Part shown: piece by piece, positions 1-64,000 of the stretch
How the letters are laid out: every line of letters begins with the position of its first letter
How positions within the stretch are numbered: position 1 is the stretch's first letter
NCBI GenBank assembly: GCA_951802195.1
Contig: OX637633.1
Location: 310,001 to 374,000 of the forward strand
DNA: 64,000 nt
Direction: 5' to 3'
Origin: Tausonia pullulans
Lineage: Eukaryota > Basidiomycota > Tremellomycetes > Cystofilobasidiales > Mrakiaceae
Translations under genes and position numbers: made by a program
Notes under the pieces: generated by a model
Told to the model about the DNA's origin: nothing
Databases searched by the model: none
What the model saw: only the letters and a program-made list of their open reading frames with translations

Positions 1-66
1 AGGCGGGCCGATAATTCGGTCAGTCGACATCTCCCAATCGGCGCGACTCCTTCGTACTCACCCTTT

Positions 67-2347
67 TCATCGCCTGCCCCTCGTGACCCCGCCCCTCTTC
101 CATTTCCTTGCCCCCGAGCCCCCCGACGCAGCCGTCAAGACGACAGCGGCAGAATTCTTGATCTTCCGCCGCTTGACGACTCCGCCGATCCCAAACGTAT
201 GGTCGGCGCGCGAGGGGGCGCACGAGGCGCACTTAGTTGAGTTAGCAAGGTGGCGGAGCAGGGCATCGCTAGATGATGGATATGGTCAGCTTGGAGGGGA
301 CTGTATGGGATGATAGAGAGATACTGACTTGCGCATGAACTTTTCGGGGCAGGTCGGACACGTGTAAGGCCGTTCCCCTGTGTGGATCCTGTTGAAGGAG
401 GGCGCGTGTCAGCGAAAGCTTTGAGAAGAGAGATGACATGTTGACTCGCCGGCGATGGCGGTTAAGGTCGTTCTGGGCGATGGATAAGCGCATCAGTCTT
501 GAGCTTGAGATACCGCCGCTGATCTACTCACCTTCCTCAGGAATTTCTCCTCGCAGAAATCGCACGCAAACGGCCTGTTCCCAACCTCTTCCACCTCCGC
601 TTCCACTTCCTTGTCCTCAAGGCACGTCCGCGCCGACTTCGCCAAGCTGCTAGTGACCGATACGGCTACAATCGTCGTTGAGACCGTCGAGGAGCGTCGG
701 GCGCACGTGATGACGGTGGGCTTGCTCGCTACCGGAGGAGAAGGCGATTGTGATGGAGGGACAACAAGAGCAGCTGAGGGTGGGGCCCTTCGTGGGCGCG
801 TGGAGCGCTGGGGGGCAGAAGCCCGAGCGGATGGGAGAGTTTCTTGGCGAGAGGGACGAGAGCAATGAGAAGCAGGAGGAGGCGTCGGCGGCAGGGCCGA
901 TGGGGTGGTAGGGGTAGTCTGTGGAGGAAAGTCAGCCACGCTCGTTCATCCAGTCCATGCGAAGGAGGAGGCCGACCTTGAGCACCGGCTCGGCCGGGAT
1001 CGCAGGTTGTATGCGCCTGTCACCCACGCTAGTTGGCTTCACCATCGTCGCCGCTTGCAAAACATCCGGAGCCCTGCATGCGGCGGACTTCTCGGTGGTA
1101 TCGATTCCGCGAGCGAGACCAAAGAGGATTTCGCCCGTGAGAAGGACCTCGGCATCGACGGGACCCGGTACCAGCTCATCGCCACCACAGCAATCCCTTC
1201 GACAGATATGATCCTCGACCTGGAGAGGCTTGGTGGTGAAGAGAAGGCCAGGGAAGGGCGGCGTCTCCTCGGCGGTCGAAGCCGTGGATCTCGAGGAGGA
1301 CGAGAGCGTCGGCGACAGGGACGGAGCGGCGAAGACGCCAGTTTTCGAAGTGGTGTGGAGGGGTGAGCCAGAGGAGCAGGGGGTTGTCGTCGCCGACGAC
1401 ATCGCGGAGCGAGACTTGTTGGTGTACTCAGCATGTGGACGAGATGATCGGATGTTACCGGCGCCCGCGGGGGCAGGGAAGTTCGTGGCTGAGGAGCAAT
1501 GAGACAGGGGTTGGAAGGGAGAACATCGGAGCTTTCAGCTTGTCGTTCGAACTTAGATCACACGAGACAAGGATGGACGGTCACCTCGCTGAATAGGCGA
1601 CTGAGCAGCACTATACGGATGGTAGCCAGACAACGAGTAGCTCCCGGAAGATGAAGATGAGACCGACGGATGGCGATGGCGAGTTGGAGGGTCGCCGCGC
1701 TGGGGTGGCGCCGGAAATGCCAAGGGGAAGGCAGGAGGAGCGGGCGCTGAGTAGCGATCCGAGACCGAAGCTGGTGTTACGACGTATGTTGGAAGGTCGT
1801 ACGAGAAAGGAGGTGGGGTACTATAAGGGAGGAGCGGCCGGGCTGATGAGCGAGACGAAGAGGAATGTTAGGTCACTAACTGAAGCAAGAGAGAGGACTG
1901 GCAAGCAAATGGCCACGCAACTCCAGGGATGCATGCCAATCAGACTCACGCTGGTATGATACGGGAGGAGCAGAAGGAGCGGGAGGGGGTGATGGAGGTG
2001 CGGTAGGAATGGCAGAATAGCGAACTTTATATCCGGGCGGATCGACGCCGTCGCATGAAAGGGGCGGAGGCAGCGCGCGGGAAACAAGGAAGGTGAGCGG
2101 AGGGACGATCCAAATGTCAGCGGAGTCTTCCACGTGAGGCGCCCTTCCTCGTCCTTACAGACATCGAGGAAGGGGCGAGGAGGAGTAGAAAGACAGAGGA
2201 AGGCAACGGCGTACCGGTGGAAGACCTCGACCGACCGGCGAGAAGCTCGAGGACGCCAGGAAGGCGAAGCGGCTCGCGATACTGGGCGTAGCTGCTGAGC
2301 GGTGAGGGCAGCGGCTGGAAGGCCATGGGGTATGGATAGGAGGACAT
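67..2347 (-). CDS. C2H2 zinc-finger protein, 592 aa, 8 exons
   Basis: Probable DNA-binding regulator; target genes unknown. Exons (- strand): 2347-2215, 2153-1950, 1842-1585, 1488-977, 918-532, 472-450, 388-329, 268-67; splice phases agree throughout. The first three exons are rich in Ser, Pro and Tyr and lack a recognisable domain. The zinc fingers lie in the last four exons, about residues 490-550. Finger 1 is canonical (CDFCEEKF...NDLNRHRRIH), with the linker TGERPY. Finger 2 reads CPTCPEKF...DALLRHL then C, so it is a C2HC variant with Cys as last ligand. The tail is basic (VKRRKIK). The 23-nt sixth exon is followed by a GC-AG intron (449-389): only a GCGAGT donor restores the R-R-I-H finger end, and the nearby GT shifts the frame. 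The chosen start, MSSYPYPMAF, is the first Met next to convincing coding sequence; Mets further upstream lie in poorly coding sequence. I cannot match it to a named regulator. Confidence 0.8.
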
Positions 2348-5300
2348 GGGCCGAGGGTTGAGAGTGAGCGACGAAAGAAAGGAAGAATATGAGGTTGGTG
2401 GGTGTTGGATCCCAGCGGGCTGGCGTACGCCGAAGGAAAGAGCGGGCGGGACAAGCGAGTGAGTGAGATGAAGGTTGGCGGAGTGAGAAACGAAGCCTAG
2501 GAAGAACGAGGAACGAAGAAGCCGCGCCCCTCGAGGGCGATGGCTCCGCCTCAACTTGTTCCGCCGGAGCCGCGGGAAACAGGCTGCGCAGGAAATAGGC
2601 GGAACAAATGGGCAAGGGAGAGGGAGAGGGAGAGGAGAGAGACAAGGGCCGTCAACTGAGACTGAGAGGGGTTAGGGAAGCATCACCCATCGAATGCAAC
2701 TGATGATGAGACAGCGACCCTTGGATTTCGTCCTCAGAGATCTCTGAGAGCATCAAACATTGCGGACGAAGATCCACCATCTTGACCATATGGGACCGTT
2801 GGGTCGATGGGAATCCTTGGGAGAAGAAAGAGGCAGGCGAGAGAGAGAAGAAGCGCATGGGTCTCGACTCAGCCCTCCCAAGTCCGCTTTCCCATCCGGC
2901 AGTGTCCGCGAACCTTCCTCGACAGTCACCTCTCCTTATCTCTCCATTCCTTCATGTGCTCACAGGATGAGCGAGAAGAATGATGAGCATGCTCACCAAG
3001 AGTACGCTGCTGGCACAGGCTGCTTTCGTCTCTCAAGCAAAACTATCACTTGTCCGTTACTGACACCTGCCTAGCTCGCTCGGATGCACTTGGCTTGTCG
3101 GCTCCGGTCGGTAAAGGACCGCGCCCTGGATTGAGTTAGATGGCGTCCGAAACACATGCACTCCGGACCAGGGGGTCGGGTGGATGGGTGCACCGCCTTG
3201 TTCCCGCTTGTGCAAGTCAAAAGACGCGGCGTCTCGTTAGGGAAGGATTGGTGGACTGAGCCTTGTTCTCCCGTCTCCCGGAGGGAGAAGGTCGATGCAT
3301 GTATCATGGTCACAGGACGATTGGTCGGGAAGGAGAGGAAGGAAGAAGAACATGATAGCCCTCCTCCGCCTTCTCGGCTACACCTCGGGCGGGCTCATCA
3401 GTGGGCCGGCCCGCCGGCCGGCGCCCAGCTCGAGCGATCACTCGTTCAACCTCGCCATGCGGATCGCCTTGCCTTGTCGTGTGGCTCGGGCCCTTCCTAC
3501 ACCCTCTCTCTTCCAGCCCTCTCTAGCCCCTGGAAAGAGTCATCTCGCTAGCGTGAGAAGCGGGGACATCGGGCACGTGCTTCTTTCCTTCTGCCTCTTC
3601 GCTCTCTTCTGGCCTCGATCCATGCCGAGAGAGAGTTTGTACGTTTCGGCGGAGCAGACAGATCAATCATGAGTCTACTTAGCTATCACCCATTCAGCCC
3701 CTCCTTCCTTCTCCGGGACTTGTCGGAAGGTTCTTCTTCTCGCCCGCGGTATTTCTTTTTTGTTGGCCCGCGCGCGTGGTTCTCTCCTGTTTGGGCCGTC
3801 GTTCTGCCGTTTATGGCTAGCCTTGTCCCTTCCTTATTTTTTCTCCTTGTGACTCCGGTATTCATTTCTTGCATTAGCTGCTTCCCTGACATGGCGCCTT
3901 TCGGTAATGGGCGTCCATTCATCCCCAGGCTTCTGAGTGTAGACAGCTGCCTAGTGGCGGTCTCATGCGCTCTTTCCTGATGAAAGCGATTTGGGAATCG
4001 GAGCGCAAAAGCTTGTAAAAGACTGAAAATGAACGAGTGGGAGGAAAAAAGACGCGAAAGTAGTATGACCGCAGGGACCAGCCTTGAATCAAGGGAGGGA
4101 CTCGGACTCTGCTGGGCCCGGAGGGCGATGGTCTTGAACCTTGACTCAGACCTTCAGTAGAAAAACGAGGAAGGGTGAATGAGTCAACTGCAACTAATGA
4201 GAGTTGTCATCAGCGGTGGCAGGAATGTTCGAGCGGGTGGATGAGAACGATGGCTACTGACTGAGCGATCTTCCAGGCGTCTTTCGTTAGAAGTTAAGGC
4301 ATGAGGTTAAGCAGGCCAGGAGAAGGAGGAACCGAGGTGAGGAAGGTTTAATGGTATTTCCGGACGGAAAAGAATCGTCAGGTTGGACATGAGATCAGTG
4401 GCGAAGTTGAGAAAAGAGATTCATCGAGCGTGCACGCCTGATTAGGACAAAACGAGGATATGTAGAGGAGGGTCAAGAGTGAGCTGGGTCTTCGAGGATC
4501 TGAAGAGCGGCCGACCGTCAGTATACTCACTTGCACAGCTCAAAGCCTATCAAAGATGACCACGACTCATCTCGCTCGCCAGATCAGGTCCTGGACTACT
4601 CTTCGTTGAAAGACATCCGGCTTCCGACTTAATAAACCCAGCCCGCGGGAGCACGCACCCCGACATTCGTGCTGTTGGGTCACTCGCTGGGGAGTCGCCG
4701 GCCGATAGTCAAATAGATCAAGGCCGAAGCTTCTCTCCAACGACAGTTCATAAAGGGTGTCGTCGAAGGTTGAGGAGAGCCTTGACGAGCGCTTTGCACC
4801 TGGCTAATAAACAGGTGGTAGAGGCTGAGCTTCGGCGGACATCTTCTGCCATGAAGGTTCTGAGAGAAAGAGAGAAGGAACTGAGAGTTATTCATCTGAG
4901 GCGCTGATCAACTGAAGAGTGGAACCGTCGAGGAGACGAGAAAATATCGTCTATGATTCTGGTTGACGGCCTCGCGGATAAGGATGAGCATGAAATCGGC
5001 TTGTTTTTCTGCCTGCTCGTACCTCACGTTGCCCTCAAGATTTTTGCCGTCATCCTCCCAGTCGCAAGACATAGAACTGAGCTCCGAGGCCATCTCCCTG
5101 CAGGAAAAGCGAATTCCCGGAACTCGTGCAAGATGAGGAGGTCTGCCGCATTGCAAGCAGGCGTCGAACGAGAGGATGGCATCAGATGTACGGCGAACGC
5201 AAAATAAACAAGAACACTTATTGATGATATCGATGAGAAGCATGAAAGACCATAACGGCGAGGACGAGGCGGTTGGCTGAGGAGAGAAGCGGACAGTCTT

Positions 5301-5400
5301 GACCGGCGAAAGCGAGGTCGAAGCGTCGGCGACGCCCATTGCATGTCGAGCATATTTTCTCGTGCGCTCAACTTTGTTCCCATATAGAGCGACTGACGCT
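2348..5400. other. Gene-poor intergenic stretch, 3 kb
   Basis: I find no reading frame here with splice support, recognisable domain or convincing composition. The frames present are short and pyrimidine- or purine-biased. The stretch lies upstream of the C2H2 gene and downstream of the TRAIP-like gene, so it may hold a long regulatory region or leader of the C2H2 gene. No tRNA, repeat array or transposon end was seen. Confidence 0.4.
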
Positions 5401-7081
5401 TCAGATCTTCCCAAGTAGCGTCCCTCCCCCAGCCTTGGACCTCCGTTTTGGCCCCAGCACGATCTGCCCTGACGGCGCGGCCTCCCCGCCGCCTGACCCT
5501 ACTCGTAGTCGCTTGTTGCCTGCTGAGGCGCCGGTGTGGCGCGGGCCTGAAGAGAAGGCGTTGATTGTTGCCTTGGTCGTTGTTGATAATGAGGAGGATA
5601 GAGTCGAAGAGGTGGAGGAGTTCGCGCGAAGAAGGGAAGAGGTGGAGGGTGTCATCGTCCGAGAGGAGAGTACGCCGGAGCAATGGGAATTGTTGAGAGA
5701 GGAAAGCGGTCTAGGTCGCGGCTGTATCAGAAAAGCATAAGCATGGGAAGACTGAACTTGGAACACTACAGTCAAAGACGTACTGAATCTGACCGCCAAC
5801 TGGTCCTCTCGTCTTCCCGCTCGACATGGAGGCTGTCGTCCAAAGCACCCTTGTCGGTGTCCATCTCCATCATCTCGGAGCTACCATTGTAGGCTTTGCT
5901 CCGCTCGGATGATGACGCCCGCTCCATATCAAATGTGCCTTCGTCGCTGTCCTCGTCGTCAAAGTTCCATGTTCGCTCCTTCTCACGTGCATGATGGAGC
6001 ACCCGCACCGTCGCCTCGGTCTCCAACCGAGCGATCGTCTGTCTGGATTCGGCGAGCTGGGCCGTCAGCTTCGAGTTCTTTCGACGATGCGACGCGAGGG
6101 AGGCCTCGTGTGCAGTAAATGTACCCCGAATGGCATCGAGTTGACTGGAGCAGAGTGAGAAGGAGAGAAACATTCAGCCGCCTGGCTTTGTGCCCCCACC
6201 CAAAGATAGAAAGGAGCTCACGTTTGAAGCGCTCTCTTCTCCGCCACTGCGTCCTCCCTCGCTCGCTCCTTCGCAGACAACTCGACCTTCAGCCGATCCC
6301 GCTCTCTCGCCGCTTCCTTTTCACGCTCCCTCTCCGCACGCGCCCACTCCTCTTGATCGTGCGCGAGCCTGGAGAGGTATTTGTCTCGCGAGATACGCTC
6401 GGCATCGGCTTCCCGGTGGGAGGAGGCTTCGAGGCTCTTGGTGAGGAGGACCTTCTCAGTCGTGAGGGAGGCGATGGAGAGCTTGTACGAATCAATGCGG
6501 TACGTGTAATGGAGTCTCGATCGGAGTTCTTTGAGCGTCGTCGAGAGGGATATGAGGCTGGACTGCAAGATTGGAGGCCAATGATGCAGGTTCAGCAAGG
6601 CGGCATTGACGCGACGCGACTCAAGACGCGGCTCCTCCAGACTCACTCTGAGCTCATCATCATTCGTCACGACCTCCCATTGTCTCGGCTCCTTCAGCTC
6701 CACCTCCAGTGCACCCGAAAATTCCTTCACCCCCTCAAGCGCCTTCTCCACATCCCTTCCCTCGCTTTCTACCCCCAAGTTGGCCGCTTGTTGCGTGAGC
6801 CGCTTCACGCTAGCCGCAAGCCCTCCTCCGCCCTCAGCGCCTCCTTCGCCGCCCGGGGTTCCATCAAAGAACAGCTTCCGAAGCGCGACTGATGGCTTTG
6901 GGATGAGTTCCCGGCAGTTTGGGCAGCAGCGGGCACGAGTTTTCTGCGTGGCGAACCACCGCTGAATGCAGTGGTGATGGTGGACGTGCCCGCAGGGGAG
7001 ACTGACAATCTGGGGGAGGGCGGGGGCGGACGAGGTAGATGCGGGAAAGAGGAATTCTGAGCAGATGCTGCATTCTGCCAT
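5401..7081 (-). CDS. TRAIP-like RING-finger coiled-coil E3 ubiquitin ligase, 513 aa
   Basis: Three exons: 7081-6222, 6144-5784, 5721-5401. The first residues form a RING finger (CSIC at residues 4-7, CGHVHHHHC, then CPNCREL), followed by about 300 residues of predicted coiled coil rich in Glu, Arg and Leu (EREREKEAARERDRLKVEL), then a Ser/Thr-rich basic tail. A RING placed at the extreme N-terminus with an IQRWF segment before the last Cys pair and a long coiled coil behind is the layout of TRAIP, the replisome-associated ubiquitin ligase that removes the CMG helicase and clears DNA crosslinks. The human protein is a little shorter (about 470 aa). I see no clear PCNA-binding box at the C-terminus, LLGKI. 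RING and coiled coil are seen directly; the TRAIP assignment rests on layout and on resemblance around the RING. Confidence 0.8.
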
Positions 7082-7605
7082 AAGGACAGTTGAGGGAGAT
7101 GGATGTTGAGAAGGAAGTGGAGGGAGAGATTAGGACAACGACGCTTTAGGGAAGGGGGGAGAGGAACCAATGCGCATGGCCCACCCATTTGTCTAGGATG
7201 CCACTTTCCTTTCTCACAAATCCAGTTGACATTGGGCCTGCTCAGCGGAAAGAAGTAATAAGATCTGAGCACACACTGATACTCTCTGATTGAGGCGGTG
7301 TCATGGGCGATACGGCGCGAATTAAATTGGGGTTGTCTAGACCCTGTCGTGGGAGGCGGGGGCGACGGAGATGGCCCAGCCCCTACTCGCACGCATACAC
7401 TCAACCAACCCTCCACCACCATCATCATCATCTCTTCAACCCAACACCTACATCCTTCACCCTTCCGAGCACAGACACGGTCTTCCTCTGATCGCGCCCA
7501 TTTCGCTTGGGTAGAGCGACTCCTCCCCTACCACTTGAACCCTCTTCCCCTCACTTCTGCCAACATCCTCCTTCGCTCCCCTGTTCGCCCTCCCCAATCA
7601 CCTCG
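7082..7605. promoter_or_regulatory. Shared divergent promoter region
   Basis: A 524-bp spacer between two genes transcribed away from each other (TRAIP-like to the left, RhoGEF-BAR to the right). The right part is a C/T- and CAC-rich leader typical of fungal 5' UTRs, including a CACCATCATCATCATC run near 7419. Regulatory function is inferred from position only. Confidence 0.45.
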
Positions 7606-10600
7606 ATGGCGCCCGACGGTCCCTCGTTCGCCTCCCCCTCCTCCTCCTCATCCCCTGCTGGTCCATTCGTCTCCCATCCGCCGCCCTCTCACCACCAGCG
7701 CGAGCCCTCCTCACATCTCCGGGCGCGTCCTAGCTCGGACGCTGCTGGCAAGCGCGTCGCTCTCGACGAGCCTCGCGGTCCCAATCGGCGCGTCCGCTCT
7801 GCCTACGTTGGCTCCCCCGGTTCCTCGCCCTATACTGTCTACCAGGCCCAGCAGCAGTATGTCGCCGCCCGGAGGACGTCTGCCAGCGACGCTCTCTCCC
7901 ACACGGCGAGCGGCGCGTCCTCATCGTTGCTCCCACCGTTGGCGTTGCCGCAGGGCCAGACAAGGAGGAGACACTCGGAGGATCCCCTCGGTCTCGGCCT
8001 GGCAACCGAGAACGACTTCTCAGGTAGATATGGTGCTGGGGTCGCTCAGGACGATACGTCGGAGGAGTTGGGCGACGTCAACGCGACGTTGGGAGGGAGG
8101 AGACCGTCGTGGGTCTCGATCCAGCTCCCCACCCTCACGCTCCCGTCATCGTCCTCGTCTAGTGCTGATACAGTAGCCGACAAGAACATGTCATTCTCCG
8201 ACTCGTTATCTTCGCACCAGAGCCTGGAGTTGTCTTTCCAGGGGGGACGACGACGAGGATCCTTGACGAGTGAACCCGACGACGATCTAGCGGGCCCGTC
8301 GCTGGCGGACCCATGCTCATCGAGCCTGTCGGTCGTCCTCCCGTCGATGGGGGCTTTCCCCCAGACATCGCCCTTCACGTCGACAGATGCGAGCAGGTCC
8401 AGCTCTCCTCCTACGAGCATTGCAATCCCCTCCTCGTTTGAGATCAAGCTCCGGACGATTAACGACGCATCAACCTCGTCGTTCGTGGGAGGAGCGATGC
8501 CGCCGGCTTCATTCTCTGGCTCCACGACGCCCTTCACCACCTCTCCCGTCTCCGGCTCTCCCGTCATCACTACTGCTGGCTCTCATGCTCGCTCGCTCTC
8601 TTCGCCGACTAGCCCTGCGCCCATCATCCCCGCTCGGTCTCCCCTCCGACCACGGTACTCGGGCACACCCTCCATTTCGTCCGTCACCTCCCTCCTTGGC
8701 GACGGGCCAAGCGCGTCTCGACCGAGCTCTGTCCGATCCAACTCCATTACATCCAACTCTTCTGTGCGGACCAAGGACGACAACGGCATTGCTGCTCCTT
8801 CGCTCGAAGCGACACTACGTCGACCGAAACCGCCGAACGACGCGTCGTCGCGTCCTACGTCCTCGGCGACGGCCGTCCCGTCGTTGTCTTCAGCGCGAGA
8901 GGCCTCTTGCTTGTCGTTGGCGCCCGAAGTGATGGAGCGGGCCAACAGGGCATTCTATGTAGCGGATGAGACGGCCATTTGGCTCGACGGCGATGATGGC
9001 TCTGAGGAGGAGACGGCAGCCGGGTTCGCTCACGCGTCTGGCTCAGCGGGGCCCAGACCGAGACCGCCGAGCACGACAGGTGGGATTCTAAGCGAGAGGG
9101 CCAAGGCCAAGTGGCGAGAGGCGAGGGTGAGTGATACCATATGCGCGCGAAAGACAAAAACGAACCGGCTCACCTAATTTCGTTTCCTCTAGATTACGTC
9201 CACGTACTTTGAGGCGCTTGAGGGGGAGTCTGAGATCCCACCAACCGAGGCTGAGGTCACCCTTGCAGATGGGGCTTCGCCCGAAACCGCACCCTTCGAC
9301 CGACCGACTCATTCGCGCTCCCACACTGCCCCATCACCGTCCAAGCTCCAAGCTCAGGCTGCTGCTGATGCTGCCGCTACTAGATCTAGCACTCGTACAG
9401 CCCTGCCCCCACCTATTATGCTCCCTAGGTCTCATGGCTCGGCGTCGACAACCATCTCCCGGTCGGGCGCCGTCTATGCCGCGCCTCTATCGCCGCCCGT
9501 GCTCTCGCCGACACCTTCATCCTCTCGTCCGCAAACGATACAGCGGCTTATGTCCAGCTCTTCTTCTATCTCGACGGCCACGTCCTCCAACGCCCACGGT
9601 CGCTCCAACTCGCAACCGTTCCCCTTTGCAGCCGCGGCGCTCAACAAGCCGCTCCCTTCACCCTCAGCAGCAGCGGCAGCAGCGGGCGTCGGAGCGACGA
9701 CGCCCACCCTCTCCAAGAGGGGCAACATCCTTCACGAGATTCACACGACCGAGCGGAGTTACGCCCGCGATCTTGCCACGGTCCGGGATGCGTACCTCGC
9801 CCGGTTCGGCCAAGGCATGACGATGACCCCAACGGAGCTCCGCCGGAGCGCGAGCAGGGCCTCAACGCATCATTCGCAGCCGAGGACGCCCATGGAGCTT
9901 GCAATGGGCGACAGGCGGACCTTGAAGCAGGCCACGGCACCTCCGGCCCTTGGCGACCACTTGAGCAACAGCAGACTCAGCGGACATTCTATCGGCGGCA
10001 GTGGTAGTGGTGCTCTCAACGGAAGCGGGCTCTCTATGTCGTCCGCTCTCCCGATCACAGGTGCCTCGGGCTTTGACTCGCCTCAGCGATCCCCCTCCAT
10101 CTCGTCACCCTCATCGCCCTACGCTGGGACTAGCTCTAACGGCGGAACCTCGTCGTATTTTTCCCAGCAGCGGCTCTCGACGCTCTCCTCAACGACTCTC
10201 TCTTCCTCGCCGACGTCGACGTCGCAAGGGGCTGGGTCGCTTTCCTTGGGGGATACACGCGCCGTATTTCTTAACATTGAGGCCGTCGCGGCGCTCGCGG
10301 GGGAGTTTGCAAGCGTCCTCGAGCGAATGGCGCTCGAACAGGAGGGCAAGGACATGATAGGAGAGGCTTTCTTGGCGATGGTGCGTGTTTTTCTCCTGTC
10401 TCGTAACCGCCCGCTTGCCTGTCTCTGAACTGACTTGACTCTCGTTTCGTTCCCTCTCTGCAGATGCCCCGCATCAAGCAAGCCTACACTTGGTACTGCT
10501 CCCGTCAAGCCGCCGCCCACACTAAGCTCGTCCAGCTTCTCACAGACGCACGGCACGCTACCTACTTCGCCGAGTCATGGGAGCTCGCTCGACCGCACAC

Positions 10601-13511
10601 GAACGCGTGGGACCTGCCGTCTTTGCTGATCAAGCCCGTCCAACGGGTGCTCAAGTACCCGCTCCTCCTCGATGACCTACTCCGGTGCACGCCAGAGACT
10701 CACCCAGACCATGGCAACATTCAAGATGCGGCGACGGCTATCAAGGCCGTTGCCGATGAGATCAACGAGGTCAAACGGAGAAAAGAAACAGTCGATCGGG
10801 TTTTTCAGCCTGCTGGCTCCTTGTCCGACCCAACAAGCCCGGCGCCAAACAGTCACCACCATCCAGCGTCAACAACGTCGTCCAAGGGCGGGAAGATGGC
10901 AAGCAAGCTCGGGGGGCTTCTAGGCAAGGACCGCGACAAGGACAAAGATCGAGACTTCCGAGCCGCTAATGCCGCCGCAAGTCAGGCGGCTCTCCAGTTC
11001 AATCAGAAATCCCATGATGAGCTCCGAGCGACCGAGAAGAGCTACGCGGCGCTTGTGACAAGGCTTATGGCTGCCGAACAGACGGCTAGACAGCTTGGGA
11101 AGCTCGTTGCGGGCGCTGGAACGAGGGCGAGGGAGCCGTGGGCGGCGCAGAGACGGGCAGTCGAGGTATGGAGGAGAATCGTCAACCTCGATGGGCTAGA
11201 GCCCGTGGAGGACATCCGGATTGAGGCATATCGAAGTGTGGTGCTGGAAATCCTTGCGCGACCATGTAAGGCAATGGTGAATAGTCTGCTACACTTTTTC
11301 TCGTCTCATCTCGTCCTCTCGCTGACTTCCTCACGTCATCTCACACATCACAGGAGGACGAGCTTCGCGACTTCATCCTGCCCGCCCTCCTCAACCTCGT
11401 TGCCATCTGCAAGGGCCCCAGGGCCGTCGTCCTCCAGCGCAACGCTAAATATGAGGACTACAACCGCGTCGTCCTCGCCAAATTCCGAGGCGATTTTGCC
11501 CGTCTCGCGCGCGAGACAGACGCCGTCGACGGTGCTCAGACGTTCGTGGCGCTTCATCATCAGCTTCTTCTCGAGCTCCCGCCGCTGCTGGATGGGTTCT
11601 CGGCAGTGCTGGGTCATATCGTCCGCGCGCTTGCCGCGTTGCAGGCGAAGTTCCATGGCGAGGTTCGCGCGCTGCTTGGCCAGTTTTGGGTCGAGTATCC
11701 GCCGGTCGTCATGGATACTGAGGACGAAGAGGGAGAGGAAGAAGGAGGAAGGGAGGACAACGCGGAGAGAGGACATGCGAGGGAGGCTGCGCAGCGTGAA
11801 ATGATGGCTGCCGAGCTAGAGAAGCCCATGGATACTCAGAGTATCATCCGGGTCTGGCAGGAGGCCTCGGCCGTGCCGGCGCAGATGTTAGACCTCATCT
11901 CTATTACTCAGAAGCGTGAGTCTAAGCAGACGAAACAAAAGAACCTCCTTCGCGAGCTAACAGATTCAAGTTGCTCGCCATCCAGTGCCCTTTGGGATGC
12001 TCGACATGGCATCACAGCCCTCGTCCCGCAACGGATTTGGCACTCCCTCGGGAGCCTCCGCGCCTGCAGTTGGTGGGGGAGGCGCGAGCTCGACGATGCT
12101 CTCTCGGACGCCCAGTGTCATCTCAACCGGTGGCAGAAGACGCAGCGAGCATCGGACCTCGACACCGCCTTCCTCGTCCACGTCATCTCTCTTCCCAGCC
12201 CCTGCTTCCGGCGAGAATACCAGGACTCGCTCGCGTGCCTCTTCCTCGGCCGGGACGGCCACGACAACGACGAAGCCGTTCGCCGTCGCCAACGTTTCCT
12301 CTTTCACTGGCGGGTCGCCCGTCTCCCCTTTCCACCCCTCGTCAGAGTCCGCCGACTCCCCCTCACCTTCAGCGACGTCATCCTCACGGCCAAGCATGTT
12401 CCAGTTCCGCCGCTCATCCAGGTCCAAGGCGGCCGCTTCTGCCTCTGGCTTCTCACCTGACATTCCTGCATCAGGTGAAGCCCCGCTCCCTAAGACGCCT
12501 CCGTCTCGATCGGCGGTCCAATTGCCCATCCCTCTCGGCGTTCCCATCCCCGTTAACCGCACGACGACGATGACGACGACGACCCGAAGTCGGTCCTCAA
12601 CCGCGTCTTCGCTCGGCCCGGTCCTATCAGCGCTCTCGTTTGAAGGGTCTGACGGTGGCCCACAGGGGAGCTTCGCCGACTCTGTCATTAGAAGGCTCTC
12701 GCTCACGGGAGGAGCTGGCGGCAGTGGTAGTACTGGTGGTGGCTCGGCAGCGACGAGCGTGTCAGCGCACACGACGGTCTCTTCGGATGGTGGTGGGTCT
12801 GGGGGCAAGCGGTTGTCGTTGATGAGCATCGCCAGTTCAGCGCTGTATGACCCGCGCTCGCCATCTTCGTTCGATCGGTCTTTCGGGGCGGCGTCGCCGA
12901 GGGGCAGTGGGTTCGATATCGCAGAAGGAGTCGACACGACTCCGACGAAACGGCTCGAGCGGTTCGTTCGCCAGGATGGAGAAGATGACCTCGTCCTCGG
13001 TGGTGATACCTCCCACCCGCTCTCGACTGAGGAGACGGCGGCGGACGAACCGGCAACGCTGTACCGCTGCGAATGTGTCGCTGATTTTGACCTTGGGACG
13101 CATGAGCTCACGTACATGAGCCACCAGTGCGTCCGGTCATCCGGCTTGCGTTCCTGCCTGAAGGGCAACCGACATAGAGCTGACATGTGTCCCCCCATAC
13201 GTCTGTTAGGTTCCTCAAGATCTCTCGCGGCGACGAGATTGATGTTGTTTACGAGGTCGGTCGCGTCGACGAGCTCGACGATTTCCCGCTCGACGTCGGA
13301 CGTGAGTAGTGGTTGAACGTTGGTCTCAGTGATACTGGCTGACCCATACTTGTCATCAGTCGAGGACGACGGTCTGCTGATCGGACGTAACGCGGTCGGC
13401 CTCCAGGGCTTTGTGCTCTGCTCGTTCCTTGTGAGTGCGGTACCTGTTTGCCTTCTGCTTGGTCCCTGACTCCTTCTCTTGCTTCTCTAGCAACCTCTCG
13501 ATGCATCTTGA
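7606..13511 (+). CDS. RhoGEF (DH) - BAR - SH3 protein, about 1802 aa
   Basis: Eight exons: 7606-9126, 9193-10380, 10464-11276, 11354-11915, 11986-13126, 13210-13301, 13360-13430, 13491-13511. The first 680 residues are Ser/Pro-rich and disordered. The DH (RhoGEF) domain starts near residue 683 (HEIHTTERSYARDL) and contains the hallmark third conserved region LLIKPVQRVLKYPLLLDDLL near residue 955. The domain is split by a Ser/Thr-rich insertion of roughly 150 residues. A BAR-type helical region follows (about 1080-1360), then another disordered stretch, and a divergent SH3-like end built across four small exons (ADFDLGTHELTYM ... SRGDEIDVV ... GLLIGRNAVGLQGF). DH plus BAR is the arrangement of Tuba/DNMBP and S. 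pombe Gef1, activators of Cdc42 at growth sites and septa. I see no PH domain, as in that family. The exon 5 acceptor could instead lie 15 nt upstream, at 11971, in the same frame. Confidence 0.9.
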
Positions 13512-14598
13512 ACGATAATTCTTCCCTCCTTTCATGTCCCTCCCTTCTCGTCTTCGCCACGCCTGTCGCATGAATTCCCATCTCATTTCTTGGTCGCTCC
13601 CGAGCGACGCCAATCCCACGCTTATTTTACCTTTCTCAGCTCGCATGATTTCTCTCTCTCTCTGTCTACTGCCCTACGTCATAAGCTCTTGTTTATCACA
13701 TGTCTCCTCCCTCCTGAACTCTCGCCATCTCTCTTTCCATCTCGTCGCAGGGCAATTGTCCGTTAGCTCGAAAGTCTTAACCTCGAGTAGATGATCCCGT
13801 CGTCATGCTAGCAAGCTTCGCGTGGGCAGCGAGTGAGCGGATCGACCCAGCTGAGGCACTCTTACTCACTGATCGACGGCCGTTTCAGCTCAACCTCAAA
13901 CGAGACATCCAAGCCCCTTTTCTCGCGGTATGCATGCCCCTTTATTCCAACCTCTCTTTTCCTCTTCGGGCGCTCTCTCGACCGGACGCGAGTGTCCCTT
14001 GTTCGCGAGAAGTATAGTCGAGGAACTTGATGATGGGTCTCACTCTCTCCTGCGGTCATGCCTCTCCATCTCCCCTCCTCTCCCCCTGTTCTCCTCGCCG
14101 CCCCTCTCTCGCATAGTCCCACCCCTGGTCGGACGCCCTCAAACTCTACACGCCCTTCCTTCTCCACCTTTGCCTTCGTTCGAGCCGGACTCGTTCCCTC
14201 TTTCTCCTCACGATTTTGCCCTCCCTCTATATCTCTCGCCTCGCCTCCTCTCATCTTCACCGACCGTCAGAACGCGCCTCCCACGTGTCACATCTCTCAG
14301 GATGACGCAAGAGAAGAGTTCGAGCGGGCCCTCACCGTTTCTTCTCCTTCCGCCCCTCCTCGCCTTTGCACCCACTCAATCTCCTCATCCCCTTCCCTCT
14401 GTTCTCTCCCACTTGGCCTCCTTCTTCCCCGTCTTCACTCTCGATCACAACGCCTGTAAATGTCTCTCCGCACGACGACTGGGCAATCAATCTGCCTCTG
14501 CTTCACCTCACTCGGCATGGCGGACACCTCATTTCTAATACTTTCCGTCTAAATTAGCATCCTCTTAAAGTTGATTGTCCTGCACTGTCTTGTAGCAG
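13512..14598. other. Intergenic, pyrimidine-rich, no clear gene
   Basis: C/T-rich sequence after the RhoGEF stop codon. A short stretch near 13884-13928 looks like an isolated exon (flanked by TTTCAG and GTATGC), but I could not connect it to a start codon or to a recognisable protein. Confidence 0.35.
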
Positions 14599-14961
14599 AT
14601 GGCCGGTCGTCTTGGTCGCGCCTCAATCTACCGCGATACTCGAAAGGTATTCATCTTTCCACTCTAAGCTCAAGTCGTGGCTTTCAGTTCAGCTCCTTGT
14701 GGTAGTCGATTGGTCTCGTGGCTCGTCCGAATGTGTGCGCTGTTCTCACAGGGAAGGCGTTCGCTCAGGCTCTCCCAGGCATCTATCTATATTCGTCCGA
14801 CATGCAGTCCCACATGGGCTGGCTTTCTAAGACCGTCTCGACCACAGGTTGGCAAGCTCGGAGCAGACGATCTCAGCCAGCTAGTCGGGCAAGATGCGTT
14901 GACTTCCTGTCGACCCAGCAAGGACGTTGCGAACGAGGACGATGACCACGGAGCGAACTAG
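14599..14961 (+). CDS. Possible small two-exon protein, 85 aa, unrecognised
   Basis: A possible gene with exons 14599-14646 (MAGRLGRASIYRDTRK) and 14752-14961, ending in GQDALTSCRPSKDVANED... and a stop. The splice is in phase with plausible GTATTC and CTCACAG borders, and a second acceptor (CCACAG, just before VGKLGADDL) is also in frame, so the middle part is uncertain. An AG lies directly before the ATG, so the first exon might instead be internal to a longer gene. I do not recognise the product and no domain is visible. Treat it as a candidate only. Confidence 0.25.
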
Positions 14962-15195
14962 GTCCTAGGGGCCGTCGATTGGACACCGCCCGGGTGGAGG
15001 GTTTGTTAAAAAAAAAAAAAAAACCTTCTCAGGCCGATATGGACGACCTCCATCTCCAGGTAGGAGAGTGAGGGATCGGAATCGGCACTGGACGAGGGTA
15101 AGCCTTGGATAGGAGCGGGGAGAAGACAGGAAGGGGCAAGGATTCGTATCACCGCCCAAATCCTCCATAGGGACCAGGATGTAATAAAAGTATTA

Positions 15196-15265
15196 GACCC
15201 GCGTGGAACTTGAACCCCACAACCTTTTGATACGTAATCAGATGCGACAACTAAATTTATCAGTC
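15196..15265 (-). pseudogene. Decayed tRNA-Arg(ACG)-like copy
   Basis: On the minus strand the sequence keeps a tRNA-like 3' half: an anticodon arm with loop TTACGTA (ACG), a T-arm GTGGGGTTCAAGTTCCAC and a GGGTC acceptor end. The D-arm (TAAATTTAGTTG) has lost the A-box consensus and the acceptor stem no longer pairs. The remaining parts resemble fungal tRNA-Arg(ACG). It is most likely a non-functional relic. Confidence 0.5.
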
Positions 15266-15280
15266 GGCCGTGGGAGAGCG

Positions 15281-15312
15281 CGGGGGGGGGGGGCGGGGGG
15301 GGCGGGGGGAAC
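15281..15312. repeat. G-rich homopolymer tract
   Basis: A run of Gs broken by a few C and A, near a poly-A tract at 15008-15022. Both are simple sequence and likely error-prone in the assembly. Confidence 0.7.
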
Positions 15313-15756
15313 GGGATGGAGAGGGAACGTATTCGAGAGTATCAAGACCTGGAGATATAAACCCCATAGCCAGGGTTTACCAGGCAATGCTACGTGCTTG
15401 GCACTCGAGGATGATACACGGCAAGGGCGAAGTGACCGTCGACGCCACCCCAGCAGCAGGGGCAGGAGTGGCAGCGTGTTACCCTCCTCTCCCTTGCCCA
15501 AACACGCCCGGCCAAGGGATCCTGTCTCCCTCGACGCCGGGTCCACTCCCCAATCAGCACACGTTGAATACATATACCCCAGCGCTGCCTATGTGCTGCC
15601 AGAGTCTCAGTCTGGGCCGTCGCTCAGTCCCCCAGGCGATCATCCATGGGCAGAGAGACGGACCTCAGCCAAAGAAGAAGACTCGCTGGCGATGGATCCC
15701 AGAATGTGCATCCATGGATGTCCACGAATGTTTGGCAAACCAGACCAAAAAGAGAC

Positions 15757-15854
15757 AGTTTGATACAAGATTTGAACTAGTGACCTACAGAGAACAGCCT
15801 GTGCCACTGATGGCACGCTTGCAATCTGTTGCTCTACCCCTGAGCTAATCAAAC
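15757..15854 (-). tRNA. tRNA-Cys(GCA) with 26-nt intron, copy 1
   Basis: Cloverleaf on the minus strand. The 7-bp acceptor stem (GTTTGAT/ATCAAAC) pairs perfectly, the discriminator base is U as expected for Cys, the D-arm is TAGCTCAGGGGTAGAGCA and the T-arm contains GTTCAAATC. The anticodon stem ACAGA/TCTGT encloses loop TTGCAA + C with anticodon GCA. A 26-nt intron interrupts the loop after position 37, the canonical site. The mature length is 72 nt. The intron can fold into a hairpin (GTGCCA...TGGCAC). A second copy at 63229-63326 differs by one base, in the intron. Confidence 0.93.
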
Positions 15855-16924
15855 AAGCGCTGTAATGTTGCTGACGACGGAGGGTTCGCGCAGCCGTCAC
15901 GTGGCTTTGTCGGTCTTCTCCGGGGTTTCTTTCTCAAGAACTTCGTCAATATACCGGACGATGATATCTGAACGGTCACACCCACCATTTGCCGCAAGCA
16001 TCGGCCGACGGATTCGAGATGATGGGAAGGTGAACACGCTGGGGCTGGGGGCGATGCAGGTGTTCCTGGCGGTCGGTCGTCCGGACGGTCGGCGTTTGAC
16101 TTTGATTTTTTCTTCTCTGCCCTCTTCCTCCCTCTCGCTGTCTCTCATAGGGGCATGTCGTCCTCTGATCTTGATCCGTGACTTGGAGAAAAGAGATAAA
16201 GCACGGCCGATGACATGCTCAAGGAGACTAAAGGTGATCGGAGCACGTTCGTGGCAAGGTAGTACAGTGAGACATGGGACCAGAAGGGGAATCGACGACC
16301 GGCCTCATCAAGATTAGAGGAGGCATCACTGAGCTAAGGAAACTATGGGATATTGTGGCATCTCTAGTATTTGGGAGCGCGCGCCAGTAATCGCACCACC
16401 GTCGATGAGGCGCTGGGAGTCCCCGGAAGGCAACAAACCGTGCTTAGTTCTGTCTGTACAGATAATAACTTATTTTTAAAGCTATAAACATGGATAAGGC
16501 ATAGAGGATGGTAGCATCCTGCGAGAGACAGCGAAAGGGAGGAAGAGAGGGAGAGGATCTAGCTAGGGAAGAGGAGAGGGGAGGAGACTGGACAATTGGG
16601 GAAGGGAACGGGGTGAGAGAAGGAAATCGTCAATGGTAGAAAGAGTGGAGAGATGGAGGGGAGATAGGAGGTAGGAGAGTACGACAAGGAGGAGCACGGG
16701 AAGGATGAAATTATGAGATGCAGGGACAATGAAGAGAAGACGAGACCGAAGTCAAACGTCGATCGTCCGAACGACAGACCGCCATCCCTCCTCAACGGTC
16801 TTCAGCCTTCAGCTCTCAGACATCGCCGCCATTGCCACCGCATCACTACCACCATCCTCTTCGCCATAACCGTAATGGGGTCAGACGAAGGCTAGGCTTA
16901 TATCGCTGGCGTCACCACAGCGCA

Positions 16925-17026
16925 GTCTTATTTAGCTCAGAATTAGAGCAACAGATAGCAAGCAAGCCTGCTGTTAGTGGCACAGGCTGTCATCTGTAGG
17001 TCACTCATTCAAATATTCCGTCAACC
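16925..17026 (+). pseudogene. Decayed intron-bearing tRNA-Cys copy
   Basis: On the plus strand this matches the tRNA-Cys gene over its whole length, including a diverged intron: TTAGCTCAGAATTAGAGC for the D-arm, ACAGATAGCAAG for the anticodon arm, GGCACAGGCTGTCATCTGTAG for the intron end and stem, and CATTCAAATATTC for the T-arm. The acceptor stem is broken (GTCTTAT versus CGTCAAC), U33 is changed to A and the T-stem no longer pairs. It is a relic of a gene copy that still contained its intron, so it came from DNA or unspliced precursor. Confidence 0.75.
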
Positions 17027-17829
17027 TTTCATTCAACGTCCAATATCTGAAAGCTGTTATCCGAAATCTTCTCAATGGGAGTACAGTGCACTGTGCCCGC
17101 ATGGAAGTTCACAGAGAGACGAGTTTGCGTCTTTCAGGCAAGACTCAACGCATCTTCGCCGACGGCTGCCTTGCCACGGATTCAGGGCTCTCATCGTGCC
17201 TGGAAAAATTCTTGAAGTTCGAGGATGTGACACATGAGAGCCGTCAGGACGCGTCTCGCCACAGTGACTGGCTCTTCAGTAGGTTTACTTGACTTTTGAC
17301 GCTGCGGCGGGCATTTACCATTCTGTCATCATCGACACGACCAGCTTGCATTCGTCCCATTTCAGTCTACTCATCCCGCACCTTCAACCTTCGCAGACCG
17401 CCCTCCCTGCGCCTCACATACATCCAGATCTCAGCCGTTAGCTTCCCGTTCGTCCGTGTCTTCCGTACTCTCACCGCCAGGAGCTGGATGGACTGGGAAT
17501 GGATCAGTTTCAAAGCATCCGCGCCTCCACTTATCAAGCTTATCAAAGAGGAGGTCAAGCCGCCGCCCCTTGCTGGCTTTGCCCTCTTCTCTTCTCTTCT
17601 TCTCCCGCCGTTATCGATGATGATGCTCCGCATTCGCAGTCCGCTTGCCTCTTGGGGGGTTACTTGGTCGACCCAGTGGTGCACTGATTCGTGGACATCA
17701 CCGATCTGCGCGCGCGCATCCATCCTTGCCGCGCGTCACGCTTGGCTTGGCTTTGCATACTTCGCTCGCGGTCCGAAAGAGTACTGGCCATTTCATTTAT
17801 TTAGTAACTCAAGTGATTTTCGGGATACC

Positions 17830-17860
<31 letters not shown>

Positions 17861-18882
17861 TACACACACATGAAGAAGCGTCCGTCGAGTCGGTCGAGGC
17901 ATAACCTAATCGAGTTGCGGGACCAGGACGCCCAGGGCGAACAAACAGTCGCTCGGGAGACAGCACAGACAGGTCGCTCGCTCGGCGTTGTCGGAGACAG
18001 TTGGCAGATTAGGACTGATTAGGCTGCTGAGGGTGGGAGCACGACCCAGGCTGTGATGGACGACGTGGCGAGCCGGAGACGGACGAAGAGCATGACGCTC
18101 CCGGCCGAGCGTCAACGAGGACGAGAGGACTGCGTTGATCAGAGCAAACGTCCACTGCCTCTCTTACGCGGCGGCGGGCCGGAGAAGAAGAAAGAAAGAG
18201 GGGCCGGCGTTTGGGGACCGCCGGCGGTAGAGCAGGGGCCCCGCATGGGTTGACGGAGGGGGGGGCGAACCTCGTGTCCGTCAGGCTCTTCCTCAAACGA
18301 GCCGACCTCGAGAAAGAGTCGAGTGAGGGGAGAAAACTCTTTGGGACCATCAACACCCGAACCGCCAGCCCACCTCGAGAGAAACCCACCCGCGAGCCTC
18401 TCTCTCCACCAGCCAGCCCGCCAGCCAGCCGGCCACCACCTTACCCTCGCCCTTCAGGCACAGGACGTCACTTGGCTACCTCCGCCGCCGTCCTTCTTGC
18501 TTGTCTGCCTCCCCTCCGCCCGCCGACAGGTCCGTTTCCCTCCTTTGATGGACATCGCCCTTTCTCTTGCTCGCCCACGCCCACTGCCCCTCTGTGTCCC
18601 TGCCCTGGCACCCCCGGGGACCATCCTGTGCGAGACGCCGCCGGCTCTCGACCGCGCAGCGTGCAGCCCGAGGGCGACGACGTGTCGAGGCGCGTCTCGT
18701 CCCGGTTGAGCGAGAGGGATCGCGCGCGCGAGATGTGTGGATGCTCCGGCCAGATGTCGTCTCGTCGGTGTCGTTGTCAGCATGCCTGCCGCGCTCCAAC
18801 CCGCACACTCTCGCTCGGCCCATGCCCCCCGAGACGAGCCATGGTCTGACATGCATCCTCCCTCCCGTCTCAGCCTGCAGTG
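17027..18882. other. Intergenic region and leader of the CDCA7-type gene
   Basis: No well-supported gene. A 62-codon frame at 17499-17687 (+) (MDQFQSIRASTYQAYQRGG...) has protein-like composition but no neighbours it can be joined to. A C17/(CA)n simple repeat lies at 17830-17871. From about 18250 the sequence is C/T-rich and probably forms the promoter and 5' UTR of the next gene; a CTCAGCCTGCAG just before the start codon could be the 3' end of a leader intron. Confidence 0.35.
17830..17871. repeat. Poly-C plus (CA)n microsatellite
   Basis: About 18 Cs run directly into CACACACACACATACACACACA. Simple sequence with no coding role seen. Confidence 0.9.
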
Positions 18883-20898
18883 ATGGACGCCGCGAGCCAG
18901 CATTCGCTTCCGCCGCCGCCGGCGACGCCTTCCCACGAGGAGCCTTCTTCGTTGTCGTCTTCGTCGTCGAGATTCCCCGTCCCCCCTTCGCCATCGCCCT
19001 CTCGCGGTGACGGCCCTTCGTCGTCGTTTGGCCAGGCTCCGCCGCCGCCGCCGTCGACCCGCCAGCCGCTTGGCTACCCCCACAACCTCCTCTCCGGCCC
19101 TGTCCCCCCGGCGAGCACAAGCAGCAGCAGCACCCCGGCGGCCAACAGCCAGACGGCCTCGCCCGCCCCTCCTGCAGGCCCGCCGGGGCTGGCAGCGCTG
19201 CCTGCCGTGTACGCCCTGCCATCGTCGTACCCTACCCTCCCTCCTCCTCCCGCGCTCCCTCGCTCGCCTTCGGGTCATCGCCTGGCAGCGGCGGCGCCCT
19301 CTTACTACCCCCAGTACGACACCTCCCCTCGCCACCACCACCAGTCGCCAGCGCCGCCGGGCTACCCTCCCTCGTCCTCCCCTCACCCAGGCTATCTCCC
19401 GCCAGCTCCCACGCCGCCAGCGCGGAACTCATACCAGCCGCTCTTCCCCGCCTATGGAGGCGGCTACGAGCGCGGCTTCCACTCGGGTCTTCAGGCGGCA
19501 GGCGGGATCGTCCCCGTCTCTGTGCCTCCGGGCCTTGGAGCTGGGGCCAGTGGATCGCCGGGCATCGCAGGTCGACCTGAGAACTCCGAGAGTGGTGCGT
19601 CGTCGTACTTCCAGCCGTCCCCGGCGGCTGGCGCCACGGGACACGCTCCGTTCTACCACGCCACGCCTCCCCACCATCCCCACCACCACCCCCAGCACTA
19701 CGCCGCCTCGTCCTCGTACCCTCCCTCGACGAACGGCTCTCCGGCGCCTTCCCAGCTGGATGATGCCGCCCCCGCCAACATGTCCGGTGCTGCTGGCCCC
19801 CCCACGAAGAAGCCCAAGAAGCGCGCTGCTCCGGGAGAGGACAGCTTGACGTGCCACCAGTGCAGGGGTTACTACGATGGCGCGCTGAGGTGCTCCAAGA
19901 TCAAGGGCGCGAAGAAGAAGCAGTGCATCTTGGTGTTCTGCGATAAGGACGCAGTCAATCGGTGAGTGGCGGACTGGGGGCGGGCGGGCGCAGGTGGGGG
20001 CTTTCGTTTTCGACCCATCCACTGACTGACACTGCGCGGTGGCCAGGTATGGGCTCGACCCCGCTGCGATCCGGGCCAGGGGTCCCCCAATGGAGGAGGA
20101 CATCCTCGCGGGCCACTCTCCTGAGGCCAAGTACGCGTGGACGTGTCCGAGCTGCGAGGACATCTGCCAGGTGCGCGAGAACGCTCACTACAGAGGGGGC
20201 AACAGGTCTGCGAAAACTGACGCGTTCTTCTTCCGACCGCCCCGCAGTGCTCCGTCTGCCGCAAGCGCAAGGGTCTCGATCCAATCGGCAACCTCTCGTT
20301 CATGGTGAGAAGCTTATCATCCATTTATATTTCTTTGCGCAGATAAGCAGCTGAACCCGTCCGTCCATGGTGATCTCTTCCAGGCCAAGCAGACTGGCGC
20401 CGGCTCCACCGCCGAACTCCTTCGACAGAACCCTTCCGCCCAAGGCACGATGAAGCGTCCTCGCGGCAGCGGTGCCTCAGGTGACGCATCCACCGGTACC
20501 ATCGCCAAGAGTCGCGGGTCTAGCCGTGGCAATGGCGTCGGTGATGCTGGGGCTGGAGGAGGCTCGTCCTCCTCCTTATGTCGTGCCACCGCTCCTCCAT
20601 CCAACACTCCGGACTTTGGCGTTGACCTCGACCCGGAGATGCCGCCGGAGGAGCGAATGGCGATCCTCAAAACGCGGGAGAAGCGTTGGAAGCTGACGGA
20701 GGAGGCCAAGGCGAGGTGCAAGCGGCTCCGAGGGGAGGTGCTGGACAAGACGCTCCCTGCGTGGGATGACGAGGAAGGTGTGACGGTGGGCGCGGTAGAT
20801 GAGGTTGGGTGGGAGGAGCCGGAGGATGCGGGGAAGGGAGCTGAGGGGATCGCCCCAAGAGTTCAGTTGAGGGAGTTCTTCTGGAGGGTGAGTTACAT

Positions 20899-20951
<53 letters not shown>

Positions 20952-23270
20952 GAGGATTGCGAGCCGAACTGATACCGCTCTCTCGTCCAGTTTCGAACCT
21001 TGGTCCCGCTTCCGTATGTCGTTTTTTTTTTCCCTCCCGCTCTTCCCTTCACCGACTGACCCCCTCCTTCTTGAATCTCATAGGGAAAAGATCTTCACTT
21101 CCCTCGACGCCTTCGACAAGCCTGTCACAGACGCTGGGGCCCGTCGAATGGCGCTTTCCATGGTCGAGTATCTCCTATCCGAAGCGGGCGCGCTCGACGA
21201 GCCGCTTCTCCCGCCAGAGGCGGAGGGAGAGGATGACGACGACGCAGAGGCGATGGCCTACATCAGCCCTTATGTCGAGGTGAGTCTTGAAGCCTCTTCG
21301 TAGCATACGGTCTCATCACTGTCATTGACAACGACCTCCTCGGCAGGCCCTCACGACGGCCAAGACAGCGCTCTCCAAGACGCCCATCACGACGCGTCAA
21401 CTCCAGGTCGTCCTCGACACGCTTGTCGACTCGCTGTCTGCAGCGGAGGAGGAGGAGGTCGCTGCCGAGCAAGAGGAGGCCGAGCCAGAGGAGGAGGCAG
21501 AAGAACTTGCTGAACCTGAGCCTGAGCCTGAGAAGAAAAAGGCCAAGAAAAAGGCTGAGGGTAACGGGGCGGCCATGAAGANNNNNNNNNNNNNNNNNNN
21601 NNNNNNNNNNNNNNNNNNNNNNNNNNNNNNNNNNNNNNNNNNNNNNNNNNNNNNNNNNNNNNNNNNNNNNNNNNNNNNNNNNNNNNNNNNNNNNNNNNNN
21701 NNNNNNNNNNNNNNNNNNNNNNNNNNNNNNNNNNNNNNNNNNNNNNNNNNNNNNNNNNNNNNNNNNNNNNNNNNNNNNNNNGTCTTCCTCGTCCAGAAAG
21801 ACCTCCAAGGCCGGCGCGCGGACGCGCTCCTCCACCTCGGACCTCCCGCACGGTAACGGCAAGTCGAACGGTGTCAGTTCAAGCGTGAGCAGCATCACCA
21901 ACGGGAATGGCCATTCTTCCGCCGCCGCCGTCGTCGAGCCGCCCGCTGTCTCGACACCCCCTCCTTCACCACCGTCTCGGTCGGTCGTCTCGCTTCTCTT
22001 GGCCTTGATCAACCCCATCCTCGCGACGGCAGGCATCCGCGCTGAGCTGGACGATGCGCTTAACCGGCGATCGGAGCTACTCAAGGCGCAGGCGAGGGAG
22101 TTAAAGGCCCTGCTGGATGCGACGGCGAAGGAGCGCGTCGAGCGGGACGGAAAGTTCAAGTCGGCGACGCTCAATCCAGAGGAGAAGGAGGCGCTGAAGA
22201 AGGAGGTGCGTCGCCGTGATCCACCAGCTTCATTGAAACACCCAGCTCTGACGCTCATCTTCCTTCTCCCTTCCTGCCAGTCCGACGACGTCATCGCTAG
22301 AGCCCACCAAGCGCATCTCGAACTTCTCCACACCCACCGCGAGGCCCTCCTCCCCCTCACCGGCCGTTCTCAAGTCGTCATCGGTAGCGACATTGAAGAC
22401 CGTCTCTATCTCACGCTCACCGCTGACTGGGAGGGCCGCAAGCCTCACTCGTGGGGTTACGGCCTCCATGTCTACGGACGGCCGTTCCCGGCGGAGCTCT
22501 GGTCCAACAAGGCCGACGATCTTGCAGCGACGGCGGCGATGGCTGGTATCGACGACCCTATGGCGCCAGTTGCGGCTGCTGTCAACGGTGGTGACGTCGA
22601 GATGGCGGACGTGTCGACGAACGCGGATGAGGAGAGCGAGCGCGCGTCAGAGAAGGAGCCGCATGAGTCGCTTTCACCCGCATCCGACATCGACGTCCCT
22701 GCTCGTCCAATTTCTCCTCCTCCTGCTCCGTTTGTGTCCAAGTCGGGTTCGGGATCGACGGCAAGCAAGTCGACCGAGGCGACGCCAGCGACGGCAACGA
22801 TGGACGAGGCGGCCGCTCCTCGATGGCACCACTTCACCTCCTCCAAGGCCCTTCGCCGACTCCAAACGCTGATATCGTACCAGTCGCTCGCACTCGCTCT
22901 CTCCAGAGGAGATCTCGTTCTCATGCAGCACCTTCCGACGTCGACAAGTCCCTCTCAGCGGACGTATCCGGACGACGCGTGGTACCACGCTGACACGCTC
23001 GTCGGTGAGTTCGCCGAGGAGGGCAAGGTCAAGGAGCTGCTGCGTAAGATTTGGGAGCTTTCAGAGGAGATAAAGCGTGGGGAGGTGGAGGAGGAAGAGA
23101 AGGAGAAGGAGAAGGAGAAGCGGGTCAAAGGGGAAGGGAAGAGAATGGAGAAGGAAGGGGCGGCCGTTGCTGGGGCGGAGGGAACTGCGGGTGCGATGGA
23201 TACGGCCAACGGAGCGACCGACGGGCCGGAGAAGGGGTCCAAGAGGAGGAGGGTCTCGAAGGCCAAGTGA
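18883..23270 (+). CDS. CDCA7-type zf-4CXXC_R1 chromatin protein, over 1200 aa, with assembly gap
   Basis: Exons: 18883-19961, 20047-20170, 20248-20304, 20384-20887, 20991-21013, 21084-21279, 21347-22205 (contains the 200-N gap), 22281-23270. The first 320 residues are Pro/Ser-rich. A zf-4CXXC_R1 cysteine domain then spans exons 1-3: TCHQCRGYY, RCSK, CILVFCDKDAVNRYG, WTCPSCEDICQ, CSVCRKRKGLDP. CDCA7, the human family member, recruits the HELLS remodeller to chromatin and supports DNA methylation; ICF-syndrome mutations hit this domain. The CHQCR and NRYG signatures are kept, but the human FCGPC pair reads FCDKD here, so one Cys is missing. Downstream, LREFFWRFRTLVPLP and the following helices resemble a DDT-like module (inference). 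The C-terminal part holds coiled coil, a conserved-looking block (SQVVIGSDIEDRLYL) and a basic KRRRVSKAK end. Reading frames on either side of the gap do not agree at exactly 200 nt, so the gap size is a placeholder. Confidence 0.85.
20901..20947 (+). repeat. (TC)n microsatellite inside an intron
   Basis: About 23 TC units fill the first half of the intron 20888-20990 of the CDCA7-type gene. The tract can change length without affecting the coding sequence. Confidence 0.95.
21582..21781. other. Assembly gap (200 N)
   Basis: Exactly 200 unknown bases, a typical placeholder length. It lies in an acidic/Lys-rich low-complexity coding stretch (after EPEPEPEKKKAKKKAEGNG) of exon 7 of the CDCA7-type gene. 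Confidence 1.
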
Positions 23271-23610
23271 GGTGTGTTCTACTGTCCATTTTTTTTTTCG
23301 TTCCGTTCCTTTGTCTTCGATCTCCTCGCATCCTTGCATAGTCACGTTTTTCTGTTTATTCATTCGCTCTCAAGTTGGTTAGCTAGCTCGCACGCCCTTC
23401 GTCATGAACCATCCCCATCGTTGTCTGTCATGTCCTGTCCATTCTCTCTAGTTGGTCGTTCAACAAGGCGTGAAGTTGACGAAGTGAGAGTTGGCGCGTC
23501 GAGAAACGGAGAAGCGCGACTAGACGCGCCTTCTTTCCTGCTCCTCAGCAACCGCCAACCACCCGATCTCTGTTTGCACCTCAACGCCCTTCCCCCCTTC
23601 CCCCTCTTCC

Positions 23611-24983
23611 ATGATGGACTTAGGCACAGGCTCCAAGATCTACTCGTTAAGGGAGAAGAGCCAGCTCGCATTCTCTTCGTCAGCGGCCTCAACGTCGAGT
23701 CGCGACACCTCATCCCCCGACTCTTGTGAGTTGAGCCTCCTGCCCGTCGTCGTAAGGATTTGTTGCGATCAAAAGGGCCTTGGAGGGTATCTCAAGCACA
23801 CTTGGTACCCCACTTTTGCATCCTGACGGCCGCATACCTGTCCTCCTCTCAGTCCAAAGCTACCAGAATTGGTACAAGCAAGAAATCGTCGCTCAGGATG
23901 GACTTCTCGATGCTTCCCTGGCAGCCAAGCTCGTAAAAGCCTTGCTGGCTGCCGTTCTGTTCGACAAGGGCCAGATTCCGATGTGAGCATGAAAGCGTTA
24001 TCACGCGCCTGCTTGCGCGCTCGCTCAACATTCCTGTCTCACTCTTCGCGTCGGCCAGGACATTGCAACAGCTCGAGAGACAGGCCCTCAGGGAAGCGTC
24101 TTCCTCTCTGGTGGGTCGTTCTGGTCATTGCAATGAGTCTCTCTATCTTTGTTCTCTGACATCGGCATCATCTTCGATTAGCTTTCCTCGTCCTCCTCCC
24201 AACAGCGTGCCGACTCCGCATTCCTCCTCACGCCCAAGCCATCTCTCTCCCAATCTCTTCTCACCCAGCTCAGTCAACTTTCCGACTCTCTCATCGAAGC
24301 CTTCTCCACTCTTGCGCGAATTCCACATCCATCGCCGAAATCAGATGCCTCCTCGTCCGGGATGGGCGCAGACGCGCCACCGTTGGTGGTGTTGCTCTCT
24401 GGGCCAAGCTTGCTGTTGCCTCGGGCGCTCTTTGCCATCAGGCTTCCGTTGCTGGGAGTCGGACTTGATGGGGAGAACGGGGAGCAAGAGCGAGGAGGCA
24501 ACGAGCGTAGGACGAACGACGCCATTGAGCGGAGCGTCCTTCGAGGGCTCGTCCATCTTGGCAGTCTCTCGGGGCAGAGCCTGGGTGGGCCCTTTTTCCA
24601 TCTCTCTGCTGCCATGCCTGTTGACTGACATGGTGGGTCACCGCCGCCACGTAGCGCCGACAAAGACCTTCCTCCTACTCCTTGCGCCTCGGTCATTCAG
24701 GTCACCGCTCTTCCTGCCTCGGCAGAACCTATCAGCCCGGCTCGGCACTCTCCTCGCTCCAGCGCCCACTCCATACGCGGCTTCCGCGAAAGGACAGGAG
24801 AGAAAGGCCACCACCACCTCAAGGATCGCCACGGAAGGCGTGACGCTTGAGCTCGACGAGACGGACGTCGGTACTATCCGCGTCGAACGAGGCGTGGGGA
24901 GGAGCGGGCTGGAGAAAGGCGAGGAGGACGAGAGGATCTGGTTCGTTTGGGAAGGGGGGACGCTAAATGGCTGGAGAGATTGA
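23611..24983 (+). CDS. MAD2L1BP: p31comet (MAD2L1BP) homologue, 342 aa
   Basis: Five exons in phase: 23611-23725, 23853-23982, 24059-24110, 24182-24584, 24655-24983. p31comet is a HORMA-fold adaptor that binds closed Mad2 and lets TRIP13/Pch2 take it apart, silencing the spindle checkpoint. Evidence is ordered resemblance to the human protein as I recall it. A helix ending LLAAVLFDKGQIPMTLQQL matches human IMYQRQQLPLPYEQL; VVLLSGPSLLLPRALFAI matches VLILLGGNALSPKEFYEL; SLAPTKTFLLLLA matches LQAPPLMGTVVMA. The C-terminus ERIWFVWEGGTLNGWRD matches DYIWFQAPVTFKGFRE. Order and spacing are preserved, and the N-terminal tail is Ser-rich as usual. The length is close to the human 274 aa plus insertions. 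Either of two adjacent Met codons could start translation. The donor at 24585 (GTGGGC) was chosen because it restores the frame and the match. It lies 340 bp downstream of the CDCA7-type gene on the same strand. Confidence 0.82.
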
Positions 24984-26177
24984 TATTTCATGAAAACGTT
25001 TCCGCAAAGCGGATTTGATGAATTGTACAATGCATCCATCGGCGCGACGGCTCTTCCCCCCCCCCCCCCCCCCCCGGAGATCCGACGGACGGACGGCTGC
25101 ACCTGCACACGACGTCTATCTCCGGACTCGACTTCGGAGTCGCTTCAGCTTCGGCGAGCTCGGGCGACGCGAGACCATTGATTCCAGACTAGCAGCAAGC
25201 AAGCACAAGAGCTACTCCCGACGACCGTCGCACAGACGCTCATCGTGCCGTCGCCTCGCTCGTTCCGTCGGCTCGCCTGCGTTCTCCTCCCAAGTCCGAG
25301 CGTGCGGCGACGGCGCGCGGCCCACCGACGCTTTGCATGCGACGGACATCGCAGTCATCGGTTTATTCGGTCATATGGGAACCAGGCTTAGGCTCGGGAA
25401 AAATGAGATGGCGAACGGGAGAATAATCACAAGACCTGCATGCTGACTGAGCATGACACATGCGAGGAAGGGCAAGCAGGCAGACCGTCGGAGCCGGCGC
25501 CGACGCAGGATCAGAACTCTCCATGTGCAAGCGCGACACATATTGCATGAGGAGAGCTTGCATGGCGTGCCCCAGCGTAAATGGCACGCCTCCTATTACG
25601 TCTAAGCTGGGGGCGCGGGCTCCAAAGCAGATCATCTGCGAGATATGGCATGGATAAGAAGAGAGAGCACGGACGAGAGAGATAAATGACTTGCATGTGG
25701 ACTTGTCGGCGCGGTCGTCCGAGTGCTCCAACGACCGGCCATCGTCACCTTACAGTGCTTCGCGTCAAATGTCCCGTCGAGCGCCTCGTATAAAGCACAC
25801 GTCCAATCGGCCGACATGCAGCCGAATTATACTGAACATGATAGGCTCTCACCTTGTGATGACTTGTGCGGCCAAAAGTAAACGACTGGCTCAAGGTGGT
25901 GGTGTGGCGCTTCTTTCCCTCGCTCTCGTCGGTCTACGCCGAAACAAAGAAAGGAAGGGGCCGACGGACTAAGTCGAAGGAGCGCCGGCCTGATCCCGAC
26001 GCGGCGAGCGGAGAGAGAATCGGCAGCGTCACTTCCTTCCTTCGGCCGGCATTTTATAACTGTGAGGTCGTGCTCGTCTTACCTCAACCTGCATCCTTCA
26101 ACCAACTCAACGCCGGTTTCCTATCCTGCTCACACGACCGAGGTCTTCTCCTCCAACCTCCTTCTACACCCCGCACT
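24984..26177. other. Intergenic, 1.2 kb
   Basis: No gene with splice or domain support. It contains a run of about 17 Cs near 25060-25076. The last 200 bases are C/T-rich and presumably form the promoter and leader of the transporter gene. Confidence 0.4.
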
Positions 26178-28943
26178 ATGGCCCAGCCTACCGCCGAGCC
26201 GCCAACACCAGACAAGCCTCCTGTTGTCTCCCTCTTACCGCCGGGAAGTGCCAACGACAGGAGTGGCCTGGAATCGGCGGCGGAAGCCTCCCTCCCTTCC
26301 ACCCCTACACCGGTTAAGGCCGACGAACCGCTGAGCAGCTCCTCCTCCGCCGCCTCCCTTACCCCAACTCACCGGGCCCGCTTCGACATCTACCTCAACC
26401 ACGGCCCCCCTTCGAGTCCTTTAGCCGGCACCCCTAGAGGAATGTACGAGGAAGACGATGGCCAAATCGAGGCACCGGTCACCACAGGGTCGTCTACGAC
26501 CGTCCTCGACATCGAACATACCGAGGTAGACAACGACCCTCGATTATGGAGCGACCGGAAGAAGACTTTGATTCTTGTAATGGTCTCGATAGCTAGTATC
26601 ACACCGACGCTAGGTGCTGTAAGTGATGAATTTATCTGTCAATGGAAGTATGGAATGACTTTGACATCGTTCGCCTTTGCTGCAGGCCATCTACAATCCC
26701 GCTTTTGACGAGCTCCGGGCTCAGTTACATGCCACGGACGCCGAGCTTGCGCTCTCGCTCTCGCTTTTCATTCTTTTCCAGGGTGGCATGCCGTGAGCTC
26801 TTTCTTCAGCTCCCTGCCCTGCGTGCCGGGAAGATGGATGGCTGCTGACTCGTCTTTTTCTTGCCAGTATTTTCTGGAGCGCCGTTGCCGAGGTCGTAGG
26901 CCGTAAACCTGTCTATCTCGTTTCCTACATTGTGAACTGCCTCAGTTGCCTCGTTGTCCAAAAAAGCAGACGCGCATCGGTGGGCTGACACCTGCTCCTG
27001 TGGCCATCTCAGATCTTCATCATCGGCACCATCGTCGCTTCAACAGCAAATTCGATGTCCCTTCTCATCGTCATGCGGATAGTTCAGGGTCCGTCATCGG
27101 CGGAGCCAGTCGGGCCCTGGTAGGATAGCAAAGCTGATCTCTTCCTTCACTCCAGCGTCCGGTTCATCCGCTGTCATGGCCATCGGCGCCGGCACACTCG
27201 CAGACATTTTTGAGCCCAAGGTTCGCGGAACAAAAATGGGCCTCTACTATGCGACTCCTCTGCTCGGCCCAAGTATCGGTCCTTTAAGTGCGTCGTCTGA
27301 TTTGCGCGCTTCCCACCGCGAACCTGGACTGATATCTAAATGCTTTGCACAGTCGGCGGCGCCTTGACCCAAGCCTACTCCTGGCGTGCGACGTTTTACT
27401 TCATCGCTGTACTTGCTGGTATCAGTTTTGTGCGTCCCGCGCTGGCTCTGTGCTCCGGTACCCCTTTCCTGACGTTTCATGCTCTCGGCACCTAGATCTC
27501 TTTCATCTTCTTCCCAGACACCTGGCGCCGCGAGCGCTCCACCGCCTATCAGGTCGCGCTCAAACGGTCTATCGCGGACGCTCTCCGCAAGCAGGAGAAG
27601 CAGGAGACGAAGCGGCTCCGCAAGCTCGAGAAGGGTCTCCGATCCGGCGACGCCACGCCCGCGGAGACGAGGCCTTCTTCGCCGCATCAAGGGTCTCGCG
27701 CCGTCGAGGTTATTACAGAGAATGGGGCGAATGGGAAGCGGTCGTGGTGGATCTTTGGCAAGGGCGGCAAGCCGAAGCAGGAGGGCGAGCTCTCGCTCAG
27801 CATTAGAGACATCAATCCGCTCCCTCCAGCATTCGCTATTCTCAAGAGTCCCGTCAACTTTCTTATCATTGTTTCCTCCGGTGCGCCTCCTCGCTTCGTT
27901 TATTGTCGTGGGGTGGCCATTCGCTGACGATACTCTCTCCTCAGGTCTCATTTTTGCGGCTCAGTACACCGTCGCCTTCACGGCGGCCGTAACTTTTGCC
28001 GCAGCGCCCTACAATTATGACGCCCTCAAGGTCGGCCTCGTGCTCGTCGCATTTGGTGCGTCTGCCTTGCCACTCTCGCTTGTCGTCGTCTTTTAACGAA
28101 AGCTGACTCACTGAAACAGGTGGTGGCAATATTCTCGGCTCCGTCCTCGGTGGCCGCTACTCTGATTACATCCTCGCCAAGCTCAAGAAGCGTAACGGCG
28201 GCGTCTCGGAGCCCGAGATGCGGCTCAAGTCGATGTTCCCGGCCATCCCGGTGCTCGTCGTGAGCTTTCTGGGTTACGCGTGGACCGCGCAAGAGAAGGT
28301 AAATCCCGAAGTCGACATTTTCCCATGTCACTTCTAGCTGACATTTTTCCCTGTCCTCTCAGACCAACATTGCTGGTCCGATCGTCTTCCTCGCGTTCGG
28401 AGGTTTCGCGCTCATGGTCATTTGTGCGTGACTGCACAGCTTTCTTTTGAGTGTTGACCTGGTGTTGACCTTTCCTTCTTACTCTCCAGATGCCAGCGTC
28501 CTCGCCTTCCTCGTCGACTCCAATGTTGGGCGTTCCTCGAGTGCTGTCGCTTGCAACGTGAGCCCACTCTTTCGGCGCTCGTCTCTTCGTAAAGCTCACC
28601 CCCTCTTTCACTCTCGCAGTCCTTCTTCCGCGGTCTCTTTGCCTTCATCATGTCCGAAATTGCCCTCCCCATCCGCGTGCGTTTTCCTCGCCTTTGACTG
28701 CCTGCCGCTCAACGCTGACACTCACCTTCGCACCAAAATCAGTCCGGCATCGGCGACGGCGGCCTCTACACCCTCTTTGCCGGTCTCCTCATACTCGCCT
28801 CGGCTGTCTTCATCACGCTAGGCTACAAGGGCAAGGAGTGGCGTGAATCGGACAAAGGCTTTTTCCGACGCAAGCCGAAAAAGCACCTCGACGAGGCCGA
28901 GATGGAGAAGCAGGAGACCCAAGTGCCGAGTGTGCAGCCCTAG
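26178..28943 (+). CDS. MFS transporter, DHA1 (drug:H+ antiporter) type, 652 aa
   Basis: Thirteen exons: 26178-26618, 26686-26792, 26868-26931, 27013-27088, 27156-27287, 27353-27429, 27496-27880, 27945-28055, 28120-28298, 28363-28423, 28490-28557, 28620-28676, 28743-28943. Plasma-membrane or vacuolar exporter or importer; substrate unknown. After a 110-residue cytosolic tail come about 12 hydrophobic segments. MFS signatures are visible: AEVVGRKPVYLV (loop 2-3, motif A-like), RIVQGAASGSSAVMAIG (TM4) and YYATPLLGPSIGPLIGG (TM5, the antiporter motif C region). A charged central loop of about 110 residues (KQEKQETKRLRKLEKG) separates the halves, and the C-terminal tail is charged. The layout resembles Qdr/Dtr1-type fungal transporters, whose members carry drugs, polyamines or amino acids. 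Small exons with matching phases make the model strong. Confidence 0.92.
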
Positions 28944-30189
28944 ACTGTCAGATTTACATTTATTATTATTGTTCATGTCTTCTTGTGACGAAGGCAGCTC
29001 ATCGGATTTTGCGCAGTAGTTCTCAAGGTGCGGCTCGCCCATCCTGCACTTTTTCCTTCATCCTAGACCTCTTTCTTTCTCTTGTCAAAAGAAGGGAAGT
29101 GCGTTCTCAGAAAGGTCCAGGCGTGCGCATCAGCCTCTTTTCCTCGAGCGAGGATTCGAATTGAATGACCTCTGGGCTGGATTTTCCCAGTCTTGTTTCC
29201 CTCGACCACGTTCGTCCCTCTTTCCTTGGGCCTCACCTTTCTTCCTCCTTGGGCCTGCCAGACTGACCCGCTCGCTATTCCACTCCTCCAGACTCTGCAG
29301 GATTCATTTCTATAGAGACACAACTGGTCTTGCTAGTTTACACTAGCCACATCATTTCAAGCGAGACGATGATGCTCCACCCACGCCCCTTCACGGAGGA
29401 CATGCGGAGCAGGCGCCTTCCTTCGGGAAGAGCCCTTCGTCGATGAAGTGGACTGAGGCCTGACGCCCCTCGCTTGTCGAGGTTGGCTGATGGCTGAAGT
29501 CGGGGTTGTGGGACGTATCTGATCGCTTTCTCCTTTTTCCACTCTTCCCTTCGACGTCCTTTGGTTTTGCCCTTTGGGCGAGGCTGGAGGACGATGATGG
29601 ATCTCTTCGGTGGCTATATGTAGTCTCAACGTGCCTGGTCGACCTTGACTTGCCCTGGCCCCAGTCCTCTCACGCTATCCAGCTCATTAGTTAGCATGAG
29701 CGCAGGGAAGGCTGCTTCTGTCCTCACCTCGCAGCGTGAGCGTTCAACTTTCGAGCCTCAAAATTTGGCTTATAGCAAGCAAGGCCTTGAGAACATGGTC
29801 CCACATCCACGACATGCTGAGGAGCTGACAGCGACGTATCTGACCAGTCTCTGTCAACCGGCGCTGTTTGCTGGCTCTTGTATCCGCGCACTGCTTCGTT
29901 GCCTCTTCGAAAGGATGGGATTGTCTCCAGTTGATACATGCCTAGGTTGCTTGTGCATGCATGTATCGTAGTGCCCCTTGAGGGAAGACATAGAGGTGCG
30001 CGCGCTGGTCTCGCTCACGGCTGTGTTGAGCGAGAGCGAGCACATTTGACGGAGGAAGATTCACCGAGGGATGTTTCGTCAAATTTCTCGTCGTCATCGT
30101 CCAAGAGGACGCATATACGAAACGGAAAAAATGGACTGGAGGGCAAGCAAAAAGCCAGTGCAACCGTGGGGACTGGGGAGGAGGGAAGA
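28944..30189. other. Intergenic, no gene seen
   Basis: Sequence downstream of the transporter gene. I see no supported coding region, tRNA or repeat array. Confidence 0.4.
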
Positions 30190-31300
30190 AAGCGACTCCC
30201 AACATTTAGAAGGGCACAAAGATAATCGACCTGGCCCTAGCCAACCCCTCAAGGCACGATCGCCTGCCTCCCAGCACGCGTCCAGAGCCTCTTGCGCCCT
30301 TCAACCGCCCGGAGACCGACGACGAATCCCAGAAGGTCATTCCAAACGACGACAAGCCCAAAATTATTGGCACCGTTCTGTCGACGACCCCCTGAACACC
30401 GCTGAACACTCCTCCTCTTCCCGAGCCCCTTCCCCGACACCCTCCTCCCAGGCAGCCATCGAGAACACCCTGTTGACACGGTCGGAGCCGGGGACATGGA
30501 AAGCATAATGGAATCCACCGATCTTCAAATCGTCGTGATGAACATCCAACAGGTGGTCACGCGAAATCATGCTCACAACTTTCTTCTTCTCTCCTATTCT
30601 TGCTCCACTACTGACCTCGATCTCTTCCTTGAAGCGGCATGCAAAACGTCTGAACAGGTAACGGATTGGATAGCCGAATGCGAAGGTCTTGGCCTCGGCT
30701 CTATCTTCACCGTCAAAGGCCAGATTGCCTTAAGCTGGCGATGGGCCTCTTGTTTCGTCTCTTCCAATACCCCTCCCACCATGGACAACGACGCCATTTC
30801 CTCTTCCTCGCCCAAGCTCCTTCCCAACCTCATGACCACCGTCCTCACTATTGCCGGGCGCCTGTCAGGGATTTCGCCGTCAACGCCCCTTGCGGAAGTG
30901 GCTCGTCGATGAAGACGTTCCTCACAGGCTCTCCCACGCCTTTCCTCCTCAGAAGACTTTCCCTTGCTCCCTGATGAGACCAATCGTTCGCGCCTCCGCA
31001 CTTAGACCTGTTCCATGACCCTCATCTATAGAAGATCAGCACCCACGTCCTCAAGCTCAGGAACTTCGTTCAGTTCATCCTCCAATACATTCCCAGCTGG
31101 TATTATGATACGTTCACAGATCTATCTCAATGACCCCGCCCAGGCCTGGGATAACAAAATTGAGCTCCGCATTCCTCAGTGGGCCTTCGACATCTCCCGC
31201 CTCGTCGTCCATCTCGACAGATCGATGGGAGGAGATTCCAACGGTCTTTGCTCGACGGCCATGTTCTACACTTCCCTTTCCTCCCTCCCACCTAGATCCT
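30190..31300 (+). pseudogene. Decayed coding region, unrecognised protein
   Basis: Several stretches read like genuine protein but cannot be linked by plausible splicing. Near 30214, KGTKIIDLALANPSRHDRL continues to a stop near 30391. A 138-codon frame at 30496-30912 reads through exon-like (MESIMESTDLQIVVMNIQQ) and intron-like sequence. Near 31035, ISTHVLKLRNFVQFILQYI runs into a stop, while the adjacent frame continues with IELRIPQWAFDISRLVVHLD. The shift between these last two has no intron signal, so a frameshift is the simplest reading. I take this as a degraded copy of a fungal gene of unknown function. An alternative is a functional gene with sequencing errors. Confidence 0.45.
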
Positions 31301-31852
31301 CTCTCCTCCTTCCAATTCTCTCGCTGTCTCTCCTTGGTTCAAACTATCCTCTATGCTTGATCTATGATGTAGATACAAAGGCCGTACAGTGCAGATGAAG
31401 TTCGCCTGCATCTACATACGTCAACTGATAGACGCCCGGATTGGCAAAATTGCATCTCTAACGGGAGCACGCCTCCTTCTTCCGCTCCCGCCCACTGACA
31501 GCGGTCGTTGCTTCCTAAGGTTGAGGGTGATTCGATAATCAGACTGTAATAAAACAGTACGATGACAGACGTCGGCAGATGTCAGCAGCGCGCAATGATG
31601 GTCCGCGTGGCTGTATCTTCCTCTTGTTGCCCCATCTTCCGGTTATGTCGCTTGGAGTGTTGCTCAGTCATCCTCGCTGTCTTGCGAGTTGGACAGTCAT
31701 CTGGGAAAGGCAGCACGTCACCATATCCCCTGCTTACGCAATGTCCTGAACTCTACCCCTCGGCGTGCGCCGATGCAGACAGAGCTCGAGGGACTCGTCG
31801 ATTCGCCCCTCCTTCCATCTTCTTCCTTCCAAACACTCTCCATCGAACCATA

Positions 31853-33296
31853 ATGTCGACCGCTCCTGCCTCCCTCACCAAGCCCGGCCTCGTCCTCCTC
31901 ACCGCCGGCACCCCGAACGGCTACAAAGTCAGTATTGCTCTGGAGGAGCTTCGTCTCGCCGGGGCGCTCCCCAAGGACGGCTACGCGTTCGAGAACATAT
32001 CATTCCAGAAGAATGAGCAGAAGAGTGACTGGTTCCTCGAGGTGAGTGAGAGTGCTTCTTTTGCCTCCAATTTGGGCTTGGTTCTGACGCTCTCGGATGT
32101 CCCTAGATCAACCCCAACGGTCAGTCGACTGCAGCTTGAGCGAGAACGCTTAGCTTCTTCGGCTGACTGATGACGACTCTGGCTCTCATCAGGCAGGATC
32201 CCAGCCCTGGTTGATAATAGGGAGGGCAAGGCATCCATTAATGTCTGGGAGGTCAGCTGATTTCGGTCGTTCTGAGGGACGCGGTCTGTTCCGGCGACTG
32301 ATGTGTCACGCCCGTGCCTTCCTCGCACATCAGAGCGCCAGCATCCTCCGGTATCTCGTGGAGACCTATGATAAGGACTACGTACTGCACTTCAAAGATG
32401 CTGATCTTGAGACGGAGGTGAATTGCGCTCCTGAGGCTTGAGCGTGCCCTTGTGCTGATGTGATCGACCTCACGCGCAGATGTACAACTGGATCTTCTAC
32501 ATTCACGGAGGTAAGTATCTCTGCGTCCTCAGATCTCAAGACTTCACGGCTGAACATCTGACAACTCCCTCCCAGGTCTCGGCCCCATGGTCCGCCTCAT
32601 CTCCCGTCCAGAATTTCCGTCTCACGAAAGATTCCCAGCTGACAAATGCTTCGGACTCATTGTCGCTCACAGCAAGGGCAAGCCAACCATGTGAGCAGTC
32701 CTTATTTAGCCTCGCAAGGTCGCCCTGCTGACTTCTGCGTTTCTGCCCTGTCCTCAGTTCTGTTGGTCCAGATGCTCACCACCCCCTTCTATCTCTGCTT
32801 TGAGTCACTCCTGACCTGAACAATCTCGCAGTCCGTTACGCGCCGGAGAAGATTCCGTATGGAATCGAGCGGTACCAGACCGAGACGCGCCGCATTTACT
32901 CCACGTACGAGAAACACTTCAAGAAGACTGGGTTCAAATACATCGTCGGCGACAAATTCAGTCTCGCCGATATCAACACGTTCCCTTGGTGCGTCCGCGG
33001 ATGAAAGAGCTGTAATTTCTCTCTACTGACCAGTGACTTGTGAATTGGTTAGGGTCCGCTCCGCCTTCTGGGCCGGCGTCGAGATTGAGGACTTCCCACT
33101 CCTGAACGAGTGGTGCGAGCGCATCGAGCTTCGAGATGGTGTCAAGGCCGGACTCAAAGTCCCCGTACAGGACAGCAAGACGATCCACCGCCTTAACCCT
33201 CCCACGGAGGAGGAGCTCGAGCGTCAGGCTAAAGAGGCGAGCGCTTGGGTCCTGAAGGGTGTTGAGGCCGATAAGAAGCAGCATAACAAGGACTGA
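31853..33296 (+). CDS. Ure2/YfcG-type glutathione S-transferase, 299 aa
   Basis: Cytosolic glutathione-dependent transferase or oxidoreductase. Nine exons fit in phase: 31853-32041, 32107-32119 (13 nt), 32193-32251, 32334-32417, 32480-32510, 32576-32690, 32758-32765 (8 nt), 32832-32988, 33053-33296. The thioredoxin-like N-terminal half has the family's start (LVLLTAGTPNGYKVSIALEEL), the cis-Pro segment INPNGRIPALVD and the glutathione-contacting ESASILRYLVETY. The helical half follows with MYNWIFYIHGGLGPM, VRYAPEKIPYGIERY and YIVGDKFSLADINTFPWV. TPNG near the N-terminus is typical of the Ure2-like/nu-class group. The 8-nt exon is inferred: without it the frames of its neighbours cannot be joined, and with it the text reads KGKPTISVVRYAPEK as in relatives. 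Confidence 0.9.
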
Positions 33297-33582
33297 GTTC
33301 GAGCTCTGAGGGACTTGAGGGATTAATTGCGGCAGGATGTCATATGATTAAGTTTGTTCAGGGACGCTCCTCTCATATAGTCGTAGCAGAAAACAACGAG
33401 CGAAGCAACGAAAGTGGGGGGCTGCTGCGCTTCAAGCGGACGGAGGCGGGCTTTTCGGCGAAGCGCGTCAGACGGCAGGCAGGCCACGGCGCGCTGCCTA
33501 CTGCCGTCCAACGTCTACCTCCCGCCTGTACTTCTACTCCACCCCTCTCTTATATCTTGCGCGTCTGCTCGGGTACGCCTTC

Positions 33583-35784
33583 ATGGCACCTCTCTTACAT
33601 CCTTGTCAGTTCCGTAGTCGAGCTGGGCCGAACGCCCCACCAGCTGGCGACCCGCCCACTGACGGCTCTACCTGTCCGTCTTGTTCCTCTCCCTCCACCA
33701 AAAAACAGGGATCGGCCGCTCCTTTTTTGCTGGCTCCATTCTCTACTCCGGCGGCTGGCTCGGCTACTATCTTGTGCGTACGCTGTCGTTCTTCTGTCCC
33801 CCTTTGCATGAGCCTGACCAGGGCGCGTGCGCTCTCTCATTCCCGTAGTACACCGACACCGCCCGCCGGCTCGCCATTTCCGAACGCGAACGCACCTTTG
33901 AGCGAGCGCTCGCCGCCACCCCTCACACTGATGGCTCGTCGATGTCTGGGCACGTCGGAGAGCTTGAGAAGGAGCTCCTTACCAGGCGGTGGTCTTCACT
34001 CAAGATTGCGGGCAGATTCGGTGAGTCGCGAAGCTACAACGACGCGTTTGGTGGCCCTTCACCCGCCTCCTTTACCCAACACGTGCGTCCACTGCTGAAG
34101 AGTGCCTCCTTCACACGTACGTGCGGGACTGCAGTGAACCCGGCTCCGGAGTGGCGAGAGCAAGGCCTCTGGGAGTGGCTGCTATGGAAGGTGGTCCTCA
34201 CCCCACTCGAGTGGGTCTCACCAACGGTCTACCCCGAGTTCGAGGTCCCCGAGGAGCTGGAGCGTGTCGTCGAGCCCGACTGGAAGGTGCTCGCCGCGAA
34301 GGAGACAGCTGGGAGGCTCAACTTTACTTGGGTGAGTCGTCTTGAGCTGCTTGGAAGATAGCACTAGGAGGCGAAAGGGCAGGGACATTGAACTGATGCG
34401 CGCGCGAGTCGCTCATTTGGACAGATTGGTCAATCGACATCATACGTTCAGCTATCTGGCCTTAAGATCCTGACCGACCCCATTTTCTCGTGAGCTCTGT
34501 TCTATTCGTGCGCACAGGGTCTGACCCGTCTGACCTGTCTCATATCTGCCTGTCACTCATGCGCTCAAGGGACCGAACCCTTGAATCTCCTCCCTTTTAC
34601 GGACCTCGACGTCTCCGACCTACGCCGTGCGAACTCTCAGACCTACCTGGTGTCGATGTCGTTCTCGTCTCTCATAAGTGCGGGTGTCTCCCAAGTGTTC
34701 CTTTTGACTCGGACCCACTGACTCTACTCTGTCTTGAACAGTCACTTTGATCATCTTGACGTCGAGGCCGTCTCTGCGCTCGGTAACGACGTCAAGTGGT
34801 TTGTTCCACTTGGGGTCAAGACTTGGTTCACGGAGCAGGGGGTCCATAATGTGACGGAGCTTGAGTGAGTAGCCTTCTGGCTATTTTGGCTACCCTGCCT
34901 TTCTGACGCATTTTTTTTTCAGCTGGTGGCATTCTGAAACCGTCACTCTTCCTGATTCGTCGTCCTCGTATAAAGTTACTGCTACGCCTGCCATGGTCCG
35001 TCTGTCTTTCTCTCTACATCACTTGTTCTCTCGCGGCTGACGTCTTCCCCTCTCCATGACACGCCTGCAGCACTGGTCCGGCCGGACAGGTCTCGACACC
35101 AACACCACCCTCTGGGCCGGCTTCCATGTCGAGGAAATCCTTGATGAGGAAAAGCGCGCGGCGGGCAAACCTCTGAGCCTGTTCCATGCAGGCGATACCG
35201 GTGAGGCATCAAGGGATACCTGTCTCTAGCCCATAACACTAACTCCCCGATTGACCTCGCAGGGTACTCTGAGTCGTTGTTCAAGGCCATCGGTGCGGTT
35301 CTTGGACCGGTCACACTTGCTGCGATCGTGCGTGTCCTTCTTGCTTCCATGCGCCTATCCTCAGCTCATACTTTCTTTTGGCTCGCATTAGCCGATCGGG
35401 AGTTATGGACCGAGATGGCACCTTCAGCTGCATCACACTGATCCGGTCAGTGCGACGTCTCGAGCGTTTCCTATCGTCGCTGCTTCCTCTGACATGCATC
35501 CTTTCTGCCCTTGCAGGAAGGCGCCGTCAACATTGCCCGCTCAGTCGGGGCGAAGTACTCCTTCGGTGTCCACTGGGGCGTGAGTACCTCTCTTCGTCTT
35601 ATACTCGCATGGAAGAGAACCGTTTCTAACTTTCCTTCGTACCCAGACCTGGGTCATGTCGGACGAGCCGCCGTCGCTCCCACCGACAGACGTTGAGCTC
35701 GCCAAGGCCCGACTTGGGCTCGCAGGCGAGCGCGATCTCATGCGGGTTGTTAACCCAGGCCGGACGATCGTTCTCGATGCATGA
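33583..35784 (+). CDS. NAPE-PLD-like metallo-beta-lactamase-fold phospholipase, 424 aa
   Basis: Thirteen exons: 33583-33604, 33709-33773, 33849-34020, 34135-34331, 34425-34489, 34570-34677, 34742-34864, 34923-34995, 35071-35200, 35263-35327, 35392-35445, 35517-35579, 35647-35784. The family hydrolyses N-acylphosphatidylethanolamines to N-acylethanolamines with a di-zinc centre; the yeast member, Fmp30, is mitochondrial. Seen here: a hydrophobic N-terminal segment (IGRSFFAGSILYSGGWLGYY), VNPAPEWREQG, IGQSTSYVQLSGLKILTDPI, the zinc motif SHNHFDHLD (HxHxDH) near residue 210, HWSGRT with a downstream LWAGF, LFHAGDTGYSE and GVHWGTW. All zinc ligands expected of the family appear present. The first exon (MAPLLHPW) is short and the least certain part. 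It ends 113 bp from the convergent DUF7330-like gene. Confidence 0.9.
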
Positions 35785-35896
35785 GGAGGTAGACGTCGAG
35801 GAAATTATTCTCGTATTAGATGCGCCTCTTTGATTCACATCACATCCGAGCGAAAAACAGGCCATGAATACAGACACTACAATAGCGAGCCCGACT

Positions 35897-37711
35897 TCAG
35901 TAGTCAATTGGCTCTCCCCTGGTTGTCGTCACCCTCGGCACTACTTTCGTCGTCGAACCTCCCTTCCCATCGATCCCACTTGGCCTCGGCTGAGCCTGCT
36001 TCATCCCAACCATTGTCCGCCAAATGTTCTTCTTCACTGCGACGACCTCGGTCCCGAATCGGACCTCGATGTTGCCCTTGGCGGCGCATTCGAGCGAGGC
36101 CGAGTCGAGCGAGCCGAGGTTCGCGATGTGGATGATGGCGCGGGTGCCTGCCTTGGCCATGACTTTGGCATCGGAGGCTGGGAGAAGACCGTCCGCCCAG
36201 TTGGAGGAGAGGGGAGGGAGAGGGCCGAGGAAGTAGAGCGGGCATTTGAGGTCTGAACGGAGCAAGACCGCATCAGTGAAAGTCGACTTGACGAGCGAAG
36301 CGCGCTCGGGCACGACCTCCTCACCAGTTCCGTTGATGAGCGTCATGTGCCGAATGATGTCGGCGCTGAGTTTGATTGAGCCATTCGGGCAGGCAATCCG
36401 AATGGGCCCATGGAAGTCGCGTGGAAGTATAACCTCGACGCCGCCGGATTTCTTGGACAGGACACGGATCGAGAAGGGTTGGTCTTGCGGGAAGCGCTCG
36501 GCCTGGACAAGGGGGAGTGGAGTGGTCAGCTCGTTGCCGACAGCGCGCTTCACCGTCAAATGGGGAAGGCTCACCACTTCGACCGTCACTCGCGCCGCCT
36601 TGCTGCAAGCAAACACGTTGATCCTGTCCTTAGTCTGCTGCTTAGAACCCGACGACGACTTTCGACGCTCGTGCTTGTCACCGCTGGGCTCGCTGAGCCC
36701 CCGAATGCCAAGGCGGATGTCGACCTTCTTGTGCGATCTGAAGAAGGCATTCACCCGGACGGAGTAAGGGCCGTCGGTGAACTCGCCCTTGTGGCTGTTC
36801 TTGACGCCCATGGACTGGAGGAGGCTGACTGAAGGGAGGAAATGTCAGGAGCAGTAGTCAGTAGTCGAGCGATGGAGACCAACAGCGAGCGACGCCAACC
36901 TGGAACAGGCTTATTGATATCGATGACATGCGAGAGGATCAAGGGCCGCTTGTCCGAGTAGAACGAGCAATGTGAAGCGTGCGGTGCCATGGAGAGTGGG
37001 GGCGGGTACTTAGGCGTCTTGCCGCTGCTCGAAGGCTTCTGCCCAGCAGTCGGGAGATCATTGTAGCCGTCATCAGAGTCCTCAGGCGAGTCCTCGCCGG
37101 ACGAAATGGAGGCCACGAGCTCGGCGTTGTGGACAGGGAGGTTGTCGTGCGAGGTGGCTGCGGAGGAGGTGTGCGATGAGACTGGCGCAGCACAGGGGGA
37201 GACAATGTCGGAAGATCGGCTGCTGATGCTATTGTGTGATCGGAGAGGTGGCGACCGTTGCGCCACGGGAGCCACTGCGGCCGGCGATAACGACAGCAAC
37301 AATGGTTGGTTATTAGGCATCGACGAGGAACCCGATCCCGAGCTTGAAAAAGCGGGCTCTGCGAGAGTCGATGGGACATAGGAATCACGCATGCCCTTGG
37401 GCGATTGAGGATGGCGACCGCTCGAGGGACTGGTCGGCGCGGGCCCGCTCTCGCCGAGGCCCTCTTCCTCAAGCGAGTGAAGGTACGACGGAGGAGGGAG
37501 TTGTTGAGAGGTCTCAGCGTGCATCGTCGACGGCTCCTGGGGAAGAGCGAAAGCGAGGGAAGATGTCAGATTGGGTGATGCCTGAGGAAGAGATAAGGAC
37601 TCGAACCCGTCGAAGGTGGATGGTGTTCATATTGGTTCTGGCCCGCGGATCGTCAAAGGGGATGCTCTCCTCGCTGAGCGGCGCGGTGTTACTATACGAT
37701 GAGTAGGGCAT
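35897..37711 (-). CDS. DUF7330-like protein A, 509 aa
   Basis: Five exons: 37711-37607, 37536-36900, 36828-36575, 36502-36325, 36252-35897. Function unknown. The N-terminus carries ESIPFDDPRAR, then a disordered Ser/Pro-rich stretch, then a beta-rich region: PLILSHVIDINKPVP, GEFTDGPYSVRVNAFFRS, QPFSIRVLSKKSGGVEVILP, RDFHGPIRIACPNGSIKLS, CPLYFLGPLPPL, GSLDSASLECAAKGNIEVRF. The 'sugar-free' beta pattern with PRxFxGP and a following NGSI resembles the DUF7330 domain of basidiomycete proteins; this is from memory. The neighbour at 38304-39987 is a paralogue with the same intron positions. Introns 36503-36574 and 36253-36324 are each 72 nt without stop codons, so retaining either would lengthen the protein without breaking the frame. 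Confidence 0.8.
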
Positions 37712-38303
37712 AATGAATGATTGGGGTAAGATGCTGGATGGACGTTGGTAAAGAAACATAAGGTAGGAAGCGGGAGGCTCTCTTGGCATATTGAGGCGTG
37801 TCAATAGGTGGCGCCTGCGGAAGGGAGGGTGCAACAGGTCACAAACCCGTCACTTACAACCCGCTCTGGAGGCGTCTCGTCTCCAGTCCATCTAGAAGTT
37901 GCCGCTTTTCTTGGACAGTAGAGACCTTAGTGTATTTTGTATCATAAAAGCGGCCATGCACGACGCAGCCCTCTGTGAGCTCTCATCAAATCAAACAAGG
38001 GGAACTACTCCGAGAGCGAGGACTTCCACGATGACTTTGCCGATCACTCCTTTACTTGTCTCATAACTTGTTCGGGCGTCTCGGCCACGTATTCTTTCGC
38101 TATCTCATGACTACTAGATACTTCCGCCTTGCCGCATTTTATTTTCAAGTCAGTGGTCACTAGGTTGAGTGATTGGCACGACCCAAAGACGGTCTCACAT
38201 CCCTTCGAACTAGCCCTAAACGCGGTGCACATCTTCATCCGTGATCAACTGCGCTACGGCCTAGGCCCAACTGCCCAACACGTGAACATCGCCACCCTCT
38301 CCT
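37712..38303. other. Spacer between tandem paralogues
   Basis: A 592-bp spacer between the stop of paralogue B and the start of paralogue A; it should hold the promoter of A. No further gene was seen. Confidence 0.4.
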
Positions 38304-39987
38304 TCATTCAATAGGCATCGCCAGGTGATTCGCCGCCACGTTCCTTGCCTTCCCCTCCCCACCAAACACTACCCCATCTGCAGCCTCAACACCACATCCC
38401 CCACCATCCAGTCTCCCTAACAGCGCCTTCCACATACTTTTCTTCTCCACGACCACCTCGTCCGCATACCGGATCTCGACAAGGCCCTTGCCTCCGACTT
38501 CAAGGGAGGCGGAGTCGAGTGATCCGAGGTGGGATGCATTGATGACTGCGCTGAAAGAGTTGCTGGAGGAGGAGGGGGAGAGGATAGAGTGGGACCAGTC
38601 GGATGAGGAGACAGGGAGAGGGCCCAGGAAATAGAGGGGGCGCTTTGGATCTGAATTGTTCAGTCCGAGGGGTGTTAGAATGAGCGATGAGCGCGAGCGA
38701 CAGGTGAGGGCATCATAATGACGAACGACTCACCCGATCCATTGATGGGCGTCAGGCGACGACTGATTTCGATGGACAGCTTAGGCGGAGCGCCCGAAAC
38801 GCAGGCGATCAGGACGGGCCCGCGGAAGTCGCGTGGGACGAGGAGAGTCGTCCCGCCTGCTTTTTTGGAAACTAGCCGGATGGAGAAGGGTTGGTCTGGC
38901 GGAGAACGCTCGACCTGGCAAAGGGAGCCATTGATCAGCAAGCCGGGTTCCGTGAGAAGAGACGAGGGACAGGAAGACTCACCACCGAGACCGCCACAGG
39001 CGCCGACCGACTACACGCATATATGTGGACTCTCTCCCTCGGTCCCCTTATCAAAGGCAGCTGCTTCCCCCCCCTCCCCGAAAGCATCCCCGTTCCTGTC
39101 TTCCGCTGATGCTGAACCTGAGCCTGGGAAGGACCATCTTCGATCTTGCCCTGAATCCCTAATCTCAGATCAACCTTCCTGTCGCGCGACTTCCAGAACC
39201 CGTGGACGCGAACGGTGTTGGGGCCCTCGGTGAACTCGCCCTCGTGAGGCTGATCGCGCTTCTTTCGGGATTTGGATTGCTGGAGGAGACTCGCTGTTGG
39301 CCAAGGAAGGGGAAGAAGTGAGTCACGATGAACGAGTGAGACGAGCAAACGAGCGAGAGAACGACGAGACGAACCTGGGATGCGAAAGTTGAGGTCAATC
39401 ACGTGAGCGAGGACGAGCGGCTCCTTGCGAGCGTAGAAGGAGACGTGGCTGGAGTGGGTTGCTGAGGCGAGAGTCGGCGGCCGGGGGAGGGTCTGCGCGT
39501 ATTCCACATCTCGTGCCGGCGGGATGGTCATTACAGGCGAGGATTGGCGGGGCGATGGGGACAAGAGCGGTGGTACGAAGCGCGTGCAGCGGACATTGGA
39601 TGACGATGAAGAGGAGATTAGTGCTGGAGTCGTCGTCGTCGTCGGGATATAAGGCCTCGAAGAAGGACCAGCAACGAGGTAGGAAGAGGGTCCAGCAACG
39701 GCTTCGGCTGGAGGAGGCCGCCTTAAGGTCGATGTCGCCGGGACGCGCTCGCTGGTCCTTGCTACCGTCGTTGTCGGCGATGGCAATGCAATACTCTGGA
39801 CCGTGGTGTGATACGATGGCGGGGGTGGAGAGAGATGGGAAGCATGGTCCTGCGAGAACATGCAGAGCTGTCAGTGACCGATCAAGACAAGCACCCTGCT
39901 GGTAGATTGAATGTAACCTGGACCTACCTCGGCAGCAGGTCGAGCGCGAGGGTCGTCAAAGGCAATGCTTTTGTAGTCGAGGAGCAT
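38304..39987 (-). CDS. DUF7330-like protein B, 457 aa
   Basis: Five exons: 39987-39928, 39849-39375, 39293-38983, 38914-38734, 38650-38304. Paralogue of the gene at 35897-37711. It shares a first short exon with KSIAFDDPRAR, a disordered stretch, then PLVLAHVIDLNFRIP, GEFTEGPNTVRVHGFWKS, QPFSIRLVSKKAGGTTLLVP, RDFRGPVLIACVSGAPPKLS, RPLYFLGPLPVSSSDW and GSLDSASLEVGGKGLVEIRY. All four introns fall at the same places as in A and in the same phases. Its third and fourth introns are 68 and 83 nt, so unlike A they are not multiples of three. Divergence outside the core blocks shows the duplication is not recent. Function unknown; no signal peptide or membrane segment visible. Confidence 0.8.
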
Positions 39988-40940
39988 CTGAAGTAGCCTT
40001 GGGTATAACTGACGGGGTCGTGGTGGATGGTGGAGAAGCCGAAGACGAAGAGGGCGAATGCATGTCGGGAGGAGGAAGCAAGACGCGAGGAAGGAAGCCG
40101 AAGACGGAGGTCGCCCTTCTGTCACCGAGGTAGCTGGCCGCAGTAGCCGTCGGTTGAGCGGGAATTCTGTAACGCTAAGCGAGAGAAGAGCGCACGTACC
40201 AATTCAACCGATGCGAGCAGTCCAGTCAGAGAGGCAAGGGTGCATGGACGGCAGAGGCGAAGAAGCATAGCTGAGATGGATGAGCGAACGCGAACGCAGC
40301 CAGCCTATAAGCGCACATGACAGAAATCAGTACACAAAGGGGCTCCAACTCTCGTCCCCTCGCAGAACGGCATCCTCGGGTACATAGTAGAAAGAGAGTA
40401 AAACGCGGAGACATGTATAGCTAGCGATCTGTCAAACTGCGGGCATCGGCCTGAGAGCCGCCGCCTCGTAACAGCAGTTGTGTTTTGCATGCAGCGATCC
40501 ATGGTTCAGCGTGATGAAACACATGAGACGTTTGATGCCATCGAGTGTTGGCCACCCAGAACACTCCCTGCGGACTACTAAGCATGTCGGCCGTGTTAGC
40601 GGCCAATCGACCGCAGTTCTCAAGATTCGACTCCCATCGAATGGTCAACGGCCGCGCAAGTCGGGCCGAAATCGCGAACAAGGTCATCTCGGGGTGTGAA
40701 GTGACTGATGCTGTGAGTTCTCATGCAGCTTCCTCGCTTCGAGTTGACTGTCGATGATGCTGGACACAGCCTACGGGGGAAGAGTGCCGTCGGTGCATGC
40801 GCAGCTCACTCCCGCCACTGGCGTGCTCTCGCGAGTCTCGCCCGGTCGTCTCCCCAAACCTGACGAGCCCACGCATCCTCGATCACCACCCTCCCATCCT
40901 TCACCTTCTTGCGCTAGTCCATCCGCTTCCTCCTCCTGCC
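39988..40940. promoter_or_regulatory. Divergent promoter region, 0.95 kb
   Basis: Lies between paralogue B (to the left) and the single-exon gene at 40941 (to the right). No coding region with support. The last 100 bases are C-rich leader sequence before the ATG. Confidence 0.4.
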
Positions 40941-42278
40941 ATGGCCTCATATCATCCCCGCGCCCACCAGCGGCCGTCCTGGGCTGCAGCTTCCGACGGC
41001 GACTCTGACTCATCCGACTCCCAGCTCGTCGTCGTCGCCTCCCCGCCAGCAGGCCGAGGTCGCGTGCTTCCTGTGGTTGACGCCTCGTCGTCGTCGTCGA
41101 CCCTCGACGGCGGGTTCTCCATCATCTTCCCCTCGCCTGCCTCGCGCCTCCAGGTGCAACAGCAGCAGACACAAAGGCCTGCCTCGAGATCCCACGTCTT
41201 TCCGGGCCACGATGGCCTTGGTAACTTCCCGAGCCCGCCATCAGCATCAGCCATAGCGACGACACGGCGAAGACCGTCGATGCTCTCGCGGGGCCCAACA
41301 GAGACGTCCATCATCTCGCTCACGGACGTCTCCGTGTCCTCCATCGGAGGGGACGACATCGACGCCAGCTGGGTCGGGGAGGACCTCGACGATGAAGATG
41401 AGGACGAGGAGGTGAGGTCGTCGTCGTCGTCGTCGTCTTCGGCCGGCGCCGCCATTGGGGGGATGAGTCGTCGTCGTCGACAACAGTGGTCGCCAGGCCC
41501 TCTTCCAGCCCTCTGCCCGCCCTCCCCAACGGCCGAGACGGCGAGGACTCTCTCTCGAGTCCCTACGCTCCTCGATCTTGACCTCCTCCATGGCTCTCAC
41601 CACCATCGACCGCCTCCTCTCACCGACGAGATGACCACCGCGGCGGCCCCTCTCTCGATCCCCCTTGACGCGCTCGCCTTTGTGCCCCCCTCATCTGAGG
41701 AGCCAGCATCCCCTACTACAGCTTCCTCCGCCTCAGCAGCTCTCCTCGCCTTCGAGCACCTCGTCTCTATCTCTCCCGCCGCCCTTTCAGCCGGCATTCG
41801 ATCTCGCTACGTACCTTACGACGATCCGGCGCTCTCCCCCCGCCCTACAGGCCCCTCCCTCCTCGCTTCGCTGTTTGGCTCGTCCCTCCTCGCCTCCTCC
41901 ACCATCCCCACCATCACTACCACTTCCTCCTCCGCCTCCTCTTCCTCCACGCCCAAATCTCCTTCGAAAATGAGCCGGAAGCACCCACCACAGCGTCGCA
42001 GTCGCCCAACCTCCTCCCTGCCGCTTAACCCTCGAGGAATCCTCCAGCTCCTTCTGGGGATCGACGACGACGACCCGCTTCTGAGATTATGCTTCCCGCC
42101 ACCACCTCCACCGGCAAGGAGACAGCCGGAGATGTTTCATGCGCTGTTTTTGAAAGACGACCAAGGAGATCGAGTGGAGGAGGAGGCGGGAGAGGGCGAG
42201 GATGGAGATAATGGGGGCGGATGGATGTTTGGAAAGAAGGCACTGAAGAGTTGGATGTTGGGTTGGATTGTCGATTAG
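40941..42278 (+). CDS. Intronless low-complexity protein, 445 aa, unrecognised
   Basis: A single 446-codon frame whose clear Met start follows a pyrimidine-rich leader. The protein is Ser/Pro/Asp/Glu-rich with acidic runs (DLDDEDEDEEV), an Arg run (MSRRRRQQW) and repeated Ser/Thr tracts. The only ordered-looking parts are a helix around ALLAFEHLVSISPAALSAGI, a short RYVPYDDPALSPRP segment and a C-terminal block LNPRGILQLLLGIDDDDPLL followed by MFGKKALKSWMLGWIVD. That end looks conserved and might be an interaction surface. No known domain seen. The lack of introns is unusual among its neighbours. Confidence 0.7.
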   Translation: MASYHPRAHQRPSWAAASDGDSDSSDSQLVVVASPPAGRGRVLPVVDASSSSSTLDGGFSIIFPSPASRLQVQQQQTQRPASRSHVFPGHDGLGNFPSPPSASAIATTRRRPSMLSRGPTETSIISLTDVSVSSIGGDDIDASWVGEDLDDEDEDEEVRSSSSSSSSAGAAIGGMSRRRRQQWSPGPLPALCPPSPTAETARTLSRVPTLLDLDLLHGSHHHRPPPLTDEMTTAAAPLSIPLDALAFVPPSSEEPASPTTASSASAALLAFEHLVSISPAALSAGIRSRYVPYDDPALSPRPTGPSLLASLFGSSLLASSTIPTITTTSSSASSSSTPKSPSKMSRKHPPQRRSRPTSSLPLNPRGILQLLLGIDDDDPLLRLCFPPPPPPARRQPEMFHALFLKDDQGDRVEEEAGEGEDGDNGGGWMFGKKALKSWMLGWIVD

Positions 42279-44330
42279 GTGAGTTTAAAGGCCGTCGAGC
42301 TTGGCCTTAAAGGATGATCGATTCTGGGCTGACCTCAGGCGATTGCCGAGCGACTGGCTCCAGATCCTTGTTGTCACCGCATTCAGGTTGAACATCGCAT
42401 CACATCAGCAGGAATCGGCCTATCCGTAACCTCCTTGAATATTTTCTTCACATTTATTTCTTGTTAGTTTAGAGAGAACTTGACCGTCGCATTCAGGGCG
42501 ACTGGCTCGTTCGTTCGCCCGGCCTCGCCGATGGCCCATCCCACGCATTCTCTGTTTTACAACGCCCTTGCTCGCTCTTTTGCCTCATCTTCCTCTTTTG
42601 CTTTTTGCCTCTCTCCACCTGCTCATTGATTTGCTCCTGTATTGCTTTCTATATCTTCCATGCTATGTTATGTCACCCTAGAAGCGACGTTTCTTCAGAA
42701 CACTGGAGCTCGAAACTATGGCGCCTTACAAGTTCCTCCTCACACTGTCTTTGCGACGACGATGATGTTCGGAAAAGCATCAGCTTATACGTTATGATTC
42801 GGTTGATATGAGACGAGACGAGAGAGCAAGATCGAGTGGAGAGAGAATAAAAGAAAGACAACGTCATGGAAAAAGAATGAGAGCAATATGAGATGGACCG
42901 TGGCCAAGCGGGCCAAGCGGAGGGAGGGAGATGGTAAGAGAGATTTGTAATGGAGCGAGGTGTCGAAAGACTGTTTAGCCGGGCAGACCCAGCATCGCGG
43001 TCAGAGTGATTGGTGCTTCCCAAGGTTAGAGACGGGGGGAGCGATGAAGCGGCTAGGGAATCCCACAGTAAGGAAGGCTGACGGTGATCGACCAGTCACT
43101 CGGTATGTTTTTCCGACCGGTCTGGCTTGTTTCAAAGGCTCAGCTCTCTCTCTCCTCCTCATTATTTTCCCATACCTCATCGCCGCTCGTCATGGAATCC
43201 AGCTTCCAGGCCAGCTCCCAGCGGCGCTCCTCGGCGTGATCGACCTCAGAAAGGCCTCTCTTGGGCCTCTGCGAGGTATCCGTAGCCCTGGCCCTCGGAC
43301 CGGCGCACATCTTGGAGAATCATAACCCGACGAAGGCGAGGACACGAAACATTGGCCAGGAGAGCGAAAGTGATCTCAGACTCGTGATGACTGCGAGCGG
43401 TTGGCGGCCTTCGGCGTTCGAGTTGACGATGCCAAAGTCCGTCTGGAAAGAAAGTGACCTCCTCAATCTACCCACGGCCCCTCGCTCCCTCCACCGAATC
43501 GACGAGAGCCCTGTGGCGGGTGCGCAGAGAGTAATCTAGTCGTCGAGTTGTGTATGAGGAAAATCAACTGCCAAAAGTCCGGAAGAGTGAGGTCCTGGAA
43601 CACGAGCGAGACAAAGAGGAGGGGGGTTGCGCCGGGTGAGGGAGTCGGCCGGGAGGAGGAGTGATGATACTGTTGATGATAGCGAGTTGGCCAGGGAAGA
43701 ACCCGGTGGCTTGTCGTCATGCATGACGTGTGATGTTGGCGGTCGATCAACTCGAGGGCGACGCGTCTCTCGCTGGCCGGCCTCCCGCCTCTTCCTCGTG
43801 TCAACTCGCGGCTGGTGACAACAAGCTGGCAGACCGCGACTGCCTTTGTCTTTCCAACCACCACTGACCTAGTCGCTCCTCGCCCGCGGACAAGATAAAC
43901 ACCCTTCCCCTCCCCCCCCCCCTCCCCCTCCCCTCTCCCCCATTCTCGGCCATTGCCTCCTTGTCCTCCTCCTCTCTGTGAGCACACGGGAAAGCCAAAG
44001 ACCGTCTCTGCTCGCTCGTGCGTTCCCTCCATGCCCCATCCTCCCCGAGAGAATGTTGATCAATGCTCGCTGGCCTGTGACGCCGCCTACCCCCATCTGA
44101 CGCTCGTTTTTCGTCCTTCTTCAGAACCCCCTTTCCTTCTAAGCATCCTTTCCCTGGAAAACGCTTAACTAGGACATCTCATCGAAGACCCCCGACCCCA
44201 GGGTCTGCATCGCCTCATCCCTTTGACGTCCCCCCCACTCCCTTCACTGACATATGTCTTTCCCTTCTTGACACCACTCGGTCTTCCCTTCCAGCCAGCA
44301 AGCTCTCTCCTCCCGCCCACCCACAGCCTC
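42279..44330. other. Intergenic, 2 kb
   Basis: No supported gene, tRNA or transposon. A C-rich tract (CCCTCCCCCCCCCCTCCCCCTCCCC) lies near 43908-43936. The right end probably forms the promoter and leader of the Bud4-like gene. Confidence 0.4.
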
Positions 44331-47300
44331 ATGTCCTCCTCAGAAGGTCCCACCTCGCCCGCCCCCATTCCGCGGTCATCCTCCTCCGACTTGCTCCCTG
44401 CGAGCCCTGGCCTCGCTCCTCCGCCTCCTCTTCCATCCACCGCCTCCTCGCTCGACAGGAGCTGGTCTCCGCTTCGCATCCAGAAACCCCAGCAGCAGCC
44501 ATCCCCTCCCTGCCAGGACGCAGGGATGCCCTCGCCCACCAAGGCGCACCACCTTGACGGGGCGGCCGTGCCCTCCTCACTTCTCGCCAACCGGCCGTCA
44601 ACCCAGACGCAGGACAGCGAGCAGCAGCCTCGTCGGACGAGCTCCTCCTACAAGCACATGAAAACCAACTCGCTCGTCTCCAACTCGCCCTTCAAGACCG
44701 TCGGATTGCCCGCCCAGCCCTCTCCTTCGTCTGTTGGTCGACCGCCGACGAAGCACGCGATTGACCTCGGGCTGGGCTTGTCGTCGTCACCCGCCATTAG
44801 TGCTCCTCCGCCGCCGCGGGGCGAGCTGCAGAGGAAGCAGCAACAGCGACGCTCCTCCACCGCCGATGACGTTGACGACACGAGCTCTGATGAAGACGCC
44901 GACGACCGTCGTCTTCGCCAGCAACAGCACCCCGACCACGCCGCGGCTGTCCAGCGTCGCCTCGACTTTCAGCGCGAGTCGAAGCGCAGGCAGTCGGCAG
45001 GTCTCGCAGGTCTCTCGTCTCGAGCCAAGGTCTCTGCGTCGCCGTTTCTTGTCAGGTCGCCCTCGTTCGAAGGAAGCGACGATCCCGCGCGCGCAGCCGG
45101 CGCTGGTGGAGCTGGAGGAGGACCTCCTCGCCCCCCGCCTGTCGGCGTTGTCGGCACCTCGTCTGCAGACGAGGATGATGACGAGAACGACGATGAAGGC
45201 CACGGCGTCAACCATGGATACCTTCCTCTTCCGCTCGAGCCCGGCTCGTCGCTGATGATGGATCATCCGATGGTGGATGACTCGCCGGCGTTCTCGTCAC
45301 CCGGGTTCTCGTCACCGCCGACGGATCACGACACCACCGCCTCGCCTCTGGCTTCCCCCCCTTCCCAGCTACCGGAGGAGGCGTCTTACGACCAATACCA
45401 GCAGTATGTCCAGCAGCAGGAGCACCAGGAAGAGCGTCGTTTTCTCTCCGCTCCCTCGACGCCCTCCCGAGCGTCCCACCTCTCTGCCACAGCCGACGGT
45501 GCTCCCTCACCATCGCCCAAAAGCAGCCTTAAGAAAAAACGCACCCGTCGGTCAGCCGGCCAGGATGGCGTCCCGCTCGCGAGGCGTGAGCGACGCAAGA
45601 CGGTCACTTTTGATGAGCGGCCAGAGGTGTCGTTTTTCGATCGGGAGACGAGCACCCAGGCTATCAGCGATGAGGACGTTGCTGTCTACGGCGGTGGGGA
45701 ACATTGGGACGACTACGACGACGACGAGGAGATGAGCGAGAACGAGATGGGTGGCCAGAGACTCGAGGTTCCGTACCACCAACACCAGCTTCATTCGCAC
45801 GACTCGAACGACTCGTTCGAGTTTGAACGGGAAGAGATCCCCGGATCTCCCACCCCGAGAGCAGACGAGTCCTTCGGCGAGGTCTCGATGCTCTCCAACG
45901 AGGACGACGACCAGTACGACCCGAATGAGCTTTACTCTGCGACGGACTCCTTCGTTACCTCCCTCCTCGAGGAGCATCTCCTCTCGCCCGGATCGGTTTA
46001 CTCGCCCGTCTTCCCTTCGGAGGGAGGAGAGTCACCTTCTCTTCAGCAGCACGAGCATCAGTTCCTGAAGGACACGAGCTTGAACTCTCCGCCTCCTTCG
46101 GCGAACGTTCTCTCAGCTTCTCGTGATATTGAGGACACACCGACCCACCAACCTTACCACTCTCAGCAGCAGCAGCAGCAGCACCCAAAGATCGAGCAGC
46201 CCGACCTTCCTCACCTCGCTGCTTCGCCCGCGGACCCCATTCTCCTCAACGGCAACGCTCTCGAGCCATCGACGCACCTTCCTCCACTCTCAGTGGCGCA
46301 TCACCACCAAGGATCCTCTCCGCGCCGGTCATCCTCCACTAGCTCGTTGGCAATTCACCACCACCCGGAGGTTCACGCCCATCAGAGCGGCCCGCTCCCA
46401 GACCCGTTCCTCCAGGTCTCTACGGTGCAGCACCATCTCGCTGCAGAGCATGAGCAGGAGGAGGAGAAGAAGGAGGAGACTCTTAACCGTGACAGTGAGG
46501 ACGGCGTGCCGTATGGAAGGAGCCACCATGCCGATCGGTTCCGCGCGGTCCAGGAGCTGCGAAAGGGCACTCTCGGCAGGCACAAACATGAGGATGAAAA
46601 GACGAGGTCGCCGTCGCCGGAAGGGGAGGAGGAGCCCAGAGCTGAGGCCGACGAGTTTAAGGGCCAGGAAATGGAGGACAAGGACGAGGACGAGGAGAAC
46701 GAGGACGAGGAGGACGAGGAGGACGAGGAAGAAAGGAGGCACGAGTCTCAGCCTACCCCGAGCTTTGATATGCCGAAGCTTGAGGATGGTGCTGGGGAGG
46801 AGGAGGATGAGGAGGAAGGGCAGGCAAAGGAGAAAGCGGATGTTTTTGGCGAGAAACGTGAGATCTCGTCTGTGGTACGTTCATTGTCTCTCTATTCTTC
46901 TTGTCAAGAGTGTCAGCTGATATCTTCTGGTCCCATTAAGAACCTGCCCTCTGACCCGCCTTCGACTGAGGTCATCCCAGCTGTTTCCGCCACCACCATT
47001 ACCACCAACACGTCCTCCTCCTCTTCCTCCTCCTCTCATCTTGATGCTCCCTGGCACCTCCCCTCCTTCGATTCGTCCTCCTCTCCTCTCTTCGGCTCCG
47101 TCTCCAACTTCGCCCCCTCCGGAGATGCCGCCGCGCGAGCAGCCAAAGCCGTCTCAATCGATGAATTTGGCTCGCTCGCCTCGTTCAAGCCTTCGTCATC
47201 GGCCGAGCGCCTTAGGGCGGAGGAGACCGGTGGGACTATCGACTCGGTTGGCTCCCTCGGCAGCAACGCCAGCGGAGGCAGCAGCGCAGGCCGGAGCCCT

Positions 47301-50090
47301 AGACTCACACGTGATAGCATCCGACGGAGGATGGACGCTAAGCGGGTCGAGGAGGACGCCGCTGCCCTCAAGAGACGTCGAGACGAGACCGGCTCATCTT
47401 CTGCTGCCACTGCGACTGTCTCGGCCTCGCCGTCCTTGCATGGACTTGACGGCCTCGGCATCGGCTTCAGTGGACAAGACAGCCGAGGACATGTTGCGGT
47501 GTACGATGGCCCGTCAGCATCTTACGATGAACCCGTGGCGTCGCCCGCTACTGCTGCTGCGCCTGCTTCTTCACCTGCCCGCCCGACACAGTCCTCCCGG
47601 AGCTCCAGCTATGAGGATCGTTCTCGCTTCGCCGCCCAGCAGAAGCGCCCTGCCCTTGCTCCTCGCACCAGCACGCTCTCAGCGCACGACGTTCTCCATG
47701 GCGAGTCAGCGCTCGATCGACTCGTCGCCCCCAAGTCCCGCTCGGCCTCACCCAACTCGGGTGCCTCATCGCCCGGCCGTTCCGATACGGGCACCCTCCG
47801 CCACGGCAGCGAGAAGGAGGTCATCGTTGACCGGCTCAGCGGCTCGGGCATCAACCTCCCTTCTTCGTCCCCAATTGAGACGGCCTTTCCTGCCCATTTC
47901 CTCCTTCCTACTACCGCCGAGGACAGGGCCCGTCGCGAGCAGGAGAAGACTCAGCGGGAGAGGGAGCTCATGCCCCCTCCCCCTCTGCCTCACAAGGTCA
48001 CTGCCAGCAGCATCAGCCCTCGCCCCTCAATGGTGCCATCACCGACACTATCCTCAAGCGAGCACACTGAGGAAGGTGGCACCCAAACGCGGGAGGAGGC
48101 CATTATCGCGCGCAAGAGGGAGAAGCGCGCGCAGGAGCAGGCCGCCTCGGGTCTTCCTGTGAGCAGGAGGGGCAGGGGTCGGAGGAGCCTCAGCACGGGC
48201 GACGCCTCGATCCCAGGGTCCGCGACGGGCTCGGCGAATAAGAGGAGGACGATCGCGGCCGATGAGCACTCTCTCAACGACTTCGGCCTTGGAGGTGGCA
48301 GCAGCACGCAGGAGGCGGCTGCCTTTGGCGATGATGTCTCGAGCGAGCTCGATCGAATTGCCGAGGACAAGAAAGTTGGTCTTTACCTCTCCCCTCACTT
48401 GATTGGATGCGAAGCTGACTTACCATTTCGTGCAGCGCGGCTACCGGCTTGTCGAGCGGCCACAGGTTTACGTCGCCTCGGATGAGCGAGTCGCCTACAA
48501 CGCGCGTGCAGGCGACCTCGATCGAGGCAAGGCCTGGCGGTCTGTCAAGAGGCCGTCCGACATGGTGAGTGCCTCAGACGACCCAGAGATGGACTGTTGC
48601 CCATTTGACGTCCTCCCTTAATTGCAGAACGAGTACGCAGAGGAGATCCGCGAACTTCGTTCCCGCGAGAAGCTTGGTCGAGCTCACTCGAAGGTCTTCG
48701 TCCGAAGTGAGTCTTGCTGAGACTGCGTTGCATGTGCTTCGTGACTGACCGACCGACCTTCTTCCCAGTCGTCGGCATCACCGATGTAGCTGTGCCTCTC
48801 CCGAGCGAGTCGCAGACGACCTTCCGGATCGTCCTCAACAACGGGCTTCACTCTGTCGAGACGTCATCGTACACACTCGGCCAGACGGTCCAGATCGGGC
48901 AAGAGTTCGAGCTGTGCGTAGAGCAGTCGTCTTTGTTGTCACGCACTATCTCTTGAGACTGACTCGCCCTTTCCTCTTGACAGCCTCGGCCTCGACAACC
49001 TTGAGTTCAGCCTCGCCGTCAAGGTTAAGAAAGACATCCACATCCAGAACCGCCTCCGTCGCCTCGCGCCCGTTGTACCTGCGAGGGTCTCGACGCCTGA
49101 GCCCCCACGGCCGTCGACGCCAACCGCGTCTGTCAAGGCCCAATCCCGGCTTAGCAAGCTTCTTTCCTCTCCTCGCAAGCCCAAGCCCGTCGTCGCGCCC
49201 TCTCTGCCGCCACCCCCTGTGGTCAGACGAGTCGAGCCGGTCGAGCCACCGCGGGACGACCTCGTCCGGTACCTCGCCCCGGACGGCACACTTGCCGTAG
49301 TAAAGGTTGTCTTTAAGGACATCTCGTCAAAGTGTAACGGTCAGATCCTCAACCTCGGCCTCCCTCTCACTGGACGGTGGAGCGAGGAGGGGGCGATCAA
49401 CGCCCCGGCGAATGCCAATGGCCGTCGCCCGAAGACCATCGGCAGGATGGAGCTCCAGCTGATCCAGATCCCGAGTATCCCGGGTCTTGCGAACGACCAG
49501 CTCCCGCAGAGCCTTGATGACACCATCCAGGGCCTCCGACACGTCCGCTGGCACAAGATGGACTACTTCACCGGCACGCTCACCCAGCTCGGCGGAGACT
49601 GCACGGTGGGTTCTTTTCCCCCCGCCCTCTTCGAATATAAGCTGACTTGGCCTCTTCCTCCCAGACCTGGCGCCGACGTCAGATGCGCATTGTCGGCGGT
49701 ACGCTCGAGGCGACCTCGGACGTGACCAAGAAGATCACTGCCCGAATTGACCTCTCCAAGATGGTCAAGATCCTCAACGACGGCGACCAACCGATGAGCG
49801 TGGAGCGGTCTTTCACTCTCGTCTTTGACAACGGCGAGGACATCCAGTTCTTCGCCGATAGTGAGCAAGAAAAGAGCGACTGGTGCGTGGCTCGCTACCC
49901 TTTCATGTTGAGAGTGCACACCCACTGACAAGAGCGGTTCTTTCCTTTGTTCTGCAGGCTCCATCACCTCCGTGAGCTCCTCGGCCGCGTCCCAAGTCTC
50001 CCCCTCTGGGCCGAGCTTCTCTGGGATAACAACGAGAAGCAAAAGAAGGCCGCCGGCGTGCCTTCTAATCCCAAGCCTGAGTGGCGCTAG
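44331..50090 (+). CDS. BUD4: Bud4/anillin-like septation protein with C-terminal PH domain, 1767 aa
   Basis: Eight exons: 44331-46874, 46941-48374, 48436-48564, 48628-48706, 48769-48913, 48984-49605, 49665-49882, 49958-50090. The first 1350 residues are disordered and full of Ser-Pro sites (likely CDK/MAPK targets) and acidic runs (DEDEENEDEEDEEDEE). Basic clusters such as KKKRTRRS occur. The C-terminal 400 residues are ordered: an anillin-homology region (KVFVRIVGITDVAVPLP, QEFELLGLDNLEFSLAVKVK), then a PH domain (MDYFTGTLTQLGGD, WRRRQMRIVGGTLEA, FTLVFDNGEDIQFFADSEQE, WLHHLRELLG). The very end, RVPSLPLWAELL, is typical of Bud4/Mid2 proteins. These organise septins and the cytokinetic ring at the bud neck. 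The first intron (66 nt) has no in-frame stop, so read-through would add 22 residues. Start: MSSSEGP is preferred over an upstream in-frame Met in the C/T-rich leader. Confidence 0.9.
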
Positions 50091-50371
50091 TTCGCCCCTT
50101 CGATTGCCGCGTTCTCCCCCTCACCCCTCCTTTCTCCATCATCTTCCCTCTCTTTCTCTATCAAGTTCCGTAATCTCGTCGCCTGTGTTTTCTCCTCACT
50201 GTTCCATTTCATTTCGTCTTCCTCTTTCGCATCCATCTCGTTCCTCGTCGACGACCTTCCTCTTTCCATTTCGCTTCCTGTCCGTCCCTGTAACGATTCA
50301 CAATGATTCTCTTTCGCAGCGAAATATTCGAGACAACATGAGGAGGAGAAGAGGGAAGACATAACCGAAGA

Positions 50372-52021
50372 CTAATACTCAACCGCCTCATCCCCATCCT
50401 GCATCTCTACCTCACCGAGGCCCTCCTCGGCTGGGGGAGCAGCAGCTGTCGATGCGACGGCGGCGACGACAGGAGCAGGTGACTCGGAAGCAGCGACGGT
50501 GTTAGGTTCCGCCTGCATCGGCGCTTTAATGGTGGTGTTGGTGGCGGGAGAGGGCTGGGCAACTGGGGTGGTGGTGGAGGGCGGGGGCGTGCCAGAGAGC
50601 TCCGCTTTCTGCTTGCGAAGAGTCGAGAGGTCTACCTGAAGATCAAGCTCCTTGCTCCGAAGCTGAAGGAAAAGCGAAAGCGAGGTGTCAGACAAGTAAA
50701 AGAGGAGTCGAGAAAGGAGGGAAATGGGCTCACCTGCTGAACCTCGGCCTCGATCTCCCGTCGTCGGTCCGTCCACTCGCGCTGCTCAGAATCCACGAGT
50801 GCATCGGCTTCCTTTTTTTGGGCGTCGATCTTTTCCTGCTGTACGGGCAGCAGCACGGCAGGCAGCTGGGAAATGAAAAGCGCAGAACTGCGTCGGTGCA
50901 ACCTCCTTGAGTCAATGATCAACAAGACCACTCACATAGAACAGCGGCATGACATTCGAACTACCCTTCTTGTGTGACGCTGCTTGGCCAAGAGGAACAG
51001 GGGAAGAGAGATCAAGAAGCGTCGGGGTCGGCCGGCAATCCGGCATAGAAGTGTGCAGGAACGCGGCCAGGCGAGGCAGGCTGTGGTGACGAGAGGCAAA
51101 CTGGAATTAGAGTATCGTCGCGTCAGATGGGACAGACAAGGAGTAGTGGAGCTGAATGCAGGTTGGCAGGCATGACTCACAGAGTCGGACCGGAAGGCGA
51201 GCTCAGCTTCCTTCTTGTCGGCCTCCACCCGGATCGTCTTCATCTCGCGCTCCTTCGACGATATCTCAAGTGCTGTACTTGTCTCCGAACGAAGTTTGTT
51301 TTGAATCCGGTTAGAGATCAAGTCGCGGCGCTTGGCCTGAACACAAGGGTGAGGAAGGTGGACGTCAGTCAGCATGATTCGACGCGTTCATCCGACCGAT
51401 AAACGAGACCCCACTAACGGCATCTGACGCTCCACGCTGACGCTCCTCTTTCTGAAAGGTAGTGACGAGCATTAGTCTGTCATTTCGAATCTGGCGAAAC
51501 CAGGAGAAAGTATGTATGGGCGACGCACCTTGAACGCGTCGAGCGTGCCGAGCAGCCCGCCAAATAGGCGCTTGCCTCGCTTCTTCTCATCAGCGCCGAG
51601 CGTCTTCTTGCGTCTGAGGAATAGACCAGAGATCAGCTATGGAGCTATGAGCATGTCCGAGAGAAGAGAGGGATCACTGACCGCTCTTCCCTCTTCTCGG
51701 TCTCGGTCGGGGCAGGCGGCGGCGGCGGCGGAGCATTCTGGAACGAATCGTCGACAGTAGAGGAAAAAGCAGAGCCATCTTGGCCATTGTCAGGAGCAGC
51801 ATCCAGCTCGGGTCCAGTGCCCGCCATAATGTCGTCTTCTTCAGCGAGGGGCGTCTCGTTTCTGACCCGGGAAGGCGAGGTCCTGATGTGGAGGATTGAG
51901 ACGCGTGCGTCAGTGAGAGGACAAAGAGGGTCCGTCTGCCTGATCAACCGGTAGCATCGGGCAGCGGGTGGCTCAGGGCTAAAGACCCAGTAGCTTACGG
52001 GGTTGCGATTTCCGTGCTCAT
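50372..52021 (-). CDS. PNN: Pinin (spliceosome/EJC-associated), 361 aa
   Basis: Eight exons: 52021-51999, 51882-51682, 51613-51529, 51451-51419, 51336-51181, 51100-50936, 50865-50734, 50662-50372. The family signature is clear: RGKRLFGGLLGTLDAFKKEE followed by a Lys/Arg/Glu-rich helix (AKRRDLISNRIQNKL; REMKTIRVEADKKEAELAF), then a PVQQEKIDAQKKEA helix before a low-complexity acidic tail. Pinin is a nuclear protein of spliceosomal and exon-junction complexes. Exon 6 (FASRHHSLPRLAAF...) is an insertion between the two helical parts that I cannot match; its acceptor (TTCCAG before 51100) was chosen by phase. It is convergent with the Bud4-like gene, about 280 bp apart. Confidence 0.85.
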
Positions 52022-52257
52022 GGTGCGAGATCGGCAAGGAAGATATAGAAGTAGTCGAGCGGGCGAGTCAAGTTGAAGGCGACTCGATTCTCGGCCACTC
52101 GCAAGGACAAGGGACGCGCGACGTGTGTGCGTGGCCTTTTCCTGTGGCCATGGCAACACGTCAAAATAACGTCTCAACGAGAAATATGGTCTCAGAAGAT
52201 TAAAGAACAACGATATTCATCATGAGAAAAGAACCCATATCCATATTCTCCTCCTGA

Positions 52258-53700
52258 TCAGGCCGAAGAAGCCGTAGCGCTCGCGACCTCTGAAGACACA
52301 GCCGTCGTGGCGTTGACAGTCGTCGGATACTCCGGCACATAGACATATTGAGCTGCTCATTGCAAGGTAAAGTTCAGCACCCGAGCCAAAGTCAAGGTCA
52401 TACAAGAGACTCACTGCCGGTGAGGAGAGCGAGCGAGAGAGGAGGATTGATGATGAAGGGCGAGAGAAACTTAGGACCCTTGAGGGAAGCACACGCCACG
52501 GTCGGTCAATCAAAAAAGCCAGCATGAAACATGATTAAAGAGCACTCACTCCAGGGAATTCGGCGGCAAATATCTGGAAGAGATCGGCAACCATACGACC
52601 AAAGAGCATCTGGCCTGAGAGATTCAGATGAGTGAAGTCGGTGGGAGCGCGGTTGAGGAGCCAAGAAGCCTGAGGGCCGATGTGCTGGAGGTCTGAGTTT
52701 CTCTCAGAGTCAGACTAATGATGATAAGGAACTGTTCCGAACTGGTCGACCCACAATTGAGAGAGACACCATGGAGGTCAAGGAGCGGCGTGTTCGTCTT
52801 CTCCGCGACCGAGATTGTCTCGTCCGCCCATGGTCCAAGGGTATCGGCAATCTGGCTGGTTCCGTTAACAAAGCTGCGACGCGAGAGGGCAGTGATGAGG
52901 ACGGGGTGGCCACCAATCTCGCGAAGCTGGGAGACGAAGGAGGCTAGCGGCGCAGTGGTTTTCCGGTATTGGGTCAGCAGAGTCATATCCAGATTCTCTA
53001 ATGGATATTTTCTCACTGAGGTTGGCGCCCATCGATGAGGGAGGCGCAATTTTCATGTCGTTATGTCCGAACTGGAGCCTATCAGTCGATGGAGACATAG
53101 GGGTCGTCAAGATCTCATGCTGAGTAGCTCGCTCATCGAGGATGCAATGACGGACGTGATAAAGACGGTCTGCCCCTTCTTGACCTAGTTTAAAAAAGGA
53201 CATGGTCAGCCTTGCTACAAGGAACTGTTAGATTGGGCTGTGGACTTGCCTCGCTCTTAACGTCGTTGAGAGCCTGGTCCCAGAAACCTCAAACCCGCAT
53301 ATATGCACCTCAGTTGTCATGACTTCGAGCGCTCCTCCTTCTTCTCTGATTTTCTCTGTTAGCAGATGCAAACCCGGACTCACCAGCAGTGACGATGGTG
53401 CCCGTCGTCTTTCCGTTCGACGCCCGATTGCTGCAGAAGGTTCCCTCCTCGAGCGAGCCACAGAATCCGTTGGCCCAACCACCACCTGTGAAGGCAATGT
53501 GTCAGACTCAAATGCGATAGAGAGATAACGTCATCCGACCCACTGTTTAGCGTGGTCCCGTTGTTGGTTGTTGAATCTCCTACGAGAACGAACGACACCT
53601 TGCCTTTGACAAGATGAGGCTTCGCCTTGCGTTCGGAGTCCGTCGGAGCCGCGAGGGCTCCAAGAGCGAGGAGGACGGGAGCGACGAGCGAGAGACGCAT
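52258..53700 (-). CDS. Secreted SGNH hydrolase, CE12 rhamnogalacturonan acetylesterase type, 292 aa
   Basis: Nine exons: 53700-53544, 53485-53384, 53287-53250, 53184-53156, 53078-53017, 52943-52755, 52692-52550, 52478-52415, 52352-52258. It removes acetyl groups from pectin or related polysaccharides outside the cell. A signal peptide (MRLSLVAPVLLALGALAA) precedes the catalytic blocks: GDSTTNNG with the nucleophile Ser, LNSGGWANGFC, LQFGHNDMK, and TDFTHLN with the catalytic Asp and His. The family length is about 230-270 aa. The C-terminal 35 residues (QYVYVPEYPTTVNATTAVSS) are a Ser/Thr/Ala-rich tail with no obvious GPI site. The third intron (53249-53185) begins GCAAGT, a GC-AG intron; no GT alternative keeps the frame. 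It precedes a BAHD acyltransferase gene on the same strand. Confidence 0.87.
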
Positions 53701-54048
53701 GGTGGGGGATACAATGGATGGGGTTGGATGTTGGAGGATAAATCGCAGGTTGTCGTGCTCTCAGGGGAGTGCGATGGCCTGGACTTGACCGCGCTACAAG
53801 AGACAGACGGGCCGGCGACGGCACGCGGCCGGGCCGCAATTACCCCGTCAAAATTTCTGAGCTAAGAGTCTTCCGAGTGAGTCCGAGAGGGGGAAAAACT
53901 CAACAAGGTCAGGTGAGATCGGGAGGGTCTATAAACGAAAACATGGGCATCCAATATTCAGAATGGCCGGGGTCGGCAGGGGGAGAGTGGGGGTGGCGCG
54001 TCCTCTGTATGTCGCGATGCACGCTGCGCCCATCTGATTGTCCCTCAA
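53701..54048. promoter_or_regulatory. Promoter spacer of the esterase gene
   Basis: A 348-bp spacer between the upstream BAHD gene's stop and the esterase start codon, on the minus strand. An A/T-richer patch (AACGAAAACATGGGC) lies near 53935. No gene seen. Confidence 0.4.
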
Positions 54049-55924
54049 TTATCCAGGGAGCCCTCTCTTTACTTCCGTGAGCTTTCTGTCTGCCAGGATT
54101 CGCCCCATGATCTCCGCCCTCATGTGCAGACTGACGGCGACGCTGCCATCACAGCCCGGTCCGCCCTCCATGAGCTGAACGAGGCCGTCAACCTCCGGCA
54201 TGAAGGGATCGATAAAACGAGCCTTGCCCCAACCAAAGTCGACGTCGTAGACGCCAGCGCGAAGCCACGATGTAACGAGTGTGTGCCGCTCGCCCCAGAA
54301 TGCTACCCAGTATCGAGCTGGGAAGTGCATTCGGACGTCAGTCCCCTGTTAGCCGACAACGAGGGCATAAAAGAGAGAAACACACGAGGATCCAGGTCGA
54401 AGGCCAGCATGTGCAAGTGGGCAGAGATCGTCTCAGAGTTGAAGAGGTCGAGACCTTGTCGGATGAGGCGTGGTGCCTCTCGGCCTTCCACCACCACGCC
54501 TGCGGACGTGCTGATCGGTACGTTGAGCAAAGGCGAGCCGAGGGTGTTCTCGGGAAGGGCAGGCTCGAGCCTATGCCGCACACCGATGGTAACGTTCAAC
54601 GTCACCTCCTCGTCGTTAGCCCTTTGGCGCGCGCGAACGACGGCTGCCCAGACGTGGGCGAGGAGCGCATCTTGCTTTGAGATCTTGACCTGCAAGGCTG
54701 AGTCCGACGAAGCTTTCTGGGCGGCGGCATCCTGCAGGCGAGCCACCTCGGCGCCGGAGAAGTGGACGACCTGGTACTCGACGGAGGCGGAGGGGTTCCA
54801 AGACGACCAGGGGATGGGCCGACCGAGATCGCGCGCCAACGGGTGACCTTGAAGCTCCGAAGCGATAACCGTCCCCGCAATCATGGGAAGAGGACAACCC
54901 TCCTTGGACGCCCAGAAGTCGTACCGAAGGTGTGGAAGCCGCATTGCCTTCTCGACGAGCGCTGGGTCAACTTCGTCGGCATCGATGTCGCCCGCCGCCG
55001 CGCGATCCACGAGTGAGGCGTCGAAGATTGGCTGGGGGGTAAAGCCCGGAAACCTGTTGATAGATGACCAGTCGGAGAAGAACTGGATGAGGGAGCTCGC
55101 GTCGGCGAGGATGTGCGCCATCCGGGCGGCGACCGAGACGGCGCCACAGGCGAACGTAGTGACCTGGATCACCAGGGCGGGAAGACCCTCGCTCGAATCG
55201 CGGTCAAATAGCGCGACTTTCGGATTGGCCGATAGGAGGCCCTATGTCGGTTGAAGCAAGAGATCCGACCAGTCGACATTAGCATCTCACCAAACAAACT
55301 ACACACGGACAACGACGTACCAACGAGGAGAGAACTGTCGGGCTCCAGGTCCTGGCTCGGGCCCGCTCTTCCGCCGAGGGTATAGTCTCCAAAATTCTCT
55401 CCTCCGACCGCGCGACAATAAACTCGACGCCCTCGTCGGACGTTGTCCCCCATGAGACGCGAGGCCGGTGGTAACGATGCCTGTGGCCCTTGCTTGGGTC
55501 GAAGGGCGCATGTGAGAGCTGACCCGCCCATTGAGGGTAAGCATCGAGGACCTTTTCCAGCGATGACTGGAGGTGCGAGGGAGTCATGAGAGCTGCTGTT
55601 GCATCTGACGAGGACAAGGGCGCGTCGTAGATCCAGATGGCCGACGTCGGAGAGTACGTGAGAACGCTGGCGTCGAGGATAGAAAGTGGTTCGACCTGAG
55701 GCTCAGAACAGGGCATGTGGGCCGAAGGGAGGACTCGAGTCCGATAGATGACCTCGGCAGGTCGTCGCACGTTAGCAGCGGACTGTAAGAAGTAAATAAA
55801 CGGGGAGCAGAAAGAAGTGCGATCAGACGGAGAAGGCCGATGGGCGCGAGAGAGCGAGAGACGTCAGGTCCTGCCTCTGACCACCTGCGTGGCATTGGCT
55901 TAGACTGACCTTGGATGTGGACAT
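54049..55924 (-). CDS. BAHD-family acyltransferase, 533 aa
   Basis: Four exons: 55924-55910, 55782-55321, 55241-54386, 54317-54049. BAHD enzymes move acyl groups from CoA to alcohols or amines. The catalytic HxxxD motif appears as AHILADASSL near residues 202-206, in the family's usual context, and the structural DFGWG motif as YDVDFGWGKA near residue 475. The N-terminal half carries the expected LSILDASVLTYSPT and AYPQWAGQL blocks (the latter matches the 'YP-AGR' segment). Length fits the fungal branch, which includes trichothecene 3-O-acetyltransferase-like enzymes. Substrate cannot be told. The first exon is only five codons (MSTSK). No neighbouring biosynthetic core gene is present, so there is no evidence for a secondary-metabolite cluster. 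Confidence 0.88.
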
Positions 55925-56231
55925 GATGTGCAAGAAAGATGAAGAAGGGAACTGTTTGCACGGAAGGCGGTTGTGAGAAAGGAAGCACGCGCAAGACGAA
56001 CAGCCTGCCAGGCGCGTCTCCTCCAGTCTGACTCCCCTTCGGTTCGCGAGCTGCGCATGCTGGACCTAGAAGCGCGCTTGCAGATCAAGTTGCCGTCACA
56101 CGCGTTCGAGATACAAATATGTCTTCAGAAAGCCCACAGAAAAACGAAACAGATTCAACCGATACAGCATCCAGCATCCCATCAGATCTTGTAGATGACG
56201 CTGCAGGAGGAAGAAAAGAGGAGACGCGGCG
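55925..56231. promoter_or_regulatory. Spacer between BAHD and MCM3 genes
   Basis: A 307-bp spacer holding the promoter of the BAHD gene and the 3' end of the MCM3 transcript. No additional gene seen. Confidence 0.35.
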
Positions 56232-60010
<3,779 letters not shown>

Positions 60011-60394
60011 AACGACGGATGCACGGGGAGGTAGAGGGTGAGGAAAGGGGGTGGGAAGGCGGAGGTTTAAGGAGGGAATGGGAGGCGGGGACGAGGCGCG
60101 TCTCTCAACTTGTCGAGGAACGCGCGCGGCGCGCCCCCTTTATTAGACGCGCCCTTCCCTTCGTGCCCGCAGCTAGGTCTCGACTATCTTCGCCTCTTTC
60201 TCTTTCTCTTTTCCGCACCTGACTCTCTCTTGTGCTTAATACAGGCCAGATGGATGGAAGGAGTGCACATGTATAGCCAAGCAAGAGGCGGAGAGCCCAC
60301 TCGCCGGCTCCAATACGCAAGATATCTCTCAGTAGTCCTCCTCCCACCGTTCTTGAGGATAGACGGACGCAAGAAAGATCAACACGGAGCCCTA

Positions 60395-61777
60395 TCAGAT
60401 CACCATTGGAAAGGATGGTGACGGACCGTCAGAGCTGCCTATGCCATCTCCGCCCGAGTCATCCGAATCTTGATCCTCCGGGTAATCGTTGCGGTAGAAA
60501 TCCTCATCTAAGAGGAAGTAGATGAGACATCAGAGCAGCGAGACGAGTCGGGCACAAAGGGAAACGAACCATTCGAGTCCTCGTCGACCTCGTCGCTCTC
60601 ACTGTCGTCGCTCTCAGGCAGCAGCTCCTCGTCTTCCCCAAAGTAGCCCTCAACCGTTCCCGAGGCCGTTGGGACGCTCGCATTCGAAGCTGAGACATCC
60701 TTGTAGTATAGGTCGTACACGAATTGTTCCTCTGTAGGGTCGAGCCCATGATCGGGCTCTGAAGCGGGAGTCGACGGGGATGAGAAGGACGAAGGCGGCG
60801 GATTCGAGACTGTGGGCCAGCAAGGACCAGTCAGTCCCGATACATTCGGTCTGAACGTGGGAAAGAGAGCGAAAATGGGGCATATACCGGCCAAGTACTC
60901 GCGAAGCATAGGCAGGAACGCCGCCACCTCGGGGTCGTCCTCCTCTGACTCGAGAATCTGGTTCCCCGAACTCCGACCGGCCGCGCTGCTCGACGGTGGA
61001 ACTTGTACGTGCGAGAGCGGGACAGGGAGGGCGTCGATCATCTTGAAGGGAGGAGGGGCGCCCGGCTCCGGCCTAGACAGACAGGTTGAGAGACGGGCAG
61101 GTAGTTGACGCGTGAGGAAGCAAGCGGAGACACGTCAGCCACGCCCGTCGTTCTCTCGGCCAAGCATGCAAAGAAAGGCAAGGCGAACGCTTCCTGGACG
61201 ACCGGGGGCCGGGTCAGCGATCGTCTGGGCATCGGGTGGAGGACCCTGTAGCGAGTCGACACCGAGGACGAGGCAAGGGCGGAGTCGAGAGGGGAAGCAT
61301 GGGAACGGGTCGAGAGGTTCCCAGGATCAATGGAGCCCGTTTCCTTCGCGGCAACGAGACGAGCAATCTTGAGCTGTATGTCGTGAGGGCCCAGGATATC
61401 GTTAGGTGAGATGTCTTGCCGATGCGACGACCAGACTGAGACGAGCTCACCCTGAGAGCCTCGCCTCCCTCACCCTCCTCCCACTCGGCGCCGACGCTCT
61501 CGACGAGCCTGAAGACGCCCTTGCCTCCTCCTGAGGGGATGTTGCCGGTCTCCCTCCGACGCTTCACTCGCGGAGCGTCCTCGATGACTGTATGGGAGGG
61601 TGGTCGTAGTAGAAGACAAGGGAGAGTGCCGACCGTCGCGGGCGGTCAGACGACAGCCAGGCGAAGGAATGAGGTACGATGCGAAGCCTAGGAAGACGCA
61701 CGCAGAGAGTCGAGCGGGTCCTGTGTGAGTGGCCGCTTTATGCGGAGGATCGTGTACGCGGGCTGAGGGGGGAGCAT
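60395..61777 (-). CDS. IWR1: Iwr1, RNA polymerase II nuclear import factor, 311 aa
   Basis: Six exons: 61777-61702, 61587-61451, 61373-61189, 61072-60888, 60809-60570, 60507-60395. Iwr1 (human SLC7A6OS) binds assembled RNA polymerase II and carries its import signal. The N-terminus YTILRIKRPLTQDPLDSL then RVKRRRE and GVFRLVESVG is the family's start, including the basic nuclear localisation cluster. The defining Iwr1 domain is split by an intron: FVYDLYYKD, an acidic stretch (DEDEELLPESDDSESDEVDED), and DEDFYRNDYPEDQDS. Two donors are GTTCGT or GTTCGC rather than GTRAGT; that of exon 3 was chosen by phase and is the least sure. MLPPQPAY is taken as start because the family begins just before ILRIKR, though an in-frame Met lies 35 codons upstream. 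Confidence 0.9.
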
Positions 61778-62010
61778 GGTGGCCTTGAGAGCGGGAGGGA
61801 GGGCTGGCAAGTTGAAAGTGGAGGTTAGGCTTCGTCGAGAAATGGCGGCGAGAGAAGGCTTCGCGGTTCGCCGATTGTGCACATCACGCGCGCATGGCGA
61901 TGTTTGCTAGCTGACCCATTGTCCGCGGCATTGCACTTGGAAAACAACTGAAGTTAATAGATACATCGGCTGAAACAATCAAAGCATGGAACTGCGTGAA
62001 ACAAAAGTAA

Positions 62011-62083
62011 TGCCTCGAGCCTGGCTCGAACAGGCCACCTTACGCTCTTCAGGCGTACGCTCTACCAGATGAGCTATCGAGGC
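62011..62083 (-). tRNA. tRNA-Phe(GAA), intronless
   Basis: Cloverleaf on the minus strand, 73 nt. Acceptor stem GCCTCGA/TCGAGGC with discriminator A, D-arm TAGCTCATCTGGTAGAGC, anticodon stem TACGC/GCGTA around loop CTGAAGA (anticodon GAA), and T-arm GCCTGTTCGAGCCAGGC. All stems pair. No intron, unlike tRNA-Phe of many yeasts. Confidence 0.95.
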
Positions 62084-62167
62084 AGATAGATTGATTAAAT
62101 CCCGGCTGCTGTACGCGCTCCACGAGTCGAAAGCACATCTCTCTCCGCCCCCTTGCCATGCCGTCCT

Positions 62168-62350
62168 CTACGGGTGTTCCATGGTCGAGTACAATACCAC
62201 TACAAAAACAAAACCTGAAACAAAACCAACCCATAACGTCGGATGCGTTGAAAGGAGTTGCCGCAGAGTCACAGTTTCTACAGCGCCGGCCTCCTGTAGA
62301 TCGATCTCCTTTTGAGTTGGGGTAGGGGGGAGGGAGGCTTGGGTCGACAT
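62168..62350 (-). CDS. Possible 60-aa single-pass membrane protein
   Basis: An uninterrupted small frame, 60 codons plus stop. The N-terminal half is polar (MSTQASLPPTPTQKEIDLQE), then LRQLLSTHPTLW, then one hydrophobic segment (VGFVSGFVFVVVLYS) four residues before the end (TMEHP). This is the layout of a tail-anchored protein. The frame stays open upstream of the Met, so the start is a judgement based on composition. I do not recognise it. It ends 84 bp from the tRNA-Phe gene, and its start lies in a purine-rich tract. Confidence 0.45.
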   Translation of the reverse strand: MSTQASLPPTPTQKEIDLQEAGAVETVTLRQLLSTHPTLWVGFVSGFVFVVVLYSTMEHP

Positions 62351-62590
62351 TTCTGTACACCGAAACGGTAGGGGGGAGAGGGAGAGAGAGGAGAGCTGGG
62401 GGGAAGGAAAACGAAAAGGGAGTCCACATGAAGCACCAGGGACGCACCCCCACAACCACCGCCACCCCAATCACGATCCAATCATCCAGCACAGGCAACA
62501 CCACCACCACCACCGAACCAGCCCGAGCACCAGGTCACAACCTACCTCCGCCAGCCGCCTCAGCTGCCGACGACATCAGCCTCCGTCTCC

Positions 62591-62666
62591 CCCTTCCTCC
62601 CCTTCCTCCCCTTCCTCCCCTTCCTCCCCTTCCTCCCCTTCCTCCCCTTCCTCCCCTTCCTCCCCC
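62591..62666 (+). repeat. Minisatellite of 9-nt unit CTTCCTCCC
   Basis: About eight tandem copies of a 9-nt pyrimidine unit. On the plus strand one frame reads (LPP)n within an open frame at 62428-62730. Whether that frame is expressed cannot be told; the repeat alone can keep it open. Confidence 0.9.
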
Positions 62667-63228
62667 CGAAGACGACAAACCGGGTGGGGCGATGGGCGGC
62701 CACGTGCGTACCCGTTCACAGCGGCCATAGAGCCATCGCTTCCTTGGTTTAGGGGCTATAACACGTCACTAGTAATGATGAGGTCAGTCGTTCGATTCGG
62801 CTAGGAAGCTTTAGTGCCTGCGATCAGCGGACACGTCTCTTTTGCCCGTCCATGGTTGCCACACCTCCCGTCTCGTTTGTCTGGACTGGCCAAGCTGAGG
62901 TGACAGGGAGACGAGCGTGTCCAGCTGTGCCGTGCCTGGAGCACCGACCTAGCTGACGTCTCAGCAAAGGCGAGCTTCGTGCCGGCTGGGGGTCGCGCGC
63001 GAAGGAGGAAGATCATTGCGGTGGCAGGTAATCGCACCATCACACCGCCAGGCACAGCCAGAGATCCCCTCCACCACCGCCCGCTCAGCGACGATCCAAC
63101 TCGAGCAAAGTGGAGAGAGGTTGGAGAAAAATGGGAGAGGAGAACCCTCGGCCCTGCCAGATGGCCTGCATATGCACCGATCCAACGTCGATCGGGAGAA
63201 AAGAAAAACGCCGGGCAAAAAGGAAGAC
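62667..63228. other. Spacer in the tRNA region
   Basis: No gene with support between the minisatellite and the second tRNA-Cys copy. Confidence 0.4.
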
Positions 63229-63326
63229 AGTTTGATACAAGATTTGAACTAGTGACCTACAGAGAACAGCCTGTGCCACTGATGACACGCTTGCAATCTG
63301 TTGCTCTACCCCTGAGCTAATCAAAC
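63229..63326 (-). tRNA. tRNA-Cys(GCA) with 26-nt intron, copy 2
   Basis: Same 98-nt gene as at 15757-15854, with one difference, in the intron (GTGTCATCAG instead of GTGCCATCAG). All mature bases are identical: acceptor stem GTTTGAT/ATCAAAC, anticodon GCA, discriminator U. The identity extends about five bases upstream of the tRNA 3' end on the plus strand (AGACAG) and then is lost. Confidence 0.93.
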
Positions 63327-63534
63327 TTGCGCTCCAACGGCGCCAATGACATCCCACTTGTTCACCCGTTCACCACAGCTAGACCGCCATCTCCGCCACC
63401 GGATTGTCATGCCCCGCCGAACAAGCGCGCGTCCTTCCCTCGCCTGCTCAAATGCCACTACACAGCGCCCATCCAAGGTGGACCCCTACTGGACCCCTGC
63501 TGGACCCTGGCAGAGCCCGCCAAAAGATTACTTT

Positions 63535-63636
63535 AGCCCCACGGGGGGGTCGAACCCCCAACCTTCAGATCACCTTGTAAGTGAATGTTGAACACCTGCT
63601 AAGAGTCTGACGCTCTACCGATTGAGCTAGCAGGGC
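63535..63636 (-). tRNA. tRNA-Lys(CUU) with 29-nt intron
   Basis: Minus-strand cloverleaf of 102 nt. D-arm TAGCTCAATCGGTAGAGC, anticodon stem TCAGA/TCTGA, loop CTCTTA + A with anticodon CTT, and a 29-nt intron after position 37. T-arm GGGGGTTCGACCCCCCC. The acceptor stem GCCCTGC/GTGGGGC pairs with G-U wobbles. The base after the stem is U, unusual for tRNA-Lys (normally A or G). Confidence 0.88.
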
Positions 63637-64000
63637 GACCCAGACCGATTGACGGTCCTCTGTTCATGCCGTCGCCCAGCCCAGTGCCACCCCACCCCGG
63701 CAGAGAAGCCGCTCGCCCAGATTGTCCCCACTTAGTCCTTTCGCGGTCAGTCAGCCCTGTCTCAGCATCGTGCCAGGGTCAGAAATGCCATACCACTCCA
63801 GAACCCAATGTGGTCCCCCCGCTGTGTTGTCGTCGCGCGCTTTCGTCAACTCCAAGCACTCACTACCAGTGCTCTCGACATCTCGCTCATCCATCCGCGG
63901 CCATCTCTGTCGTCTCTGTCGTCTCTTCCCCCCTCTCTTGCCTCCCTTGCCTCTGTCGCCTCTCTTTTCTCTCTTTCCTCTCTTTCCTCTCTGGCCGGCC
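63637..64000. other. Pyrimidine-rich window end
   Basis: Increasingly C/T-rich sequence ending in CTCTCTTTCC repeats. It resembles the 5' leader of a plus-strand gene that would begin beyond the window. No coding sequence seen. Confidence 0.35.

Follow-up and report, generated by a model that had tools for sequence, protein, structure and literature searches.

The protein p31comet (MAD2L1BP) belongs with Mad2, Rev7 and HORMAD, its relatives of the HORMA fold (HORMA, PF02301). In the text of van Hooff et al. (2017, PMC5579357) it has been proposed that p31comet and these relatives likely go back to duplications before LECA, and that p31comet was lost recurrently thereafter. According to the same text, TRIP13 is retained, with a single exception, just in species that have p31comet or a meiotic HORMAD, and species that have TRIP13 but lack p31comet, such as S. 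cerevisiae, are predicted to use TRIP13 for meiosis alone. This was the only relevant paper that we found on p31comet in fungi, its phylogeny and its lineages, and we draw on its text.

Ye et al. (2015) reported that a conserved surface of p31comet, situated on the safety belt plus an adjacent loop, opposite the Mad2 interface, binds TRIP13 (PMC4439613). The P228A/K229A mutant of human p31comet has been described as TRIP13-binding-deficient, and deletion of residues 253-274 was reported to abolish the association with TRIP13 while leaving weak Mad2 binding (PMC10721328). Mad2 binding of p31comet is reportedly abolished by Q83A/F191A or by the loss of 30 C-terminal residues (PMC4636321).

Here we describe a gene in a window of 64,000 nucleotides, the whole stretch of DNA that was analysed (positions 310001-374000 of contig C14), from a genome of 23.86 Mb in 21 contigs. 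We propose, with a probability of about 0.72, that its product is a p31comet (MAD2L1BP) orthologue that has diverged strongly and would connect Pch2 with Mad2 or with a different HORMA protein.

Gene structure

The gene lies on the plus strand at 23611-24983 and has five exons; splicing yields 1029 nt that encode 342 amino acids plus a stop and hold no internal stops. Coordinates, exons and product are exactly those of the initial annotation. Exon 1 (23611-23725) encodes residues 1-38 and base 1 of codon 39, a Ser/Ala-rich leader whose frame is the top one of the three sense frames by codon usage. Behind intron 1 (23726-23852; 127 bp, GTGAGT...CAG, branch-like CTGAC), exon 2 (23853-23982) holds most of an N-terminal block, SLAAKLVKALLAAVLFDKGQIP (23915-23980), the end of which, LQQLERQALRE, lies in the 17 codons of exon 3 (24059-24110), after intron 2 (23983-24058; 76 bp, GTGAGC...CAG, branch-like CTCAC). 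Intron 3 (24111-24181; 71 bp, GTGGGT...TAG, branch-like CTGAC) leads to exon 4 (24182-24584), which contains a helix-like block (24242-24313), a strand block PPLVVLLSGPSLLLPRALFAIRLPLL (24377-24454) and a further block DAIERSVLRGLVH (24518-24556). Intron 4 (24585-24654; 70 bp, GTGGGC...TAG, branch-like CTGAC) is followed by exon 5 with the stop (24655-24983), where a Pro-Arg pair resembling the TRIP13 contact is encoded at 24717-24722 and the C-terminal IWFVWEGGTLNGWRD at 24936-24980.

All four introns are of the GT-AG type, and in each a CTNAY branch-like site begins 21-30 nt upstream of the intron end. Not one of the four intron lengths is divisible by three, and the joined frame is nevertheless open. 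With a codon-usage table trained on nine long ORFs of the window, some of which are perhaps not genes, the spliced model scores +7.2 bits in its own frame versus -46.6 and -50.1 in the other two (margins of 54 and 57 bits). Taken singly, four of the five exons have the model frame as their top sense frame, the exception being exon 3, for which another frame is preferred. Because of the open frame of 342 residues, the complete splice signals and the codon usage, we consider the gene very likely real. That the model is partly wrong, through another start, an intron 3 acceptor ending at 24205 or decay of the copy, so that the protein would differ, is very improbable: codon usage gives exon 3 no support and the acceptor at 24205 preserves the frame, but 342 stop-free codons run across four introns of such lengths with every splice signal in place.

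The GC content of the window is 55-62% in steps of 4 kb. Upstream of the gene, an open frame at 21579-23270 (+) with a Lys/Glu-rich tail includes exactly 200 N at 21582-21781, an assembly gap or a withheld stretch; in the 495 residues that follow the N stretch, no Pfam family exceeds its cut-off (two weak matches, at E 0.18 and 9.7). A run of 20 C lies just 3' of the gene (25056-25075) and one of 17 C at 17831-17847. Elsewhere in the window there are a RhoGEF domain over two adjoining open frames at 9193-11801 (+), presumably exons of a single gene, an open frame of 1438 amino acids at 44169-48482 (+) without a Pfam match at E<=1e-5, an MCM-lid match at 56299-57483 (-), presumably from an MCM helicase gene, and the genes for tRNA-Phe (62010-62084, -) and tRNA-Thr (62738-62810, +).

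Database searches

Neither the whole protein nor its five pieces matched any Pfam family at E<=10, including HORMA (PF02301), and the candidate did not reach the cut-off of PF06581 (24.1 bits). A sequence search of the PDB returned one irrelevant match only (E 0.71). In the protein database, no relative was found at E<=1 with the full-length query among the 7995 scored candidates sharing most words, and none at E<=10 with residues 38-97 among 141 scored candidates. When PF06581, human p31comet and HORMAD1 were searched against the same genome, no candidate reached scoring, in a first pass too coarse to speak for absence. Human p31comet itself obtains 576.5 bits over 265 positions from PF06581, which suggests that this is a narrow, vertebrate-like model. 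Hence, the failure of Pfam to recognise the candidate is read as a detection limit and not as a defining trait.

Profile alignment to p31comet

Since PF06581 looks narrow and the standard searches name no family, a profile was built from p31comets themselves, using 97 sequences of 250-340 amino acids from the best 120 of 268 matches, the named ones being vertebrate. In a semi-global alignment to this profile with gap costs of -10/-0.5, the candidate scores 86.0 over 248 aligned positions, of which 61 are identical to human p31comet. This score was reached by none of 1000 global shuffles, by one of 1000 window-20 shuffles and by none of 5000 further ones (Gumbel p 8e-4). It was also reached by none of 27 ORF pieces from the window and by none of 422 pseudo-spliced pieces, a set in which the candidate itself may be present. 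The same was true of 4440 overlapping decoys from other ORFs, with the gene's own plus-strand frames excluded (Gumbel p ~0.005, before correction for the look-elsewhere effect).

The outcome depends on the gap costs. At -12/-1 the semi-global score was reached by 68/1000 shuffles, 29/1000 window-20 shuffles, 0/27 ORF pieces and 29/422 pseudo-spliced pieces, and the local score by 5/1000, 4/1000, 0/27 and 3/422, respectively. Aligned globally to human p31comet as a single sequence, the candidate was matched by 0/1000 shuffles at -10/-0.5; at -14/-2 this comparison gave no signal (177/1000 shuffles, or 661/1000 in global alignment).

End to end, the profile alignment has a z of 4.93 and beats 500 of 500 shuffles. 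The reversed profile gives -1.58, and eight profiles with permuted columns lie between -1.87 and 0.51. The likeness depends on the order of the profile. Other HORMA proteins were considered as a better fit and rejected, with z values of -1.12 for the organism's own Mad2 and 0.00 for HORMAD1.

Searched with HMMER without filters, the p31comet profile places the candidate first among the 1018 matches listed from 2001 sequences, with 5.2 bits and E 0.97, in a match that covers the N-terminal block only. HHalign against a vertebrate-only profile of 18 p31comet sequences gives a probability of 1.9% and an E of 0.026, which is not significant (6/150 shuffles reach the score), and in global mode it finds nothing (118/150). 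Its path coincides with that of the profile alignment through residues 64-259 and ends before the C-terminal tail. The initial annotation had looked to a profile search for a p31comet or HORMA match, and here it fared poorly, as Pfam finds none and HHalign gives a weak one to a profile of vertebrates only. Taken together, the alignment statistics are suggestive of p31comet, short of decisive; the likeness appears faint but specific, seemingly real in pattern and order yet statistically modest.

Placement of the exons on human p31comet

When pieces of the protein are aligned separately, exons 2 and 3 together have their best local match ending at human residue 95 (15/2000 shuffles reach it; 5/2000 with stricter gaps). 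Exon 4 has a weak match ending at residue 172 (389/2000; 64/2000 with stricter gaps). The match of exon 5 ends at residue 274 and is not above shuffles (756/2000); under stricter gaps it ends at residue 263 (749/2000). These three pieces land on human p31comet in the right order, the last of them at its proper end, and the short p31comet-like blocks that had first drawn attention to the gene are indeed present and in sequence. Without exon 3, the best match of exon 2 is misplaced, ending at human residue 206; the same is true of exon 1, which ends at residue 184 and has no likeness to p31comet.

These results bear on the view that the gene encodes a fast-evolving, lineage-specific protein whose p31comet-like blocks are due to chance, having been picked since any known family could have served for comparison. 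No search returned a family or relative, HHalign is not significant, the Gumbel p against decoys from real ORFs is just 0.005 even before the look-elsewhere correction, and exon 2 alone goes astray, all of which such a protein would explain. Nevertheless, we regard it as unlikely, given a score that depends on order at z 4.93 versus the controls and pieces that fall into place one after another.

AlphaFold models of exon 4, extended by 41 nt into intron 4, and of exon 5, each predicted alone and without relatives, are both of low confidence, with a mean pLDDT of 45.6 and 43.7. The exon 4 model contains two helices at candidate residues 123-144 and 206-232, which align with residues 125-147 and 178-204 of human p31comet, presumably its HORMA helices. 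The predicted helix positions are at most compatible with a HORMA fold.

Putative sites facing TRIP13 and Mad2

Human P228-K229, the TRIP13 contact, aligns with Pro255-Arg256 of the candidate, a conservative change, and HHalign pairs the same residues. At the very C-terminus, IWFVWEGGTLNGWRD-stop stands against human IWFQAPVTFKGFRE: the IWF...G(F/W)R(E/D) end is kept, with a spacing longer by one residue, as had been noted when the gene was annotated. A relaxed form of this motif occurs in one of 5461 stop-terminated frames, namely the candidate (3327 frames from the window and 2134 from fetched loci, the latter partly overlapping each other). The Mad2-contact residues Q83 and F191, which are invariant in the 18 p31comet sequences aligned, are replaced in the alignment by Asp76 and Leu219. 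As the sequences compared are those of vertebrates, we do not count these two residues as defining traits of the family. The putative TRIP13 side is thus better kept in the candidate than the putative Mad2 side. That matches fall on functional sites and on the exact C-terminus also argues against a chance likeness.

Partner genes in the genome

On contig C11, a match to the TRIP13 N-domain (TRIP13_N, E 6.5e-11) and matches to the TRIP13 C-lid all lie within 1.9 kb. Exons joined by hand score 322 bits against a 'Pachytene checkpoint protein 2 homolog' and contain the Walker A motif GPPGTGKT. A HORMA search of the genome gave three matches, with Mad2 above the cut-off and two others, one of them a Rev7-like gene, below it. 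The Mad2 gene lies on C8 (best stretch E 1.3e-6); its joined exons match HORMA at E 1e-26 and a Mad2 with 194 bits. The best match of this Mad2 among solved structures is 4aez_B, presumably fission yeast Mad2, in keeping with a fungal genome. The Mad2 also retains a conserved-looking stretch, MKQITSSVTFLP, that presumably contains residues of the dimer surface. The Rev7-like gene on C13 has 35 bits to MAD2B. Judged by these matches, the same genome clearly encodes a predicted Mad2 and a predicted Pch2/TRIP13, the two partners that the initial annotation had suggested looking for, and their presence is a further point against chance likeness.

Moreover, the genome contains a match to the Spo11/Top6A family above its cut-off, and two matches next to each other, both below threshold, point to Mnd1. 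Because of these matches, Pch2 may act in meiosis here as well. The three HORMA matches leave room for a Hop1 gene, so Pch2 by itself does not demand a p31comet in this organism. It had been stated that the gene implies a pathway for Mad2 recycling; the genes for Mad2 and Pch2/TRIP13 bear this out in part, but the wording was too strong, since Pch2 can also serve meiosis.

The uneven conservation of the two sides allows for a p31comet-derived adaptor that no longer serves Mad2 and presents Rev7 or a Hop1-like client to Pch2. This overlaps with our main reading, as the ancestry is the same and the client another. The Pro-Arg pair and the C-terminal tail on the TRIP13 side are kept and both Mad2-contact residues examined are changed, and the genome contains a Rev7-like gene as well as signs of meiosis genes. 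In other organisms, p31comet and TRIP13 have been reported to act on Rev7 and on meiotic HORMA proteins (PMC9141381). We find such an adaptor distinctly improbable, however, since the organism's own Mad2 keeps MKQITSSVTFLP and contact residues can drift jointly. Quite doubtful, too, is a retained p31comet with its TRIP13-facing surface kept and its Mad2-facing surface changed, where Pch2 would act on another HORMA client, Rev7 or a meiotic HORMA protein, or through a rewired Mad2 interface.

Proposed function

Overall, the observations fit a divergent p31comet best, because the order of the blocks, the C-terminal end and the residues on the TRIP13 side agree and the partners exist. Against it we count the void in Pfam, the HHalign probability, the weakening or loss of signal with strict gaps, the behaviour of exons 2 and 5 alone, the changes at Q83 and F191, the low pLDDT and the lack of a database relative. 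By analogy to animal p31comet, from which we infer fold, binding and function, the candidate would be a HORMA-fold protein with one face for closed Mad2 and a second, comprising the safety belt, the Pro-Lys/Arg loop and the C-terminal tail, for TRIP13/Pch2. The Pch2 ATPase would then reopen Mad2, so that the spindle checkpoint would be reset or silenced. Rev7 and meiotic HORMA proteins may be other clients of the candidate.

If the gene is a p31comet, it adds one further fungal case to an ancient, recurrently lost family. It would also be a warning that the absence of p31comet in profile surveys sometimes means a failure of detection. Should profile searches miss diverged p31comets, some of the losses deduced so far would not be real, and the prediction of a meiosis-only TRIP13 would fall with them. 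A fungus with p31comet, Mad2 and Pch2 would allow a genetic test of that prediction.

Comparison with known systems

The candidate resembles p31comet/MAD2L1BP (PF06581; human 2QYF and 6F0X) in the order of its blocks, in a Q-(I/L)-P block and in the strand block P..V.LL.G....P, as well as in the Pro-Lys/Arg of the TRIP13 contact and the C-terminal IWF...G(F/W)R(E/D). It differs from p31comet in staying under every profile threshold, in the replacement of Q83 and F191 and in long insertions between the blocks. To the organism's own Mad2 and to HORMAD1 the candidate has no order-dependent likeness, and it has no HORMA match in Pfam.
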